64,000 nt of DNA from Firmicutes bacterium ADurb.Bin193 (GTDB lineage: Bacteria > Bacillota > Clostridia > Monoglobales > Firm-18). The notes beneath the pieces were generated by a model. It made no database searches, was not told the DNA's origin, and worked only from the letters and a program-made list of their open reading frames with translations. The stretch covers positions 1-64,000 of the forward strand of contig MWCQ01000013.1 of assembly GCA_002070105.1 (NCBI GenBank). The letters run 5' to 3'. Below are positions 1 to 64,000 of the stretch, piece after piece. Within the stretch, counting starts at the first letter, position 1. Each line of letters begins with the position of its first letter. Position numbers and translations under genes: made by a program.

Positions 1-1542
1 CTCCGTTTCTATTGGCAGTTTCAAGCCATTTATCAGTATGAATGTCAGCTTGTTATTGTCAGCCTCAATTCTCTGTACTGTTTTTCTAAGCAGGTCTCTG
101 TTGAAGCTATGAATTGAGCCTATGCTTTCAATGGTTTTTATAATTATTTCCGTATTTTTGATTGCTTCATCACATTCATCCTTGCCAAGCAGGGTTTTCT
201 TTTGCTTTTTAAGGCGTATGATGTTTGAATTAAGTTCCGTTATTTTTTCAACATAAAGAGCAGATTCCATGTAGCCACGGCTTTTTAGCCTGTTGATTAC
301 AAGAATCTGCTCTGTTAAGGTTGCAATTTGTGCTGTTATATTATGAACCTCGGTTTTCTGCTTTAGTCGTTGTTCCTTGACCGTCATCAGATTATCAAGC
401 ATTGCACCGAGGATATATTTCTCGTTTTTCATCAATCTGTTATACATCTGCGTAAAGGCTTCATATACCCTTGCTTCATTTATCTGTGTATTCTGACATC
501 TGTCAGAATTCCTGTCACGCTCTCTGCATACCCAATATGTATTAATCGTTCCGGGTTTTCTTCTGTATACGGAGCCGCATTCAGAGCAAAATATCATTTT
601 ACTCAAGGGATACTCCTTTCTTTCAGCATTATGATGATATCGGTTCGCCTGCTGTTTAAGCAGTTCATTTGCTGTTTCGAACAGTTCTGCCGATACGATT
701 GGCGGATTGTCATTTCGTATGTAGTACATATCAAGCTCTCCACGGTTTTTCATTGATTTGTAGGGAAATTCCGTTGTGAATGATTTCTGCAGAAGTGCAT
801 CTCCCTTGTATCTCGGATTAGTTATTATGTATTTAATTTGGTTGGAATTCCAATTATGTGTTCCGTCTCTTTTTTCAATTTTCATTTCTTTAAGTTCGTT
901 TGCTATTTTGAGAAGGCCTTTGCCTTCCTTGTAGGCAGTAAATATGAGCCGTACTATTTCTGCTTCTTGTTCGATAATAATAAACTTTCCGTCTGTTACC
1001 TTATAGCCATACGGTGCTGTTCCTTGCTTAAAGATTCCGTTTTTCATACGGTGCCGTACTGCCATTGTAACATTTTTTGATATTGATATTGATTCCTCCT
1101 GTGCAATACTGCACAGGGCGATAAGCTCTGATTCACCTGTAATTTTTCTTGTATCTATGCCGTTTTCCTCGAATATTATGTTTATACCCATGGATTTCAG
1201 TTCTCGTACTGTGCTGATACAATCGAAGGTGTTGCGAGCAAATCTTGACACTGACTTTGTGATGATGCAGTCTATTTTCCCTTGTCTGCAATCCTCAAGC
1301 ATTCGCATAAAATCATTACGCTTGTCCATTTTAGTGCCTGTTACTGCTTCATCTGCATATAAGTCAACGAATTGCATCGAGGGATTATCTTTTATATGTT
1401 GTGTATAATAATCCATCTGTGTTAAAAATGAATTCTGTTGCTCGTCGGAATCGCTGCTTACTCTTGCGTATGCCGCTGTTCTGATTTTCTTCGTTTCGCC
1501 GTCTGCTGTCTTTGTCGGCGGTATCACAATAATTTCAGGCAT
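1..1542 (-). CDS. Large serine recombinase, C-terminus cut by window edge
   Basis: Site-specific recombinase expected to integrate and excise the element. The frame is open from an ATG at 1542 to base 1 (514 codons with no stop), so the C-terminus lies outside the window. The N-terminal resolvase domain shows the YARVSS motif, with the likely nucleophile Ser29, and SKSVSRFARNT further on. It is followed by the recombinase DNA-binding domain (APYGYKV), a zinc-ribbon with paired cysteines (IFCSECG and later VCRERDR...RC), and a coiled-coil region rich in K, E and I. This is the layout of TndX/TnpX-type large serine recombinases. The start is supported by AAAGGAGAG just upstream. It is the last gene of the leftmost transcription unit, about 90 bases downstream of a small SHOCT-like gene. 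The attachment site, usually near this gene, is not in view. Confidence 0.93.
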   Translation of the reverse strand, partial: MPEIIVIPPTKTADGETKKIRTAAYARVSSDSDEQQNSFLTQMDYYTQHIKDNPSMQFVDLYADEAVTGTKMDKRNDFMRMLEDCRQGKIDCIITKSVSRFARNTFDCISTVRELKSMGINIIFEENGIDTRKITGESELIALCSIAQEESISISKNVTMAVRHRMKNGIFKQGTAPYGYKVTDGKFIIIEQEAEIVRLIFTAYKEGKGLLKIANELKEMKIEKRDGTHNWNSNQIKYIITNPRYKGDALLQKSFTTEFPYKSMKNRGELDMYYIRNDNPPIVSAELFETANELLKQQANRYHHNAERKEYPLSKMIFCSECGSVYRRKPGTINTYWVCRERDRNSDRCQNTQINEARVYEAFTQMYNRLMKNEKYILGAMLDNLMTVKEQRLKQKTEVHNITAQIATLTEQILVINRLKSRGYMESALYVEKITELNSNIIRLKKQKKTLLGKDECDEAIKNTEIIIKTIESIGSIHSFNRDLLRKTVQRIEADNNKLTFILINGLKLPIETE

Positions 1543-1634
1543 TTTTGCTCTCCTTTCTTATTTTATTATCTAACACAATACTACAAATAACTGATTATTT
1601 CCAGCACTAATACCAACAAAATTTTTTATGTAAA

Positions 1635-1802
1635 TTACATCAGATTACACGAATACTTGTAGTCAGCACCAAGCTGAGTACAAATATGTTTTTCAGCATT
1701 TTCAGCTTCCACTTTTGTTATAAGCCCTTTTTCGAGTAGCTTTTTCAGCTGGTAATTTATAAAGACATAAGATATATTGCTTTTTACTTTTTCTTCACAC
1801 AT
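1635..1802 (-). CDS. Small SHOCT-like protein upstream of the recombinase
   Basis: A 55-aa protein starting MCEEKVKSNIS. The start at 1802 is chosen because a strong AGGAGG sits about eight bases before it; a longer reading upstream would run through a hairpin. The centre (YQLKKLLEKGLITKVEAENAE) has the short amphipathic helix pattern of SHOCT domains, where a leading helix and a G-L-I-T turn precede a second helix. Such small proteins commonly stand next to large serine recombinases in Clostridial elements, and a recombination or regulatory accessory role is an inference. It follows the structured non-coding stretch and precedes the recombinase in the same direction, so the two are probably co-transcribed. 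The family call rests on a short motif and is moderate. Confidence 0.6.
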   Translation of the reverse strand: MCEEKVKSNISYVFINYQLKKLLEKGLITKVEAENAEKHICTQLGADYKYSCNLM

Positions 1803-1805
1803 ATT

Positions 1806-1845
1806 TTTATCCTCCTGAATATTGCTTGGAGGCAAAGCAGTAAGC
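1806..1845 (-). other. Hairpin just before the ribosome site of the SHOCT-like gene
   Basis: On the minus strand GCTCGGAGGC pairs with GCCTCCAAGC (nine of ten positions) across a loop of about seventeen bases. The hairpin ends directly before the AGGAGG of the next gene and has no U-run, so it is not a simple terminator. It could influence translation of the downstream gene. Confidence 0.5.
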
Positions 1846-1862
1846 ACTCCGCCTCCGAGCAA

Positions 1863-2270
1863 TCTATAAATATTTCATTTCATCATTCAGCTGTATTATT
1901 CCTGTCCCCAGCGTCACCAGGCAATTCATAAACTGTTTTGGAAACATCACAGGACTCTCACCTCTCCGTCAGCGACCGAGCCGCACTTTGGGACTTAACC
2001 TCAACTATGCGGGAGTATCATTATCACTGTTGCTGTTATTGCAGAGTAGCCATCCAAAGCTACCTTACAGCCGAATATTTATCGCTCATTCCCTTAGATG
2101 CTATCTGTGTTTACCCTGAAATACTTAGGGCAGGGAGTCTTGGCGTATTCGCTGCTGTGCTTGCCGTTTCCGGCACAACAGATAAAGTGTTTATAAATCG
2201 GGTATTCAGTTGTCAAAGATCAAATGAGGATAATTTTCTCCCTCACTATTCTATAAAGGGAGTTTTTTTA
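1863..2270. ncRNA. Structured non-coding stretch between sigma-like and SHOCT-like genes (orientation uncertain)
   Basis: About 400 bases without a convincing gene but with several exact inverted pairs: TCCTGT (1900-1905) with ACAGGA (1949-1954), CCGCA (1981-1985) with TGCGG (2008-2012), GTAGC (2046-2050) with GCTAC (2059-2063), and CTCCCT (2238-2243) with AGGGAG (2257-2262). On the plus strand the last pair is followed by TTTTTTT, an intrinsic terminator pointing against all genes of the window. On the minus strand the same hairpin is followed by TGATCTTTGACAACTGAATA (2203-2222), which resembles the boxA antitermination site of Firmicute rRNA leaders. So it is either a plus-strand RNA ending near 2270 or a long minus-strand leader of the SHOCT-recombinase unit. 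I do not recognise a named RNA family. Confidence 0.45.
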
Positions 2271-2304
2271 ATTTTTCACCAAAAAAATTTTTGAAAAAAT
2301 ACAA

Positions 2305-2721
2305 TTATTTTTTTATTCCCATAATTTTACGAAGTTTCTTAAGGATTTTTTCAAGTCTGTAGCTTATTGTACTTTGTGCAATACCGGTTATCTGTGACAC
2401 TTCATCCTGGCTTTTATTTTGATCATACAACAATGTTAAAAGCAACTTATCACCTGCCGACAATGTTTCACGAGCCCTTTGCATGTTTTCAATCAGAATC
2501 TTCTGCACGACTTCATCCTCCAGATTAACACTTGAATCGGCAACAATTTCACCAAAACTACGCTCTCCGATAGTTAGTGCATCCAATGATAAAACCGTTA
2601 CCTCATCCTCATATTCTTTAAGCCTTTTTGAATGATCATACTCGCTTTTGAATTTTTGATATGTTTCCTTTGATACTTCATAGTATTTCTTTTCAATAAT
2701 CCAATAATATTTTTTTGACAC
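2305..2721 (-). CDS. Sigma-70 region-4-like regulator
   Basis: A small sigma-factor-like DNA-binding protein (138 aa from the GTG at 2721, starting MSKKYYWIIEKK). The C-terminal third is a clear region-4 helix-turn-helix: LSAGDKLLLTLLYDQNKSQ, then a recognition helix (GIAQSTISYRLEKILKKLRK). There is no region 2, so it cannot act as a complete sigma factor by itself. Such short sigma-like proteins are typical regulators in Clostridial conjugative elements. An ATG lies 15 bases earlier (2736), but its own GGAGG fits the GTG better (spacing eight bases). A perfect 13-base inverted repeat stands immediately before this ribosome site. The next gene in the same direction is the SHOCT-like gene, beyond the structured RNA stretch. 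Confidence 0.75.
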   Translation of the reverse strand: MSKKYYWIIEKKYYEVSKETYQKFKSEYDHSKRLKEYEDEVTVLSLDALTIGERSFGEIVADSSVNLEDEVVQKILIENMQRARETLSAGDKLLLTLLYDQNKSQDEVSQITGIAQSTISYRLEKILKKLRKIMGIKK

Positions 2722-2735
2722 TTCAATATCCTCCA

Positions 2736-2768
2736 TTCTGAATTTTTGTAAAATAAAAAATTCAGAAT
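2736..2768 (-). promoter_or_regulatory. Perfect inverted repeat abutting the sigma-like gene's ribosome site
   Basis: ATTCTGAATTTTT is followed seven bases later by its exact reverse complement AAAAATTCAGAAT. On the minus strand the second arm ends directly before GGAGG and includes the alternative ATG at 2736. It could be an operator for a dimeric repressor or an RNA hairpin controlling translation. Confidence 0.6.
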
Positions 2769-2816
2769 GGTTATGGATACCTTGCAATGTAGCATTTCCA
2801 TTGTTTTATAAGCAAT

Positions 2817-2860
2817 AAAAAAATGACCACAAAAAGTCTAACCTTAGACGATTTGTGGTC
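2817..2860 (-). terminator. Intrinsic terminator upstream of the sigma-like gene
   Basis: On the minus strand GACCAC pairs with GTGGTC, with an inner GTCTAA/TTAGAC pair, and the stem is followed by ATTTTTTT. It would end a transcript coming from the XRE regulator side, so the sigma-like gene needs its own promoter or read-through. Confidence 0.7.
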
Positions 2861-2952
2861 ATAAGCTTTTGTCATGCCTATATATAGTGGTATAACATAA
2901 ATATGTATCGGATTATGGTTAGACATAACAAGCCTTTCTGCGTTTAGAGCGC

Positions 2953-2986
2953 AAAAAAGCACCACAGTCCAAAAAACCGTGATGCT
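2953..2986 (-). terminator. Second intrinsic terminator in tandem
   Basis: On the minus strand AGCATCAC pairs with GTGGTGCT (one G-T wobble) and is followed by TTTTTT. It lies about 95 bases before the terminator at 2817-2860. The two may bracket a short RNA or form a two-step attenuator. Confidence 0.6.
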
Positions 2987-3038
2987 AGCCTAAGCTTATG
3001 TTATGCCTTTCTATTCTATTATTTCGGACACTTGTCCA

Positions 3039-3155
3039 TTAACTCTTTTTAAAATAATGAAAGGCTAACATCACAGCTGCCGACAATGAACATACATTTG
3101 AAAAATTCAAATCTCTTTCTTCCTGATTTACAAAAACATTTACATTTTCTATCAT
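3039..3155 (-). CDS. Possible 38-aa small protein after the XRE regulator
   Basis: An open frame MIENVNVFVNQEERD...FHYFKKS with AAAGGCGG as a possible ribosome site about eight bases before the ATG. It lies 68 bases downstream of the XRE-family regulator and in the same direction. The C-terminal half is moderately hydrophobic (SLSAAVMLAFHYF). A peptide encoded beside a XRE regulator can be a signal or an antirepressor, but nothing in this sequence proves that. I do not recognise the protein and a chance frame is possible. The rest of 2987-3223 shows nothing else that I can support. Confidence 0.3.
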   Translation of the reverse strand: MIENVNVFVNQEERDLNFSNVCSLSAAVMLAFHYFKKS

Positions 3156-3223
3156 TGCCTTCGCCGCCTTTCATTTATTAGAAATATTTTTTATAAGAAA
3201 TTACAATCTATTTTCCTTTGTTT

Positions 3224-3565
3224 TTATATGCTTGATTTTAGTTCCTCTTTCTGAGCTAAATAAAAATCTATGTATCCAAGAATATGCTTTATATCAAACT
3301 CGTTCATTTCAGCTAATCGAGCATTAATTTCAGCAGAATATATATCTTTTTCTGTCTTGTCCTTGTTTTGAATAAGAAATTCTAACGAAACATTAAGTGC
3401 TTCCGTCATTGATACAAGCGTATTCAAATGCGGAAGCACTCGTCCAACTTCTATCCTTGATAATGCCTTATCTGTTATATCAATCATTTCAGCAAATTCA
3501 ACTTGTGTAAGATTTTTTTGTTCCCTTAACTTTCTTAATTTTAATCCAAATTCTATTTTGTCCAT
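3224..3565 (-). CDS. XRE-family transcriptional regulator
   Basis: A 113-aa DNA-binding protein of the Cro/CI class. The helix-turn-helix spans about residues 8-62: LRKLREQKNLTQVEFAEMI, then DKALSRIEVGRVLPHLNTL, the usual pattern of recognition helix followed by the E-x-G-R-x-x-P turn. The remaining 50 residues (AEMNEFDIKHILGYIDFYL) look like a helical dimerisation or sensing tail. It sits alone in its unit, followed by a possible 38-aa frame and two tandem terminators, so it likely controls the recombination region or its own promoter. Such regulators often keep ICE excision genes silent. The target is not visible from the sequence. Confidence 0.85.
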   Translation of the reverse strand: MDKIEFGLKLRKLREQKNLTQVEFAEMIDITDKALSRIEVGRVLPHLNTLVSMTEALNVSLEFLIQNKDKTEKDIYSAEINARLAEMNEFDIKHILGYIDFYLAQKEELKSSI

Positions 3566-3680
3566 ATCAGGATACCTCTCTCATGAAAATTTTATCATTT
3601 TCTGTAGTTTGATTGAACTCATTAAAGATTGAAAGTTGTCAACCTTTTGTTAGAGAACCCTGATCTTGTTGTTTATAAGC

Positions 3681-3716
3681 AAAACAAAAAGGCGGCTGAT
3701 GCGCTCATCAACCACC
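3681..3716 (-). terminator. Intrinsic terminator after the UDG-like gene
   Basis: On the minus strand GGTGGTTGATG pairs with CATCAGCCGCC around a four-base loop (two G-T wobbles), followed by TTTTTGTTTT. It closes the WYL-UDG unit. Between it and the UDG-like stop (3717-3883) I see only a 28-codon frame that I do not accept as a gene. Confidence 0.8.
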
Positions 3717-3883
3717 TATCCCCATTATGCAATAAAATTATTCAATTGTATTATAAAACTCATTTAAGTTAAATCACCTTCTGTTATAACCTGTTCAGTG
3801 GCTTGGAATTTCTCCATGTCCATCTCATAGCAAAAAATGTCGACCTGCACAAAAACTAATTCGTACTTTGTAAATAAAAATTA

Positions 3884-4573
3884 TTACACTTCATCTTTAA
3901 TAAAGTCAACCACATACTTAACAAACTGGAGCTTCTTTTTTCTTTCAGGATGTCCCGGTCTGATTACTCTTATTTCATTTCCATCTATTAAGCCCATAAA
4001 TGTCCAAATATTTATTTCCTTTGCACCAATTTTAACAGATTTACTTTCAGAAAATCTTATGTTATCAAATAATGCCTTTATTTGATTATCATATCCATGT
4101 GTATAAAACACAATATTTTTAGGGGCAAGTTTTTTGATTTCCGCTTTCAGAATATGTAAGCAATTATTTTTAAGTGTATCTGTGCTTGTATCCACAGTTT
4201 CAGAATTATTGCATTTCACCATATTAGTAAAGGAAATTTGTTCCCAACCGTCGTTTTCACGTAGTCCGTATAGTTCATTTACTATTGCTTTCGTATAACT
4301 CCAATATGCCCATTGACTTCTATCTTTATATAAACTATAAGCATCTTCTGTTGCATCCAGAAAGTTATTACATTCAATTCCAACGGAACCTCTGGCAGCT
4401 TTTCCGACAAATAAAACTTTATACTTACTGTCATAATAATTATCTCCAACTTGCCAGATTGAAACAGGTTTAGACAAATTGCAAACTTGCTTATGACATT
4501 CTATACATTCATTTGATTTTCCGATATTCAGTTCTTTATAAATCTCAAAAATCTCATTTTCATTGCTTTTCAT
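3884..4573 (-). CDS. Uracil-DNA glycosylase superfamily-like protein
   Basis: A 229-aa protein with features of the UDG fold. There is an N-terminal cysteine group (CIECHKQVC, residues 23-31) that could hold a metal or Fe-S cluster as in family 4/5 UDGs. A first loop VLFVGKAARG (53-62) sits where UDGs have the GEAPG/GQDPY water-activating motif, and the C-terminal RPGHPERKKK sits where UDGs have the HPS loop. The classical catalytic Asp/Asn of the first loop is not evident, so activity on uracil is uncertain; base sensing or another nucleic-acid role is possible. It follows the WYL regulator by 42 bases and is followed by a strong terminator. WYL-linked genes in accessory regions are often phage-defence related, which is an inference here. 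Confidence 0.55.
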   Translation of the reverse strand: MKSNENEIFEIYKELNIGKSNECIECHKQVCNLSKPVSIWQVGDNYYDSKYKVLFVGKAARGSVGIECNNFLDATEDAYSLYKDRSQWAYWSYTKAIVNELYGLRENDGWEQISFTNMVKCNNSETVDTSTDTLKNNCLHILKAEIKKLAPKNIVFYTHGYDNQIKALFDNIRFSESKSVKIGAKEINIWTFMGLIDGNEIRVIRPGHPERKKKLQFVKYVVDFIKDEV

Positions 4574-4615
4574 AAGAAAATACCACTTTCATATTATCGA
4601 AATTATTCTTTAAGC

Positions 4616-5593
4616 TTACCTGTAAATGTTTTTGATGTTATCAATAAGCTCGGTTATTTCATTACGCAGAGAGGCAGGGTTAATTACCTCAATCTTATCA
4701 GCCTGCGATAAAATCCACGGTTTTATACCTCTGCCAAATACCTCTGCTCTTATTACAGAAATGCCATTTTCCTGTGAAATTACTTCTGCTGTCGGCAGTC
4801 TATCTAAAACAGCCCCGACTGATTCGCCGTAATACTTAAATTCCAATTTCATAAGGTCTCCGCCATACATAAATTGCACACGCTTGCGAAATTCGCCTTC
4901 CTCAAAACGATTCGAATATGGAACATTAAAGCGTTCTGCTTGAATTTCAAACTCTACAAGGCGATCAATCCTGTAAATTGTCGGATTTCTTGTTTCTTTC
5001 TCGGGAATAAAGGCTGCAAGATAAAAGTAAAAATCAGAGAACATAATTCCGACAGGCTCAACAACTCTTTCTTGATGCTTTGGCTCTGTAAGTCTGTCAT
5101 ATGTTATTTTTAACCTTTTGTGTTCCTTTATGGCTGTGCTTAAGGTCCATAGTGCATCAACAAGTTCTTTTTTATGCCTTGGTTCGCAATAATGACATTT
5201 TTCATTTGCGACCATATCTTTGATATGGGTTACATCCGCATCATATGCACAGCGGTCAATCATTTTTTCCATCATGGGAACAAACTCGCTCTTGCGGAAA
5301 GCACGGCTCTCTAACATAATCTTGCAGAGAGCATATATTTCTTTAGCGTTGAGCTTTTCACAGCCAACAAGCCTGTAATTGTCATTTGTCCGGTCATATA
5401 TAACCTCTTTCACATTACCATACGAAGCCGATTTTTCCGACAGAAAATTTCGTATGTCATCAATGTCGCGCTTAATGGTTTTTGTGCTGACACCAAAATG
5501 CTCGGCAGCAGATTTAACATTGAGGCCTGCTCCTTCAATAAGGTTGTTATATACTGCAAGTATTCTGTCATGCTTTCCGCCTATGTAATCCAT
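4616..5593 (-). CDS. WYL-domain transcriptional regulator
   Basis: A 325-aa regulator with an N-terminal winged helix-turn-helix (HDRILAVYNNLIEG, then GVSTKTIKRDIDDIRNFL, about residues 8-50) and a WYL domain in the middle (RLKITYDRLTEPKHQERVV, VEPVGIMFSDFYFYLAAF, YRIDRLVEFE, about 145-215). A C-terminal WCX-like extension follows. WYL proteins bind nucleic acids or nucleotides and frequently repress anti-phage systems, as BrxR and CapW do. AAGGAG stands seven bases before the ATG. The UDG-like gene lies downstream in the same unit, and a frameshifted small secreted-protein gene lies directly upstream. The family assignment is firm; the target is unknown. Confidence 0.9.
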   Translation of the reverse strand: MDYIGGKHDRILAVYNNLIEGAGLNVKSAAEHFGVSTKTIKRDIDDIRNFLSEKSASYGNVKEVIYDRTNDNYRLVGCEKLNAKEIYALCKIMLESRAFRKSEFVPMMEKMIDRCAYDADVTHIKDMVANEKCHYCEPRHKKELVDALWTLSTAIKEHKRLKITYDRLTEPKHQERVVEPVGIMFSDFYFYLAAFIPEKETRNPTIYRIDRLVEFEIQAERFNVPYSNRFEEGEFRKRVQFMYGGDLMKLEFKYYGESVGAVLDRLPTAEVISQENGISVIRAEVFGRGIKPWILSQADKIEVINPASLRNEITELIDNIKNIYR

Positions 5594-5604
5594 GAAAACG
5601 CTCC

Positions 5605-5807
5605 TTATTTTTCAATCCTTGATATCTTTCTAATGCTTTTATAGTTATTGTCATAAAAATAAATACTATCCTTAGAACCCACAACCATTCCATTTAATGT
5701 GTCAAGGTTTGCTACATCATCAACACGTGTCTGTTCAAAACTTTTATTGCCATAGAATTTACCATTATTGCTCCTGCAATGATTAACCCTAATAGTCTTT
5801 TTAACAT
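5605..5807 (-). pseudogene. Frameshifted small secreted-protein gene
   Basis: From an ATG at 5807 with a strong AGAAGGAGGG ribosome site, the frame encodes a signal-like start MLKRLLGLIIAGAIM. Read on in frame it stops after 31 codons. Shifting by one base opens a sensible continuation (KFYGNKSFEQTRVDDVANL, later DSIYFYDNNYKSIRK) that ends in a TAA at 5605 just before the WYL ribosome site. The distance from start to that stop is 203 bases, not a multiple of three, which fits a single indel near 5760. It may be a broken gene or a base-calling error. I do not recognise the protein. Confidence 0.4.
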
Positions 5808-5883
5808 AATCCCTCCTTCTCCTATAATATATTTTGTAATTATATTTTAATAAGGATAAGGGACATATAGTCGGCGGAAAGTG

Positions 5884-8151
5884 TTATTTATTTATTTTTT
5901 TCTTATACAATGACAATACACTTGCACTCGTATGAGTGTTTGGATCAGTTATCTTCGCCATATCATCAATTAAGGCATATAATTCATTGATGTTGACATA
6001 TTTATTGCTGTACATGTAATTTCCTATGGATATTTTCTCTGACAACGCATCCTGTTTTTTATCTTTGCCTACTATATCACCATAACAAACTATTTCATTG
6101 GACAACTCTCTTATAATATCAACGACAGCAAGAGGGTACAGTCCTATTCGTTTGCACCATTTATATAATGTCGAATTTCTCAATGAAACAAAAACACCTT
6201 TGGTTGTAAAAATTAGATCTTTGTCTGTAATTCCTTTGTCGTTTAAAACTGCGATAATTCCTAATTCTTGATACTCTCTGTGTCTGCCAAAGTAATCATA
6301 AAATTCCTTGTCACCTTTTATATAGATTTCTACTTTTTTATTTGTCTTATCATCATTGGAATTTAATAATCTGTCCTTGTGCTTATTAAACTTATCTACC
6401 AATTGATTCTCTTTGTCAGTATCACAAGCCGTTACCAATTTCTGCAATGCATTAGTTTTATATAAAACTGTATACGGGGTTGCAATTGAATTATCACAAT
6501 CATTCCCAATGCGATTTTTAGCAGAGAAATCGGCAAGGTTCGTTTCATACTGTGAGATTTGTTCCATATCGCACAGTTTGTAAATGGTGTCAGCAACATT
6601 GGTATAAACCAAATTTAATACATCTTGATTAACAATATCATCAACCTTAACATTAAATTCTTTTATTTCGCACATATTTACACCAAACAAGCTCTTAAAC
6701 TGGTCTTCTTGATTTTTTATATTCTCATTTATTTTCTCTTTTATTTCGCGCTGATTACGGCAGGGTAATTCCTGTATTATTTCAAGAAGATCGTTATACC
6801 ATTCGGAAAACAATATTCCTCTCTTTTCGATATCCTCATTTGAAATAAGAATACCTGTGTATTTTGTTTTCTGTAAATTAATACATTCATTTATTATGTT
6901 TGAAGACCTTAAAGCAAGATTATATTTTCTTGATGCAATATATTCGGCTAAAGTATTCTCACCTGTGTCAATTGGATAAATATACGTTTCTTCAACTCTG
7001 GATGAAAGTAACTTATGTGCTGTCCTGTCTTTTTTGTCGCTATATATTTTGCTTAATAGCAGAGCGTTTACTTCTACATTGTATGAGGAATTAACAAGCT
7101 GTTTCAGAATGGTTATAGCCTGCTCAATTTTACCGATTTTTAAGTAGGTTATCATACATAACTGTAATATGTCATTTTTGTCTCCGGAACATTTTATTGC
7201 AACATCTAGGAGCTTAATTATTTCTTCTTTTTGATTTGAATCCAATTGATTATAACCTTTATTTTTTAGGAGCAGGTCAATATGCTCAAGGGCGCATGTA
7301 GAATAAATCTGATCCTCTCTCAGCAGATTGTTCGTTCCGTAATCATTTATTTTTTCATACTCTTTAAAATGAGCAATTGCCTTATGTGTATATTCTGCAG
7401 CTATTTGTTCATTTTCCCCTTGAAATTCAAAAGCAATCCTGTTTGCGGCATGTCCAAAAAAATACCAAAAATGGGGATAGGCCTTGAAATTATCCTTTAT
7501 GTATTCAAGACGTTCATATCTGCGTATTAGATCGGTATCCATTAGTATTTCATTATAATTTGATATTTGCCTTTCGGTTAGACGGTATTCATCCGGGAAA
7601 TCATATTCATCTGCGAGTCTCCATGCTGTGTCAAACAATTCTCTGCGCAGTCCATTGAATTGTTCCATAGCAGCTTCATATAATTCCCATTCTTTTCTGT
7701 TTTTGTCCAATTCATGCTCGGATTTTGCACGCCTGTAATTCATGTAGCCAATACCAACCTGCGTCGCTAGAGAGGTGGCAATAGCTATAGGATTGGAGGA
7801 CACAACAACTGCAGCAATGTTAGGTACAGCAGACCAAATGGCATTTTTCATTTTCTGCTGATATTCTGCTTCAATAAGTTTCTTTTCTCCCTCTTGTTTT
7901 CGAAAGAAGGTAATGACATCTAAAGTCTGTTTAATAATTTTTAATAATGCTTCGTCTTTCGGCATGTGTTGTAAATTAAGGTTGTTTAATATACCGTCGT
8001 ATTCCTGATCAAGAATATATAAATCATTGTAATCAATAATTTGAGAAATTGACACAAGACACATATTTAATGCATGTGCTGCTTTTATTTTGTCTGCCTC
8101 ACTATATTTTTCAGAGCTTTTAATATTTCCTTTTCCAAAAATGAAATTCAT
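5884..8151 (-). CDS. Unknown 755-aa protein with central hydrophobic segment and helical repeats
   Basis: I do not recognise this protein. The N-terminal 100 residues are helical, then a long hydrophobic stretch (residues about 108-135: NIAAVVVSSNPIAIATSLAT, then QVGIGYM) looks like a membrane-inserting or glycine/alanine-rich amphipathic hairpin. A charged segment with aromatic-rich helices follows, and the middle third reads like TPR-type solenoid repeats (LLDVAIKCSGDKNDILQLC, then YLKIGKIEQAITILKQL). The C-terminal part (FYDYFGRHREY, GIIAVLNDKGITDKDLIF) may be a separate small domain. It lies 43 bases downstream of the EEP-family nuclease gene, so the two probably form one unit. A membrane-active or sensor protein plus a nuclease is a common anti-phage layout, but that is inference. 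Confidence 0.6.
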   Translation of the reverse strand: MNFIFGKGNIKSSEKYSEADKIKAAHALNMCLVSISQIIDYNDLYILDQEYDGILNNLNLQHMPKDEALLKIIKQTLDVITFFRKQEGEKKLIEAEYQQKMKNAIWSAVPNIAAVVVSSNPIAIATSLATQVGIGYMNYRRAKSEHELDKNRKEWELYEAAMEQFNGLRRELFDTAWRLADEYDFPDEYRLTERQISNYNEILMDTDLIRRYERLEYIKDNFKAYPHFWYFFGHAANRIAFEFQGENEQIAAEYTHKAIAHFKEYEKINDYGTNNLLREDQIYSTCALEHIDLLLKNKGYNQLDSNQKEEIIKLLDVAIKCSGDKNDILQLCMITYLKIGKIEQAITILKQLVNSSYNVEVNALLLSKIYSDKKDRTAHKLLSSRVEETYIYPIDTGENTLAEYIASRKYNLALRSSNIINECINLQKTKYTGILISNEDIEKRGILFSEWYNDLLEIIQELPCRNQREIKEKINENIKNQEDQFKSLFGVNMCEIKEFNVKVDDIVNQDVLNLVYTNVADTIYKLCDMEQISQYETNLADFSAKNRIGNDCDNSIATPYTVLYKTNALQKLVTACDTDKENQLVDKFNKHKDRLLNSNDDKTNKKVEIYIKGDKEFYDYFGRHREYQELGIIAVLNDKGITDKDLIFTTKGVFVSLRNSTLYKWCKRIGLYPLAVVDIIRELSNEIVCYGDIVGKDKKQDALSEKISIGNYMYSNKYVNINELYALIDDMAKITDPNTHTSASVLSLYKKKINK

Positions 8152-8194
8152 AATCGTTCTCCTTACTTTAAATTTCCGTTGGCATAATCATGGT

Positions 8195-9115
8195 TTATTT
8201 CTTTAAATTAAAGGTAATGCAAATCGGCAGGTGGTCTGATACCTCCTTTTTATATTTAGCATAATCACCGCCGCAATACTTTGTAACTGCGTCAATCACA
8301 TACACGGAAGATTCTATTCCTCTATATCTGATTTCATCAAATGTGACATGATCGTAATTGTTTGAAAGCATTTTTTTATTCTCTGTGCTTCCGTCTTCTG
8401 ATGCTTTGCTGAGCGTTGTGAGAGAACTTTGCAAGGTTACTATTCTTTTCATCCTGTCTCCGTCTATTATTTCGATAACCTCATCTCTTATATACGGCGA
8501 ATTTGCATCTGAGTCTTTTTTATTTAGGTTATAATCCCCTAAAAGAATTGTATATGCCGGCATATTATTTCCATAGATTTTATCGGCTTCTTTTGCATAT
8601 ATTGTCTTTGACAGAACATCTACTTCATTTTGTCGCATTGCAATTTCGCCCGGGAGAAGCATCTCATCAGAATTTTTCCCCTTAGAGAACCTTACATGTG
8701 CGTTCAGTATTCTTATTTCAAACCATCCACCGCCAATTAAACCTGAAGGTGTGAAACGTGCGAAGTAAGGTTCCCTTACTAAATTTGTCTGGAGATTCGA
8801 CCTGTCTATCTTGTATTGTTTGTATATTCTTGGTCTGTTTTCTCTGATTCCGGAGGCGGTTTCTGCTGATGTCAAATGAAATCGTTTAGTATTCCATAAA
8901 AACGCATAATCGTTTGCTCTAAAATCAGAATCAAATTCTCCGGTCCAATCCGGGCCGAGCAGTTTTAACATCTGATCTATAGCTTCTTTTCGCTTTATTT
9001 CCTGCAATGCAACAATATCAAATTGTTCTTTTTTTATTATCTTGCAGTAAGTATCAGGCTTTTTATTTAATCCGTTATAGTTTAAGCAGTTGAATGAGCC
9101 AATTTTATATTTCAT
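8195..9115 (-). CDS. Endonuclease/exonuclease/phosphatase (EEP, DNase I-like) family protein
   Basis: A 306-aa hydrolase of the DNase I fold. Expected motifs are all present in order: the start of strand one with Asn (KIGSFNCLNYNG), the metal-binding glutamate in IVALQEIKR (residues about 34-42), the histidine region LNAHVRF, the Asp-x-Asn motif LLGDYNLN, and the terminal SDHLPICITF with the catalytic Asp-His pair. Such enzymes cut DNA, RNA or phosphoesters using a divalent metal. There is no signal peptide, so it acts in the cytoplasm. The gene heads a unit with the 755-aa protein downstream. Genuine enzymatic activity is likely as the catalytic set is complete; the substrate is unknown. A defence role is a guess from context. 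Confidence 0.88.
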   Translation of the reverse strand: MKYKIGSFNCLNYNGLNKKPDTYCKIIKKEQFDIVALQEIKRKEAIDQMLKLLGPDWTGEFDSDFRANDYAFLWNTKRFHLTSAETASGIRENRPRIYKQYKIDRSNLQTNLVREPYFARFTPSGLIGGGWFEIRILNAHVRFSKGKNSDEMLLPGEIAMRQNEVDVLSKTIYAKEADKIYGNNMPAYTILLGDYNLNKKDSDANSPYIRDEVIEIIDGDRMKRIVTLQSSLTTLSKASEDGSTENKKMLSNNYDHVTFDEIRYRGIESSVYVIDAVTKYCGGDYAKYKKEVSDHLPICITFNLKK

Positions 9116-9222
9116 ACTTTCACCCCCATTTACAAATATAATACATCATATAAAGGACACATATTGTCCCGATAATTTTGTAAATAAACTAATTTTGATA
9201 GATTATCTTTTGCATTTTTCAG

Positions 9223-9315
9223 CTATCTTTCTATATATGAAATCTGATATTCAAACAGCTTCATTCTGCTGTCCTTATGTACCTTCTGAATTAAATCATC
9301 ACTTGGATTTTCCAT
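9223..9315 (-). CDS. Possible 30-aa frame after the YolD-like gene
   Basis: A short open frame MENPSDDLIQKVHKDS...ISYIER begins 40 bases after the YolD-like stop, with AAAGG about ten bases before the ATG. Its composition is protein-like, but it is too short to assign and could be a remnant of a longer gene. Nothing else is supported in 9116-9355. Confidence 0.25.
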   Translation of the reverse strand: MENPSDDLIQKVHKDSRMKLFEYQISYIER

Positions 9316-9355
9316 ATCTAATCAACCTTTTCTTCAAAGAATTTTTGTCATATAG

Positions 9356-9787
9356 CTACTCGTCAAAATTAACAGTATCAAGCAGTTCACCTTTTATATA
9401 AAGAACATCATCTATATTTATTATTGTCCCATCCGCCATCATAATCTTGTGATATACGTCGTCAATTCTTCTGACTTTACCGATGTAATCCAGATATGCT
9501 CCGCCTTTTTTCTTTCCGTCCGGCACAAAATATGTTATTGTTACTTCGGGCATATTTTCAATATTTTCTGCAATTATTTGAAGGATTCTATCGATATTCT
9601 GTTTTTCATATTCATCCATATCAATCTTATCGTCAGTTAAGCGTGCTTTTTCACAGATTGCATCATCATAACCTGTCAACGCCGCAAACGGCGCAAATTG
9701 AGCTGCTCTGTTATATATACTCATTTGTGGATGAGCATCTGACTTATGATGAGGCAGGTTGATTATATCGTCATATGGACCTTTCAT
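9356..9787 (-). CDS. YolD-like protein paired with Y-family polymerase
   Basis: A 143-aa protein of the YolD family. The conserved opening is seen as YDDIINLPHHKSDAHPQM, then RAAQFAPFAALTGYDDAI, typical of YolD proteins that precede or follow UvrX/ImpB-type polymerases. The rest (VTITYFVPDGKKKGGAYLDY, IDDVLYIKGE) forms the beta-rich part of the family. It overlaps the polymerase stop by four bases (ATGA), so translation is coupled. YolD proteins have been proposed as functional counterparts of UmuD that assist the error-prone polymerase; that is family knowledge, not shown here. No LexA-type box was searched for systematically. Confidence 0.88.
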   Translation of the reverse strand: MKGPYDDIINLPHHKSDAHPQMSIYNRAAQFAPFAALTGYDDAICEKARLTDDKIDMDEYEKQNIDRILQIIAENIENMPEVTITYFVPDGKKKGGAYLDYIGKVRRIDDVYHKIMMADGTIINIDDVLYIKGELLDTVNFDE

Positions 9788-11304
9788 TCCTTGTGTCCTC
9801 CAATCTGCCTATTACGCTCTATTCCAGTTGCGCCTTCTTCGAGGTTAGTTCCCTTAATAACCGCATTTTTCCCGAATCTTTTCTTTATATTTATCATCGC
9901 CTTCTGGCGTCTTTTTTCCTTTTCAAAAAATTTCTTCTCAGCTTCCCGTTCCTTTTGAATTTTATCGTAATCGGTGAATAAATCAAGTTGTTCAAAGTTG
10001 TCTTCATCACGGACGGATGTTTCATCGGTAAGGCGGTTAACAGCTATTGTGATGCGTCTTATCAGAAGCGTTTTATCTGTGATTTCCTCATACAATTTCA
10101 CCGTTGCATCCGTAATCAACTTTGTCGATGAGGTTTTTTTGCCGATATTTGCCGTTCCGTGTGCGTGCTTCGGCACCTTTCGACCGTAAAAGTCAGTGTT
10201 AACTTCTCCCTGATACTCTTTTTGAATATTGGGATTTGCAAGGTTTTCGATATCATACCCAATCGTCAGTACGACTTGATCCGTTACAAGACCCTTCTCC
10301 ACGATATCAAGCACTAACAAATCTATCATTTCTCTTACTATTATCTTTGCCTTATCAAAAGTATACGGGTGCTGCAAAACCTGTCCGGAGGAAAGGCTTT
10401 TTGTTTCCGGCTTATATGATTTGACGTCTGCAATCGTCACCGGTTCCCAGCCCCACGCATGGTCAATTAAAAGCTCAGCGTTAATTCCGAAGAGCTTATA
10501 CAGCAGATTTTCGTTGTAACGCTCATTCGGTTTTCCGAGCGAGCATTTTGCAATATCGCCCATAGTATAAAGTCCGTTGTCCTCAAGCTTTTTTGCATAG
10601 CCTCTGCCGATTCTCCAGAAATCGGTGAGAGGTCTGTGTCCCCAAAGTTGCCTGCGGTATTCCATCTCATTAAGTTCAGCAATTCTGACACCATTCTTAT
10701 CGGGGGTAACGCGCTTTGCCATGACATCCATTGCGATTTTGCATAAATACATATTTGTTCCGATTCCCGCTGTTGCAGTTATTCCGGTTTCGGATAAAAC
10801 ATCATGAATAATTTTCATCGTAAGCTCACGGGCTGTCATTTCATACCTTGCAAGGTAGTTTGTCACATCCATGAATACTTCATCTATTGAATAAACATGG
10901 ATATCCTCCGGTGCAATATATCTTAAATAGATATTATAAATCCTTGTACTGTAGTCAATATAAAATGCCATCCTCGGCGGAGCAGCAATGTAGGACAGTG
11001 CCAACTCCGGCGAGGCTTTAAGCTCGGACGCAATATATGATTCTCCGGCAAATTTTCTGTTCGGGGCATTCTTTTGACGGCTATAATTTACTTCCTTTAC
11101 CTTTTGAATAACCTCAAATAATCGCGCCCTTCCCGGTATTCCATAAGCCTTAAGAGAGGGAGAAACAGCCAGACAAATTGTTTTTTCTGTTCTGCTTAAA
11201 TCTGCTACAACAAGATTTGTGTTAAGAGGATCAAGCCCTCTTTCCACACACTCAACAGAGGCATAGAAAGATTTTAAGTCTATTGCTATATATGTTCTTT
11301 CCAT
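9784..11304 (-). CDS. Y-family DNA polymerase, UvrX/ImpB type
   Basis: A 506-aa error-prone translesion polymerase. The first catalytic Asp is in TYIAIDLKSFYASVEC (D9), followed by the steric-gate region, and the catalytic pair is in VYSIDEVFMDVTNYL (about residues 140-154). Helix-hairpin-helix thumb residues (DFWRIGRGYAKKLEDNGL) and the little-finger region (LSSGQVLQHPYTFDKAKII) are intact. It resembles the UvrX/YqjW branch of mobile-element polymerases rather than chromosomal DinB, partly by its charged C-terminal extension. With the coupled YolD gene it would give damage-induced mutagenesis or tolerance to the host. It starts with a good AAGGAGG site a few bases before ATG. Confidence 0.93.
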   Translation of the reverse strand: MERTYIAIDLKSFYASVECVERGLDPLNTNLVVADLSRTEKTICLAVSPSLKAYGIPGRARLFEVIQKVKEVNYSRQKNAPNRKFAGESYIASELKASPELALSYIAAPPRMAFYIDYSTRIYNIYLRYIAPEDIHVYSIDEVFMDVTNYLARYEMTARELTMKIIHDVLSETGITATAGIGTNMYLCKIAMDVMAKRVTPDKNGVRIAELNEMEYRRQLWGHRPLTDFWRIGRGYAKKLEDNGLYTMGDIAKCSLGKPNERYNENLLYKLFGINAELLIDHAWGWEPVTIADVKSYKPETKSLSSGQVLQHPYTFDKAKIIVREMIDLLVLDIVEKGLVTDQVVLTIGYDIENLANPNIQKEYQGEVNTDFYGRKVPKHAHGTANIGKKTSSTKLITDATVKLYEEITDKTLLIRRITIAVNRLTDETSVRDEDNFEQLDLFTDYDKIQKEREAEKKFFEKEKRRQKAMINIKKRFGKNAVIKGTNLEEGATGIERNRQIGGHKE

Positions 11305-11340
11305 ACCAATGTCCTCCTTGCTTTTTAAGTTTTAATATTC

Positions 11341-11733
11341 TTAGAAACGCACTGTTTCCTCCGGCTTTGTAAAGGATGAAAATATTGCGGTGGCATTTTT
11401 TATGTAAAACACCTGCGTGTTTCCGTCATCTGCGTCATACATGGTACGAAGCTCCGGATAAGCCTCAAGCATTGATACTCTTGCTTCGCGCCTGTCGTCC
11501 TCTATAAGTCCGCAGGATACCCTTATCCAATCTCCGCCGAGCATGGTGCATATTTCGACTTTGTTATTCTGCATAATCTGTTTTGAAACAGCTTTCTTTT
11601 TCCCGGTTTGTATATACAACTTTCCGTCAAAAATATGTGCCGTTCCAAACGGACGCACACGGGGTTGATCTCCGTCCATTGTGGCCAGATAATAGGTTTT
11701 TGCATCCTTTAAGAATTTATAAACTCTTTCCAT
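11341..11733 (-). CDS. Pyridoxamine 5'-phosphate oxidase-like flavin-binding protein
   Basis: A 130-aa split-barrel protein of the PNPOx-like superfamily. The opening KFLKDAKTYYLATMDGDQPR, then VRPFG, and GKLYIQTGKKKAVSKQIMQN are characteristic of the FMN-binding barrel. The length fits the small single-domain members, which act as flavin reductases, F420- or haem-linked oxidoreductases or simple flavin carriers. It lies between the polymerase and a CPBP protease gene with ordinary spacing. It is probably a minor metabolic passenger of the element; the substrate cannot be inferred. Confidence 0.85.
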   Translation of the reverse strand: MERVYKFLKDAKTYYLATMDGDQPRVRPFGTAHIFDGKLYIQTGKKKAVSKQIMQNNKVEICTMLGGDWIRVSCGLIEDDRREARVSMLEAYPELRTMYDADDGNTQVFYIKNATAIFSSFTKPEETVRF

Positions 11734-11788
11734 TTTTAATGCTCCTTTATTTCTTTATGTGATACTTCTGTCACCCATTATTACACTA

Positions 11789-12457
11789 CTATACAATTCC
11801 AAACAGTATAAATCCTATAGTGTTTATTGCAAAATTTGCAAACATATGTATAAGCCATGACATATATATATTTTCGTTTTTTTCATCAAAATAATTAAAT
11901 ATCAGAGCACCAACCACAAGACCGATAATGGCAAGTGCTATCACATACCAAGCAAACCAGCCTATCATCATAGCTATATGATAAATCGAAAAAGCGAGAG
12001 ATGAAAATACGTATGCTGTTTTTCTGTTTGTCTGCTCCTTAAGCGTTATAAATGAAAAACCTCTGAAAAAGAATTCCTCTAAAAATGAATTTACAAATGA
12101 AATATGGATTGCTACCCAAACAAAATTTCCTGCTGTTACACCTATATCGCTTGTAAGTACAGTCGTTACATTTGAAAAATCAAATACATCCTTCAAGAGG
12201 TAATATGCCGCCATAATCGCTGCAAATACTGACACACCAACAGAAAATGCTCTTAAAAATCCCTTTTTTGACGGAACAAGTACATTTAGCAAATTTTTAT
12301 CCTTGTATATTTTGCAATATATAAGCGGTAAAATCAGAAACAAGGGAATTTTAACTGCTGACTTTATTATATAATTAGGTTGTACTACGGCATCTAAAAG
12401 TCCCATTATTATGCAGGATATTATAACTATTGTCATAATTATATGTTTCTTTTTCAT
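11789..12457 (-). CDS. CPBP-family intramembrane glutamic protease
   Basis: A 222-aa membrane protein with about six hydrophobic segments. The CPBP/Abi motifs are present: EEFFFRG (residues 127-133), FSIYHIAMM with the second-motif histidine, and WLIHMFANF with the third. The family includes Rce1-like prenyl endopeptidases and bacteriocin self-immunity proteins. With EE and both histidines intact, proteolytic activity is plausible. No bacteriocin gene is nearby, so an immunity role is not supported by context. It precedes nothing obviously related and may have its own promoter. Confidence 0.88.
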   Translation of the reverse strand: MKKKHIIMTIVIISCIIMGLLDAVVQPNYIIKSAVKIPLFLILPLIYCKIYKDKNLLNVLVPSKKGFLRAFSVGVSVFAAIMAAYYLLKDVFDFSNVTTVLTSDIGVTAGNFVWVAIHISFVNSFLEEFFFRGFSFITLKEQTNRKTAYVFSSLAFSIYHIAMMIGWFAWYVIALAIIGLVVGALIFNYFDEKNENIYMSWLIHMFANFAINTIGFILFGIV

Positions 12458-12489
12458 AGAATCCCCTTTTTATCAAACCATTATTTTTG

Positions 12490-12927
12490 TTACAGATGTT
12501 GATAAAACTCAACAGCTTTCTCAACTTCCTCTGCATTCGGATGTCCTTTTGCAATACCGCCGATTAGTTTAAATGGACCGTATGTGTCAAAGCCCTTACA
12601 AAAATAAGTACCAAGGCAACCACACATTTTAGCTTCCGTTATTTTTTTTATTGCAAGATTATGGTTTTCACGAGGATCGCCTGCTGTATGGATGAAGAAA
12701 ACCTTTTTGTTTTGCGGAAGATCCTTTTGAGCAAATTCGAGCAGACTTTTGTTATATTTCCCAAAGTATATTCCTGATGCAAACCCTATCCTGTCGTAAG
12801 CCGATAAATTCCGAGTGCTGTTTTCAGTAACATCTATTAAATCAACAGCATTTTTTACAGCAATGGCATCAAGAAGTTTTTTTGTATTTTTGTGATGTGC
12901 TGAATAAAATATAATTGCTGTTTTCAT
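12490..12927 (-). CDS. Flavodoxin-like protein
   Basis: A 145-aa flavodoxin-fold protein. The N-terminal IIFYSAHHKNTKKLLDAI holds the phosphate-binding loop (S-x-H-x-x-N-T-x-K), followed by YDRIGFASGIYFGKY for the FMN-ring loop and KKVFFIHTAGDPRENHN. It is close to the flavodoxin-domain/HemG-like group of small electron carriers. It lies 53 bases after the type III Res gene in the direction of transcription, so it may be read from the defence operon, though no functional link is expected. Confidence 0.85.
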   Translation of the reverse strand: MKTAIIFYSAHHKNTKKLLDAIAVKNAVDLIDVTENSTRNLSAYDRIGFASGIYFGKYNKSLLEFAQKDLPQNKKVFFIHTAGDPRENHNLAIKKITEAKMCGCLGTYFCKGFDTYGPFKLIGGIAKGHPNAEEVEKAVEFYQHL

Positions 12928-12980
12928 TTTAACCCCTCATTTCTAAAATTTAAGCTTAGCATTAATTATTTGATTTGCAA

Positions 12981-15900
12981 TTACTTTTTAATTCTAAACT
13001 CTTTCCAATTTGTGGCGACATCCATTTCAACACCGTTTTGAAGCGATTTGAAATGCTCCATTCCGCAATGAATTTTAAGCTGTTCCGGGGTTCTCAGTCC
13101 AAATAAGTCTGTTGTGCCCTTTGTTTCAAGAATGAAATACATTTTCTTTTCACCGTTTTTATCAAGGTATACCGCCCAATCAGGGTTATATGTTCCGATA
13201 GGTGTATCAATCTTAAATCTATCAGGAATCTTAAAGAACATTTTTACATCAGGGTCGTCATCCAAAGCCTTTGCAAACGGTTTTTCTATTGTAGAACTGT
13301 CATAAATTATATGATCATACACACTCGAACTTACAGCAACAGCATTTTTATCAAGATTTGCAACAAGCTCGCTTGAATCAAAAATTTCCTGTGCATAATA
13401 CTCCTGACCGTCCAGCTTTACATAGCTGATTCCGTCAATTGCGAGTGCATGCCTGTTATGTTTGATTATATCAAGGCATTTTTCCATAAACGCTTGCGGA
13501 TTATTTAAAAAGTCTGCTGCACGACCGCTTTCTGTAATGATTCTTGCGACAGTTGACTTTTTAATCAATGTTTCTTCGCTGATTATTCCGAGAATGTACG
13601 GCAATCTATCATATGTTTCCTCTAAATCTGTTGTTCTTATTTCTCGCTCAGTATATGTAACTCCGGGATTTTGTATATTAATATCCGCCGTTTGTGTTAC
13701 AAGCCTTGCCTTTGGAATGGCAGGCATATTTTTAAGCTCTGCTACACATTTTCCGATTAATGAATCTGTATCAATAGTAACACGGTATGTGGTTTTCTGC
13801 TTGATTTTGTTCCAAAGCTCCATAAACTCCGGGGAAATCATAACTTGCTTTTTCAGACGCACAATAACCTCTTTTGATGCATCTCTGACAGGCACTTTGT
13901 TATCTGCTTTAAGTAAAACATTCTCCAGGCGCTCTCTTGCAGCCTCAAATTTCTTTGGTAAGTCAAGCGTACCTGTAAGAAGCGCATTTTTCATAGTATC
14001 TTTCATCTTACCGTTTTTTTCAGCATAGCCCTTATCTTTAAAATGTTCTATTAATTCAGCTGCATCATCATAGGTAACTTCCTTTTCAACAGTAACAGTT
14101 TCAGTATATGATTTTCCTATAATATCGTCAGCCTTGACAGTTGTATTTTCTATTATAGCTTTTTCAATGGATTCTTTTGCCGTTTCAAGCTGCTTGGGTA
14201 ACTCAATTGATTTCTCTACAACAGCTTTTTTTGCTGTTTCCGTCGGTTTTCCTGTTTCATCGACAAAGCCATGGCTTGACATATAGCTCATAATAAGCTG
14301 TGCGTCGGATTCGTCAACTTGTTTTTCTGTCACGGTCTTTTCTTCATATGTCATACCGCTGAACAGACCAATCTGCAATACTCCGAATTTAACGCCTGTT
14401 TCATTTTCAATTTCTTTTTGCAGTGTTTCTGCAAATTCAGCAAAGCTTTCGTTTGCCATTACATGAAGAATGTTTATATTCTTATCTTCAATTCTTTCGC
14501 CCGTTTGGTCAACACAAAGTCTTAAACCTCTACCAACCTTTTGTCTGCAGGTAAAGGTATTCTTTTGGTCGATAAGGGTACAAATCTGAAATACATTCGG
14601 ATTATCCCAACCCTCTTTAAGAGCAGAGTGAGAGAAGATAAAGCGAAGCGGACAATCGTAGCTGAGTAACCATTCCTTGTCTTTCATAATGGTGTTGTAT
14701 GTATCATAGTCAGCGGTTGTATCGCCTTTGGTATCTTTGAATACACCTTTTTTATCCTGAGAGAAGTAACCGTTATGAATGGTGGTTACATCTGCCGGGA
14801 ACTGTTCTTTTAATGACTCATATTTCGGTGAATTGATAAGCTCTGTGTAGCATCTTTCAAACATCTGTGCATAGATGCCTTTTTCACCGTCAGGAGTTCT
14901 GTATTTTTTAACTTCGTCAATGAAGAACAGAGAGAGCACCTTAATTCCTTTTTCTCTGAAACGGAGTTCTTTATCAAGATGTGCTTTGATAGTTCTCTTA
15001 ATCTGTGCTTCTTTGATAATGTTTTCGTCAATGCTTCCGATAGATTTACCGAGCATTACAACCTCTGTGTTTGAAAATTCAATACATTCAAAACCGGGAG
15101 TACAATCTATGCCGGCAATAGTATATCCGTCATAAAGTTCTCTTTCGCCTGAAACGAGGTATAAATCATCATTCGGTTTAACTGTAATTGTTTTTCTTGA
15201 TACAGTTCCGTCTTTAGCTTCAACATCAAGCTCAATTTTAGCCTTAAAACCGTTTTCATTTGATACGGAGAGTAATTTCACATAAGGCTTGTTAAAATCG
15301 TTTGCAACGGCATTTGAGGACACACAAATCTGCTTTACCAATCCCATCTGATAAGCATCAACGGGAGTAAGACGGTATAAGAGGTTGATTTTTTCTCTGT
15401 GTGTTGCAGAATATCTTAATACGCAAGAAGGATGAAGGGATGCGATAGCTTCCTTTGCCTTGTCGGTATTGTCAACGCTCTGCGGTTCGTCAATGATAAC
15501 AATAGGATTGGTGTCCTGGATATATCTCATTGCGGTTTCGCCATTGAGTTTATCCTGAGCCTGATTGATGATATTTTCAGCTTTCTTAAAAGCATCAATA
15601 TTGATAATCATAATCTCTATGTTATTGCTTGTTGCAAACTGTCTTACATCAGAGAGCTTGCTTGAGTTATAGATAAAGTATCTGCACGGAGTATTGTCAT
15701 AGCTATTCTGAAAATGCTCTCCGGTAATCTGCAGAGATTTATATACACCTTCACGGATAGCAACAGAGGGAACTACGATAATGAACTTTGTAAAACCATA
15801 TCTTTTATTAAGTTCAAAGATAGTCTTTGTGTAAACATAGGTTTTACCCGTACCCGTTTCCATTTCAACACAGAAAGAACGGTGTGCAGCTCCTTCATCA

Positions 15901-16145
15901 TCGACAATATCATTTGTCATCGGAAGATTGTTTCTTCTCTGTATTTCGTGCATATTTGCAATCAAAGCATCATTGGATATGCTGATAACATTCCCAATAC
16001 CAAGCTCATTCTGATTGATTAAGTCAATCGCTTCTATATTTGTTATTTCAAAAGTAGAACGCAACTTTTCCTGACCTTTGAATAAATCCGCAACTGAATC
16101 TACTGCATCAGTCTGAAATTGTTGGTTTTTGAATTTTAGTTTCAT
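12981..16145 (-). CDS. res: Type III restriction enzyme Res subunit
   Basis: A 1054-aa SF2 helicase-nuclease that translocates on DNA and cuts unmodified sites together with Mod. Walker A is METGTGKTYVYTK (residues 95-107), the DEAD-like motif is IVIIDEPQSVDN, motif III is YSATHREK, and the second helicase lobe carries SHSALKEGWDNPNVFQ and RQKVGRGLRLCVDQ. The C-terminal nuclease has the PD-(D/E)xK signature NPDWAV, then FILETKG, about residues 990-1015. Two internal lysine/glutamate-rich repeats (VVEKSIELPKQLETA..., then LLTGTLDLPKKFEAARERLE) resemble each other. All catalytic parts are intact. It starts six bases after the PIN-like gene, which separates it from mod, an uncommon order. Confidence 0.95.
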   Translation of the reverse strand: MKLKFKNQQFQTDAVDSVADLFKGQEKLRSTFEITNIEAIDLINQNELGIGNVISISNDALIANMHEIQRRNNLPMTNDIVDDEGAAHRSFCVEMETGTGKTYVYTKTIFELNKRYGFTKFIIVVPSVAIREGVYKSLQITGEHFQNSYDNTPCRYFIYNSSKLSDVRQFATSNNIEIMIINIDAFKKAENIINQAQDKLNGETAMRYIQDTNPIVIIDEPQSVDNTDKAKEAIASLHPSCVLRYSATHREKINLLYRLTPVDAYQMGLVKQICVSSNAVANDFNKPYVKLLSVSNENGFKAKIELDVEAKDGTVSRKTITVKPNDDLYLVSGERELYDGYTIAGIDCTPGFECIEFSNTEVVMLGKSIGSIDENIIKEAQIKRTIKAHLDKELRFREKGIKVLSLFFIDEVKKYRTPDGEKGIYAQMFERCYTELINSPKYESLKEQFPADVTTIHNGYFSQDKKGVFKDTKGDTTADYDTYNTIMKDKEWLLSYDCPLRFIFSHSALKEGWDNPNVFQICTLIDQKNTFTCRQKVGRGLRLCVDQTGERIEDKNINILHVMANESFAEFAETLQKEIENETGVKFGVLQIGLFSGMTYEEKTVTEKQVDESDAQLIMSYMSSHGFVDETGKPTETAKKAVVEKSIELPKQLETAKESIEKAIIENTTVKADDIIGKSYTETVTVEKEVTYDDAAELIEHFKDKGYAEKNGKMKDTMKNALLTGTLDLPKKFEAARERLENVLLKADNKVPVRDASKEVIVRLKKQVMISPEFMELWNKIKQKTTYRVTIDTDSLIGKCVAELKNMPAIPKARLVTQTADINIQNPGVTYTEREIRTTDLEETYDRLPYILGIISEETLIKKSTVARIITESGRAADFLNNPQAFMEKCLDIIKHNRHALAIDGISYVKLDGQEYYAQEIFDSSELVANLDKNAVAVSSSVYDHIIYDSSTIEKPFAKALDDDPDVKMFFKIPDRFKIDTPIGTYNPDWAVYLDKNGEKKMYFILETKGTTDLFGLRTPEQLKIHCGMEHFKSLQNGVEMDVATNWKEFRIKK

Positions 16146-16151
16146 TTATTC

Positions 16152-16718
16152 TCACCTCAATACTTGCACTTCTCTTATAAAATCGTCATAGTGTATTGCA
16201 CGATTTTGAAAGTATTTATTTACAATTCTAATCACTCTTTTATCTGTTGAGATAAATGTGCATCCATTATATATAGCCGATTCTGCTATTACTGCATCAT
16301 TCAAATGTCGTGTGTTATCATTATATATTTCATAAAACATTTGAACTCGTGGCTCATTACTATCACTACTTTCAATAGCACGATATGTTCCATCCAAAAT
16401 AACAAGCCAAGCTTGACACGGATTTCCGTAACAAGAAACTCTTTTTACATTTAATAACTCAAATATTTCTTCTATTCTTGCTGCATTTTCAGGTTGTTCC
16501 CATTTTACATTGTAGGTTCTTTTTCTGTCAGGAACTCCGTGTATTTCTCTGCTTTGTAATTCAGTTACATAAAACTCATAACCTTGTTTTGTTGCTTCTA
16601 TTAGCAAATTTACATCATCAGCACTATTTGATAGCCTTTTATCAAACACACATGAATCAAGTAAGTAATTGTGTTGGTTTTCTATATTTGGGGTATAACA
16701 TTTATCAAGAATTCCCAT
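16152..16718 (-). CDS. PIN-like nuclease domain protein inside the type III operon
   Basis: A 188-aa protein read as a PIN domain. The acidic residues fall in the right order: D21 in NYLLDSCVFDKR, E53 or E58 in VTELQSREIHG, D141 in RHLNDAVIAESAIYNGC and D159 in FISTDKRV. These would bind metal for RNA or single-strand cleavage. It lies nine bases after mod and six before res, so it is translated as part of the restriction operon. No antitoxin partner is next to it, so a VapC-type toxin role is less likely; a nuclease arm of the defence system or an RNA sensor is possible. Family assignment is by motif spacing only. Confidence 0.7.
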   Translation of the reverse strand: MGILDKCYTPNIENQHNYLLDSCVFDKRLSNSADDVNLLIEATKQGYEFYVTELQSREIHGVPDRKRTYNVKWEQPENAARIEEIFELLNVKRVSCYGNPCQAWLVILDGTYRAIESSDSNEPRVQMFYEIYNDNTRHLNDAVIAESAIYNGCTFISTDKRVIRIVNKYFQNRAIHYDDFIREVQVLR

Positions 16719-16727
16719 ACATTATCC

Positions 16728-18644
16728 TCACACTAATTTAAGCTCAATAGCTCTGTCTTTCAAAATATAATGTGCATTTGATAATGCAGAATCATCCGCA
16801 AAGCCTGCTTCTGCACAAATAATCTTTGCCGGAGCATACTGTGCCATAGCCTCAATATCTTCCGCAGTAATCTTATCAGCAAGGCAAATCATAAGTATAA
16901 AATCGCCTACGATATATGCAATCTTATCATTGATTTCCATATACTGAACTTCCACATCAAGAGGAATACCCATTTTAAGCATAACTTCATAGACAACATC
17001 CATATCTGTTCTGTCATCTTTAACTGTGTCAATCATTGCATTAAGTCTTTCATAGAACAAATCTATCTGCTTGTCCTGAATAGGTGTTCCATCCCAAGTC
17101 TTTAAGTTTGAAGTATCAAGCTTGAATACCTTAAAACCAACATCGAGAGGTGATTTTTCTTCGTCACCCAATTCCGTCTGAGTATTTTCTTCAATAATTT
17201 TCTTACCCGTTCTTCTAAGCCTTTCCTCTGCAATTTTACAAAGATTTGTGTAACCTTCTTTATATGCTTCAGAATCTTCTTCGCATAGTTCAGGTATTTG
17301 TACACAGATAAAGCGTCTGTTTCCACCATCTTCAACATTTAATTGCATTACTGCGTGAGCGAGGGTGGCTGAACCGGAGAAAAAGTCCAAAATAATACTT
17401 TCTTCATTGGGATTGGTTGCATATTCAATCAAGTCTTTTATCATAGCAACAGGTTTTGGATTGCTGAATTCTACTCGTCCCATTATAGCTCTATATTCTT
17501 TAGTTGCGACATCTGTTGAGTATGCGGCTCCTGCTAATACCGATTTTGGTCTTACTCGTCTTGCACCTTCGCCATCTTCAAGATAATCTTTCTCGTATAT
17601 ATTGTATTTGTTTCCAACTTGCTTACCGAACAAATACTCTATATTTTTAGCAGCAGTTTCTTTACCCCAACGCCATCTACCATCATCACCGTTTGACTTT
17701 ACAGGAAGTGCCTCAACAGAATAGAATTCACTTTGCTCTAAAGATACCTTTCCGCTTTGTGGATTAACATAGAAAGGATAATACATATTAGGTCTTTCTT
17801 TTCTTGTATCAGGACCACCTCTTTTTCTTAATTCAAGAAGGCGATATTTACCATTATCATCAATTTCTTTATATTCGCTAACTACCGAATCATCTAAAGA
17901 CAAACCGTGTTCTTCAAATTCCATTGATTTTACATACATAAGCAATCTTTCGTTTGCTCTTGCAATATATTTTTTATCGTTTCTGCCTTTCAAATTATTG
18001 ACAACACTCATATCTGCGACAAAGTTTTCTTCTCCAAATACTTCATCACAAAGCTTTTTCAAATTATGAGCTTCATTATCATCAATACTTATAAATATAA
18101 CCCCATCTTCTCTAAGAAGATTTGCTGCTAATCTTAACCTTGGATACATCATATTAAGCCAATTTGTATGAAATCTACCCATAGTTTCAGCATTTGATTT
18201 TGTGGTCTGCTGAGTAATTTCCTTGTAACGAGCCATAGGATCGGCGAAGTCATCCTCATAAACAAAATCGCTTCCGGTATTGTAAGGAGGATCTATATAA
18301 ATCATTTTGATTTTGTTGTAGTATGCGGTCTGAAGGAGCTTTAATACTTCAAGATTATCGCCCTCGATATAAAGGTTCTTTGTTTCATCGAAATTAACAC
18401 TTTCAGCCTTGCAAGGGCGAAGTGTTCCCGTTGAACGCTTTTGAGCAAGCTTCAATGACTCAATTTTACCTTTCCATTCAAACTTATACTTTTCAAAGTC
18501 GTTGTCTATGTATTCGCCGCATAATGATAACAGCTTGTCTATATCAAGCGTCCCTTCACTAAAACATTCCGGGAATACTGCCTTTAGCTTTTCCATATTC
18601 GCATTTTCTAAATTCATTGAAAGACCATCTAATTTATTAGTCAT
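16728..18644 (-). CDS. mod: Type III DNA methyltransferase Mod subunit
   Basis: A 638-aa N6-adenine methyltransferase that provides sequence recognition and modification for the type III system. The catalytic motif IYIDPPYNTGSDFVYEDD lies at about residues 115-132 and the AdoMet motif ILDFFSGSATLAHAVMQLN near 420-440, the beta-class order (catalytic motif first). The central region between them is the target recognition domain. C-terminal residues contact Res in the family. It starts 33 bases after the SIR2 stop. The gene looks complete, so the host DNA should carry its methylation mark. Its base composition (about 38% GC in a hand-counted line) is higher than in the pAgo-SIR2 genes upstream. 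Confidence 0.95.
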   Translation of the reverse strand: MTNKLDGLSMNLENANMEKLKAVFPECFSEGTLDIDKLLSLCGEYIDNDFEKYKFEWKGKIESLKLAQKRSTGTLRPCKAESVNFDETKNLYIEGDNLEVLKLLQTAYYNKIKMIYIDPPYNTGSDFVYEDDFADPMARYKEITQQTTKSNAETMGRFHTNWLNMMYPRLRLAANLLREDGVIFISIDDNEAHNLKKLCDEVFGEENFVADMSVVNNLKGRNDKKYIARANERLLMYVKSMEFEEHGLSLDDSVVSEYKEIDDNGKYRLLELRKRGGPDTRKERPNMYYPFYVNPQSGKVSLEQSEFYSVEALPVKSNGDDGRWRWGKETAAKNIEYLFGKQVGNKYNIYEKDYLEDGEGARRVRPKSVLAGAAYSTDVATKEYRAIMGRVEFSNPKPVAMIKDLIEYATNPNEESIILDFFSGSATLAHAVMQLNVEDGGNRRFICVQIPELCEEDSEAYKEGYTNLCKIAEERLRRTGKKIIEENTQTELGDEEKSPLDVGFKVFKLDTSNLKTWDGTPIQDKQIDLFYERLNAMIDTVKDDRTDMDVVYEVMLKMGIPLDVEVQYMEINDKIAYIVGDFILMICLADKITAEDIEAMAQYAPAKIICAEAGFADDSALSNAHYILKDRAIELKLV

Positions 18645-18677
18645 TATCAGTTTCCTCCATCTTTTCTACAATTTATA

Positions 18678-19721
18678 TTAAAAAGGCAATTCATCTTGCG
18701 GTAACTTACTTCCAACATAATCTAATGTCAACTTTTCGTTTAAAAAATCCTTTGCGCCAATATTTTCAATAATAATCCTACTATCAGCATTATTTATGCT
18801 AAACTTATCTCGTATTCTTTTAATTTCATTTTCTTCATCGGTTGTCGGTTCGACAATAAGAAGCTTTTTTGTTTCATCACTTACTATTGCCTGTCTAACT
18901 AAGTCATTTATATGGTTATCGTTAAAACTATACCCAATTGTAATAATAATTTTGGATAGAAGTGCATATTTTCTAAACTCATATAAATAAAACAAATACG
19001 GATCTATTGCTTGCAACTTGACATCTGTTCCAAAAATTATATCAGGTTTTATCTTTTGTTTAGAAGATGTTTTTAATTGTCCATCTTTTCTTTGCCAATT
19101 TATTGAACCATGTAATTTATATAAATATATTGCCGTTTCTTCATCATTTTCGCTTTGATTAAATCTATTTCCATCCCATGCTTTATCATCGCAAAACCCA
19201 GTTTCAACTTTGCAATCAACATTTTCTTCCAAACACAAATCATAATTCAGAGAGAATATTCTTATTCCATAGGTTAGTTCTTTTTGGAATTTTCCAAAGT
19301 TTTTATAATATGTGGCAGATGAGTATGAATCAAGTGTAACCCAATTTGGAAGTTCTTCTTCTATAATATGTATTAATCCGTCTATATTAGAAAAGTTATC
19401 ACCCGCATATTCATATAATTCATTTGTATAACCACTAATGAACGGATAGTAAATAGTTTTTTTGTAACTGGCTATTGTATGCAGCGTTACCATAAGTGAC
19501 TCAATATTAAAATCTTGATCTCGTTCAAACATTTTATTTCCGTATTCCATGGTGTATTTAACATATCGATATAGGGTGTAAATATCTTCATGTTTTGTCT
19601 TTAATAATTCCTCTAATTTAGCTATCATATCCTTAGAGATGGGGACAGTGGCATCATAACTACATCCAGCGCCAAGTAGAAAAATAACATCTTTATCACC
19701 AACACTTATTTTTTCATTCAT
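18678..19721 (-). CDS. SIR2-family NAD-consuming protein, partner of the Argonaute
   Basis: A 347-aa SIR2-fold protein. From the start MNEKISVGDKDV it shows the nucleotide loop FLLGAGCSYDA (about 14-24), the catalytic-region SLNYDLCLEE, YKLHGSINW with the conserved His, and ITIGYSFNDNHIND. The ATG at 19721 has an exact AGGAGG seven bases before it, and this overlaps the pAgo stop codon; a longer start lies inside pAgo and is not favoured. There is no APAZ region, unlike the fused SIR2-APAZ subunit of SPARSA. SIR2 proteins linked to pAgos deplete NAD(P) on target recognition and kill the infected cell; this is family knowledge and an inference here. Confidence 0.92.
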   Translation of the reverse strand: MNEKISVGDKDVIFLLGAGCSYDATVPISKDMIAKLEELLKTKHEDIYTLYRYVKYTMEYGNKMFERDQDFNIESLMVTLHTIASYKKTIYYPFISGYTNELYEYAGDNFSNIDGLIHIIEEELPNWVTLDSYSSATYYKNFGKFQKELTYGIRIFSLNYDLCLEENVDCKVETGFCDDKAWDGNRFNQSENDEETAIYLYKLHGSINWQRKDGQLKTSSKQKIKPDIIFGTDVKLQAIDPYLFYLYEFRKYALLSKIIITIGYSFNDNHINDLVRQAIVSDETKKLLIVEPTTDEENEIKRIRDKFSINNADSRIIIENIGAKDFLNEKLTLDYVGSKLPQDELPF

Positions 19722-19732
19722 GAGTGTGCCTC

Positions 19733-21646
19733 CTATATAAACCAAACTTTATCCATTGCTGTATCTCCAATATCTAAGCTAATTCCATATTGCACAAATT
19801 TTCCTGCAAATCTCGCAATTAATTCAGGGTATAATGTTGTTACCGGCTCATGTTTTGCGTTAAATCCACGCCAATTTGCACCGGATAGATTAACAATGTC
19901 TTGCAAATATGATTTAATATCATCATCGTTAAGATTACCCGAATCCATAAATTGAATATGAACTGGATTTGTTATATTCTGTGAAGCAATTACTTGCGTT
20001 TTGCCCTGTTGTATTCCTTCAAACCAAACTAAAAATTCCCTTTTTCCCAATGGAATGCACGTACCCGCTAATGGAATACAACTATTATAATGAGAATAGC
20101 CAAAAAATCTATTAATCACATTTATTTTTATAAAAACAAATTCTATTTGGTCATGAGCCTGTTTAACAGAATAAATGCTATCTTTAATACATCTAATCTC
20201 GTACTTATTCATTTTAAATGGAATATGAATTACACATTTTTTGATATTTGTCGTCATTTCATTATTTAAGTGTAATTTAATTTGCTCAGATAATTGAGCA
20301 ATATAAGTATCTCTATCATTTGATTCTCCGAGAATATTAAGACGTCTATATATACCGCTCGAATCAAAGCAAAGTGAATATGCAAAGTATTTTGTGATAT
20401 TGCCATCGTTATCTTTTATATGGGCACTGGATATTCCAAAAATTACGCAATCATTATTACAAGGTTTTACTTTCCATGGTTGTCCACCTAATTTTACAAA
20501 CAATTGTAATCCAATACCGGAAATTGACCACTTGAACCCATCTTTTTTTTGTGCCTGTTCAATCGTAACAGCCTGTACAGCTAAACCATTTTTCAAAAAA
20601 TAACTTTTTATTAAGTAATATGGAGAATAGTCATTGCTGGCATCAAAATCTTTTGCTATTCCTGCAAATATACCAACCATTTGTTTATCTGAGTTACGTT
20701 TTATTATTTCATTCAATTCCGTTTCAATAATGTCCAAGTTCTTTTTGGAAAAATCGTCTACAATGATTGATTTTATATTTTCATTAGCAAATCTCACACC
20801 AAACATTTTTTCCATACCAGAAAATGTTGAATACAATTCTCCTCGTAGTGCTTTTACTAATTGTCGAGAAGTGTTAATTTTGCTTTTTTCAAAAACGAAT
20901 ATAAACAAAGGTTCTTTACTTATGGAGACAAACGGTTTTAATTCCTTGATACCTTGAAATTGTACATTATGTTCTCCATTTTGAAATATATATTTTTTTT
21001 CATTAAGAATAAATGGTTTTATTTCTGATAATGCTTTTGTTATATCAATAGTATTTTCTCCAAGGTCTATAGGAAATATCTTAGTCATTATTTCTTTAAC
21101 GAAAGATGAAATATACTTATATTTGTCTGCATAAAAATTTTTATTTTTATTTCCATATTGATCAATTGATAAGCTTAATATTTTTTCTTCACGGCTTTTC
21201 TCAAATCCTTTATTAGGTTGAAATTTATAGTCAATAATAAAACCAAAACTATTATTGTAATCCAAATAATATGGCTCCAACCTTATTAAACAATTTCCCG
21301 CCTTATGTTTTGATATTACAAATGAAATATTAGGTATGAAGTGAGTCCCTACAAAGTATTCTGATGAAACACATCCAGTTCTCATTTTTTTAATTAACTC
21401 GTTTATCAGCCATTTTTTTGTTAAATTAATATTATCATATGAGGAACAAAGAAAACTCAAACAATCTTCTTTTTCCTCAAAGCTGACAGCATAATCATCA
21501 CTATCACTGTGATCAATGGTGGGAAGCCTGTATTCGTAAAATCCATCATCTTTTGAAGAAGCATCATATGCTTTTCTATATACAGTAAAACCAAATTCCG
21601 AATTAGATAATTCAACATAATTTAGCATTATATTATCTTCGTTCAT
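19733..21646 (-). CDS. Prokaryotic Argonaute (PIWI protein), catalytically degenerate
   Basis: A 637-aa Argonaute. The MID region (about 245-375) carries the 5'-end binding pattern YYLIKSYFLKNGLAVQAV (343-360), and the PIWI domain (378-637) starts GLQLFVKLGGQPWKV and ends with NWRGFNAKHEPVTTLYPEL, both hallmark positions. The first catalytic Asp of the DEDX set, expected after VIFGI, is Ser406 (GISSAHI), and the third Asp region (CVIHIPFKMNKYEI) lacks an acid, so slicing is not expected. About 245 residues precede MID, more than in short pAgos but too few for a full N-PAZ, which fits a PAZ-reduced long-B-like form. It overlaps the DUF4238 stop by one base and leads directly into SIR2. It would use a guide to sense foreign nucleic acid and trigger the SIR2 effector. 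Confidence 0.88.
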   Translation of the reverse strand: MNEDNIMLNYVELSNSEFGFTVYRKAYDASSKDDGFYEYRLPTIDHSDSDDYAVSFEEKEDCLSFLCSSYDNINLTKKWLINELIKKMRTGCVSSEYFVGTHFIPNISFVISKHKAGNCLIRLEPYYLDYNNSFGFIIDYKFQPNKGFEKSREEKILSLSIDQYGNKNKNFYADKYKYISSFVKEIMTKIFPIDLGENTIDITKALSEIKPFILNEKKYIFQNGEHNVQFQGIKELKPFVSISKEPLFIFVFEKSKINTSRQLVKALRGELYSTFSGMEKMFGVRFANENIKSIIVDDFSKKNLDIIETELNEIIKRNSDKQMVGIFAGIAKDFDASNDYSPYYLIKSYFLKNGLAVQAVTIEQAQKKDGFKWSISGIGLQLFVKLGGQPWKVKPCNNDCVIFGISSAHIKDNDGNITKYFAYSLCFDSSGIYRRLNILGESNDRDTYIAQLSEQIKLHLNNEMTTNIKKCVIHIPFKMNKYEIRCIKDSIYSVKQAHDQIEFVFIKINVINRFFGYSHYNSCIPLAGTCIPLGKREFLVWFEGIQQGKTQVIASQNITNPVHIQFMDSGNLNDDDIKSYLQDIVNLSGANWRGFNAKHEPVTTLYPELIARFAGKFVQYGISLDIGDTAMDKVWFI

Positions 21647-22590
21647 TACATTTCGCCTCCATAATAATTAATTGCTCCATTTGTATATATTTGTCTGTAA
21701 GACTGTTTGAATTGCAGTAAATTCTGATTGGTTATAAATCTATCTTCATCTATTTGAATACATATATCCTCATAAGATTCTGAGATTTTACCCCATACTG
21801 TATTTTTATGATATAATGCAACCAAATATTTAGGTGTTAACGGCATGCTAATTATTGTTGTTATTTTATCTAATCCATTTCCTGATATTCCACATTTTCC
21901 GGTTTGAAAATCATACATTGTTACAGGTGTATCACTTGTAACAAAGGGATTTACTTTGCATTGCTTATTCTCATATATAACCCAAGCACGATTTTTTATA
22001 AGTACCTTAGAAAAACTATTTATTCTTTCTTCATCTGTTGTTATTAATAAGTGAAATGAATTGGATACATCTTTACTGTATTCAAATGAATCAAGAACAT
22101 CGTTATACTCTTCCTTTTTCTGTGTGCTTGTTATTTTCCTTATATGTTTACGAGTTTCTGAAATGATTTTCTCACACACCGGTAACCCCAAATCAAATGT
22201 ACTTTGTCTTGCACTGGGTGTTCTCAACAACTGCACTACTATCAATTTTGCTAATTCATATTTTATTTTCGGAGTCAAAACAGTCGAGTTATTGTTAGTA
22301 AGCAAACAAGTTGAAACTATATTGTTAATGATACGAGGCATCTTTTCTTCTATAATACGACTATATTTACTTTCGTAATATAATGGATCATTCATTGGAG
22401 GTTTAGCACAAAATCTTGAGTTTTCTACCTTGTTATAATTATTCTTCTGTGCTACATCAATTATATTTGCAATATATTGTTTACAACTTGATTTATCAAA
22501 AACATGTAACTTATATTGTGAATTTACTTTAATTGCAAAAAAGCGCAGATATGCTTGTGGTACATAATGATGTTTTTTCGCTACACTCAT
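21646..22590 (-). CDS. DUF4238 protein in the pAgo-SIR2 operon
   Basis: A 314-aa protein beginning with the DUF4238 signature KKHHYVPQAYLRFFA and carrying the second conserved region NPFVTSDTPVTMYD near residue 215-230. The biochemical function of DUF4238 is not established to my knowledge; the HH-x-x-P opening and conserved SDxP suggest metal or phosphate chemistry, but this is speculation. The stop codon overlaps the pAgo start (TAATG), and the gene begins three bases after the helicase stop, so it is tightly coupled on both sides. This makes a functional place in the pAgo system likely. Its base composition is A+T-rich like pAgo and SIR2. Confidence 0.8.
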   Translation of the reverse strand: MSVAKKHHYVPQAYLRFFAIKVNSQYKLHVFDKSSCKQYIANIIDVAQKNNYNKVENSRFCAKPPMNDPLYYESKYSRIIEEKMPRIINNIVSTCLLTNNNSTVLTPKIKYELAKLIVVQLLRTPSARQSTFDLGLPVCEKIISETRKHIRKITSTQKKEEYNDVLDSFEYSKDVSNSFHLLITTDEERINSFSKVLIKNRAWVIYENKQCKVNPFVTSDTPVTMYDFQTGKCGISGNGLDKITTIISMPLTPKYLVALYHKNTVWGKISESYEDICIQIDEDRFITNQNLLQFKQSYRQIYTNGAINYYGGEM

Positions 22591-22593
22591 ATC

Positions 22594-25194
22594 TTATTCT
22601 CCTACATTTATAACAAACTGTCTTTCAGCATTTGCCGATATTTTTTCTCTACCCAAAAATTCGTTAATCTTATTCTCTAAATCAACATCAATCTGCATTT
22701 CATCAAAAAATAAGCCTTCTTTTTTCTTCATTATTTCATTTTTCAAAGCAGATATTTTTCTCTCAATCATTAACAATTTTAGTCTATCACTCCTGACTGC
22801 TTCGAATTCTTTGTTAAGTTCCTTCATCCGAAGCTCAAAATCATCAAGTGCATGATTCAAATTATTCTTTTTATTAGTCACAGCAAGCTTCATTCTTTCG
22901 ACTTCTTCCTGCTGCAACGGTGTAAGATTTTCTTCCTCTTTTGCGATATGTTCATCAAGGTTTAAAAGCAAGTCCATTTTATGAGGCTTACTGTCTCGCA
23001 ACCAATAAGTTTTTCTGTTGCCTTCCTCTGAATATGAACATACCTTACTGTTCATTATCAGTTCACATTCATTATGCGTAAGAATTTTGTTATCATCAGT
23101 TACGCCTATTAAAACAGGATATTCTTTTATAAGCTTTATACCGGCATAAATTTTTATCAAATAAAGTGCAATAGTACAGTTTATGTCATTTGCTTGCATA
23201 GTCCCAAAATCAGCACATCCCAAGTTAAAAATAATACCCTTTGCCAGCGGTGACAATAGAGATATTTTTTTAAACTCTTTAAGGCTTGTATATGGCTTAT
23301 TACCTGTATTTGTCGGGTAATAAAACAGCATTGGAAGCTTTTCATAATTTGTTGCTGTTACCGTGTGCTTTTCATCATCTATTTTATATCGGCAATCATT
23401 TTGAGTGTTATTATATTCTTCAAAATAGTATTTAACAAGCTCCCAAAGCTCGCCGTTAATTTCTTTCGATTTTTGCTCTACATACTGCGGTGATATTTTA
23501 ATTTTATCAGATATTTCCTTTGTAAAGGTAGTAAACAAAATACTTTCAGCACTTTCAACAAGCTGTCTGTTATCTATTTCATTTTCATTTAATGTTTTCT
23601 GATAATCTTTCTCAACCTGAATTTTAGTCCTAACAGTAAGTTCCTTTAATGCCTTATCAAAATTATCCGTAAAACCGCCAATAACACTATCCGAAACACC
23701 AAAAACTCCGTCAGACAAAATATGTCTTTTGGAAACAAGCTCAAGCTTTCTAACGTCTGCAAAATTTTCTTTGTTAATAAACGAGACCACAATACAATCA
23801 TTTTGTTGATTAATACGGTGAATACGGTCTATTCTCTGTTCCATCTTCAAGGTATTATAAAGCAAGTCATAATTTATAATTAAAGAGGCTTCCTCTAAAT
23901 TATAACCCTTTGCACCGTTGTCGGTTGAAATAAGTATTTCGCCGTCTTCCTTAAACTGTTTTATAACCGTATAATCAGTAGCGCTCTGACCGTTATATAT
24001 CAAGATACGGTATTTATCCTTTAATAGTCCAAGGAGATATTTTTGTGTTTCCACACTTTCTGTAAATATAACAGCCTTACCGTTAGCACCTGTTTTTTTC
24101 AAGATTGGAAACAGCTTGTCTAACACCATAAGTAAAAGCTTTGCTTTTTCGTCCTCTGTAATTGCTTCCGCTGTTTCAAGCATATGGCGAAATTCAGCTA
24201 ATTCTGTATCTGCACCCTCTGTTTCTTCAAGTCTCTTAATAATATTCTTAAAGCTTGCCTTTGCAGCCGCCGTTGAAGATGATAAAAGACCTAAAAGCAT
24301 CAAAGCCAAGTCGTACTGTTCCATTTTAGAAAAAGCTATTTTTTGAGGCTTATTCACATAAGCAAATAGAAGATTATATACTTCCTTTTCTTCTTTTGAA
24401 GCCTCATATTCAAGCGTAATATGCCGCCTTTCGGGAATTTTTGCGTATTGCTTAGCCTGGCTTCTTAAAGTTCTGAAACAATACTTGCTTACCTTTTCGG
24501 CAAGCTCCGGATAATTTTCCGGCTTTCGTAAATACCTTTTCATATATGTATCAGGATCGGGCAATAATTCTTCATCAATAAAATATATAAGTCCGTACAA
24601 GTCCATTATATTTTTCTCTATCGGCGTACCTGTGAGAAGAATTTTGAAAGTGTTTTCAGCAAACTTTTTTAATATTTTTGCTTGTTTTCCTCCTGCCGCT
24701 GCTCTAAATGCATTTTCTTCTTGATATACAGATGAAAGGGCATTTGCCTCCTCAAAAACAATAATGTCCCAATTTATTCTATCTGCTTTCTCTATATTCT
24801 GTGTTAAGTAATCATAGGTTGTCAGTACTATTCCGTCATAATCAAAACCACCATCATTCATTGCAATGCAAAACGGCAAACTGTATTTTTCTTCTATCAT
24901 TTCCGCCCATTGCATAAGCAAATCAGGGTTTGGTATTGCAATCAGTAATTTTGTTTTTCCTTCATACCAGCCTTGCGACAAAATAAGCATTGCCTCATGA
25001 GATTTACCCATTCCTGCTTCATCGCAAAGAATGACTCCTTTTTGATACGGATTACGCATAGCAAACAATGCAGCCGCAACCTGATATGGATAAACATTTA
25101 TATTTCCTTCCGAAAAAACAGGCAACAGCCTATCCTCATTGTGCAAACTATTCAATTTTAGTGCAGTATAATATGCGTGAAACGGTGTTTGCAT
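22594..25194 (-). CDS. SNF2-type helicase/ATPase of the defence operon
   Basis: An 866-aa SF2 ATPase from the ATG at 25194 (MQTPFHAYY), preceded by GAGGA; the longer upstream reading overlaps the repressor gene. Motif I is ILCDEAGMGKS (55-65), motif II IIVFEEANAL (144-153), motif III ILLTGTPIEKN (185-195), and the second lobe has VIFTESVETQKYL, ISTDNGAKGYNLEEA and QRIDRIHRINQ. Motif II reads FEEA instead of DEAH. The C-terminus has a long charged coiled coil (about 720-830). SNF2 helicases next to Mod and Res genes occur in a type III-like restriction arrangement in gut Firmicutes, as I recall it. It starts four bases after the repressor stop and three before DUF4238. Confidence 0.92.
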   Translation of the reverse strand: MQTPFHAYYTALKLNSLHNEDRLLPVFSEGNINVYPYQVAAALFAMRNPYQKGVILCDEAGMGKSHEAMLILSQGWYEGKTKLLIAIPNPDLLMQWAEMIEEKYSLPFCIAMNDGGFDYDGIVLTTYDYLTQNIEKADRINWDIIVFEEANALSSVYQEENAFRAAAGGKQAKILKKFAENTFKILLTGTPIEKNIMDLYGLIYFIDEELLPDPDTYMKRYLRKPENYPELAEKVSKYCFRTLRSQAKQYAKIPERRHITLEYEASKEEKEVYNLLFAYVNKPQKIAFSKMEQYDLALMLLGLLSSSTAAAKASFKNIIKRLEETEGADTELAEFRHMLETAEAITEDEKAKLLLMVLDKLFPILKKTGANGKAVIFTESVETQKYLLGLLKDKYRILIYNGQSATDYTVIKQFKEDGEILISTDNGAKGYNLEEASLIINYDLLYNTLKMEQRIDRIHRINQQNDCIVVSFINKENFADVRKLELVSKRHILSDGVFGVSDSVIGGFTDNFDKALKELTVRTKIQVEKDYQKTLNENEIDNRQLVESAESILFTTFTKEISDKIKISPQYVEQKSKEINGELWELVKYYFEEYNNTQNDCRYKIDDEKHTVTATNYEKLPMLFYYPTNTGNKPYTSLKEFKKISLLSPLAKGIIFNLGCADFGTMQANDINCTIALYLIKIYAGIKLIKEYPVLIGVTDDNKILTHNECELIMNSKVCSYSEEGNRKTYWLRDSKPHKMDLLLNLDEHIAKEEENLTPLQQEEVERMKLAVTNKKNNLNHALDDFELRMKELNKEFEAVRSDRLKLLMIERKISALKNEIMKKKEGLFFDEMQIDVDLENKINEFLGREKISANAERQFVINVGE

Positions 25195-25198
25195 ATAT

Positions 25199-25402
25199 TT
25201 ATCCTCTACTAATCTCCATAACATCACCAATATCGCATTTAAGTACATTACAAATCTTTATAAGCACTGAAAGAGCTACAATTTCATTATTATTAAGTTT
25301 TGTAAGTGTTGCAGAAGAAAAGCCTGCTGTCTTTCTTAAATCAGCTTTTGACATATCTTTTTGTGCAAGTAAAATCCATAGTTTTTTATAACTGACGGGC
25401 AT
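25199..25402 (-). CDS. Small XRE-family repressor heading the defence operon
   Basis: A 67-aa Cro/CI-type DNA-binding protein from the ATG at 25402 (MPVSYKKLW), chosen because TGGAGG stands seven to eight bases upstream; a longer reading extends through the promoter. The helix-turn-helix is SKADLRKTAGFSSATLTKL, followed by NNNEIVALSVLIKICNVLKC, the usual pattern of small XRE proteins such as YozG. It is the first gene after a strong promoter whose -10 box lies in a palindrome, so autorepression of the whole helicase-pAgo-SIR2-Mod-PIN-Res operon is likely. Its stop lies four bases before the helicase start. Confidence 0.88.
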   Translation of the reverse strand: MPVSYKKLWILLAQKDMSKADLRKTAGFSSATLTKLNNNEIVALSVLIKICNVLKCDIGDVMEISRG

Positions 25403-25433
25403 ATCTTTGTCCTCCATAAAAAAGTGTACAAAT

Positions 25434-25472
25434 ATACTAATATAGTATAGCACACAGCCCCAACAATTTCAA
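25434..25472 (-). promoter_or_regulatory. Promoter with palindromic operator of the defence operon
   Basis: On the minus strand TTGAAA (25467-25472) and TATACT (25444-25449) are separated by exactly 17 bases, a near-consensus vegetative promoter. The -10 box lies inside the palindrome ATACTA-ATA-TAGTAT (25434-25448), well placed as an operator for the XRE protein encoded 32 bases downstream. Confidence 0.8.
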
Positions 25473-25599
25473 GTTTTCTGACGAATTTTGCAAAATTTCT
25501 CCGAAATACACAACTTGACGATTTTCTTTTTGACATAACATAATTGATTTGAAAATCAGAAGATAAAAACGGAGCTTTTGGCCGTGTCATAGCTTTACA

Positions 25600-26125
25600 A
25601 TCGAGTAGGAGGCTACCCATTAATTGAATATCCGACCTCTCACACCGTGCGTACCGTTCGGTACACAGCGGTTCAATGGTTTAAGTGCAATACCTCATAT
25701 CTTTTGGATATATCATCATATCCGGTTAATGTGAGATATTCATTTGTTAATGTCCGTGTTAGTATAGGACTATGAGATATCCTCCAATAGCCCAGCCGTG
25801 AGTTTGCCCACTCCCAAGCCCTGTTTTTGTCTATCCCAATCTGTTTCAGGTTCCTGAAACGTGCTGATACTTTCTTACACTGTTTCAAGAATATGCCTAT
25901 TCTCCGCCTTATACATTCGTTGAGTTGCTTTATACGGCTTCCCATATCGGTTACCGCATAATATCCAAGCCATCCCGTTGTATACACCTTTAATTTATGA
26001 AGTATATATTATATTGGTCGTGCTTGCTTTCTGCTTGTCAATTCGCGGATTTTATCCTTAAATTTCTTTAATATATTTTCTTTTTCCAGTGACTGTATTT
26101 TTATAGTGATAAAGTTATAGGAGGT
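25600..26125 (-). mobile_element. 3' remnant of a group II intron
   Basis: On the minus strand the end of a maturase gene (25673-26125) is followed by the group II 3' RNA: the GAACCGCTGTGTACC, GGTACGCACGGTGTGAGAGG stretch just after the stop and a terminal CCTCCTACTCGAT ending near 25600, which match domain V/VI ends that I know from Clostridial introns. The 5' part of the intron and most of the reverse transcriptase are absent. The remnant sits between the defence operon and the conjugation genes. The bases from 25473 to 25599 hold only the upstream promoter area of the defence operon. Confidence 0.8.
25673..26125 (-). pseudogene. ltrA: C-terminal fragment of a group II intron reverse transcriptase/maturase
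   Basis: One reading frame carries FKDKIRELTSRKQARPI, a TAA stop, and then YILHKLKVYTTGWLGYYAV, IKQLNECIRRRIGIFLKQ, and NSRLGYWRISHSPILTRTL to a natural stop at 25673. This is the end of the thumb and the maturase domain X plus the D/En-less C-terminus of LtrA-type proteins. The palm and fingers with the YADD motif are missing, and the TAA interrupts what remains, so no active protein is expected. Confidence 0.82.
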
Positions 26126-26140
26126 TCATGGTGAACCTCC
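26120..26140. repeat. Perfect 9-base inverted repeat at the intron-remnant edge
   Basis: GGAGGTTCA and TGAACCTCC are separated by TGG. It lies 50 bases after the stop of the HTH protein and at the upstream edge of the intron remnant. Neither side has a U-run, so it is not an ordinary terminator; a protein-binding site or a breakpoint scar are possible. Confidence 0.5.
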
Positions 26141-26190
26141 CTGTGGTTCACGAAAAGGACAGACGGGTTGCGTATTCACAAATCATATTT

Positions 26191-26466
26191 TTATTTTTCT
26201 GCATGAAGCAAATACAGATTTGAGGACTGCCCCCCGTTTGGTCTTAGTCTTGTATCCTTTATTATAAACCCATTTCTTTCAAGATCACCGAGTGCGCGCT
26301 TGACGGTTGACCGTGAAAGCTTGGTTTCTTTACATATTGTCTTTATGGAAGGGAAGCAGGACAGCTCCTTGTTGGTTCGCTGAAACAAATACAGATAAAC
26401 GCTTACCGCTCTTGAAGGCAGATCTGCAGAATATACGCTATTTAGGTTGTTGCTCTTTACGTTCAC
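26191..26466 (-). CDS. Winged helix-turn-helix protein, replication-initiator-like
   Basis: A 91-aa DNA-binding protein. The pattern RAVSVYLYLFQRTNKELSCF, PSIKTICKETKLSRSTVKR, ALGDLERNGFIIKDTRLRPN is the HTH_36-type winged helix found in plasmid and ICE initiator or regulator proteins, with the wing carrying the final basic residues. It overlaps the end of the VirD4 gene by 29 bases, so it is translated with the transfer operon and is its last gene. A role in plasmid-like replication of the excised element or in controlling transfer is inferred. Confidence 0.8.
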   Translation of the reverse strand: MNVKSNNLNSVYSADLPSRAVSVYLYLFQRTNKELSCFPSIKTICKETKLSRSTVKRALGDLERNGFIIKDTRLRPNGGQSSNLYLLHAEK

Positions 26467-28228
26467 GCTTTCGCACCTCCCTCATGTTATTGGCGACCAT
26501 GTTCTGTATCTGCGCAATATTTCCATTGCCGGAATGCGGCTGTCCCGATGCTTTTTCTGACTCGTTCACAAAAAGCTTGCTCAGAATATCTTCTTTGCCT
26601 GCATAATACACCTTTCGCACTGCTTTCTTCGGAACAGAATATGCATCACCGAATTTTATTCCCCAATTAAAAAACAACAGCAGCTTTGTTTTCATGGGAT
26701 TGCATCCTGTTTTTGCAACGATGAAATTAAACTTTGGCATTGTTTTAAGCTCATCGGCTGTCATAAGAGGTCTTGACATCATCTGCAGGCTTTGTGAACC
26801 ATCCTTTGGTGAGCGTGTAACGCTGCCGGACAGTATTGTCTGATCACCCAAGTTTTTTGACATAACCGTTGCGGTTTCCGAGTTGGGAGCAAAGCCACCG
26901 AACAGCGTGCATTGGCAGTTGTCTATTATGATAGCCGCACCTTCTTTGCCATAATTTTTTTCAAGTTGCTGCAGTGACTGAATGATAGCGACAATAGAAA
27001 TCCTACGAGAACGAGAAGCAGAGAACATCATTTCAGCTGATTCTATTTTGGGTATCGTACCAATCTCGTCAAGAAAAAACATTACTCTGTTTTTAAGCTT
27101 ACCGCCGTTTTCATCGGCTACCGAAAGTATTTCACGATACAACTGCTGAACAATTAAGCTGATGAGGAAGTATTTGGTCGAATCTTCCTCCGGCATTATA
27201 AGAAAGAGTGCTGATTTTGTATTACAAAACTTTTCGGCATCAAGTGCAGTATCGAAACATAACAGCTGTTCAAGCTCCGTATCAAGAAAAGCATTGAGCC
27301 TTGAGAGTGCTGTTGAGAGAACACTTGCCATTGCCTGTTCGGAGGTGTTGAGCGCCGCTCCTGCAAACCATTTCGCTTTATGTGTTGACGGAAGATGCTC
27401 CATCAGCTCCTGAAACTGATTCTTGCCCTTTGTCTTTGACGGTGCGAGCAAGTCCTGTATCAGTTTGAACACGCTTATTATATGTCTTTGCTCAGATTCA
27501 CAATATTCAGATACAAGAAGTATTACCGCCGTCAGCAAGCCCTCTGCTGCGTCATAGAAAAAAGCATTTTGACCGTAGCTTGACGCATCTCCGCCTCCTG
27601 AATATACAATCGTTTTTGCCGTTATCTTTGCAAAGCGTTCAGCCTTTGCTTTGTCTTCAATCTCTTTTGTTTCCTGATAGATATCCATGTACTTGTTTAC
27701 CAGATACAGCATATTAAAACAATCGCTTTGAGTCGGATTTCTCAAATCAATGACCGCAACATTATATCCGTACTCCTTGCATATGTTTCCGTAGGAACGG
27801 GCGAGGTCGCCTTTGGTGTCGGTTGTCAGGAAGCTCATCCCGGACGCACAGGCATATTCAAGATTCGGGTATAAAAAACAAGCGGTTTTGCCGACACCGG
27901 CCGCACCAATCATAAGAGTATGTACATCTCCGCTGTCAACAACAGCAGATACATTTCCTTTGCCGCCACGCATTCCTACAACCGTTCCCTGCGGTAAGCT
28001 TTCATCGCCCTTGCTTTTTCGCCATGCTTCGGGATGATACGGAACGATTTTATATATTTCCTTTATCTCTTTATCGGAAGCGAATCGTGCATTGCCGTGC
28101 TGACCGTTCCCGACACGCTTGCTTTTAATATTATTCAGATTATAGTTGTGGGATATAACACTCAACGTTGCAAGTACCGCAAACATCCCGAGACAAACTA
28201 TAACCAAAATCACAATTGAACTGTTCAC
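26438..28228 (-). CDS. virD4: VirD4/TraG-type conjugative coupling ATPase
   Basis: A 596-aa type IV coupling protein that docks the relaxase-DNA complex to the secretion channel at the membrane. One N-terminal membrane helix (IVILVIVCLGMFAVLATL) is followed by the Walker A motif MIGAAGVGKTACFLYPN (106-122), TTDTKGDLARSYG, and the Walker B region VMFFLDEIGTIPKIES. The all-alpha domain and C-terminal NTPase core are intact. TraG/VirD4 proteins of Gram-positive elements have this length. The gene overlaps the primase-like gene by four bases upstream and the HTH gene downstream. Confidence 0.95.
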   Translation of the reverse strand: MNSSIVILVIVCLGMFAVLATLSVISHNYNLNNIKSKRVGNGQHGNARFASDKEIKEIYKIVPYHPEAWRKSKGDESLPQGTVVGMRGGKGNVSAVVDSGDVHTLMIGAAGVGKTACFLYPNLEYACASGMSFLTTDTKGDLARSYGNICKEYGYNVAVIDLRNPTQSDCFNMLYLVNKYMDIYQETKEIEDKAKAERFAKITAKTIVYSGGGDASSYGQNAFFYDAAEGLLTAVILLVSEYCESEQRHIISVFKLIQDLLAPSKTKGKNQFQELMEHLPSTHKAKWFAGAALNTSEQAMASVLSTALSRLNAFLDTELEQLLCFDTALDAEKFCNTKSALFLIMPEEDSTKYFLISLIVQQLYREILSVADENGGKLKNRVMFFLDEIGTIPKIESAEMMFSASRSRRISIVAIIQSLQQLEKNYGKEGAAIIIDNCQCTLFGGFAPNSETATVMSKNLGDQTILSGSVTRSPKDGSQSLQMMSRPLMTADELKTMPKFNFIVAKTGCNPMKTKLLLFFNWGIKFGDAYSVPKKAVRKVYYAGKEDILSKLFVNESEKASGQPHSGNGNIAQIQNMVANNMREVRKRERKEQQPK

Positions 28229-29115
28229 ATTGTCATCTCCATTCTATGTCCATCGTCTAATAAATCTTCATTCCAATCCTTATTTGTCGGCAGAATAATA
28301 TTCCAGTCTGTATTTCTTTCGTCAAGCTCACCGCCTATTCTGCACATTGTTTTTGCTCCTGTTTCATCATTGTCGAGGCACAGATGCACACTTTTAATAT
28401 GCGGATTGTTTTCCAGCACGTTTTGAAGCGGATCTGATGAAACACCGCCGAGTGCAACGTATGAGCTTTCCTGCCAGTTATCTTTATTCATACAAATGTA
28501 CGACAGCAAATCTATTACCGCTTCAAAAACAAAAAGGTTATTTCCCGATCCGATATGACGGAAAAAATATTTTTTCTCGCTGCCCTCCACATCAAGAAAA
28601 AAAGATTTTTCGGAGGCAGTATTTCTCAGGTGTGCTTGTTTGATTTCTCCGTTTTCATCATAGCCAACGAAAGCGACATTATGATATTTTGCCGTTTCAA
28701 ATATTTTTCTCTCCGATACAAAAAAATCAACCACATCCGCATCTATTCCTCGTGTCTGCGTAAGATATGCAAATGTTCTGTGCATGTTGCTTGCCCAATC
28801 AGGCACAACAAATTCGGGTTTTTGTTTTACAGAATTGCTTTGCGGAACGAAGCTCAATCCTTTTTCACCGCTGAGCAGTGCATCCATTGCTTCATTAAAA
28901 TCCATATTATAAAATTCACGCATAAAACTTATAGCATTTCCGCCTGTTTCCTTACTGAAACGATACCACTCATTGCCTCTGATATATGTACTATCGTGCC
29001 GCATCCACTGATACTGACTGCCAACCTTTTTCAGTTTCTCGCCTTGCCGCATAAGCATTTGAACAATATCTGTGCGAGCCGCAATATTAACCTGTTCTTC
29101 AGTATATTTTTTCAC
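28225..29115 (-). CDS. DUF3991/toprim primase-like protein
   Basis: A 296-aa protein. The N-terminal part (residues about 5-90) resembles a DUF3991 and zinc-less CHC2-like primase region (RQGEKLKKVGSQYQWMRHD, SFMREFYNMDFNEAMDALL), followed by a toprim domain with FVFEAVIDLLSYI, YVALGGVSSDPLQNVL and VHLCLDNDETGAKT (DxD-type metal site). Such proteins synthesise or process primers during transfer and are common beside relaxases in Clostridial elements. The overlap with virD4 and the small gap to the relaxase place it in the mobilisation operon. Primase activity is inferred. Confidence 0.82.
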   Translation of the reverse strand: MKKYTEEQVNIAARTDIVQMLMRQGEKLKKVGSQYQWMRHDSTYIRGNEWYRFSKETGGNAISFMREFYNMDFNEAMDALLSGEKGLSFVPQSNSVKQKPEFVVPDWASNMHRTFAYLTQTRGIDADVVDFFVSERKIFETAKYHNVAFVGYDENGEIKQAHLRNTASEKSFFLDVEGSEKKYFFRHIGSGNNLFVFEAVIDLLSYICMNKDNWQESSYVALGGVSSDPLQNVLENNPHIKSVHLCLDNDETGAKTMCRIGGELDERNTDWNIILPTNKDWNEDLLDDGHRMEMTM

Positions 29116-29132
29116 ATAGTTTCACCGTCCTT

Positions 29133-30542
29133 TTAGAATTTCAAGCCCTGTTCGGCTTTCTTTTCTGCAATCTTTTTCATGGTCTTACTGTCAACCTCAC
29201 TCGAGAAGTGTTTCATATAATTATCATCACAGCTGTCGCCGAGCATCCTTGCGAGTCTGACAAACAAATGAAAGACAGCCATTGCAGGGAACGAAGTGTG
29301 AGCCGTCCTCTGTTGTTTTGGTTCAGCAGACGGCTTTTTCGTTTTTTCAGAAGCAGTTTCATTTTCAGTATCAGCTTCGCTTGCATCTGAAAATAAATCG
29401 GATTCAGTTTCAGGTTCGTCATAAACCTGATCGGGAGCTTCTGAGATATTCAGGGCTTCTGTTATAACAGTGTTCCTGATTTTTTTAAATTCTTTGTTCT
29501 CCCACAGCGGAGGATGCTCTATAAAATCACTTTTGTATGTAGCAATTATTTTATTTTGAATATCACACCACTCATGATACAGCTCCGCAATAAGTTCATC
29601 GTCCGCAAGGTCTTTTACAATATCATCAACCATAATTTTAATGTTTTTAGGAAGATAGCCATACTGTTTTTTACCTTTTACTGTTTTCAGTACATCTGAA
29701 AGCGAAATCAGGTTTTGACAAATCTCATTTGTACTGTAATCTCTGTTATTTATATTATCAACGAGTTCTTTTATCTTTTCTCTCGACTCATCCGAAACTT
29801 TATCACGTCTGATTGTCTTTTCAGAATAAAGCTGTTGCAAGTCCTGCATAAAAATTTCATTTGCAAGCGAGGATTTAATATCAACTATGCCTTTTTTTGT
29901 GAGGTAACCTTGTTTTGGATTCACAGAATAAATCACCATATGGCAGTGGGGATGGTATCCTTCATCGTGGTATGCTGCATACCATCTTAAATCCTTCAGC
30001 GGAATTCCGAGGGCTTTTGAAAATTCTATTTGCTTTGCCCGAAGTAAGTTTTTCCAGCTCTCAGCGTTATCATAACCGAGCCGTTCTGCATCCTCACGAC
30101 GTAGTGAAATAATAGGAGTCCAGAAGTTACCGCTTAAATTTTTAATTTCATTTTTTACTTTTTCAAGCTCAACATTATCTGCCGCACCGAACAGCCCATG
30201 CTCGCAAACCTTTTCCGCACGGGGACGGGTTGCGATGTAGCTTATATATTTTTCACGATTCTGAAACGAATCAGGGTTTTGTTCAGTTGCGGCGGCAATA
30301 AATTTTGAAGCATTTTCAATTGTTGGATTTTTTATATAGTCCTCGTACTCAAACAATTCTTTTGCATTGGGAAGCTTTATAATATACTCGTCAATAAATT
30401 TCAATTGTTTTTCAGTGGGAGGAGCAATCTTTAAATCCATATTGACACTTTTGTCCACGCCATCACGAGTTGCGATATATGCCGCATAGTTTGCTGCTGA
30501 TTTATTTTTTATGTACGGAATTTTTACAATAATTTTTGCCAT
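29133..30542 (-). CDS. MobP-type relaxase
   Basis: A 469-aa relaxase that nicks the transfer origin and pilots the DNA strand. The three-histidine metal motif is seen in AAYHDEGYHPHCHMVIYS (H192, H197, H199, H201), and tyrosines suitable as nucleophiles are near the N-terminus (Y19, Y22 in AANYAAYIATRDGVD). The N-terminus KIIVKIPYIKNKSAANYA is typical of the MobP3-like group of Firmicute elements. The C-terminal 150 residues are acidic and low-complexity. The RHH protein gene directly upstream is likely the relaxosome accessory factor. The origin of transfer should be close, but I could not fix it by eye. Confidence 0.9.
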   Translation of the reverse strand: MAKIIVKIPYIKNKSAANYAAYIATRDGVDKSVNMDLKIAPPTEKQLKFIDEYIIKLPNAKELFEYEDYIKNPTIENASKFIAAATEQNPDSFQNREKYISYIATRPRAEKVCEHGLFGAADNVELEKVKNEIKNLSGNFWTPIISLRREDAERLGYDNAESWKNLLRAKQIEFSKALGIPLKDLRWYAAYHDEGYHPHCHMVIYSVNPKQGYLTKKGIVDIKSSLANEIFMQDLQQLYSEKTIRRDKVSDESREKIKELVDNINNRDYSTNEICQNLISLSDVLKTVKGKKQYGYLPKNIKIMVDDIVKDLADDELIAELYHEWCDIQNKIIATYKSDFIEHPPLWENKEFKKIRNTVITEALNISEAPDQVYDEPETESDLFSDASEADTENETASEKTKKPSAEPKQQRTAHTSFPAMAVFHLFVRLARMLGDSCDDNYMKHFSSEVDSKTMKKIAEKKAEQGLKF

Positions 30543-30544
30543 AG

Positions 30545-30937
30545 CTATTCAACTTTCTTTTCACTTTTCATCGGATACATAAGCGATCCGTTTATTTTTT
30601 TAACCTCCTGCACACACTCTGTATGAATACTATCCATCTGTTCATCGGTCAGTTTAAATCCTTCAGCGAGAAATTTAAATATTTTAGCCATCTCAACCGC
30701 CTGTTTGAACATCATGCGTGAGGTTCTGTCCTCATAGCCTTTCATGATTCCGTCTATGCTTGAAATAATAACACTGCTTAAATAATCTTCATTGTTTTTT
30801 GAATGCAGATAGCCGTTGTAGAACTCAACCGCCTGCTCGACATATCTGCTCTTGCTCTTACAGTTAATTGTTTTCATATTTATTTCAACATCTTTCATTA
30901 CGCTCGGCTGAATAAAAGCTGTTATCTGTTGCTTCAT
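30545..30937 (-). CDS. Relaxosome accessory protein, ribbon-helix-helix-like
   Basis: A 130-aa protein. The opening QITAFIQPSVMKDVEINMKT, then SKSRYVEQAVEFYNGYL, has the beta strand followed by two helices of MetJ/Arc-type ribbon-helix-helix proteins. The helical C-terminal half probably forms oligomer contacts. Such proteins bind the transfer origin and help the relaxase. GGAGG stands eight bases before ATG. It ends two bases before the relaxase start, so the two genes are coupled. Confidence 0.7.
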   Translation of the reverse strand: MKQQITAFIQPSVMKDVEINMKTINCKSKSRYVEQAVEFYNGYLHSKNNEDYLSSVIISSIDGIMKGYEDRTSRMMFKQAVEMAKIFKFLAEGFKLTDEQMDSIHTECVQEVKKINGSLMYPMKSEKKVE

Positions 30938-30955
30938 GCAAACACCTCCAAAATC

Positions 30956-31240
30956 TCATCCACTTTGTTTTTTTATGTGCCAAGCAGTGCGAAACAGCCC
31001 TGAAATCCGAATTTTTAATATGCATTTCAATGTGCTTTTCCAAAACCACCTTGTTTTTGCAACCTCCGCACGGCACTGCCGGGCGGTGTTTTCCTGCGAA
31101 AAGGTGGGAAACCACCTTTCGCTTTTATCCTGCTTGAAAATAATTCGTGCTAATTCGCCCAACACAAAAAGACGATACAATTTACCATTTTGCATCGCCT
31201 TTTCATAATGCTTTACCGTATATTTGCCAAACTCAATCAC
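30956..31240 (-). CDS. Small basic hypothetical protein, coupled to a DUF6103-like gene
   Basis: A 94-aa frame starting with GTG at 31240 inside GCGTGA, thus overlapping the stop of the DUF6103-like gene by four bases. The first half (EFGKYTVKHYEKAMQNGKLY, RLFVLGELARIIF) is protein-like; the second half is Arg/Lys/Trp-rich and may be read-through, since another frame competes here. It precedes the relaxosome gene. I do not recognise it. The transfer origin could lie in this area, which has several short GC-rich inverted segments around 31060-31110. Confidence 0.4.
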   Translation of the reverse strand: MIEFGKYTVKHYEKAMQNGKLYRLFVLGELARIIFKQDKSERWFPTFSQENTARQCRAEVAKTRWFWKSTLKCILKIRISGLFRTAWHIKKQSG

Positions 31241-31479
31241 GCTTCCGGTTTAGCACTTTCCTTTTTTATATTTTGTGTAGGAGGCTTATTTTCCATCTTT
31301 GCAATTTCCTCAATGTATGTGCGTGTTGGCTGCGGTACAACTTTTTGATACAGCTTTTCTAAATATTCCGTCAGCTGTTTCTCAATTGAGTTAAAATCCT
31401 TGGGCGAAAAAATTTCTATCGCTTTCAGCTTTTCCGCATCGTAATTTACAATGATTCTTTTAAGTTTCACACCTGTCAC
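31237..31479 (-). CDS. DUF6103-like small element protein
   Basis: An 80-aa protein whose layout KRIIVNYDAEKLKAIEIFSP, SIEKQLTEYLEKLYQKVVP, RTYIEEI matches the small DUF6103 proteins known beside relaxase genes in Clostridial elements (recalled, not searched). It resembles a degenerate ribbon-helix-helix protein and may bind DNA near the transfer origin. The C-terminal 20 residues are Pro/Lys-rich and probably disordered. The TGA stop overlaps the next GTG start. Confidence 0.6.
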   Translation of the reverse strand: MTGVKLKRIIVNYDAEKLKAIEIFSPKDFNSIEKQLTEYLEKLYQKVVPQPTRTYIEEIAKMENKPPTQNIKKESAKPEA

Positions 31480-31501
31480 CTCATTTTAATTCGGTTGTGT
31501 C

Positions 31502-32683
31502 TCACATACTCATTCCCTGCATTCCATTTTGCTGTTCCTGCACAGATAATTCCTCATCGGTCTTTATATAATAATCCTCGCTGTTCCAGAAGTGGACATA
31601 GATTTCACCGTCCGAAACAGATATTTCATGTTGCTCGAAGCTCTCGCCCCAGCCGTCCGAGAATTGCCCTGTGCAGTATTCTTTTAACTCTGTCAGCTCA
31701 TCATATGTCAAAGGCTCTGTGATACGTGCAACCATTACGCCCTGCAGTACATCATTATAGATTTCAACTGTTGGTTTTAAGCTATACACCTTTTGTTTTA
31801 TACTCTGTGTGTCATCTAAATATTCAGCGAGTCCACGTTCTCCGTCCATGCTCATGCTATTGTTAATCGCAGTACGGATTTCACGGGTGTAACGATTTCC
31901 GTTAACCGACTCCATGTCATCTTCGTAAACATATTCCGAGCCGTTCTCAGCGAGCCTGATATCAAGAGGGACATATAATTTTAATTCAGTAGTTGCTTTC
32001 TGCTGCATAGCTAACTCAAGCTGTTTGTCGATATACATTCCTATTTTCGGTGCATAACACATATACCGTGCGTAGTCGTATCCTTGCGTGTCAATTAAAA
32101 GTCCGTCACCGTTTTCGTTTATAACTGCAACACCGGTTCTTGCATTTTCCACACGCTCATAATTACGTTTTAAATAATCCTTAAGAATGTCAGAATTATT
32201 TCCGTTTGCTATTGAAGCGAAGTCGCTTTCTTTAACATATATAACCTCGTCAACACAAAAGTTCTCCAAAAGATTTTCCATTACAGCCTTCCGTTGAAAG
32301 ACACCTGACAATACAATATTGGTTCTTTCGGGACACATCTGTTTTTCGTACTCCATCAAATCTGCAATATCTATCGGCTGTCCTTTGTAGTTTAGATTGA
32401 GCTTTTCCGCGTCAAATGTCATTCCTGCATATTCTCCGTAAGCATAAACATGATTTATATATCCGTACAGCTTTTCAGCATTTACGGCTTCGCCGTTTGA
32501 ATCCATACAGACTACATCCTTATCATCCTTCAGAGCAAACAATGATATATTTGTTCCTTTCTCAAAAAACAGACAGTATGTTTCTCCCGTTATATCATTT
32601 GCAAAAATTTTGCCTTCAACTTTTTTATTGAGTTTTTCCTCATAATACTTTTTTACCGTATTCAAATGAATATTTACTTTCAT
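31502..32683 (-). CDS. Hypothetical element protein with Gln/Met-rich tail
   Basis: A 393-aa protein from the ATG at 32683 (MKVNIHLN), supported by AAAGGCGG before it. I do not recognise it with certainty. It has an N-terminal beta-rich part resembling the large polyvalent or YodL-type domains of element proteins, a middle segment with LDIRLAENGSEYVYEDDM, and a terminal domain with GWGESFEQHEISV, EIYVHFWNSEDYYI, a motif I associate with Clostridial ICE proteins. The last residues EQQNGMQGMSM belong to a tail type shared with three other proteins of this window. It is cytoplasmic and lies between the NlpC/P60 gene and the mobilisation genes. Confidence 0.65.
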   Translation of the reverse strand: MKVNIHLNTVKKYYEEKLNKKVEGKIFANDITGETYCLFFEKGTNISLFALKDDKDVVCMDSNGEAVNAEKLYGYINHVYAYGEYAGMTFDAEKLNLNYKGQPIDIADLMEYEKQMCPERTNIVLSGVFQRKAVMENLLENFCVDEVIYVKESDFASIANGNNSDILKDYLKRNYERVENARTGVAVINENGDGLLIDTQGYDYARYMCYAPKIGMYIDKQLELAMQQKATTELKLYVPLDIRLAENGSEYVYEDDMESVNGNRYTREIRTAINNSMSMDGERGLAEYLDDTQSIKQKVYSLKPTVEIYNDVLQGVMVARITEPLTYDELTELKEYCTGQFSDGWGESFEQHEISVSDGEIYVHFWNSEDYYIKTDEELSVQEQQNGMQGMSM

Positions 32684-32710
32684 ATACTTTTTCCGCCTTT
32701 CCAATTTAAT

Positions 32711-33658
32711 TTATTGCAAACGCCCAAATCCATAAAAATGACTTTTCCAGTAATCCGTTGTAATAGAAGCATATTTAATCGGATCGCCGCAGTGAAGCAT
32801 TTTCCCACCGCCGACATAAATTCCAACATGTGTAATTGTTTCACTGGATACATAAGTTCTGGTGAAAAACACTAAATCACCAGGTTTTGCATCCGCCGCT
32901 GATATCTTTGTACATTGATTATATATAACATGCGCTGTTGTTCGTGGCAAATTATGTACTCCTGATTTTGTATATGCCCAGCATACAAATCCCGAACAGT
33001 CAAAGGATGTTGAGGGAGAGGAGCCACCCCATACATATGGATAACCGATATATTTTGTTGCTTCACTCATTAGCTGTGCGAATTTTGTGTCACTATATGC
33101 CTCTGTCGGAGCGCCGCCTATATCTTCACTACTGGTATCGTATCCGCTCATGCTCGCGCCGAATTTAAGCACTGTATAAAGCTCATCTATCTGCGTTCTG
33201 TACGCTTCGGGCAATGCTTTTCCTGTCAGAGTTTCAAGCCTTGAAAATGTTGTGGATTTATCTGTCGGTGCAACTGTTTCAACTCCGTCTGTTGTTGTTC
33301 TTGATACAAAACAATTTACAAAATCAGTATAGAAGCTGTCTGTGAGTGTTTTGTCCTCACCGAAATACAGCGTATAAAAAACGGCGTGAATATAATCCTT
33401 GTCAAGTTCACTGCATACAGCATCAGCACTTGCGTCAAGCTTTGAATAGCAATCCTTCATGGTTGTGATGAATTCAACATATGCCGGCTGTGCATCTACG
33501 GAGCCGCTATCATCAAATGTGAACATGTTGAGGAAAGCTCCTACCACGGCAACTATACCGAAAATAATTCCGACTACTATTGAGCCGACCGCTATCCATG
33601 TTCTTTTGTCGGTTGCAGCAGCTATCGCCGCTTTAACCAATGCCGGACTTACTGCCAT
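32711..33658 (-). CDS. NlpC/P60 peptidoglycan hydrolase of the transfer system
   Basis: A 315-aa membrane-anchored cell-wall enzyme. One transmembrane helix (IAVGSIVVGIIFGIVAVVGA, about 21-41) precedes an extracellular stretch and an NlpC/P60 domain from about residue 195: YIGYPYVWGGSSPSTSFDCS with the catalytic Cys, then GDLVFFTRTYVSSETITHVG with the catalytic His. It is the VirB1-like hydrolase that opens the wall for the conjugation channel (CwlT/TcpG class, although the lysozyme domain usual in CwlT is missing). A terminator lies upstream, so the gene probably starts a transcription unit near 33700. Confidence 0.92.
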   Translation of the reverse strand: MAVSPALVKAAIAAATDKRTWIAVGSIVVGIIFGIVAVVGAFLNMFTFDDSGSVDAQPAYVEFITTMKDCYSKLDASADAVCSELDKDYIHAVFYTLYFGEDKTLTDSFYTDFVNCFVSRTTTDGVETVAPTDKSTTFSRLETLTGKALPEAYRTQIDELYTVLKFGASMSGYDTSSEDIGGAPTEAYSDTKFAQLMSEATKYIGYPYVWGGSSPSTSFDCSGFVCWAYTKSGVHNLPRTTAHVIYNQCTKISAADAKPGDLVFFTRTYVSSETITHVGIYVGGGKMLHCGDPIKYASITTDYWKSHFYGFGRLQ

Positions 33659-33758
33659 TATATCGACCTCCTGTTCTTCACATTTTCTGTTCTTGTTCGT
33701 TATCCTTCAAAGGTATTAAAATAATCTTTTTTCAATATCGTCATCCTTTCCGGGCAAA

Positions 33759-33799
33759 AGAAAAAGGCATTAATCCATTTTCAGGACTAACACCTTTTT
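33759..33799. terminator. Bidirectional terminator between zinc-ribbon and NlpC/P60 genes
   Basis: GGCATTAATCC pairs with GGACTAACACC (G-T wobbles) around a seven-base loop, with A5 before and T5 after. On the minus strand the stem is followed by TTTTTC and ends the unit containing the zinc-ribbon gene. Confidence 0.75.
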
Positions 33800-33815
33800 A
33801 TCTGCTTATTTATAT

Positions 33816-33968
33816 TTATTTGTTAAATTCTTTCTTGAGCTTCATATATTCAGCCAATTCAGCTTCGTTGGATTCACGAACACATTCCTTACCGCAATCC
33901 GGGCAATTCTCACATTCGCCTGTTCTCTCAAATTGAAAATGACAACTGTCACATATGTAATATTTCAT
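33816..33968 (-). CDS. 50-aa zinc-ribbon protein
   Basis: A short protein MKYYICDSCHFQFERTGECE, with two C-x2-C knuckles (CDSC, CPDC plus GKEC) typical of rubredoxin-like zinc ribbons, then a charged helix EAELAEYMKLKKEF. GAGGTGG stands seven bases before the ATG. It is followed directly by a terminator. It could bind nucleic acid or a protein partner; no more can be said. Bases 33969-34032 are A+T-rich with no further feature. Confidence 0.75.
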   Translation of the reverse strand: MKYYICDSCHFQFERTGECENCPDCGKECVRESNEAELAEYMKLKKEFNK

Positions 33969-34032
33969 TTTGTTTCCACCTCTTATCGGATAATAATTAT
34001 AGCAAATAAATTTGATTTTGTCTATTGATTTT

Positions 34033-34491
34033 TCATCCTAAACTCAACCCGATTTTCTGTGTTTCCGTTTCATCTTCAAAAAACTCTTTCAGAGAATCGA
34101 ATCCTGACTGCGATATTTCCTCATCAGTCATTTTAACCTGATTTTTCAGTGTATCATATAAATCCTCTCCGCTTTCGAACTCACCGATATGGCATATTGC
34201 ATTTGCAAGCAGTGTTTCCTTTCGTTTCAGTTCGTCACGGCATATATTAAGCTGAATACTGTCATAATCTGAGTCAATGGTGTTCATAATACCGTTTTCA
34301 ATACTCATTTGTGTGTGTTCCTCAAACTCAAAAGAGGGCATCATATTAAATTCATATACACAGTTTTCAAACGAAGTATCCACCGCCATATAAACACTGC
34401 ATACATATTCCTCGCATTTTACACCCTCATCAACTGTTTTTCTATAATCGGGGTTGGTTATAATACTGAATTCTCTGTAGTTAAACAGCAT
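34033..34491 (-). CDS. Acidic hypothetical protein after virB4
   Basis: A 152-aa acidic protein that I do not recognise. It starts at the last base of the VirB4 stop, so it is coupled to it. The sequence has a beta-rich first half (FSIITNPDYRKTV, EYVCSVYMAVDTSFEN) and a helical second half (LKRKETLLANAICHIGEFES). DUF3846-like or other polyvalent element proteins have similar composition, but no clear motif is seen. Cytoplasmic. Confidence 0.6.
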   Translation of the reverse strand: MLFNYREFSIITNPDYRKTVDEGVKCEEYVCSVYMAVDTSFENCVYEFNMMPSFEFEEHTQMSIENGIMNTIDSDYDSIQLNICRDELKRKETLLANAICHIGEFESGEDLYDTLKNQVKMTDEEISQSGFDSLKEFFEDETETQKIGLSLG

Positions 34492-36311
34492 TATCTGCCG
34501 CCTGCCTTTCCGAAGAGACTCTCTTTGTATGCCGGAGCCTTAACCATCAAATTGTACCGTTCATTTCCACATTTATATAAACAAACGCCTCTTTGCGGAT
34601 ATCGAATCAAATTAAACTCGCTTTCATCAAGCTGCAGGGTATCCATATAAAACTTCGCGTCAATATTTCCAGCATTAAATAAAAAGGCGTGTGTCGGAAT
34701 AGAAAACAGCGGCTTTGTATACTCTGCAATTCCCGGCAGATTGTAGTCCTCCAGGTTCTGTGATGCTAAGATGACCACGCTGTCCTTTTTACGTACACGC
34801 TTTGAAAAGTTTCGGATATATTCAACTGCCGTAAGGTTTGACAAAAACAAGTAAAACTCATCAATGCTTGCAACCGTATTTCCGTTTGTCAAAAGTGCGT
34901 TTGACATATATGACAGCACATTGAAAAGCATGGCATTTTTAATATTCTTACTTGCCTGCAACAGTCCCTTTACTCCAAAGGTTATAAAGCTTGCATCTGT
35001 GATATTTGTATGCCCATTGAAAAACTTACTTTCTGCACCCTTGCACATCGAATGCAGTCCAAGGCATATTTCCTGCAAAGTGCTTGCTGTGTACATATAT
35101 TTTCGGTCAGGGTTATATGTCTTGTACTCATTTTCTATAAGCTCATACAAGTCAGACAGTATAGGGTAGTTTTCGGGCCCCAATGCTGAAAAATCAGTCC
35201 TGTCATTTATATTCCAATTCTTATACAACTTTTCAAGCATAATTTCAATTGTATCAATCTGCCTGTCGTTGAAATCCTTATATGAACGAAAGAAATCTTT
35301 TAAAAAAGATATATGCTGACTGATTTTGGAGCGACATTTAAACGCATCCGGTGCATCCTCATCACTACTACTGCCATCGTCCCATGCTTTGGGTTCAAGC
35401 ACATTTATGATGTATTCGCCGCTCATTAAATCAATAAAGCATCCGCCTAAGTTTTCGGTTAAATCCTTATATTCCATTTCGGGATCAAGTGCCAAAACAT
35501 CCATTCCGCTCTGTCTTAAGTTTATGAGTATCAGCTTCAGCAAGTAGGATTTTCCTTGTCCGCTGTTGCCTAGTATCAGAATATTAGCATTTGTCTTGTC
35601 CTCGGCTCGCTTGTTGAAATCAACAATAATATTACTGCCGAATTTGTCCCTGCCCAAATAAAAACCGTTTGTATCGGTTTTGCCCGAATAGTTAAAGGGA
35701 TACAGATTTGCCACGGAAGAGGCAGGAAGCACTCTTTCAAACTGATCTCCGAAATCATTATATCCGCAAGGCATTACCGACATAAAGCCCTCCTGCTGAC
35801 GAAGCAGAAGTCTGTCTACATTGAGCTTTGAACGAATGAGTTCTGTGAGCACCTCTGTTTGCAGTTCCTTCAGCTTATCATGGTCACTTGCCGAAAGTTC
35901 TATATATACCGCCGTATGTATGAGCGGCTCACGGTTTCTGTGAATGGAGCTTACAAGAGTTGTTACATCCTCCAAGTTTCCCTCCGCAACAACAGTTTCC
36001 TGTAAATCGTTTGTATTGCTGCGGCGCAATCTGTTCTTATTTGCCGCATTTGAAATAATCTTTTTTTCCTCAATGGGAGTTACATGACGTGTATAAATTT
36101 TAAGTGTAACTCCGTCTTTTTCACCCAAGTGTTTTAATATCGCCTGTTCATCCGTACTTGTCGGATACTCCCGAAGCGACCAAACGCTTCGGAAGGTATT
36201 TCCGCATATAAAGTAATCAGGGAAAAACTTAATTTTGGACGGTGCAATCATATCAAGAAATGATTTTATTCTTGCGTTGTCCTCGGATTGGTTCTGTTTT
36301 TTCTTAGTCAC
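34491..36311 (-). CDS. virB4: VirB4/TraE-type conjugation ATPase
   Basis: A 606-aa ATPase that powers assembly and transfer at the inner face of the membrane. Walker A is ILGNSGQGKSYLLKLILI (about 250-267), a second-lobe signature LALDPEMEYKDLTENLGG follows, and Walker B plus sensor region are VASIDEFYLFLSNLT and VVILASQNLEDYNLPG. The length is shorter than full VirB4 because the N-terminal domain seems to be encoded by the upstream 195-aa gene, which overlaps it by eight bases. This split is found in Clostridial elements. Confidence 0.95.
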   Translation of the reverse strand: MTKKKQNQSEDNARIKSFLDMIAPSKIKFFPDYFICGNTFRSVWSLREYPTSTDEQAILKHLGEKDGVTLKIYTRHVTPIEEKKIISNAANKNRLRRSNTNDLQETVVAEGNLEDVTTLVSSIHRNREPLIHTAVYIELSASDHDKLKELQTEVLTELIRSKLNVDRLLLRQQEGFMSVMPCGYNDFGDQFERVLPASSVANLYPFNYSGKTDTNGFYLGRDKFGSNIIVDFNKRAEDKTNANILILGNSGQGKSYLLKLILINLRQSGMDVLALDPEMEYKDLTENLGGCFIDLMSGEYIINVLEPKAWDDGSSSDEDAPDAFKCRSKISQHISFLKDFFRSYKDFNDRQIDTIEIMLEKLYKNWNINDRTDFSALGPENYPILSDLYELIENEYKTYNPDRKYMYTASTLQEICLGLHSMCKGAESKFFNGHTNITDASFITFGVKGLLQASKNIKNAMLFNVLSYMSNALLTNGNTVASIDEFYLFLSNLTAVEYIRNFSKRVRKKDSVVILASQNLEDYNLPGIAEYTKPLFSIPTHAFLFNAGNIDAKFYMDTLQLDESEFNLIRYPQRGVCLYKCGNERYNLMVKAPAYKESLFGKAGGR

Positions 36312-36891
36312 CGAATATTACCCACCTTTCTCCGTCAAAGTTTTCAAATGACTCCTGCGTCAGATTCTGCTCAAAGTATACGGCAAGAATTCGTTTGAGG
36401 TCATCCTCATCGGCGCGTTTTATTGAAAAGCCCTGTTCACGCAAGGTTTTTTCGATGCGGTTTAGATATGGAAAAACCTCTTTTTCGTTTTGGTTTATAA
36501 GCCGTACCGTAATCAAAAACTCTCTTGCCGTTGCCATCTGCACCTGAATCTGATCAAGGAATGTCAAATCTGCTTCCAAAAGCTTTCTGATTACATAGTT
36601 CTGTTCGGCGGCCAGGCGCTGCTTCAAATACCGCTTGTTTTCCTCGAAATTCTCGCGGCTGTTTAAGCAGCACATTTCTATCTCAGCCATGCCCTTAAGC
36701 ACCGTCATAAGCGCGTAAATTCGTGCCCTGATGCTGTCTTCCGACAGAACCGAGATATTACTCGGCTTGACGATAAAAACGACCAGCTCGCCGTGTCCGT
36801 CCGTTATAATGCTGTGGTCCGTTATCTCACGCACACCGATAAGCGCACGTGTTGATTCACGCTGCTTTTTTTCTTTCTTTTCTTTATTCAT
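36304..36891 (-). CDS. Probable N-terminal partner of VirB4 (TraC-like)
   Basis: A 195-aa protein from the ATG at 36891 (MNKEKKEKK), with GGAGG eight bases upstream. After a lysine-rich start, GVREITDHSIITDGHGELVV, FIVKPSNISVLSEDSI and the later ITVRLINQNEKEVFPYLNRI match the N-terminal domain normally fused to VirB4/TrbE ATPases. It overlaps both the PrgI-like gene and virB4. I infer that the two polypeptides together form the VirB4 subunit. Confidence 0.75.
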   Translation of the reverse strand: MNKEKKEKKQRESTRALIGVREITDHSIITDGHGELVVFIVKPSNISVLSEDSIRARIYALMTVLKGMAEIEMCCLNSRENFEENKRYLKQRLAAEQNYVIRKLLEADLTFLDQIQVQMATAREFLITVRLINQNEKEVFPYLNRIEKTLREQGFSIKRADEDDLKRILAVYFEQNLTQESFENFDGERWVIFGD

Positions 36892-37150
36892 CTTCAAACC
36901 TCCACTCATAAACCTGTTTTTTGCCTATAAAAAATTTATAGGCGTTTTTGATAAACTGTAAGATGGATGTGTCGTCAAGACGAATCGCAAGGAAGGCATA
37001 CACGGCTGTTATTACAAGCGGAACAATAAGCCGCACCTGTGTCAGCGCCAAGACCGATATAATTGTTCCTATTGCAATAATGCCAAGGTCTTTCAGTTCC
37101 CAGAGCCACATTACAGCCTTTGATTTTAAATTGTCAGGGTATATATACAT
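36884..37150 (-). CDS. PrgI/VirB3-like membrane protein
   Basis: An 88-aa protein with two hydrophobic segments (DLGIIAIGTIISVLALTQ and LIVPLVITAVYAFLAIRL) and a short soluble end (QFIKNAYKFFIGKKQVYEW). Position directly before the VirB4 pair and the NAYKFFI...YEWR ending match PrgI-type VirB3 equivalents of Gram-positive conjugation systems. It starts at the last base of the upstream gene's stop region, so it is coupled to the VirB6-like gene. Confidence 0.88.
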   Translation of the reverse strand: MYIYPDNLKSKAVMWLWELKDLGIIAIGTIISVLALTQVRLIVPLVITAVYAFLAIRLDDTSILQFIKNAYKFFIGKKQVYEWRFEDE

Positions 37151-37983
37151 TACTTTTTCACCGCCTTCATAATTGCTTTTGTTGTATTGATAGCTGCCTG
37201 CGTAGCATAATATGTACTCATAATGTTAAACTTTGCCGATGTATCAAGACCGAATCTGTCGGCAATTCGAGGCACCTCATTTGCCGAAAGCATAATGCCG
37301 AGTCCTAAAAGCATATTTGAGCCGAAAGTTATCAGCCCTGCCGTAAGGAGCGTCATTTGCAGGAACGCCGTTATGCAAAGTGCAATTATCTGTTTGCACC
37401 AACCTATAAATCCGTCATTGTAGCCTCTTGGTATACTGAACATATGAAGGCTGCCGACTGATATTAATATCAGCAGTATTCCGCCTCGCTTTATGTTTGC
37501 GAAAAACACCTTGATCACACAGTATCCAAGTGCAATCAGAAAAAATAAATTGATTGGATTGACTGCCGTCAACAAATCCAAACTGCTATATGCAAGGGCA
37601 TCTATACTGTCAAATGCCGTAGAACCGAACAAGCCAGACATTGCGTTTCCGAGTGTGCCTTGCAGCGTAACGGTGAATTTATACAGTTCGATAGGAACTG
37701 TCGTAAACATTCCTACAGCCAAGAATCCTTTTATCGAGTTTATTCCGGCTTCCTTTAAATTTGACTTGCCCGACTGCGCCCCGATACCAACCTCAAACAT
37801 CATTACTACAAGTCCGACAGCATAAAGTGCCCAGCCGAACAGATAGAAAAAATGTATTACAGCCTGTATCCATGCAAGGTCAAATATATCCGCACCCATA
37901 CTTGCCATATTCGTAAAAAAGTCCTGAATGAATTTCATTATTTCGCCGTAGAGCCAATTCATAAACCATTCGAACACAAACAT
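37150..37983 (-). CDS. VirB6/TrbL-like polytopic membrane protein
   Basis: A 277-aa protein with about six membrane segments (FFYLFGWALYAVGLVVMMFE, LFFLIALGYCVIKVFF, IIALCITAFLQMTLLTAGLI among them). Its place between the pilin-like gene and PrgI fits the VirB6 scaffold of the translocation channel. The C-terminal NIMSTYYATQAAINTTKAIM is typical of these Firmicute VirB6 proteins. Signal GAGGTG precedes the ATG. Confidence 0.85.
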   Translation of the reverse strand: MFVFEWFMNWLYGEIMKFIQDFFTNMASMGADIFDLAWIQAVIHFFYLFGWALYAVGLVVMMFEVGIGAQSGKSNLKEAGINSIKGFLAVGMFTTVPIELYKFTVTLQGTLGNAMSGLFGSTAFDSIDALAYSSLDLLTAVNPINLFFLIALGYCVIKVFFANIKRGGILLILISVGSLHMFSIPRGYNDGFIGWCKQIIALCITAFLQMTLLTAGLITFGSNMLLGLGIMLSANEVPRIADRFGLDTSAKFNIMSTYYATQAAINTTKAIMKAVKK

Positions 37984-38036
37984 ATTTTTTCATCACCTCG
38001 CTATCTTAAAATTGTTTAAGCCGTATAAGCAATCTA

Positions 38037-38477
38037 TTATGTCATCTGCATACCGCCGCCTTGTTGCTGCTCCATTGTTTGCTCACGAAACAGCTCAGTA
38101 TATTCACTTACCGCTTCACGAAGTTCTTCAAAATCAGTATTTGTCGGTGTATATACATACCATTCGAGCTTATCGCCATCTAACCACAGATGAGGAGAAA
38201 CACCTTCACGGAAATTCGGATTATTTGTAAATTTATTTCCCCAAAGCTCTTTAAATCTGATTGTAACCGAATCTACAGCACCCTCAGTGCGGTTAATAAT
38301 ATTAATTTTAAGTGCATCATATTGGCTTGAAATGTGAAGTGACACAAACTGTGCGCTTGCTTTCAAGTCAGCGCCGAGCGAGCCATAACAGGCTCGCCCA
38401 ACAAATCTTGTGTTATCAAAAACGGAATCATTTCCGAATATTTTGTTTAACTCATTTTGAAAAGTTGTATGTATCAT
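38037..38477 (-). CDS. Hypothetical element protein with Gln/Met-rich tail
   Basis: A 146-aa soluble protein that I do not recognise. The body is beta-rich (SAQFVSLHISSQYDALKINI, LWLDGDKLEWYVYTPTNTD) and ends in a helix (FEELREAVSEYTELFREQ) followed by the tail MEQQQGGGMQMT. It lies between the VirB2-like and VirB6-like genes, so it is expressed with the channel. The tail resembles those of three other soluble proteins encoded in this transfer region. Confidence 0.6.
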   Translation of the reverse strand: MIHTTFQNELNKIFGNDSVFDNTRFVGRACYGSLGADLKASAQFVSLHISSQYDALKINIINRTEGAVDSVTIRFKELWGNKFTNNPNFREGVSPHLWLDGDKLEWYVYTPTNTDFEELREAVSEYTELFREQTMEQQQGGGMQMT

Positions 38478-38486
38478 TTCAAGTCC

Positions 38487-38825
38487 TCACATCCCGATAA
38501 TGCCCCAAATGTACAGCGGAGCAGTTAATGTGAAAACGAGGCAGGCAAACAAAATCGCAGGAGCTGTCCATTCAAACTGTCCTGATTTTCTGTAGTCAAA
38601 GTATGCTCCGCCGATTTTCACAAAGAAAAACACCGCCAGTATCAAGTCTAAAACCGGGAATACCACACCGTTTACCACTGACTTAATCTGAACCTTTGCA
38701 GTGTCCCATGTTCCCTGAACCGCACCCGCAACATCTCCCGAACCCGCCGCAAGTACGGAAACGGATAAAACTGTAAGAAGCATAATTGTCAAAGCTAATG
38801 CAAATATAATTTTTTGTTTTCTCAT
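38487..38825 (-). CDS. VirB2-like/DUF3852 small membrane protein
   Basis: A 112-aa protein from the ATG at 38825 (MRKQKIIFALAL), with AGAGAGG before it; longer readings overlap the upstream gene. A signal-like first segment (ALALTIMLLTVLSVSVLAAG) is cleavable after AAG. Two further hydrophobic helices (VFPVLDLILAVFFFVKIGG and ILFACLVFTLTAPLYIWGII) flank a short loop. This is the size and pattern of VirB2/TrbC pilin-like subunits and of DUF3852 proteins in Clostridial elements. It probably forms the channel or a short pilus. Confidence 0.78.
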   Translation of the reverse strand: MRKQKIIFALALTIMLLTVLSVSVLAAGSGDVAGAVQGTWDTAKVQIKSVVNGVVFPVLDLILAVFFFVKIGGAYFDYRKSGQFEWTAPAILFACLVFTLTAPLYIWGIIGM

Positions 38826-38845
38826 GATTAAAATCCTCTCTCTTT

Positions 38846-40543
38846 TTAATTTTTTGGTGCCGCATGCCAATCGGCAAATAAATTGCTTTGTATTATAATT
38901 GTATCTGATAGGTTTGCAGTCAGCATTCCTGACGGAGTCCATGCATCATATACCTGTGTGTAGGGTACATAGTTTCCATCCGGATACCATATCGGTGTAA
39001 AATGTGATCTGCTGCTATAGGTTGAGTACCTGTTTGGTTTGAATTCAAAGGAGGATGAAGCATTCCTCACATTTCGGTCAAGTACCCTGAAATATGTTTG
39101 ATATTTAAATTCAGGGAAGTATGTCACGGCATTTTGTGCCTGTGTTATACTGCTGCTTAGTCCGTTTGTGCTGACCTCTGATGTAACTTTAATATTAAAA
39201 CCGTATCCCGACTTCATTTTCTTTCCGAAAGCTGTCGGGACTTTGCTGCTCGGAGTTGAATTTTGACTTGCTGTCATTTCAGCCCTATACTTATTCCAAT
39301 TAAAATCGTACCAGCCTTGGTCAGTCCATTTTCCACGGTCAACCCAGCGTGTTCCTGTCCATTTCCAATTAGAAACCCACACCCAATATTCGTGCCATTT
39401 TGCAGACCATACGCCCCATGACAACGATTTTATCTGAGGAATACCCGGAAGTGTCGGCTTTGTAAATCCGTCATTACGGTCATTCGCTGTCGGGTCGGGC
39501 GGTTCGCCGTCAATGAGATTTACAATATTTGCTGTTATCGTTCTTGTTCTGCCACCGACATTTGCGTTTATTGTAATCGTCTGCGGTGTACTTGGTGTAT
39601 GCCATTTAAACCAGACAAGTTGCGATTCATCCTTCGGAATTACAATGTTGTTTACTCTGTACTTTTTTCCGCTTACCGTAAATGTTACTGTAAGGGGATT
39701 ATCGGGATTGTATTCCGTGCTTGTATTAACAGTAATTGCAGTGATAACATCGGTATCCGTTCTGTATGTGTAGTCATAGGTTTCATCTGTGATTTCTATA
39801 TCGCTTTCAGTAAACTTAACCACGCCAAGACCGAGATTTGCGATAATTGTTGCATTGGAAACATTTGATTTTGTTGAACCCCTCCATGCTGAATATCCCA
39901 AATCGGCTCGTTCAAGAAATATTGCAAACGGCAGATTTTTATGTGTCAGACTCGCCATCTTTGCTCTCAGACGTCCGCTGACCTCTTGGTCATACAGTGC
40001 CACCTCATGTGCCGTCATCGCAAAGTAATTGCCATCGTACACAAAATATGCCATTGGCTCAATCAGCAGCTTATAATTTCCAGTTATCAAGGTGTCATAG
40101 TCAAAGCCTGTAGCTTTTGCAATCATCTTTACAACCTTTTCACTGCAAAAATACTTTTTCACAGCGGCAATATTGCTCGCACCTGAACCTGAACTGACAA
40201 TTCGGGGCATTGCTGTCGTAGGCTTGTATGAAACAAAAGCGGCACCTTCTAAAGTTAGTACCTTTCCGTTTCTGTAAGCAAGCTTGCTGTATTTGCCGAA
40301 ATGATATGGATTTTTTCTCGGCGTAATATTTGTAAAGTCCACAGAACCCGAAACGGCTGCGTTATCACTTGAACGGATAATTGTTACACGCACACCGTCA
40401 TCTCCCGGATTCCAATAGTTTGAGCTTGTTCCGCTGCCCATACCTCCACCTCCGCCATCAATGTTACTGTCACCAACAGCAAATGCCGTAATGTTCTGAA
40501 AACTAAGCAACAGTGCAAGCAGAATGATATATAATTTTTTCAC
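38846..40543 (-). CDS. Large secreted protein with Trp-rich segment
   Basis: A 565-aa exported protein: signal peptide MKKLYIILLALLLSFQNITA, then a Gly-rich linker, and beta-rich extracellular domains. Around residue 380-420 the sequence is unusually Trp-rich (WSAKWHEYWVWVSNWKWTGT and WTDQGWYDFNWNKYR). No wall-anchor motif is seen at the C-terminus. Similar proteins stand near VirB2 in Clostridial elements and are thought to be surface or mating-pair components; this is inference. A terminator lies just upstream, so the gene starts its own unit. Confidence 0.7.
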   Translation of the reverse strand: MKKLYIILLALLLSFQNITAFAVGDSNIDGGGGGMGSGTSSNYWNPGDDGVRVTIIRSSDNAAVSGSVDFTNITPRKNPYHFGKYSKLAYRNGKVLTLEGAAFVSYKPTTAMPRIVSSGSGASNIAAVKKYFCSEKVVKMIAKATGFDYDTLITGNYKLLIEPMAYFVYDGNYFAMTAHEVALYDQEVSGRLRAKMASLTHKNLPFAIFLERADLGYSAWRGSTKSNVSNATIIANLGLGVVKFTESDIEITDETYDYTYRTDTDVITAITVNTSTEYNPDNPLTVTFTVSGKKYRVNNIVIPKDESQLVWFKWHTPSTPQTITINANVGGRTRTITANIVNLIDGEPPDPTANDRNDGFTKPTLPGIPQIKSLSWGVWSAKWHEYWVWVSNWKWTGTRWVDRGKWTDQGWYDFNWNKYRAEMTASQNSTPSSKVPTAFGKKMKSGYGFNIKVTSEVSTNGLSSSITQAQNAVTYFPEFKYQTYFRVLDRNVRNASSSFEFKPNRYSTYSSRSHFTPIWYPDGNYVPYTQVYDAWTPSGMLTANLSDTIIIQSNLFADWHAAPKN

Positions 40544-40564
40544 ACAGACCTCCTTTCCGGCAAC

Positions 40565-40594
40565 AAAAAAGTACAGCCGTTATTGACTGTACTT
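40565..40594 (-). terminator. Intrinsic terminator after the DUF6550-like gene
   Basis: On the minus strand AAGTACAG pairs exactly with CTGTACTT around a ten-base loop, followed by TTTTG. It separates the Tad unit upstream from the secreted-protein/VirB unit downstream. Confidence 0.75.
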
Positions 40595-40610
40595 GAATTT
40601 CGCCTGTATT

Positions 40611-41102
40611 TTATTCGCCCATCGTACCTACCTGTTTATCAATGTCACCGTCAGAGTCTATCGGTATTGATACGCTGCTACCGGCTTGCTCGACGTATCC
40701 GAATCCGTCAACATAAGCCTTACCGTTGCTGTTTTGAGTAGGTGCTTGCTTTGAAGGCTCACGCACTGTCTCCTTTTCCGTATAGGTGGGAGGAGCATCG
40801 GGATTTGTGTAGCTGCCCTGTGCCTTTGGCGCTTCCTTTGGCGGCTCCGGTTTATTCGGTATCGAAACATTTTCCTGTTCAGTTTCTTTTTCCGGCGACT
40901 GTTCCTCTATAAGTTGCTCAGTTTCTACAATAGGTGTTTTTTCCTTGCTTATTCTTACAGTGACATTCTGCGGAGGGCTTTGTGTCGGGACGGATGTTGT
41001 TACCGGGTTATCCGTGCCGGTGTTTTTGGGGATTACTGCTATGACCACCGCAATTATTGCTACCACCGTGCATATCGTAATAATTTTGCCTTTCTTTGTC
41101 AT
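40611..41102 (-). CDS. DUF6550-like membrane-anchored protein
   Basis: A 163-aa protein from the ATG at 41102 (MTKKGKIITICTV), with GAAAGGAG upstream. One N-terminal transmembrane helix (IITICTVVAIIAVVIAVIP) is followed by a Pro/Glu/Thr-rich extracellular stretch with PNKPEPPKEAPKAQG and a conserved ending GKAYVDGFGYVEQAGSS. This combination is that of DUF6550 proteins in Clostridial elements as I recall them. It may span the cell wall as a TonB-like or VirB10-like spacer. It is the last gene of the Tad-side unit. Confidence 0.7.
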   Translation of the reverse strand: MTKKGKIITICTVVAIIAVVIAVIPKNTGTDNPVTTSVPTQSPPQNVTVRISKEKTPIVETEQLIEEQSPEKETEQENVSIPNKPEPPKEAPKAQGSYTNPDAPPTYTEKETVREPSKQAPTQNSNGKAYVDGFGYVEQAGSSVSIPIDSDGDIDKQVGTMGE

Positions 41103-41206
41103 ATCAGGCGCTCCTTTCGAGTTTTTTCTGTTAGCCACAACATACCACAAGTTTTTTGAAAAATCTATAATAATTTGAATTTTCTCCGAAATGAACAGAA
41201 GCTCTC

Positions 41207-41725
41207 TTAGAATTTTGGGGTATATGCTGCTTTAATATGCAAATCCAGCTTTAAAGGCGGCAGTGTTTTGTTGGCGAAGGTTACCGGAATATCCACCTTA
41301 ATAATGGAGGTTATTAAAAGTTCCTTTCCGCTGCTGCTCGGAGCGAGAGGAGCGTTGGTTATTTTGGTGTCTAAATCATATACCTTGTACTCCCAAACCG
41401 TATCTGATATGTATTTTACATAAAAATCACCCTCCTGTTTAAGACCGAGCAATCCGTCAAGTCTTTTATATATGTCACCGTACTGCACCTGTTCCTGCCA
41501 TCCCGAATCGCTCATCTGATAACCGCCGCTGTAGCCCTCACGAAGTCCTCTGTATGTTTCATCGTAGTTTTCAACCACAGATGAAATGACCGCCGACTGT
41601 ACTGCATCACGGATTCCTGTGGTTATTATGGTCAGCTTGAAATATTCAAATACTCCGCACATAATAAGCATAATTGACAGGGTTACAGCTACAGCAAGCG
41701 GCATTGTGTTGCCTTTCATCCTCAC
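41207..41725 (-). CDS. TadE/F-like pseudopilin
   Basis: A 172-aa protein with an N-terminal membrane helix (TMPLAVAVTLSIMLIMCGVF) and a Tyr-rich extracellular body. Its place after TadC and the DUF4320 gene and overlap by four bases with the latter point to a minor pseudopilin of the Tad system. The classic TadE motif is not clear. It probably initiates or caps the Flp-like pilus. Bases 41103-41206 are an A+T-rich gap. Confidence 0.65.
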   Translation of the reverse strand: MRMKGNTMPLAVAVTLSIMLIMCGVFEYFKLTIITTGIRDAVQSAVISSVVENYDETYRGLREGYSGGYQMSDSGWQEQVQYGDIYKRLDGLLGLKQEGDFYVKYISDTVWEYKVYDLDTKITNAPLAPSSSGKELLITSIIKVDIPVTFANKTLPPLKLDLHIKAAYTPKF

Positions 41726-42114
41726 TTGTGATACACCTCGCTTTTTCCGGTTGCCTTGGCAGTAAGCTTGACGGGGAACGCTCCCAATCCGCCAAAGCCT
41801 ATATCAAAGTTTTGTGTAAGCGTTACGGTAAATTCTTCATTTAGCTGTATGTTACCGCTTTTTGACCATACCACGGTTGGATTAATTCCGAGCCGTTCCG
41901 AAAGAACTCTTTGTCGGTTTGCTGTTTGTATTCCGATGCTTCCGGTTATTTCCGCTTCGCGGCACAGCTCTTGTGCAAAGCTGTCAAGCTGTCCTTTTGC
42001 AATAAACACAGGGAATATATTAACCGCCAGTGCAAGCACCAAAATCCCTGAAATAACTATCACGATTACATCTATGTACCCATCGCCTCGTTTTTTATTG
42101 AACATTACCCACAC
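41722..42114 (-). CDS. DUF4320/TadE-like protein
   Basis: A 130-aa protein with the DUF4320 pattern: KKRGDGYIDVIVIVISGILV with a Gly-Tyr before the hydrophobic helix, then FIAKGQLDSFAQELCREAEI and a beta-rich end (FTVTLTQNFDIGFGGLGAFP). DUF4320 proteins are small prepilin-like subunits of Clostridial conjugative elements. The KRGDGY site may be processed by the prepilin peptidase encoded at 48897-49619. It is coupled to the pseudopilin gene that follows. Confidence 0.82.
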   Translation of the reverse strand: MWVMFNKKRGDGYIDVIVIVISGILVLALAVNIFPVFIAKGQLDSFAQELCREAEITGSIGIQTANRQRVLSERLGINPTVVWSKSGNIQLNEEFTVTLTQNFDIGFGGLGAFPVKLTAKATGKSEVYHK

Positions 42115-42120
42115 CTCCCG

Positions 42121-42996
42121 TCAAAACATTACGCCAAGCGAGTCAATTATCTGCATCGCCATTATAATCAGGTATGTCGCAAGGAAACAGACCAGCAGAA
42201 CAAACGAGAATACCCGGATTTTAGGCGGTATTTTCTGTGCCTGTGCCTTTAGCTTCCTAAGTTCTGATTGCTTGAAATCATGTGAGAGCATCTGAAAGTA
42301 CATAATGCCGTTATCTCCGCGGATAATGGATATAAGTCCTCTTACAACATCGGACAGCTGCGGTGAATTGAGTCTTGCCTCAAGCCTCATGAGCGCCGCT
42401 TCATAGCCGCCCGAACGCATATCCGCACATGTGATATTCAGTTCACTTGCAAACAGCTCGCCCGCATTCTTTTTATAGTTTTCAAGCATGGTAAGCACAT
42501 CACGGCTTGCCTTAAGTTCCTGCTCGATTGTTGCAACAAACCTCGGAAGCTCAGATTCTATTTCCTCACGTTTAACCTTCAGACGTTCCTCTGCCTTGCG
42601 TGATTCCTTAAAGAAAATCATTATTGCAAGAAGCACTACCACTACGGAAAGGAGAGGCAGCACCAAGAGACAGGGAATGACGGCAAGCATTACAAGTCCG
42701 GCTTTTAAGATGGCATAAGCAATATAACATTCAGGTGCCATTTTAATGCCTGCGGCAGACAATGTTGCACTGAGTCTGTTTTTCTTATATACATCCATCG
42801 GCACAAATTTTGCTGCTTTGATTGCCAAATCCATTATTGTGCTTTCTATCACGGTTGTCAGCTTTTTATCCTCTCTGCCCATATTCATTATGGCTTTCGA
42901 GGTTTTAAGGTACGGAATCTTCAAAAGATCCGCCAGTATAAAATACAGACCGAAGCCGACTCCGCAGCCTAATATTATTGCTGTCACACGCATCAC
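42121..42996 (-). CDS. tadC: TadC-like inner-membrane platform protein
   Basis: A 291-aa T2SSF-family protein with N-terminal and C-terminal hydrophobic segments (AIILGCGVGFGLYFILADLL; VFSFVLLVCFLATYLIIMAM) and two central ones near 95-130. The soluble middle has the T2SSF pattern ELPRFVATIEQELKASRDVL and LSDVVRGLISIIRGDNGIM. It overlaps the TadB-like gene by four bases. With TadB it forms the membrane platform on which TadA drives pilus assembly. Confidence 0.85.
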   Translation of the reverse strand: MMRVTAIILGCGVGFGLYFILADLLKIPYLKTSKAIMNMGREDKKLTTVIESTIMDLAIKAAKFVPMDVYKKNRLSATLSAAGIKMAPECYIAYAILKAGLVMLAVIPCLLVLPLLSVVVVLLAIMIFFKESRKAEERLKVKREEIESELPRFVATIEQELKASRDVLTMLENYKKNAGELFASELNITCADMRSGGYEAALMRLEARLNSPQLSDVVRGLISIIRGDNGIMYFQMLSHDFKQSELRKLKAQAQKIPPKIRVFSFVLLVCFLATYLIIMAMQIIDSLGVMF

Positions 42997-43922
42997 CTCC
43001 TGAACTCAATCGGTTTTGTTATTTTCAGTACAAATGCCGTTGAAACAAAAATAACAACGGCTGTAATTGCAAGTATGATTTTGCCGACCATCGAAAACAT
43101 CAACAGCTCATACCATGTTTTATTCAGAAAATACATCAAGGGAATATTGCCTATAAGCAAAAATACCATGATTATAAATTCCTTTCTCGGTTCAAACACC
43201 AACAAATCAAGCTCTGCATTTACAATACGAATATCGGAAAGCTTTGATACAATCGGTGTCAGTGTACTTTTTAAATTTCTGTCGCTCTGACAGGCTGCAA
43301 GTGCATCGCACCATTCTCTGAAAACTTCATTTTCAATCTTGGATTTAAGCGCTTTTATCGCAAGCGCACTGTCTGCGTTGATTACCTTCATGCTCATTAA
43401 AAACTCCGAGAATACATTTTTTATCGGAGGGTTTAAATAATCAATATTTTCTTCAACTGCCGTTAATATATCCTCGTTTCTTAAGTACGCTGTCGTTATA
43501 ATCGAAAGTGCTGTTTCAAGCTCTGCCGCTATATCCTTTTTGAAATGATTGGCAGTCAGCTTGATGTACCAAAACGGAAAGAACATCATACCTACCGCAA
43601 GCACGGGAATCAGAAACGCATTGTCCATAAGAACAGCGACAACAGTGCCCAATATAAAAAATCCAAGCGAGGCACTACACACAAGCGGAAACTTATCTGT
43701 TCTGTCAGTCATTCGCAGGATTTCCTGCACTTCGGTTATTTCACGCTTCAGGTAATTCGGCTTTTTCTTATTGGTCGCCTCGTTTATCTGATCCTTAATA
43801 CTGCGTGGCTTGTCGGTCAGCGATTTGAAGATGTTGTTTGTCAGTTCAAGCGGAGATATTTTAAGCAGAATAAAAAGTCCTGCTATAATCCCTGCCGCCG
43901 ATAATAAATACAGTATCAGCAT
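42993..43922 (-). CDS. tadB: TadB-like inner-membrane platform protein
   Basis: A 309-aa T2SSF-related protein with four hydrophobic segments: near the start (LYLLSAAGIIAGLFILLK), two in the middle, and two at the end (FIIMVFLLIGNIPLMYFL). The cytoplasmic core AAELETALSIITTAYLRNED, VFREWCDALAACQSDRNL matches the T2SSF fold. It overlaps the TadA gene by seven bases. It works with the TadC-like protein. Confidence 0.83.
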   Translation of the reverse strand: MLILYLLSAAGIIAGLFILLKISPLELTNNIFKSLTDKPRSIKDQINEATNKKKPNYLKREITEVQEILRMTDRTDKFPLVCSASLGFFILGTVVAVLMDNAFLIPVLAVGMMFFPFWYIKLTANHFKKDIAAELETALSIITTAYLRNEDILTAVEENIDYLNPPIKNVFSEFLMSMKVINADSALAIKALKSKIENEVFREWCDALAACQSDRNLKSTLTPIVSKLSDIRIVNAELDLLVFEPRKEFIIMVFLLIGNIPLMYFLNKTWYELLMFSMVGKIILAITAVVIFVSTAFVLKITKPIEFRR

Positions 43923-45265
43923 TTTGCACCTCCGCCCTTTATCAGCTTATCAAGTGCATCACTTGACATACCGTTTTCCATCAGCCGTTTTTGCAGACTC
44001 TCCGATATGTCGGACACCTTTTCATGATATCCGTTTATAATAAGCCTGTTTTGGTCAATTCTGTTTTCCGTTATCTTATATCTGTAAATTGTTCTGTACT
44101 TTCGGCTGCCGTCAGGGAGTATCTCACATTCCATAATCTCCATAATTTTGCGTTCATGGTTTTCAAGCTGCTTTGTAAATACAACAAGCGGAAATGCTTC
44201 TGTTACAAGCGACAGAAGCGTTTCATCGGAAATATCATATTTTCGTTTGCAAAGTGTAACCATTCGCCTGTAGGTGCTTTCGCATGAATTGGAATGTATT
44301 GTGGTAAGCACCGTATGACCTGTTCTTGAGGCTTCCTGTGCAGTATATGCCTCCGGTCCTCTCATTTCTCCTACACATATAATTTCGGGATTAAAACGCA
44401 AGGCGAAATCAAGCAATATATCCTGATCAATATTTTGCATTTCATTCTCGCTTGCCCTTGTCAGCGTATGAATAACGCTGTTTAACACCTTGCCGTTTCT
44501 TGAACGCACGAGTGCAAGCTCACGGGAGCCGTTTTCAATCGTAAATATTCGTTTGTGGTCGGGAATCGTATTCAAGAGCCATCCGGCAACGGTTGTTTTT
44601 CCTGATGAAGTCGCACCCGCAACACAAGTGCTGACTCCGAATCTAAGACATTCCGACAGGAAATCCATCATGTCATCTGTTGCAGTTTTAGCCTTAACAA
44701 AATCCGCTTTTGTGAAATTCTGCGGATTTACAATTCTGATTGAAGCAGCAACACCGACATCCTCATCCACGAGCGGCGTTTTTAATACTGCAATTCGTAT
44801 GTTTTTTGACAGATGCCCAAGCACTGCAGGAGCCGCATTATCAAGCACCATGCCGGACACATGAAGCATACGCCGTACAACATTTATGGCATGTTGCGGC
44901 GAGTCGAAATGCTCGTCAAGCTTTATTGTTTCTCCGCCAGCCTTATGTATTTCAATATCGTTCCACGCATTCACATTGATTTCCTCAATGCCTGTTCCGA
45001 AGATATATTTCGTTAAAAATGAAAACTCCGCCATTTCAACATACAGCCGGTCGATGAGTTGTTCATTATCCATTCCGTCTACGGTAACACGGTTATCCAT
45101 AAGGTATTTGGATATATACAGCTTTATCTGTTCCTTGACATCATCCTTTGTTCCTTCGATAAGCAGTGAGGAATATTTGCTTGAAATATACTCCTGAACA
45201 TCGGTAAGCACGCTTCCGAAGTCACGCACCTCATTCGGGGTAAAAAACAAGTTATTCTGTATCAC
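43916..45265 (-). CDS. tadA: TadA/CpaF-type secretion ATPase
   Basis: A 449-aa hexameric ATPase of the type II/IV secretion superfamily. The N-terminal region (YGKYIFGTGIEEINVNAW-like, about 90-115) is followed by Walker A GATSSGKTTVAGWLLN (about 217-232), the Asp box and Walker B (PEIICVGEMRGPEAYTAQEA) and the His box (TGHTVLTTIHSNS). This is the CpaF/TadA branch, not VirB11 proper. It powers the Tad pilus. Coupled to the CpaE-like and TadB genes on both sides. Confidence 0.95.
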   Translation of the reverse strand: MIQNNLFFTPNEVRDFGSVLTDVQEYISSKYSSLLIEGTKDDVKEQIKLYISKYLMDNRVTVDGMDNEQLIDRLYVEMAEFSFLTKYIFGTGIEEINVNAWNDIEIHKAGGETIKLDEHFDSPQHAINVVRRMLHVSGMVLDNAAPAVLGHLSKNIRIAVLKTPLVDEDVGVAASIRIVNPQNFTKADFVKAKTATDDMMDFLSECLRFGVSTCVAGATSSGKTTVAGWLLNTIPDHKRIFTIENGSRELALVRSRNGKVLNSVIHTLTRASENEMQNIDQDILLDFALRFNPEIICVGEMRGPEAYTAQEASRTGHTVLTTIHSNSCESTYRRMVTLCKRKYDISDETLLSLVTEAFPLVVFTKQLENHERKIMEIMECEILPDGSRKYRTIYRYKITENRIDQNRLIINGYHEKVSDISESLQKRLMENGMSSDALDKLIKGGGAKC

Positions 45266-46020
45266 AGCTCAAACACCTCCTCGGCAATAGCTCCTATCGT
45301 TTTGCGAAACTGCTTTGTTTCCTTGTTTGTGCATAAATCCTTCAAAAGCTCTCCTGCAAGATATTGATTTTCAACATGCTCTGTGTGCGGAAGCGTAAAG
45401 GTTACGCCGCCCAGCACCTGTTCAATATTTTCACCCGAATGAATGCTTTTCACATCATTTGCAACTCTTATCTGCTTATCCGCTCTGAATTTTTTATCGA
45501 CAAGCAGCGGAAGCTGTGAGGACAGATAGGATATTGATTTTAAATCGCAGTTAATGAGGCGCAGTACACAGTCGGATTCCATGAGTGCAACTGTTGACAG
45601 CACATCGTCCGATATATGACTGCCGCAGTCTATAATTACAAAATCAGCAATGTTTTTAAGGTGTTCAATAAGTTCCTGTGCCTGCTTTTGCGTATATTTC
45701 GGGTATGAATACTGATTTTCTCCCTTGAGCATGGAAAGCACGCTGATATATGCGTTTTTCTTTACGGTTATGAGATTCTGCATAATCAGATTATCACTTA
45801 TACGAGCTGCCGCAAGAATGCTCCCGACTGATTGCTCGCTTTCAATATCAGATGGCGGAAGCAAAAGCGGAAGCGGAGGTGCATCCGTATCACAGCAGAG
45901 GAGTATTGTATTTTTCTTTCTTCCGGAGACATATTTTGCAATTTTTGCACTCACGGTTGTTTTTCCGCAGCCGGGACTGCCCCAAACTGCAAGAACTTTA
46001 TTTTCATCATTCGCTTTCAT
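45262..46020 (-). CDS. CpaE/ParA-like ATPase
   Basis: A 252-aa MinD/ParA-fold ATPase from the ATG at 46020 (MKANDENKVLAV). The deviant Walker A motif is VWGSPGCGKTTVSAKIA, and ADFVIIDCGSHISDD is the Walker B-like region. CpaE/TadZ proteins localise Tad pilus machines in the cell; the receiver-like N-terminal domain usual in CpaE is missing here. The gene overlaps the CpaB-like gene by 14 bases and the TadA gene by four. Confidence 0.85.
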   Translation of the reverse strand: MKANDENKVLAVWGSPGCGKTTVSAKIAKYVSGRKKNTILLCCDTDAPPLPLLLPPSDIESEQSVGSILAAARISDNLIMQNLITVKKNAYISVLSMLKGENQYSYPKYTQKQAQELIEHLKNIADFVIIDCGSHISDDVLSTVALMESDCVLRLINCDLKSISYLSSQLPLLVDKKFRADKQIRVANDVKSIHSGENIEQVLGGVTFTLPHTEHVENQYLAGELLKDLCTNKETKQFRKTIGAIAEEVFEL

Positions 46021-46765
46021 TTCCCACCGCCTCGCTTTCGGCATTGGTATTCAACTCCTGCTGTGCTTTCAAGAACTTTTCGGCATTTTCTTTTTTTCCG
46101 CGATAAACAAGAGCAAGATGGATTGTGCCGTCATCTTCAAGCTCCGCAAGCATCTTTGACTGTGCCTCACTTACGAGTAATGTTACCGTAGACGGCATTT
46201 CTTTTTCCTTGCCTTCTTCTGTAGCCTCATCCGTATCTGCTCCCGATTTTGTTGTTGCGGCAATTACCTCTACATACTGCAGTTCTGCAGGAATGACGGT
46301 TGTTCCCGTCTTTTTATAGTTGGGAGCGATAACCGACACCACGTCGCCGGGCTTCAGTTTACCCGACAGTCCGTTGGCAAAGGCTTTTATAGTAATTGAC
46401 AAGGCTCTGTTCATACCGTCAAGTCCGCTTAAATAGGTGTTTTCAACATAGGGGGAATCTGCAAGCTTACCGCTTAGTACATAATCGCCCTTGATCATAT
46501 CCATAGTTGCAAATTTCCCGACAACATCATTTATATTGCTTACTGTATCAGACGGCTGATTTGTGCCTGACATGGTTATTTCCGACACCATATCCTTGGT
46601 GATTTCATCACCGCTTTTTATATCCTTAACCGAACGAACCACCTTGACATTTTTACCGCCGCCGTGACTTGCAATAGGTGCGACAACAAACGCAACCACA
46701 AGTGCAAGCACTATACAGGTGATACCAAGCACCGTTCTGTTTTTAAATAGATTTTTAATATTCAA
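46007..46765 (-). CDS. CpaB/RcpC-like SAF-domain protein
   Basis: A 252-aa protein. I choose the TTG at 46765 (MNIKNLFKNRTVLG) since GGAGG stands eight bases upstream. One membrane helix (VLGITCIVLALVVAFVVAPI) is followed by a SAF domain (VKVVRSVKDIKSGDEITKDM; GDYVLSGKLADSP) and a beta-rich region (LKPGDVVSVIAPN). CpaB/RcpC proteins form the periplasmic or wall-side part of Tad machines. The C-terminal part is acidic and Gln/Asn-rich. Confidence 0.88.
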   Translation of the reverse strand: MNIKNLFKNRTVLGITCIVLALVVAFVVAPIASHGGGKNVKVVRSVKDIKSGDEITKDMVSEITMSGTNQPSDTVSNINDVVGKFATMDMIKGDYVLSGKLADSPYVENTYLSGLDGMNRALSITIKAFANGLSGKLKPGDVVSVIAPNYKKTGTTVIPAELQYVEVIAATTKSGADTDEATEEGKEKEMPSTVTLLVSEAQSKMLAELEDDGTIHLALVYRGKKENAEKFLKAQQELNTNAESEAVGNESE

Positions 46766-46793
46766 AAAATACACCTCCGATAAAATCAATCAA

Positions 46794-46818
46794 GGCGGCA
46801 ATGAAAATCATTACCGCC
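46794..46818 (-). promoter_or_regulatory. Hairpin between ankyrin and CpaB-like genes
   Basis: GGCGGCAATGA pairs with TCATTACCGCC around AAA (one wobble on the minus strand). It is followed by a weak U-tract only, so it may be an attenuator or an mRNA processing site that sets different levels for the genes on either side. Confidence 0.55.
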
Positions 46819-46853
46819 ACAATATCTGTTTTTATGATTACATAAGTGTGTGC

Positions 46854-47168
46854 TTACATTGACTGTGATTTATTCATCCTGACACTTTGTTCCTGCTGCT
46901 CAGTCAGCTCTCGCATAATATCAAATTTTCTCATTTCCACACAAATTTCATCGTATTCCTTTTTGGTAACTTCTTCTCCGGCAGAAATCAAATACTCAAC
47001 CGTATCAAACTGGTTGTTGCGAAATGCACCCATAATCAAAGAATGACCTTCACCGAATTTAAAATAGCGGTTGTTTATACTGCCGCCGTCATCGTAGTAT
47101 TTCTTCAATTCCTCAATGTTACCGTTGCAAGCATATTCCCATAATTCTTTTATGTCTGTCATTGCCAT
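46854..47168 (-). CDS. Ankyrin-repeat protein with Gln/Met-rich tail
   Basis: A 104-aa protein with two ankyrin-type helix pairs: DIKELWEYACNGNIEELKKY, then HSLIMGAFRNNQFDTVEYLI and SAGEEVTKKE. It is short for an ankyrin domain and probably a protein-interaction module. The C-terminus ELTEQQEQSVRMNKSQSM resembles the tails of the proteins at 31502, 38037 and 47693. It lies inside the Tad unit between the pilin-like gene and CpaB. Function unknown. Confidence 0.72.
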   Translation of the reverse strand: MAMTDIKELWEYACNGNIEELKKYYDDGGSINNRYFKFGEGHSLIMGAFRNNQFDTVEYLISAGEEVTKKEYDEICVEMRKFDIMRELTEQQEQSVRMNKSQSM

Positions 47169-47185
47169 ACCTCCGTTAAAACATA

Positions 47186-47416
47186 CTAATTTGAATAATT
47201 AAACATATCCTCAATTTTTTCCGTCAGGGTAGGCATTACCGTGTCTCCGAATAATGCATACAATCCGGCAAGCAAGAGGGCACCGATGACCACACTGATT
47301 AAAATTTTCACGGCAGTATCAATAAATCCTTCGCCGCTTTTCTTTGCAAATATGTTCTTTCTCTGCATCATAATTCTGCCCATACCGATTTGCGCTTTGT
47401 TATATAATTTTTTCAT
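47186..47416 (-). CDS. DUF6133/Flp-pilin-like small membrane protein
   Basis: A 76-aa protein with basic N-terminus, KKSGEGFIDTAVKILISVVI, GALLLAGLYALFG and a short acidic end. The G-E-G-F before the hydrophobic helix recalls a prepilin cleavage site, and size and place fit the major Flp-type pilin of the Tad system; I know it as the DUF6133 type. Start overlaps the SpoVG stop (TAATG). Confidence 0.78.
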   Translation of the reverse strand: MKKLYNKAQIGMGRIMMQRKNIFAKKSGEGFIDTAVKILISVVIGALLLAGLYALFGDTVMPTLTEKIEDMFNYSN

Positions 47417-47679
47417 TATTTGATTGCCTCGCTTTCATCATGATATGCTGTTCTGACCTCACTCGCAATTGCTTCGCGCAGTTCCTTGTTCAGCGGAAAG
47501 CAAATGTTTCTGTACTCGCCGTTTTGAGTCTTGCGGCTCGGCATTGCTACAAACAAGCCCTTTTTCGTGTTATATACACGAATTCCCGTAACAAGAAATT
47601 CACCATCAATACACACGGTTGCAATTGCCTTCAGTTTTTCTTCGTTAATAATTTTGCTGATTCTTGCGGTTAATTTCAT
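47416..47679 (-). CDS. spoVG: SpoVG-family protein
   Basis: An 87-aa SpoVG-like protein: TARISKIINEEKLKAIATVC, FLVTGIRVYNTKKGLFVAMP, SRKTQNGEYRNICFPLN are the family's hallmarks. SpoVG binds nucleic acids and influences septation, capsule and virulence genes in Firmicutes. Copies on conjugative elements are common; here it is coupled to the pilin-like gene and may adjust host expression or its own operon. Confidence 0.93.
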   Translation of the reverse strand: MKLTARISKIINEEKLKAIATVCIDGEFLVTGIRVYNTKKGLFVAMPSRKTQNGEYRNICFPLNKELREAIASEVRTAYHDESEAIK

Positions 47680-47692
47680 TTCATGCTACCTC

Positions 47693-48301
47693 CTACATAG
47701 TAAATTTCATAATAATATTGCAGTCTTGTTCCTGCTGCTGTTCCTCATGCTGACTTAATCCTGCTTCTTCTGTTTGGCTCTGCTGCATCCTCATTTCAAC
47801 CTCTTTAAACCCGAAGCTGTCAACATAGTGAAATGCACTTCCGTTATCATCGTACAACTCAATAATATCCGACATGGACATAGAATGTCCTTCAAAATCA
47901 TCGGGAATATCTATGTTGAATTTGTCGTATATGTCCTCAAGCCTGTTTGTTTTTACTTCGCCGTCAAAAACAACTCTGTAATTTTCCTGCTTGGGTTTCC
48001 CAAAGCCTTTCATAATTAAATCATTTAGGCTGATGAATTTTATTCTCGGATCGGCATCGGGCTTCAGCTGATATATTCTGCATTTTTTGAGACTGATTGC
48101 ATCCGCCGGTGTATTGTTTATAAGGGCATCAAAAACACCGTCCTTCCACTCAACATCAAGACTGCTGTTACTTTTAAGAAAATCAAGCATTTCCTTTCTC
48201 TGAAACATTAAGTCAACAAAGGCTGTATTGTTTTTTATATAGCCTGCCTTATTTCCGTAAAACATTATAACGTCATCGCTTGTGATTTCGATTTTGCTCA
48301 T
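47693..48301 (-). CDS. YodL-domain element protein with Gln/Met-rich tail
   Basis: A 202-aa protein from the ATG at 48301 (MSKIEITSDD), with GAGGTGG upstream. The YodL domain is clear in CRIYQLKPDADPRIKFISL, RLEDIYDKFNIDIPDDFEGH, SMSMSDIIELYDDNGSAFHY and VDSFGFKEV. YodL domains occur in large polyvalent proteins of mobile elements and may be delivered to recipients. The tail HEEQQQEQDCNIIMKFTM is Gln-rich and ends in Met like three others in this window. It lies in the Tad unit before SpoVG. Confidence 0.8.
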   Translation of the reverse strand: MSKIEITSDDVIMFYGNKAGYIKNNTAFVDLMFQRKEMLDFLKSNSSLDVEWKDGVFDALINNTPADAISLKKCRIYQLKPDADPRIKFISLNDLIMKGFGKPKQENYRVVFDGEVKTNRLEDIYDKFNIDIPDDFEGHSMSMSDIIELYDDNGSAFHYVDSFGFKEVEMRMQQSQTEEAGLSQHEEQQQEQDCNIIMKFTM

Positions 48302-48318
48302 TTCATTCACCACCTCAT

Positions 48319-48900
48319 TTAATAGACAGTTATAGCCACACTTTTCTCTACCGTATCCATATATTTCTGATACTCCGAAAGACCTATTTGTGCTTTTAAG
48401 TCCGCCGTTATCCTATCTTTGGCCGCTTCTGCACCTTCGGGATAGCTTTCCTTATGCTCTGCATAATACAGCTTGATTTCATCTTCTTCGGGAACGGTCT
48501 TGGATGCAAAATAATCTATTGCTTTCTGATACAGCAGGCTTTTTTTGATACTGTTTTTTACGCTGTCTGCATCCTGTGAGGTATCAAGGAGTACATTCTG
48601 CATTTCTGCCTCGCCACCGTATTTTTCGGCATAGCTTTCAAACTCAGCATCAACTGCTTTTTCGGATACAGAAATTCCAAGTTCTTTCATAGCCCTGAAA
48701 AATGCCTGATCCTTTGCATAGTTTTTCACAGCGTTTCCCGATGAAGCGTTTATGTATTTTGAAACCTCATATTTGTGAATTACCTTGTCATTGACCTTTC
48801 CTACAGGCATAAGCTGCGAGGTGCAAATCCATGCAAAGCTGACAACCAATGCACCGAGTAAAAACGCCAATGCTCTTTTACACATTCCTGTAATTTTCAT
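48319..48900 (-). CDS. SurA-like membrane-anchored chaperone protein
   Basis: A 193-aa protein with a membrane anchor (LAFLLGALVVSFAWICTSQL) and a SurA N-domain-like helical body (VNDKVIHKYEVSKYINASSG; VKNSIKKSLLYQKAIDYFAS). The parvulin domain is absent. Such proteins assist folding of exported pilus or surface subunits. It overlaps the prepilin peptidase gene by four bases, in line with a service role for the pilus systems. Confidence 0.7.
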   Translation of the reverse strand: MKITGMCKRALAFLLGALVVSFAWICTSQLMPVGKVNDKVIHKYEVSKYINASSGNAVKNYAKDQAFFRAMKELGISVSEKAVDAEFESYAEKYGGEAEMQNVLLDTSQDADSVKNSIKKSLLYQKAIDYFASKTVPEEDEIKLYYAEHKESYPEGAEAAKDRITADLKAQIGLSEYQKYMDTVEKSVAITVY

Positions 48901-49619
48901 ACGATAAACCCTCCCACAAATATACTGATTAAATACCCGATGAAGATGTATGGAACAAACGCCACCATTTCGCCGTCCTGCGGTTTTCTGTCTACAAGCA
49001 TCAGGTGCAGACTTGAGATCAGCGTTCCTGAAAACAATAACAGCGCATACGACTTACAGCACAGGAAAAGTAGCATCATAATGTTCAAATCACCTGCACC
49101 GATGTATCTTGATGCAATGATACAAAGCAAAATGCACATTACAGCAAACATAACATTCAGCAAAATTTCAAGCCCTGCACCCTGCCATGTAAAGCCTGTT
49201 ATTGAAAACAGCCGCAGTACAATTACTATCAGCATTCCACCGTAAATTACTACCGTATGCGTCATATGTTCAGCCATATCCGATGCAGAGTTAAAACCAA
49301 GCACCATGCAAACTGCAAACGCAATTATTTTTTCGAAGAGCGGGAGGGGTGCCGCCGCAATTACTAAAAACCCGACACCCATTAGAAGCTCCATTGCCAT
49401 ATGGTTGCCGTCTATCTTTTCTTTGCAGTATCGGCATCTTCCGCGCAGGAGTACAAAGCTCAAAAGCGGAATCAAATCATACCAGCTTAGTTTATGGTTG
49501 CAATTATCACAACGGGAACGTCCGCTTACCCATGATTCATTTCTACTGAGTCGGTATGCAATGACATAGAAAAAGCTGCCAAGACTAACTCCCAGCAGCG
49601 TCATAAAAAATATAAACAT
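48897..49619 (-). CDS. Prepilin peptidase (A24 family)
   Basis: A 240-aa polytopic protease that cleaves and methylates prepilins. The start LGVSLGSFFYVIAYRLSRNE contains the conserved family opening; a four-cysteine zinc site is in SRCDNCNHKLSWYDLIPLLS and CRYCKEK; the aspartate motifs are GFNSASDMAEHM and IGAGDLNIMMLLF, the latter with the GxGD hallmark. Both catalytic aspartates are present. It is the only visible prepilin peptidase and lies between the Tad and the T4P-like sets, so it may serve both. Confidence 0.95.
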   Translation of the reverse strand: MFIFFMTLLGVSLGSFFYVIAYRLSRNESWVSGRSRCDNCNHKLSWYDLIPLLSFVLLRGRCRYCKEKIDGNHMAMELLMGVGFLVIAAAPLPLFEKIIAFAVCMVLGFNSASDMAEHMTHTVVIYGGMLIVIVLRLFSITGFTWQGAGLEILLNVMFAVMCILLCIIASRYIGAGDLNIMMLLFLCCKSYALLLFSGTLISSLHLMLVDRKPQDGEMVAFVPYIFIGYLISIFVGGFIV

Positions 49620-49636
49620 CTCAATTTATCCTTTCT

Positions 49637-51832
49637 CTAAAATGTTACGGAGGTTACTCCGCTGTTGCTTGGCGGTGCAATGACTTTCACGGTCACATAT
49701 ATGGTTTTATCTCCTGAATAAAATGTTTTGTTGTATGTCCCCACAGTCAGACTTTCGGGATTATAACAATACCAATAAAAATACTGACCATTTGTATAAA
49801 GTCTTATATAACTGCTGCCCAAGCTGTAATCATATGTGCTGTAATAAGTAAGTGGCGTTCCTGTGTTTTGTGAACCACTGATGTAACCGGATTTCTTAAG
49901 AATCACAATATCATTTAAGCGAATTGTGTTGACCTGCTGCCTTAAACTGCTGTCAAGCTTTCCGGAATCTATGACATTATTTTTAATGTTATATCCAATC
50001 GGCAAATCATCCTGTGCAAAATCAATTCTGTTTTGAACGATTTCTGTATCCGCATCATTAGGTGGTGTTATATTCTTTTCACCGATTTTACCATTTGGAA
50101 CAATTTCACCGTTGTCATTTTCATCAACAACCGCAACGCGGTAGTATTCCTTTGCCCATGGTTTATTGATATTACTTAATGTGACAACGAATTTACTGTT
50201 ATTAATTGCAAATGCCATTAAATCGAAAACGTCAAATATAGATGAGCTTGCTGTTGAGTATCCTGTGGGGCCTGTTGAACGAAGTCTGCCGTCGGGATAA
50301 TAAATATTATACCAAAGCTGATATAAGCCTCCGCCCATACCGCCCCAATCTCCACGCACATACCGTCCATCAGGGAATACATTTGTCATTTTGCGTCCCC
50401 ACCATTCATAGGTTTTCGCATATCTTATATCAACCAAATCTGATGATACAGTAAATTGGCTATAGTATGTATAACCGCCATTCATTCCTGTTGCAAGTGT
50501 TCCGTTTGCTTTTAATTCAACATCACTTTCCATTACAGTATTACCGGAATTATCAAAGTATAGGCAATTAACCTTTTGCCAATAAATGCGATTTGTACTT
50601 GTTGATTCCGGATCAGTATGATAAATGTATGATGAACCATCCTTTGTTCTTGTAACTGCAAGCTTATTATTATATGTGATGTAGTTGAAGCTTGTGTAAA
50701 TGCTGCTGTCAAGTGAAATCTGACAAACCATACCGTTCTTTAATACAACCACATTATTAATGAGTACGGCAGGGGGTGAAAATCCACGGCTTGTATATGC
50801 AGCTTCATCTAAATTGTTTATTGACCTAGGCGTAAGTGTAACGGCGTATGTGTTTTTAGTCGGTATGGTTTTTGTATATACTAAACCCATATTTGAGCCC
50901 GTCTTCCTGTAAACCTCATACTTTTGATAATAGTAATTTCTTGAGTCTGTGCTGTTGTATGTTAATATTTGTGAGCATTTAAGAAATAAATTTTCTGTTC
51001 CTGCTACCTTATAAAACTTTTCTTCACTTGCATTCCCGGTAAAGCCCTCATTATATATTGAATATCCATTATCAACAGTAACAATTGCCTTTTCAACCTT
51101 TGTGCTGTTCTGCATAACAATACTGTTGTCCTTAAAGAGCATTTCTGATAAAAGAGTTGCATAAGTTGAGCCATCAGACATATAGTAGGAATATGTACTT
51201 GAGCCTGAACGGTATCTCTCAAAACTCAAATATAGCTTTTTGTCCTTTATCGTCATTGTTCCGGCTGTACTGTAATCATCATCGGCACAGTATTTATATA
51301 ACTTACCGTCCTTTGTTACTATAAAATATTCCTTATACTCTGTATAATTGGTATTACCGTATTTTCCGTTTGGGCTAATAAGGTAACATGGCATCGAACT
51401 TCCGTTTTTCGTATAAAAACTTTCATCAATTTCAAATGAAATATCTCTGAAGCTTTGTTCTCGTTCCCAATAATATTCATTGTTAGTTGATGCGCTTCCG
51501 AGGATAATAAAGCCGTCATCTGTTGCAAGTAAGGTATAGTAGTAATAGTATGAGGTATCCTTATTACCGTTATATCCACCGTCACGCATCTGTCCTTCAC
51601 AAATACCGAGGTAATAATTTTCTCCGAGTTGCGGTAGCTTATACAGATAAAACAGGTTAAGATCCATGGCTTTTTGTATTCGGATTTCCTCATCTGTCAT
51701 AGATGTTTTGGTAGGTGCTTGAGTCCAAAGTTCGTATGATGTTTTTGGGGCGGTTTCCTCAGCAAAAACACTTCCGATACTGCTTAAAATAAGTACACAT
51801 ACCAGGAAAAGTGGAGTAAGTTTCTTAATCAT
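49637..51832 (-). CDS. Large secreted beta-rich protein of unknown function
   Basis: A 731-aa exported protein with signal peptide (KKLTPLFLVCVLILSSIGSV, FAEE). The body is Tyr/Ser/Thr-rich and has repeated WD40- or propeller-like segments of the type DGGYNGNKDTSYYYYYTLL and LYKYCADDDYSTAGTMTI, typical of extracellular beta-propeller or DUF5050-like proteins. The C-terminus (TVGTYNKTFYSGDKTIYVTV) is beta-sandwich-like. No wall-sorting signal is visible. It lies in the pilus block directly after the SurA-like anchor gene and may be a pilus-associated adhesin. Confidence 0.65.
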   Translation of the reverse strand: MIKKLTPLFLVCVLILSSIGSVFAEETAPKTSYELWTQAPTKTSMTDEEIRIQKAMDLNLFYLYKLPQLGENYYLGICEGQMRDGGYNGNKDTSYYYYYTLLATDDGFIILGSASTNNEYYWEREQSFRDISFEIDESFYTKNGSSMPCYLISPNGKYGNTNYTEYKEYFIVTKDGKLYKYCADDDYSTAGTMTIKDKKLYLSFERYRSGSSTYSYYMSDGSTYATLLSEMLFKDNSIVMQNSTKVEKAIVTVDNGYSIYNEGFTGNASEEKFYKVAGTENLFLKCSQILTYNSTDSRNYYYQKYEVYRKTGSNMGLVYTKTIPTKNTYAVTLTPRSINNLDEAAYTSRGFSPPAVLINNVVVLKNGMVCQISLDSSIYTSFNYITYNNKLAVTRTKDGSSYIYHTDPESTSTNRIYWQKVNCLYFDNSGNTVMESDVELKANGTLATGMNGGYTYYSQFTVSSDLVDIRYAKTYEWWGRKMTNVFPDGRYVRGDWGGMGGGLYQLWYNIYYPDGRLRSTGPTGYSTASSSIFDVFDLMAFAINNSKFVVTLSNINKPWAKEYYRVAVVDENDNGEIVPNGKIGEKNITPPNDADTEIVQNRIDFAQDDLPIGYNIKNNVIDSGKLDSSLRQQVNTIRLNDIVILKKSGYISGSQNTGTPLTYYSTYDYSLGSSYIRLYTNGQYFYWYCYNPESLTVGTYNKTFYSGDKTIYVTVKVIAPPSNSGVTSVTF

Positions 51833-52516
51833 TTATTTTCCTCCGTTCTTATTTTCTTTTTGCAATAATTCATGTGCCTTTTCGGACTTTATAAGTTCCT
51901 TTATTTCCTCATCGCTCTGCATGGGTGAATCTATGCCGATACGCTTTAAATAGCAGTACACTCCCGCAAATTCAACCGGAGCCTTTGTGTATTCGCCGTC
52001 CTTTAATTCATCAAAGGCCGTTTCCAACATATCATTGCCGACCACGTTATAATACTTTTGACCGGAACTGTCAACTTCCATAAGCGGAAGAACACCTAAG
52101 TTTAATGTTTCAGGCTTTTCTTTGCTTCCGTTTTCATCAATGAAGTTTTGACATTCATCAGCCGTGTTAAAAAGAATCAGAACAGCCTTTTTTGTATCCA
52201 TTGTGTTTCCGATCATGTCACGGTAGTCGGATATTTCTTTGTCCGTAACCGTAATGTTTTCTGTAAGCTTATCAATCTTTTCTTCCTGTGCAGCATCCAT
52301 TTTAAGCTGTTCCATCAATTCCTTGTCGTTTTTGATTTTTTCAATTGAAACACCGTTTTTTGCTGCCTCTGCTGCAATTTTCTCATCAAGCCGTGTAGCA
52401 GCCGACTTGCCACCGTCCGAACATATGGCAACCGCTATGATTACCGCAAGAATAAGAATACCGCCCGCAACAACAGCAAGCCTTGCTTTTTTCTCTGTGA
52501 TCTTAAATTTCGCCAT
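51833..52516 (-). CDS. Membrane-anchored SurA/PrsA-like protein
   Basis: A 227-aa protein from the ATG at 52516 (MAKFKITEKKARL). A single anchor (LAVVAGGILILAVIIAVAIC) is followed by a helical region and a parvulin-like body (KKAVLILFNTADECQNFIDE; AFDELKDGEYTKAPVEFAGV). It is the second chaperone-like protein of the pilus block. It overlaps the BIG2 gene and precedes the 731-aa secreted protein, which it may help to fold outside the membrane. Confidence 0.65.
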   Translation of the reverse strand: MAKFKITEKKARLAVVAGGILILAVIIAVAICSDGGKSAATRLDEKIAAEAAKNGVSIEKIKNDKELMEQLKMDAAQEEKIDKLTENITVTDKEISDYRDMIGNTMDTKKAVLILFNTADECQNFIDENGSKEKPETLNLGVLPLMEVDSSGQKYYNVVGNDMLETAFDELKDGEYTKAPVEFAGVYCYLKRIGIDSPMQSDEEIKELIKSEKAHELLQKENKNGGK

Positions 52517-53981
52517 TTCCTGCACCTCTCACTTTCATATTATATTTTAAATTTTTACCAAGCTTATTTCCGTAAATGTCACACAAGTTTTCTTTTATAA
52601 AAACAAAGTTGTCGCTAATGCTCCAAGCGGAAGAGGGGGCTATTATTATTTTGTTGCCGACAACCTCAATACTGATTTCATTCCTGCTTTCATTTCCTGC
52701 AGCATCTGTTCCTGCAAAGATATTTGCTTTGGCAGAAGCTATATTTACATCGGCGTCAAACTTTAAGACAATAGCTCGGTTTTGCTTTAGATTATAGGCT
52801 GTGCCAACCTGTGCAAAGTGATTTTCGCTGTACTCAGACTGAAACTCATAAACGGCTGACTGCTTAAAATCAGAAGTATAAGCCTTAACGGTAACAGTAC
52901 CTTTATCGTTAATTGCGACATTGCCCATGCTGTCAATCGACCCGCAGCCGCCGTAAACATACCAACGCAGATTTCGCTCGGTTGTATCCTCCGGCGAAAA
53001 TGTCGGTGTAAACTTGATTTTTTGCCCGGTTTCAAATATGGCATTTTCCTGCGGAGCAATAGTGATGCTGTCGGGGTAACGAACATATGGAATGATTTTT
53101 ACGGTTATCGTGTCCTGACGTCCGTTGTCACGGCTGATTGCGTAAATCTTTACAGTACCTTCGCCAATTCCTGTCACAATGCCGTTTTCATCAACATCCG
53201 CAACATCATCATCTTCTGTTTTCCAGCGAATTCGTTTGTCTGTTGCACCTTCGGGATAAATCTGTACCGAAAATTGTTTCGTCTGTGTTCTCATGATTTC
53301 AACCGTTTTTTTGACCTCATCCTCACCGTCATAAATATCCACACGGCGGACGGCGATATCATTTTCGCCGGAGTAGTCGCTGTCATCATAGTCATCGGAA
53401 ACTTTAACATAAACATATTTGGTTACATTCCCATCCGCTGATTCAAGCTTGATTTTCGTACTGCCATTTCGTTTGCCATAGACAATACCACTATCTGTCA
53501 CCGTAGCAACAGAGGTGTTCATGCTTGTGAATTTAACCTCTTTATTTGTTGCTTTTTCCGGCACAACATCATAATAAATTTTTCTTTCTGAATACCGTTC
53601 CAAGTAAAGTTCATCATCAGACAGTTCAATGTCCGTTACAGGAATGTCTTTTGTCTTGACAACCTTAACCCTCACAGTATCGGAAAGATCTGTGTCTTTG
53701 ATTTTTACGGTTATATCCGCTATACCCTCGGCATTGGCAATTACTGTTCCAATGGCGGCTTTCGCTACCGTATCATCACTTGAGATATACTCAAGCTCAT
53801 AATCACTCGCTCTTGACGGCAGTACCGAAACCTTTATTTTCTGTGTTTCTCCGATAATCATTGTATCGGAAAGCGATATTGTAAGGCTTTCCGCAGGAAT
53901 TGTTTCCTCTGCACTTACTGTCATTCCGCAAGCCAGCGTACACATCACAAGTATTGCTGTAAGCTTTGAGATTTTAACCAA
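52503..53981 (-). CDS. Secreted BIG2 (Ig-like) repeat protein
   Basis: A 492-aa exported protein with signal peptide (SKLTAILVMCTLACGMTVSA) and three BIG2-type Ig-like domains at about 30-110, 113-195 and 205-300; their signatures are VSVLPSRASDYELEYISSDD, VPEKATNKEVKFTSMNTSVA and IYPEGATDKRIRWKTEDDDV. A fourth weaker one (FSPEDTTERNLRWYVYGG) follows and a different C-terminal domain closes the chain. BIG2 proteins are adhesins or pilus-tip components. It overlaps its neighbours on both sides and is thus part of the pilus operon. Confidence 0.88.
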   Translation of the reverse strand: MVKISKLTAILVMCTLACGMTVSAEETIPAESLTISLSDTMIIGETQKIKVSVLPSRASDYELEYISSDDTVAKAAIGTVIANAEGIADITVKIKDTDLSDTVRVKVVKTKDIPVTDIELSDDELYLERYSERKIYYDVVPEKATNKEVKFTSMNTSVATVTDSGIVYGKRNGSTKIKLESADGNVTKYVYVKVSDDYDDSDYSGENDIAVRRVDIYDGEDEVKKTVEIMRTQTKQFSVQIYPEGATDKRIRWKTEDDDVADVDENGIVTGIGEGTVKIYAISRDNGRQDTITVKIIPYVRYPDSITIAPQENAIFETGQKIKFTPTFSPEDTTERNLRWYVYGGCGSIDSMGNVAINDKGTVTVKAYTSDFKQSAVYEFQSEYSENHFAQVGTAYNLKQNRAIVLKFDADVNIASAKANIFAGTDAAGNESRNEISIEVVGNKIIIAPSSAWSISDNFVFIKENLCDIYGNKLGKNLKYNMKVRGAGNGEI

Positions 53982-54627
53982 CCGTATCAGCTCCTTCCCA
54001 CATACTGTCTATCTGACCGTCCTTTAATATAAAGATTTTGAAGCTTTTGTCGCCGTCCATAAAGGAGGACAGCTTTCTTACTTTTTCGAGCAGCTTTAAC
54101 CTTGTTTCATAAGGTACTACTTCCTTTGTTAAAGCCTCCAAGCTGCATATATACTGCCAATATGCGTCATCCGGATTTTGATAGGTCTTGCCGTACCTGA
54201 CATACCCGCCGACAAGCGTTATATCTCTGTAAACCTTATAATACGCTATCGGCTCAAATTCTGCCGAGTATCCGCAAAGCCCACCAAACACCTTAAAGGT
54301 ATTTAACTGCTTTTTGTATTCTGTATTCCATACCTTGTCAAGAGATATTTCCGCACTTCCTGCATCAATCTCCGAAACCGTAAGCGGTGCGGAAAGTTTA
54401 AAATAAAAGCTGTCAATGCAGGATATGTCTGCGGTCTGCAGCTCGGTAACAACGAACCTGTCGCTGTATGATGTGGCAAGGCTTTTTAAGTATTCTCTGT
54501 CACCCCCGACATCTCTGCCGAGGCTTTCCACAAAGCTGTTGTCGGGTGTTGCATCCGTCAATTCAAATGCGGATACATTTGCCGACAACAGACAAAAACA
54601 TATAACTAAAATAAAACACTTTTTCAT
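53974..54627 (-). CDS. Secreted hypothetical protein of the pilus block
   Basis: A 217-aa exported protein with signal peptide (KKCFILVICFCLLSANVSAF). I do not recognise the mature part: a mixed alpha/beta sequence with PLTVSEIDAGSAEISLDKVW and AEFEPIAYYKVYRDITLVGG. It overlaps the BIG2 gene by eight bases and follows the large Ig-like gene by twelve, so it belongs to the same unit. Possibly a pilus-associated surface protein. Confidence 0.65.
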   Translation of the reverse strand: MKKCFILVICFCLLSANVSAFELTDATPDNSFVESLGRDVGGDREYLKSLATSYSDRFVVTELQTADISCIDSFYFKLSAPLTVSEIDAGSAEISLDKVWNTEYKKQLNTFKVFGGLCGYSAEFEPIAYYKVYRDITLVGGYVRYGKTYQNPDDAYWQYICSLEALTKEVVPYETRLKLLEKVRKLSSFMDGDKSFKIFILKDGQIDSMWEGADTVG

Positions 54628-54639
54628 TGCACTCCTCCT

Positions 54640-57270
54640 TTAATTCAAGAAGTCAAAAGCGGATTTGTCTATGCCTTTTTGCTTTTCACGCCGTATACCT
54701 ATATAGTAAGTGTTCGCTTGCCTGCCTTCTTCAACCGTTACTGTGTTGCCATCCTTTAATATACTGTTATCCGGCGCATCTACGCTGTCATCTGCATATA
54801 TGCGTTTGACGGCAGTTGAAATGTTGCCTGCCGCATCAGTATATAAAGCTGTTACAACACAATCCTTTTTAATCCCTGTTAGCACATCTCTGTATGGCAG
54901 ATACTCTCCGGTCGCTACAGCTCCCTCAAACACAAGCTTATATTCTTTCTTGTACATTGTACGGATATATGCAGCGTTAAGGCTTCCCGATATGGTTTCA
55001 TCGGGATAGGTTATCGTAACATTCTTACCATCTGTGGCGTCCGCAACATTTATTTGCGGAAGCGGAGGAGCGGAGCGTTTGATTACCACCTCACAACCCA
55101 ATACATTATGATGTGAAGTGAGTATGTCTGTATCGTTTTTCACCTCTGACACAGTCAGAAGCATTTGATACACACCATTGGGAAGCGGCGATTTATCAGT
55201 CTTTGTGTACGGAACATTAAACACAACTGCTCTTTGTGCTACACCGGAGGGGGCTGTGTCAACCGATACATCCGCAAACACGCTACTGTCATCACGGCTT
55301 ACAATATGCACATCTGTTCTTATCGTGTCCTGAACATCCGCATCACTTATCCTGTACTGATACTTTGTGTTGTAGGCTGTGTTTTTGATTACATACACAT
55401 TGTTTGTTCCGTCCGTTGCCTGATTGTAAATGGTATAAAGATAGTCGCTTGTAGGAGTAACCTTTCCGACAATCTCGCTCTTTTCGTTGATTTTGATTTT
55501 CTTTGTTACAACAGTTTCGTTTCCTGCATAATCAATTGCTTTAGCGTGGAAATAGTAGACTCCGCCGGTATTAAACACCACACCGCTTGATGGATAGGAA
55601 AGCCAGGTATCAGGAAGTGCTTCGCTTTCCGTTACCGCATACTCTCTTGATTTCACACCTGAAATATCACCGACACCGGCACGGCTCTCGTAGTCGTTTG
55701 CCGCAAATGTCACGGTCATCGGTGCATTATACCAAGTATTTTCATCAGCGTTTACCGTAACTGTCGGCGGCGTTTTATCAAGCCACACATATCTGCTTAC
55801 AAATCTTGAATTTCCGGATGCTGATGTATTAACGCTGTTAGTTCCCTTATTCAGAGTAACAGCATTGTCATAGACATAAAAGTAATAATACAGCTTTCCT
55901 GTTTTAGTCACCGTCACCGGATATGAAAATGTGTAGGTTATCGGGCTGTCCAAATAAGTGCTTCCCTGAAAGATGTAATCCATATAGTAATTACAGCGCC
56001 GTACTCCTGCATACTTATCCGAGACTGTGAACATTATGTTTTTGCTTTTATTCAGCCATGTGGAATAATCCGTTGCAAGTACATTGTCCCTTGATGTAAG
56101 GAATGTTACTGTCGGTGCTGTGTTATCGAGCGTCTGCGAAAGCGTGTGAACATACTTGTTATATGCCTTGTCAAATATGATAAGCTCTATTTCATACACA
56201 CCGTCCGCCATTCCTGTGCGTTCTACCGTATATTCGCCGTTTTCACTGTTCGGCAGACGGATATTCATATATAGCTCCTGACCGTCCCTGCGGATGCTGT
56301 AATAAACATTGCCGCTTGTAAGGGGATAGTTTTGATCGTCCATTACGGTGAATTTACTGTATAAGTTTCTGCCCTTTATAACCCTGCCCAAATCGTTAAA
56401 CTCTGAATATACATAAGGTGTTTCATTATCAATTTTAAGCGTCAGTCCTTCGCTTTGGGCATATGCGTTCCAGCCATCTGTGACAGTCAGCACAAGCTTT
56501 GCATATTCACATTTCGCCGTGTATTTGATTTTATTGTCACTTGCAAGCTGTCCCTCTGCGATTGTTTCTGATGTAACCGCGTCTGTCAGTCGGTAATTCA
56601 CTGTCAGAATATCCTCGCTGTCGTAATCGCTTGCCGCATAATCGATTGTAATTCCGTCAGCAAGTGCGGTTTTATGAAGATATACACCTTCAAGCTGACT
56701 TATGTCATATCTTAGTGTCACGGGTCCTGATATATCCTCGGCTGTATAGGAAATGCCGTAAACCTCAATTTCGGGCATTGTATTTTTATAAAACACAAAC
56801 CCAGAATCAGTTGCATTTGTCGGTTCAAGTTCTCCGACCATTCGCCAGCCGTCCTTAATGTTTTCTCCGGCGACAGCAGTTTTTGACATATCGTCAAGCG
56901 ATTTCACAAAATACCTATACGCAATCTTGTATTTGGATTTTTCGGCAAACTTTGATGTGTCACCGAAATCCATGCTTATGTTCAGACTTTCAGGATTTTC
57001 TATAAGTCTGCTTTCTCCAAAAATGGAATAGCTTTCGTCAGCTTCACCCTTTTCAAATATTGCAACCTCAATTGCGGAGATAAGGAATTTTTTATCTGTC
57101 AGTTCCGGCAGTGTAAAGGAGATGCCTTTTCCTGTGCCGATATCCTTCGCCGCCTTTACCTCGCGGTTCATGCGGATTTTCATTGTATCCGCTGCATGAA
57201 CGGTAAGTCCGAAGCAGAGTATCAAAACAAGAGTTGCTGTCAGAATAAATATTTTCTTCAAATTTTCCAC
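54640..57270 (-). CDS. Very large secreted Ig-like protein
   Basis: An 876-aa exported protein. I place the start at the GTG at 57270 (MENLKKIFILTATLVLI) after GGAAGG; a TTG nine bases on is also possible, and longer readings overlap the pseudopilin. After the signal peptide come several beta-sandwich domains with Ig-like strands (DGVYEIELIIFDKAYNKYVH; TPPTVTVNADENTWYNAPMT; VYYFHAKAIDYAGNETVVTK), the pattern of bacterial Ig-like or cadherin-like adhesion repeats. It follows the pseudopilin genes, so it may be carried on the pilus. Confidence 0.8.
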   Translation of the reverse strand: MENLKKIFILTATLVLILCFGLTVHAADTMKIRMNREVKAAKDIGTGKGISFTLPELTDKKFLISAIEVAIFEKGEADESYSIFGESRLIENPESLNISMDFGDTSKFAEKSKYKIAYRYFVKSLDDMSKTAVAGENIKDGWRMVGELEPTNATDSGFVFYKNTMPEIEVYGISYTAEDISGPVTLRYDISQLEGVYLHKTALADGITIDYAASDYDSEDILTVNYRLTDAVTSETIAEGQLASDNKIKYTAKCEYAKLVLTVTDGWNAYAQSEGLTLKIDNETPYVYSEFNDLGRVIKGRNLYSKFTVMDDQNYPLTSGNVYYSIRRDGQELYMNIRLPNSENGEYTVERTGMADGVYEIELIIFDKAYNKYVHTLSQTLDNTAPTVTFLTSRDNVLATDYSTWLNKSKNIMFTVSDKYAGVRRCNYYMDYIFQGSTYLDSPITYTFSYPVTVTKTGKLYYYFYVYDNAVTLNKGTNSVNTSASGNSRFVSRYVWLDKTPPTVTVNADENTWYNAPMTVTFAANDYESRAGVGDISGVKSREYAVTESEALPDTWLSYPSSGVVFNTGGVYYFHAKAIDYAGNETVVTKKIKINEKSEIVGKVTPTSDYLYTIYNQATDGTNNVYVIKNTAYNTKYQYRISDADVQDTIRTDVHIVSRDDSSVFADVSVDTAPSGVAQRAVVFNVPYTKTDKSPLPNGVYQMLLTVSEVKNDTDILTSHHNVLGCEVVIKRSAPPLPQINVADATDGKNVTITYPDETISGSLNAAYIRTMYKKEYKLVFEGAVATGEYLPYRDVLTGIKKDCVVTALYTDAAGNISTAVKRIYADDSVDAPDNSILKDGNTVTVEEGRQANTYYIGIRREKQKGIDKSAFDFLN

Positions 57271-57283
57271 CTTCCTTCCGTAT

Positions 57284-57790
57284 TTATTTTGGTTCAAGTA
57301 CGGCGATAACATCATCGCCAAAGTTCTCATCTTTATATGTACTTCTGCTGCTTTTTCCGTCCCTGCCGTTTGATGAAATAACCACAAGACCAGGTGAATT
57401 TGCCGCATCATCACCATTATAGGTATAAACAGAAACCTGATATTTGTTGCCCCAGGGGTCTGTTTTTACCTTTGTACTCAAATTTACGCTTCGCTTGTCA
57501 TCGGCAAGCTTGTCAATTTTTAATTCCGATGAAAGGTATTGCTTATTTAATAGCTCCACCGTTTCTGTCATAACTGTTTCATAGTTTATATCATCGGGGG
57601 CGGTGATGTTTCCGTAATCAATCATATAACTCGAAATCGAGCTTGAAATATCTCTCAAATCTCCCTCAGCAACATCCGTCTGATGATTGAGCCACACACG
57701 GTTGTATGTCACGGCAGCACTCACCATTATAATTCCGATTACGGCAATTGCGCCCATGATCTCAATTATTGTAAAGCCTTTTTGCTTCAT
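57284..57790 (-). CDS. Type IV pilin-like protein (GspG/PilE type)
   Basis: A 168-aa prepilin. Class III cleavage site KQKG-FTIIE is followed by a hydrophobic helix (MGAIAVIGIIMVSAAVTYNR). The globular part ends with DPWGNKYQVSVYTYNG and SSNGRDGKSS, the calcium-binding pattern of GspG-type pseudopilins. It is probably a structural subunit of the T4P or T2SS-like fibre. Six bases separate it from the PilX-like gene. Confidence 0.92.
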   Translation of the reverse strand: MKQKGFTIIEIMGAIAVIGIIMVSAAVTYNRVWLNHQTDVAEGDLRDISSSISSYMIDYGNITAPDDINYETVMTETVELLNKQYLSSELKIDKLADDKRSVNLSTKVKTDPWGNKYQVSVYTYNGDDAANSPGLVVISSNGRDGKSSRSTYKDENFGDDVIAVLEPK

Positions 57791-57795
57791 TTTTA

Positions 57796-58509
57796 TTAAT
57801 CACCGCCCTTCGTCCGATAATTCTGATAGTTGTTAAATGTTACCTTTGCCTTTGATATATCTGCAAATGCTTTTACGCTTGCCGGCTCTGAAACCTCCGC
57901 CTCCGTAAAAGCACCGCGCACAATATAGATGTCCGAAATCTGTGCATTGCAAAGCACCTCTCCGTTTTTATACTGCACCTTTACTGTCAGATATATAGGA
58001 TTGATTCTACTTCTGCATTCTCTGCCGCTAATTTCCTGTTCTACAAGAAAGCCCGGCTCGCTGCACATTTGCGACAGCTTGAAGTTTCCCTTTTGCATAA
58101 AGGTTTTCATTGCAATTTCAATACCGTTTTTATGCGAAAAATCCAAAAAACCGATGCTTGACATATAACTGTTTGCTTCATCCGAAATTGTTTTTAGAAA
58201 AATATCATCCGCATTTACGCTGTCTGCGATATCATCAAGCAAATACGGGCTGTAGCTGTCTAAAATACTGTAGCTGCCATCCTCATTTTTCGTGTAGGAC
58301 ACGATATATTCCTGATTTCCGAGGCAGCTTAAAAACAAACCGACAGCCATATCCGCACCGGATTCCGCAATGTATCGGTCCTGCGTTCTCTGATATGCAG
58401 TTTTCGCCTCGTACTTACTGCCTGCGGCAAGCAGTGTGACGGAGGCTCCCGCAAAAAGCACTACCAAACTGCAAAGCAGTACAATGCTTATATTTCCTTT
58501 TTGTTTCAT
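57796..58509 (-). CDS. PilX/GspK-like minor pilin
   Basis: A 237-aa protein with the start KQKGNISIVLLCSLVVLFAG, a modified prepilin helix without the usual Glu5 pattern, then YQRTQDRYIAESGADMAVGL, which is a marker of PilX/GspK-type minor subunits. These sit at the fibre tip in priming complexes. Overlap of four bases with the next pseudopilin gene. Confidence 0.82.
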   Translation of the reverse strand: MKQKGNISIVLLCSLVVLFAGASVTLLAAGSKYEAKTAYQRTQDRYIAESGADMAVGLFLSCLGNQEYIVSYTKNEDGSYSILDSYSPYLLDDIADSVNADDIFLKTISDEANSYMSSIGFLDFSHKNGIEIAMKTFMQKGNFKLSQMCSEPGFLVEQEISGRECRSRINPIYLTVKVQYKNGEVLCNAQISDIYIVRGAFTEAEVSEPASVKAFADISKAKVTFNNYQNYRTKGGD

Positions 58510-59003
58510 GGCGTTAGAACCTCCGTATAAACACTTTCACTTCTCGGCGTGATACAAAGCTCAATTACCTTTGGTATCTGACCGTATTCCGATGCATTTT
58601 TATATACCGCAAGCGTAATTTTAACGCTCTTTCCCGAAAACTCGAATTTGCTTTGGGTGAAATCTGCATCAAGCATTTTCTTTGATTTAAAGTACAGCGC
58701 ACCTGTCGGCGTTCCGTCAGACAAAGAATACACCAGACTGTAATCGCTGCTTCCTCGCTGTTTTATATAAAGAGTCTTTTTGTCAGCGGATATTTTTATA
58801 CCCTCCGCAGATTGTATTTCCCTTGTGATGTAATAAATATTATCTGTAAGTCTGCTTCGGTTTGACCGCTCGGTCTGACCGTTATACAGCGTCTTGCTCA
58901 TAAAGGACATGACCGTCACGCCAAGAAAAAGAACAAAGCACATGATTGTGCTTGCAATCAGAATTTCAACTGTTGTAAAGCCTTTTTTCTTCACTGTGGT
59001 CAC
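58506..59003 (-). CDS. Pseudopilin (PilW/GspJ-like)
   Basis: A 165-aa prepilin: KKKG-FTTVEILIASTIMCF, then a long helix and FMSKTLYNGQTERSNRSRLT, DNIYYITREIQSAEGIKISA, which is the usual pattern of GspJ/PilW minor pilins. The cleavage site is intact. It overlaps the genes on both sides by four bases and is therefore co-translated with the priming complex. Confidence 0.9.
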   Translation of the reverse strand: MTTVKKKGFTTVEILIASTIMCFVLFLGVTVMSFMSKTLYNGQTERSNRSRLTDNIYYITREIQSAEGIKISADKKTLYIKQRGSSDYSLVYSLSDGTPTGALYFKSKKMLDADFTQSKFEFSGKSVKITLAVYKNASEYGQIPKVIELCITPRSESVYTEVLTP

Positions 59004-59428
59004 TCCTTTATTCTGATTATTGTCATAAGCTTTGAGTTCGGTACAGCTCCCTTTGTTTCTATGCGATACAGACCGTAGTTCGGCTTCAGCTTGGCTGCAA
59101 ACTCATAATTTTCAGGCGCTGTTATTTCTTTTTTTATTTTACCGTCCGCCTTTAATGTGAGCTTTACTTCACCGATACCAACTGCGATAATACAAATATC
59201 ATGTGATTGTGAAAAATCGTAAAGCTGACGCACTGTGTGTACGTCAGCCTTAACCGATTCTATTGTATTTATATTTTGAGCTATCGCAGTGATTTCCTTA
59301 TCTCTTGCATAGGTTTGCTTGTAATAACCGTTTACAATAAGCAGGGAGGTCATCGAAATTGCCGAAACCAAAAGTATGGATATAAGTCCTTCAACAAGTG
59401 TAAAACCCCTGCGTTTACGTTTTATCAT
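59000..59428 (-). CDS. Pseudopilin (PilV/GspI-like)
   Basis: A 142-aa prepilin with cleavage site KRRG-FTLVEGLISILLVSA and a long N-terminal helix. The short globular part resembles GspI/PilV minor pilins. It overlaps the major-pilin-like gene upstream by four bases. With the PilX- and PilW-like proteins it would form the tip complex. Confidence 0.9.
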   Translation of the reverse strand: MIKRKRRGFTLVEGLISILLVSAISMTSLLIVNGYYKQTYARDKEITAIAQNINTIESVKADVHTVRQLYDFSQSHDICIIAVGIGEVKLTLKADGKIKKEITAPENYEFAAKLKPNYGLYRIETKGAVPNSKLMTIIRIKE

Positions 59429-60042
59429 TTCTTATACTTCAAAGCAGCTACACCGCCTGTGATGGAAACGGATGCGGCTGTGTTCGATGTGATACCGCCG
59501 ATTGAAGCAGAGGTAATATTTGAGCTGAATCCCGATGTAGCGGAACTGATCTTGCCATCGTCAAATACTGTTGCCATTACAAAATCGCCTGTACCGTCAA
59601 GCTTTGAGTCCTTGCCGCCTGACAGGAACATAATAGCACCGCTGTTGGGATTTACGCCTGTACCGGTCGGCGTTACAATTTGCAGCGTATAATTCTGATT
59701 CCAGGGGTCATTTTGAGCGCATTTGCCTGTTGTATCGAACTGCAGCGCCGCATCAAGATACTGGTTAATACCGCCGTTTGCCACACATAATGTGGCAAGA
59801 GTATTATGCTTCGACACGCCTGCATTTTCGCGCATTAACTGCTCTGCGGCAAGCTCGAAGGAACGGAAGTCTGATTTTACGCCTGTTTCACGAGCCGAGT
59901 TTGATGCAAAATCAATTCTCGGTACAAATACCATGAATAACAAGCCGATTACAACGATTACGACCAAGATTTCCACCAAGGTAAAGCCGGGCTTTTTCTG
60001 TGCAATTTTCTTACTGTTTGCTTTGTGCATTAAATTTCTCAT
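59425..60042 (-). CDS. Major-pilin-like protein (GspG/PilA type), copy 2
   Basis: A 205-aa prepilin with KKPG-FTLVEILVVIVVIGLL as cleavage site and helix. The pilin body has DPWNQNYTLQIVTPTGTG and a Gly/Ser/Thr-rich end with AASVSITGGVAALKYKK. Its first 60 residues are almost identical to those of the pilin at 60064-60642, whereas the rest differs, so the two are tandem duplicates. Probably a major or alternative fibre subunit. Confidence 0.93.
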   Translation of the reverse strand: MRNLMHKANSKKIAQKKPGFTLVEILVVIVVIGLLFMVFVPRIDFASNSARETGVKSDFRSFELAAEQLMRENAGVSKHNTLATLCVANGGINQYLDAALQFDTTGKCAQNDPWNQNYTLQIVTPTGTGVNPNSGAIMFLSGGKDSKLDGTGDFVMATVFDDGKISSATSGFSSNITSASIGGITSNTAASVSITGGVAALKYKK

Positions 60043-60063
60043 ATTATATTATCCTCCTTCAGA

Positions 60064-60642
60064 TTAAAGCGTAGGCAGAGTTGTGCTATTTGCTTCGATA
60101 TCCGAGCTAAAGCCGTCTGTCCATGTATTGATTACACCGTTTACATATGTTACCGTAATAATAAAGTCATCGGTTGTGGTTGCGTTTGCAACAGCAGTTA
60201 CATTTGCCGTACCGTTTTTACCTGTGCATACAAAGGTCATTGTACTGTTATTCGAGCCTTTTTTGGAATTGGTATAAAGCTTGTATGGCTGATTCCACGG
60301 GTCTTTTTGTGCGCAAGTGCCGCTTGTAAACTGCAGTGCCGGGTCAAGATATTTATTAAGCTTTGCTTCAATATCCGCCTGACCGCCGTCACCAGCTGTA
60401 GCATTTGATACGAATGCCATTCCTGCGTTCTCACGAAGCACTTGTTCCGCTGCCAAGCTGAATGAACGGAAGTCTGATTTTACGCCTGTTTCACGAGCCG
60501 AGTTTGATACGAAATCAATTCTCGGTACAAATACCATGAACAGCAAGCCGATTACAACGATTACAACCAAGATTTCTACCAATGTGAAGCCGGGTTTCTT
60601 ATGTACCATTTTTCTGTTTGTTCTGCGAACTAAATTTCTCAT
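60064..60642 (-). CDS. Major-pilin-like protein (GspG/PilA type), copy 1
   Basis: A 192-aa prepilin and the first gene of the unit. Cleavage site KKPG-FTLVEILVVIVVIGLL as in its duplicate; the globular part has DPWNQPYKLYTNSKKGSN and an Asn/Thr-rich end. GGAGG stands eight bases before ATG and a TATAAT-type -10 lies about 25 bases upstream, after a terminator, so the pilin genes can be expressed more strongly than the assembly genes. Confidence 0.93.
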   Translation of the reverse strand: MRNLVRRTNRKMVHKKPGFTLVEILVVIVVIGLLFMVFVPRIDFVSNSARETGVKSDFRSFSLAAEQVLRENAGMAFVSNATAGDGGQADIEAKLNKYLDPALQFTSGTCAQKDPWNQPYKLYTNSKKGSNNSTMTFVCTGKNGTANVTAVANATTTDDFIITVTYVNGVINTWTDGFSSDIEANSTTLPTL

Positions 60643-60665
60643 TGAATAATACCTCCAAATTTTTT

Positions 60666-60671
60666 ATTATA
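60666..60671 (-). promoter_or_regulatory. Possible -10 box of the pilin unit
   Basis: On the minus strand TATAAT lies 24 bases before the first pilin's ATG and just after a terminator. A good -35 box is not evident at 17 bases upstream, so regulation by an activator is possible. Confidence 0.45.
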
Positions 60672-60703
60672 TATTTTTTGCTGTCCGGTCACTGCTTTTG
60701 CCG

Positions 60704-60745
60704 TAAAAAAATCACCGCCCTTCCGCTATGGAATTAAGCCGTGAT
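60704..60745 (-). terminator. Intrinsic terminator before the pilin unit
   Basis: On the minus strand ATCAC pairs with GTGAT with an inner TTCC/GGAA stem, followed by TTTTTTT. It ends the PilC-side transcript directly after the 97-aa gene. Confidence 0.7.
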
Positions 60746-60746
60746 A

Positions 60747-61040
60747 TCAGACAGTTTTTTTATTATAGTTTGCAGCAATGAATTCCTCAAGCTGCTCTTT
60801 CTTTGCTTCTCTTGTTCCCATAAGTCCGTATTCATCCAAGAATTGAAGCGTCATATCATTCTCCGCAATCCATCTCAGATATTTATCTACTACTGTTCCG
60901 AACATTGGTGTGAAACAACTGCATTCATTTTTGTTTAAACAAGCTATGTGCGGACAAAATGCACTTTTGGGATCAAGTATATAACTGTTTTTACCCGTTT
61001 GGCATTTTGGGCAAAGCTGCTTATTTTCTTTATTGTCCAT
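60747..61040 (-). CDS. Cys-rich zinc-binding-like small protein
   Basis: A 97-aa protein with N-terminal cysteines and histidine (LCPKCQTGK; SAFCPHIACLNKNECSCF), suited to one or two zinc sites, and a helical C-terminus (DKYLRWIAENDMTLQFLDEY). I do not recognise it. It lies between PilC and the pilins, and is followed by a terminator. It could be a small regulator of the pilus unit. Confidence 0.6.
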   Translation of the reverse strand: MDNKENKQLCPKCQTGKNSYILDPKSAFCPHIACLNKNECSCFTPMFGTVVDKYLRWIAENDMTLQFLDEYGLMGTREAKKEQLEEFIAANYNKKTV

Positions 61041-61065
61041 TTGGAAAACTCCTTTTTACATATTT

Positions 61066-62277
61066 CTACATCATAGTGTCCACCAGTGACAGGATCGGCA
61101 AATACATAGCCATGACCACTGTGCCGGCGAGCAAGCCTACTAATATTATCATGATAGGTTCAATTAAACCGGTTATTTTCTTAATGCTTGCGTCAACTTC
61201 TTTTTCATATTGAGCAGCAATTTTATTTAAAATTCCTGTTATTCGTCCGGCGTTCACTCCAACCTCAATCAGTTGAATCATAAGCGGAGGGAAGCTTCGT
61301 GTTTTAGCAAGTGCTGACGACAGACTTTCACCTGACATCTCCACAAGCTTTGACGCGCTCTCCGTAGCCGCTTTCAGCTTACCGTTTTTGATAGCCGACT
61401 GCGTCACCGCAAGTGAGGGGACAAGTGCAATTCCCGAATCCTGAATTGCCGAAAGATTTCTGCAAAATCGGCTCATCTCAATTTTCATCAGCATACTGCC
61501 GATAATCGGAAGCTTCAGTTTGAAGGTATCCACGGTCAGCTTGAAATGCTTTTGCTTCATCATTTTTTTGTACATTACAACTGCCGCAATAACTCCGATT
61601 ATCATGTACGGGGTAGATGCTTTCATAAATCCCGAAACGCCTATTACAATCTGTGTAATCGCCGGAAGCTCGCCGCCAAGAGACATTAGGGTTGCCGAAA
61701 GTGCGGGAACAACCATTGTCATGAGTACCCACAACACAATCACCATGACCGATAAAATCAGGCAGGGATATATCATTGCATTTTTTATTTTACCTGAAAA
61801 CTCGAGGTCACGTTCATATTGCTTTACAAGCCTTTCAAGTGCTTCGGGAACATTACCGCTTTGCTCTCCGGCTTCAAGTTGCTTTATCGTTGAAACATCG
61901 AAAAAGCCTGTAGTATTTAATGCCTCATGCAGAGGCATACCTGTTCTTGTCTTTTCCGCAACAAGCCTTGCGATGTATTTCAATTTTTTATCGACACCGC
62001 TGTCACGAAGAATGAGGAGAGCATTGTTCTGCGGAAGATTTGTTCCGAGCATAAAGGAAAGCTGATCGAAAAAATCCTTGATATTTTTCTTTTTTATTCG
62101 GTGACTCATGCCGTACATTGTGCGCCGAATATTAAATACATCCTGCATCGGTGCAATTGTTATAACCGTAAAGCCTCTTGCAATAAGATTTTCCGCTGCT
62201 GTTTCCATATCGTCTGATGTTGTAACGCCTTTTTTTACTTTGCCGCCAAAGCGTGCCGTATAATCATAATACTCCAT
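61066..62277 (-). CDS. pilC: PilC/GspF-type platform protein
   Basis: A 403-aa T2SSF-family inner-membrane protein, started at the ATG overlapping the PilO-like stop (TGATG). Two T2SSF repeats are seen: DFFDQLSFMLGTNLPQNNAL...TKQLEAGEQSGN-type in the first half and EMSRFCRNLSAIQDSGIALV in the second, with three membrane helices (CLILSVMVIVLWVLMTMVVP; PIMIILVGLLAGTVVMAMYL). It is the platform of the T4P or T2SS-like machine. The motor ATPase PilB is not in view and should lie to the right of the window. Confidence 0.95.
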   Translation of the reverse strand: MEYYDYTARFGGKVKKGVTTSDDMETAAENLIARGFTVITIAPMQDVFNIRRTMYGMSHRIKKKNIKDFFDQLSFMLGTNLPQNNALLILRDSGVDKKLKYIARLVAEKTRTGMPLHEALNTTGFFDVSTIKQLEAGEQSGNVPEALERLVKQYERDLEFSGKIKNAMIYPCLILSVMVIVLWVLMTMVVPALSATLMSLGGELPAITQIVIGVSGFMKASTPYMIIGVIAAVVMYKKMMKQKHFKLTVDTFKLKLPIIGSMLMKIEMSRFCRNLSAIQDSGIALVPSLAVTQSAIKNGKLKAATESASKLVEMSGESLSSALAKTRSFPPLMIQLIEVGVNAGRITGILNKIAAQYEKEVDASIKKITGLIEPIMIILVGLLAGTVVMAMYLPILSLVDTMM

Positions 62278-63245
62278 CAAAGCACCTCGCCGTCATATAA
62301 AAAGCTGTTTGAGAGGTCATTTGGGTCTGAATACATTATGAACTGCACCGTTATATTAAGCCGCATCACATCGCTTGAGGATAGTCCTTCCGAATACGAA
62401 CTGTTATTTGTCAGCAGGGTTATTTTGTATTTTCCGTTTGATTTAGCTGACAGCTCAAGTAGCTTATTAAGCCTGTCTGTAATGTTTTCATCTTTTGGCT
62501 CCGGACTTGGTTCGGGAGTTTGCGGTTGCTGCGGCTGTGGTTCGGGTTGAGGCGTCGGAGTGGGTGTCTGTGGTATCTCCGGCACAGGAACCGCTTCTTG
62601 CGGCATTTGATTTGGTGTGGTATAAAACTCATCGGGGAATACAAAATCATCCTCCGGTTTTGTTTCATCTGCAGGAGCTTCCTCTTTTTCAGGTGTCTCA
62701 TCCTTATACCATTCAAGCTTTGATATGCCGTCAAAAAACCTCGTCAGATATGAGAAATTATCATTCTGACGAAGCGACATTCCGCCAACGGAATAGCGTA
62801 TTCCGATATTGTCAATCGCCTCACACACCTTGTTTATACCCGAAAGCGTTCCCCGAAGCTCAAAATCGAACTGCATTTTCCATACGCCGTTTCCCTCGTC
62901 AGTTGCTCCGAGATTGTTAAACTTAATAAGCTCTGTATTGTTTTCTCCGCATTTCTGACCGAGATATACCAAAAAATCCTCTTTGTTCAGGCTCTTGCCG
63001 CCCTGCGTTTCTCTGTAGCTGTCGATGTTCTGAACAAGCTTTGAGTTTTCGCTTTCCAGCTCCTTTATTTTCTTTTCAAGAGGTGTCTGATCGCCGATTT
63101 TACCCTTTAAATCCTGCTCCTGCACTCTAAGCTCTGCAATTTTAGCATTAGTCGGTGTCCATAAAAAATTGTAGCCTAAATATGTGACTATACCGAGCAT
63201 AAGAACAAGCAGGATGCACTTGTCACGAATACTAAGCTTATTCAA
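62277..63245 (-). CDS. PilO/GspM-like assembly protein
   Basis: A 322-aa protein: a short cytoplasmic start, one membrane helix (CILLVLMLGIVTYLGYNFLW), a coiled coil (AKIAELRVQEQDLKGKIGDQ), then a ferredoxin-like fold with FDFELRGTLSGINKVCEAID, the PilO core. A long Pro/Gln/Glu linker (about 200-255, with TPTPTPQPEPQPQQPQTPEP) leads to a second small domain. PilO proteins connect the platform to outer parts. It overlaps both neighbours by three to four bases. Confidence 0.82.
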   Translation of the reverse strand: MNKLSIRDKCILLVLMLGIVTYLGYNFLWTPTNAKIAELRVQEQDLKGKIGDQTPLEKKIKELESENSKLVQNIDSYRETQGGKSLNKEDFLVYLGQKCGENNTELIKFNNLGATDEGNGVWKMQFDFELRGTLSGINKVCEAIDNIGIRYSVGGMSLRQNDNFSYLTRFFDGISKLEWYKDETPEKEEAPADETKPEDDFVFPDEFYTTPNQMPQEAVPVPEIPQTPTPTPQPEPQPQQPQTPEPSPEPKDENITDRLNKLLELSAKSNGKYKITLLTNNSSYSEGLSSSDVMRLNITVQFIMYSDPNDLSNSFLYDGEVL

Positions 63246-64000
63246 TTTGCCACCTCCGTCATGCTACCTGCCTTTTTATCCATGACAGGCTGCACAGATT
63301 TTTCACGTACAGCACCGTATGGTGTTATTACGACATCGTCCTCGGAAATACGGTCAAACCCGAATCTTTCAAAATCAAAGTATTTATCAAGCTCTGATTC
63401 TGTCGCCGCATTGTTTTTCTGGTTTATAATGTATTTTCCGTAATCTGCAGCACAGATGATATCGGTACACAAATCATACTCGGAGAGCTTTTCAATATAT
63501 CCGAGCGCTTCGTCCATATCCTGACAAGCGGTGTAATTCATTACAGCCTTAAACTTATGAAGCTGTCCTTTTTCCTCAAGCTTTTTAACTGCATGGGCAA
63601 GAGTATTCATGTCCTCAATCTGTCCGGCTGTACATATTGCACCATGTAAATTCGGAATAAGGCTCTGTACCTCCCACAGTTCACATTCATTAAAGGATTC
63701 CACTCCGAGCAGTGACTTTTGCGCCTGCAAGTATTCTTCATCCGCCGGAAGACATATAACAGTTTTCTTATCCGCATTTTCTATGCGAAGTTTAAAAATA
63801 TAGTCCTCACTGCCAAGATTATCAAGCGGTGTCACTCCGTCATACAGCTCCTTGAACTCATCAGACGCATTCATGAAGTATCCGTTTTCCGTAAAAATCC
63901 CATGCTCCGTTTCACGCCTGTCCCGACCGATTTTCTCCATGTCAAGATATTCAAGAACCTTTTCGGGTAGCTCCTTTAATTCAGCTATGAATCCGTTATC
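63242..64000 (-). CDS. ArdA-like protein in the pilus operon, 5' end cut by window edge
   Basis: The frame is open to the window edge (253 codons without a stop), so the start lies to the right. The first part within view (VLEYLDMEKIGRD) is helical. From about the middle, MNTLAHAVKKLEEKGQLHKF, KAVMNYTACQDMDEALGYIE and IICAADYGKYIINQ resemble the last part of ArdA-type antirestriction proteins, which mimic DNA. It takes the position of PilM or PilN before PilO, but neither signature is seen. It may thus be a fusion or an ArdA-like element protein. Function is uncertain. Confidence 0.5.
   Translation of the reverse strand, partial: DNGFIAELKELPEKVLEYLDMEKIGRDRRETEHGIFTENGYFMNASDEFKELYDGVTPLDNLGSEDYIFKLRIENADKKTVICLPADEEYLQAQKSLLGVESFNECELWEVQSLIPNLHGAICTAGQIEDMNTLAHAVKKLEEKGQLHKFKAVMNYTACQDMDEALGYIEKLSEYDLCTDIICAADYGKYIINQKNNAATESELDKYFDFERFGFDRISEDDVVITPYGAVREKSVQPVMDKKAGSMTEVAN

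Follow-up and report, generated by a model that had tools for sequence, protein, structure and literature searches.

A pemK-type leader RNA before an ICE recombination operon is probably a canT-like antiterminator

The interval between orf8 and xis of Tn916 is canT, which Wirachman and Grossman (2024, PMC11658703) showed to be a cis-acting, orientation-specific and processive antiterminator, most likely an RNA. In that work canT needs no other Tn916 gene and overrides terminators of Tn916 as well as heterologous ones, a flipped fragment is inactive, and canT mutants excise normally but neither express the transfer genes nor conjugate. In this system the element's other end carries an insulating terminator, T1. 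The paper states that its authors took the sequence and structure analysis of canT no further, and the words pemK, boxA and Rfam do not occur in it. In rRNA operons, boxA precedes the leader-trailer helix (PMC10250234), and boxA-type complexes are reported to protect CRISPR arrays from Rho (Stringer 2020). EAR, put and conAn2 are RNAs that render polymerase terminator-resistant in cis, as is proposed here for the window RNA. To our knowledge, put RNA has no boxA.

In the window, the whole 64,000-nt stretch of DNA analysed, the functional feature is a leader RNA of about 300 nt, located on the minus strand of an integrative conjugative element (ICE), with a sigma-like gene on its 5' side and, on its 3' side, a small ORF followed by a serine recombinase (Table 1). 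Its limits lie slightly inside the 1863-2270 stretch outlined by an earlier reading made without database searches (the sequence-only reading). An Rfam comparison, which that reading had suggested as a check, yields pemK RNA (RF02913) on the minus strand as the only family above its cut-off in the 64-kb window; no antitermination RNA model such as EAR reaches its own. The match covers the RF02913 model end to end, positions 1-61, whereas the plus strand has no Rfam match above cut-off. Because the match is on the minus strand, the RNA has the orientation of the genes. The folding energy lies below that of shuffled sequences on both strands, with similar z values (-3.1 for minus, -3.4 for plus), and therefore picks no strand; the minus strand is fixed by the Rfam match, the polarity of boxA and the Tn916 experiments.

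The gene order around the RNA is that of Tn916, with sigma-like gene, RNA, small ORF and recombinase following one another. Like canT, the window RNA sits between sigma-like/HTH genes and excision and integration genes, and the window has an XRE-type repressor-like gene of the kind found next to orf7 in Tn916. Pfam bears out the sigma-like assignment of the sequence-only reading, while its SHOCT-like label for the small ORF finds no Pfam match. Unlike canT, the window copy precedes this small ORF and a serine recombinase, has a longer P3 arm and shares no blastn-level identity with canT. The element also encodes a T4SS coupling protein, a MobL relaxase and a VirB4-like ATPase.

Table 1. Features of the leader RNA and of the surrounding element, in window coordinates
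Feature	Position	Strand	Evidence or remark
Large serine recombinase, cut by contig end	1-1542	-	Pfam Resolvase, Recombinase, Zn_ribbon_recom
Small ORF in xis position	1635-1802	-	no Pfam match
Ribosome-binding site CAGGAGG of small ORF	1811-1817	-
13-bp hairpin between RNA and small-ORF ribosome-binding site	1821-1864	-	without U-run
Full canT/pemK-type leader RNA, boxA to P0 3' strand, ~300 nt	about 1921-2223	-	Rfam match, conserved flanks, covarying helices
P0 3' strand GUUUAUGAAUUG	1922-1933	-	covariation
pemK RNA domain RF02913, opens with invariant AUAAUGAUAC	1947-2024	-	60.1 bits, gathering 34.8
P1 3' strand GCAACAG, immediately before AUAAUGAUAC	2027-2033	-	covariation
P4 hairpin GUAGC-UUUGGAUG-GCUAC, conserved loop type	2046-2063	-	by eye
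P2 3' strand UAUUCGGCUG	2068-2077	-	covariation
GAGCGAUAA, opposite strand of CGCCANGAC loop	2079-2087	-	conserved
P3, UCCCU with AGGGA	2132-2136 with 2090-2094	-	covariation
Internal-loop strand CGCCAAGAC (consensus CGCCANGAC)	2137-2145	-	conserved
P2 5' strand CAGC-AG-CGAAUA	2146-2157	-	covariation
P1 5' strand CUGUUGU	2175-2181	-	covariation
P0 5' strand CGAUUUAUAAAC, 12-bp closing helix	2189-2200	-	covariation
rRNA-type boxA-like element TCTTTGACAACTGAATA (17-mer)	2203-2219	-	conserved across loci
Hairpin CTCCCTcactattctataaAGGGAG (2238-2262) and T7 (2263-2269)	2238-2269	+	plus-strand terminator
Sigma-70 region-4-like protein, Tn916 orf7 position	2305-2787	-	Pfam PF04545, 1.5e-7
XRE-type repressor-like gene	3224-3565	-	Pfam HTH_3, 5.8e-15
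Type III restriction	12981-16145	-	defence-like cargo
Methylase	16728-18644	-	defence-like cargo
SIR2 protein	18678-19745	-	defence-like cargo, adjoins Piwi-domain protein
Piwi-domain protein, perhaps short Argonaute	19733-21646	-	defence-like cargo
DUF4238	21646-22590	-	defence-like cargo
SNF2 helicase	22594-25248	-	defence-like cargo

Comparison of the loci around about 90 pemK hits, fetched and oriented, reveals that pemK RNA is the 3' domain of a much larger conserved RNA, of which the Rfam model covers no more than 61 nt. Ahead of the pemK domain, the loci begin with a boxA-like element, after which come CGCCANGAC, then GAGCGAUAA, then a hairpin whose loop is of the UUGG/UUGC type, and lastly GCGAUGAC. 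After the rRNA-type boxA comes a long-range helix, P0, which encloses P1-P3; the 5' strand of P0 starts right after boxA and its 3' strand lies just past the pemK domain. P2 and P3 flank an internal loop formed by CGCCANGAC and a GAGCG strand, and CGCCANGAC occurs with at most one mismatch in 64 of 93 loci, compared with 106 of 4650 shuffles.

The sequence-only reading had reported several exact stems and had named a lack of covariation in related elements as what would count against it. Those stems are confirmed, and P0, P1, P2 and P3 covary across loci. The arms of P0 are unrelated between loci yet paired within each, as in CGAUAACCUAAAU/GUUUAGGUUAUUG, UUUAUCCGGC/GCCGGAUAAA and AUUCAUCAGAU/GUCUGAUGAGU, and the P0 and P1 arms have no sequence common between loci for MAFFT to align. 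We scored contiguous stems with a free search in narrow windows, because noise hid any covariation when the two ends were folded as duplexes without restriction (-19.6 kcal/mol in cis, -18.2 kcal/mol in trans). The mean P0 score is 20.9 within a locus but 13.9 when arms are swapped between clusters, and the corresponding values are 18.9 and 13.3 for P1, 13.5 and 10.5 for P2, and 12.6 and 9.3 for P3 (permutation p about 5e-5 each; for P0, 0 of 20,000 permutations reached the observed mean). Reversed or shuffled control arms of equal composition score 13.6-14.7 for P0 and P1, and the locus's own 95th percentile is exceeded in 23 of 32 loci for P0 and in 20 of 32 for P1.

The boxA-like TGATCTTTGACAACTGAATA that the sequence-only reading saw on the minus strand, downstream of the hairpin in minus-strand order, is present beyond chance. 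The search pattern TCTTTGAAAACTGAATA occurs with at most one mismatch a single time in the genome, at this site; with up to three mismatches, 39 of 91 related loci have it in the corresponding position, as against 2 of 1820 shuffles. The consensus over 32 sequence clusters is GNWCYTTGANAAYTGAATA. A G two bases upstream of boxA, at 2221 in the window, is conserved in 30 of the 32 clusters and, because it stands outside the search pattern, supports boxA independently. Furthermore, a related element is found in the 16S leaders of the window's own genome, as it is in the majority of 11 further host genomes, and in a by-eye comparison of these 12 genomes the boxA sequence matches the host's rRNA type. 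In the rRNA leader (PMC10250234), as in the window RNA, a boxA with the shared consensus precedes a long-range helix around a folded domain; the helix encloses rRNA there and non-rRNA in the window.

One of the hits is a Tn916-like locus, and through it the RNA was traced to pCF10, where it lies between orf8 and xis. On this Tn916-type element (L097, whose coordinates are used for mapping canT), RF02913 scores 55.0 bits and starts exactly at L097:4493. Specifically, the null mutation canT(S3), a replacement of ATA by TGC placed 283 nt past the orf8 stop (PMC11658703), maps to L097:4493-4495, where AUAAUGAUAC has its opening three bases. canT(delta162), described there as a deletion of nucleotides 229-390 after the orf8 stop, corresponds to L097:4439-4600 and takes out the P1 3' strand, P4 and the whole pemK domain. 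A 452-bp fragment, 126-577 nt after orf8, is reported in the same paper to suffice for antitermination in a reporter, and it contains P0 to P0'. Of the other fragments described there, one of 400 bp is active and S3-insensitive, and one of 291 nt that includes the S3 region is inactive. The window RNA and canT share the RF02913 core with the essential ATA of AUAAUGAUAC, boxA, the helices P0-P3, and the CGCCANGAC and GAGCG loop strands. The classical Tn5 insertion that abolishes conjugation, located in codon 41 of Tn916 'orf5', falls at L097:4565-4567, inside the pemK domain, when counted along the annotated orf5.

These comparisons argue that the window stretch is the leader RNA of an ICE recombination operon, in one family with Tn916 canT and pemK RNA, and that the folded RNA antiterminates polymerase; we put the probability of this reading at about 0.8. 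Because the window copy has no blastn-level match to the Tn916-type copies, we infer its function from covariance-model membership and shared architecture. Judged by these features, it is most likely a canT-type antiterminator permitting terminator readthrough after excision, and by analogy it would be active, letting polymerase proceed into the transfer genes once the element is circular. Polymerase leaving the sigma-like gene region would transcribe boxA and then the ~300-nt RNA, which would close through P0, displaying the conserved loop of CGCCANGAC and GAGCG together with the pemK domain and its AUAAUGAUAC. Once folded, this RNA would stay with polymerase, causing intrinsic terminators to be ignored, as proposed for Tn916. 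In the integrated element, readthrough would extend across the recombinase to the element's end, while after excision and circularisation polymerase would cross the joined ends into the transfer operon.

The match of boxA to the 16S leader boxA, together with the parallel to the rRNA boxA and leader-trailer helix, suggests that boxA may recruit NusB-S10, which would load or stabilise the complex. The resemblance of boxA to the rRNA-leader boxA of the same and related genomes, and the boxA-dependent protection of CRISPR arrays from Rho, would also fit a model in which boxA alone matters, with the rRNA-type NusB-S10 complex shielding an extended untranslated leader against Rho and the folded RNA as mere cargo. 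We know of no case in which boxA alone suppresses intrinsic terminators. Moreover, the canT null mutation falls within AUAAUGAUAC, some 145 nt beyond boxA, and antitermination is retained by the 452-bp fragment, which starts inside boxA at L097:4336, lacking its 5' part and retaining TTGAAAACTGAATA; we consider the boxA-alone model very unlikely and reject it. Because that fragment starts inside boxA, a complete boxA is dispensable in that reporter, which argues against a strict need for it. The idea in the sequence-only reading of a minus-strand boxA antitermination leader that could carry polymerase onward came close, the region being a homologue of canT. Its further proposal that the stretch controls ICE excision is contradicted by the normal excision of canT mutants, which lose transfer-gene expression and conjugation instead.

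The hairpin-T7 noticed on the plus strand is present as described and looks like a good terminator of that strand, and a plus-strand RNA antisense to the recombinase leader had been proposed. Such an RNA, ending at 2238-2269 and repressing that leader, is barely conceivable and is rejected here: the plus strand has no Rfam match; the conserved motifs, the boxA polarity and the covariation all describe the minus strand; and the flipped canT fragment is inactive. In addition, the relatives usually carry a sense-strand terminator between the sigma-like gene and boxA (56 of 92 loci, compared with 11 of 92 shuffled), often of the form ...CCCTCACT..AGTGAGGGGGTTTTT. The window hairpin stands at the equivalent place, reads AGTGAGGGAG on the sense strand and has a U-run on the other strand only; the likeliest reading makes it a degenerate or reversed version of the relatives' sense terminator rather than the end of an antisense RNA. 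Among loci L002-L096, strong upstream sense terminators are found, for example, in L010, L020, L024 and L030; transcription may pass them into the RNA by reading through or start from a hidden promoter.

Across loci, the RNA is repeatedly preceded by a sigma-like ORF and followed by a small ORF and then a recombinase. Sigma-70 region 4 is found in 44 of 68 upstream ORFs, and the 78 downstream large ORFs, mostly recombinases, include 38 with a resolvase domain, 21 with a phage-integrase (Phage_integrase) domain, 7 with a Tn916-integrase DNA-binding domain, 6 ParA-like and 1 PemK. The window RNA itself lies upstream of a serine recombinase operon instead of a pemK gene, and because most sampled members also precede other genes, the name pemK is not diagnostic.

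RF02913 is classed by Rfam as a 61-nt Cis-reg family, whereas the window RNA, whose 3' domain fits the whole model above the curated cut-off, is about 300 nt long, with a boxA and a closing helix. This classification could mean that the RNA is a riboswitch-like or protein-binding leader acting as a switch for the next gene only, with terminators between RNA and gene serving as attenuators. Consistent with such a switch, a terminator-like hairpin lies between RNA and next gene in 26 of 92 loci, a mild enrichment over 10 of 92 shuffled. However, most of the 92 loci, the window included, have no such terminator, the next genes are unrelated in kind (recombinases, PemK, ParA), and the Tn916 copy is processive and acts on heterologous terminators, leaving a next-gene switch unlikely. 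In L020, L024, L008 and L025, the interval between RNA and next gene holds long-looped hairpins followed by TATTTTTGTG, which are possible antiterminator targets or attenuators.

Of 391 genomes sampled from the class, 121 carry the pemK family, often in multiple copies, whereas all 14 control genomes lack it. Given this frequency, such ICEs may as a rule rely on RNA-driven readthrough to link excision with the expression of their transfer genes. More tentatively, pemK/canT RNAs could form one antiterminator class, very common among mobile elements of the bacterial class sampled, that imitates the rRNA leader, in which boxA loads the Nus complex and P0 and the AUAAUGAUAC domain convert it to intrinsic-terminator resistance, serving ICEs with tyrosine or serine recombinases as well as ParA- or PemK-headed operons. 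Through the family's joining with canT, an orphan Rfam family gains a likely function from an experimentally proven antiterminator, canT gains a covarying structure, and the roles of boxA and P0 become directly testable in Tn916. A literature search that covered few subscription papers and preprints found no later paper linking pemK to canT, and neither this link nor the complete covarying structure nor the boxA seems to have been described in the searchable literature.

At the level of blastn, the window stretch matches nothing in plasmid and phage collections, though Tn916-type copies are present there, and gives short chance-like pieces only in 51 genomes of the order; the sigma-like protein has just two weak relatives in the genome collection. 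Six viral or provirus contigs (IMG/VR, L134-L139) fit the strict pemK/canT core pattern, so the RNA may also exist in phages. In L006, L014, L015, L017, L018, L045 and L055, GGGGUGUUGAGAACAAAU follows the RNA, and some of these loci precede ParA-like genes and not recombinases; the RNAs trailed by GGGGUGUUGAGAACAAAU are possibly a plasmid or phage subfamily.

The window's own genome contains a second pemK-family copy, preceded on its 5' side by sigma-like/HTH-like ORFs, a 137-aa sigma-like one and then one of 81 aa, and followed on its 3' side by a 72-aa Xis-like ORF and then a tyrosine-integrase-like ORF, identities that come from gene order and a reading of the sequences without Pfam. The 13-bp hairpin at 1821-1864 could influence translation of the small ORF or be a recombination-related site. 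Farther along the window, defence-like cargo spans 12981-25248 on the minus strand.
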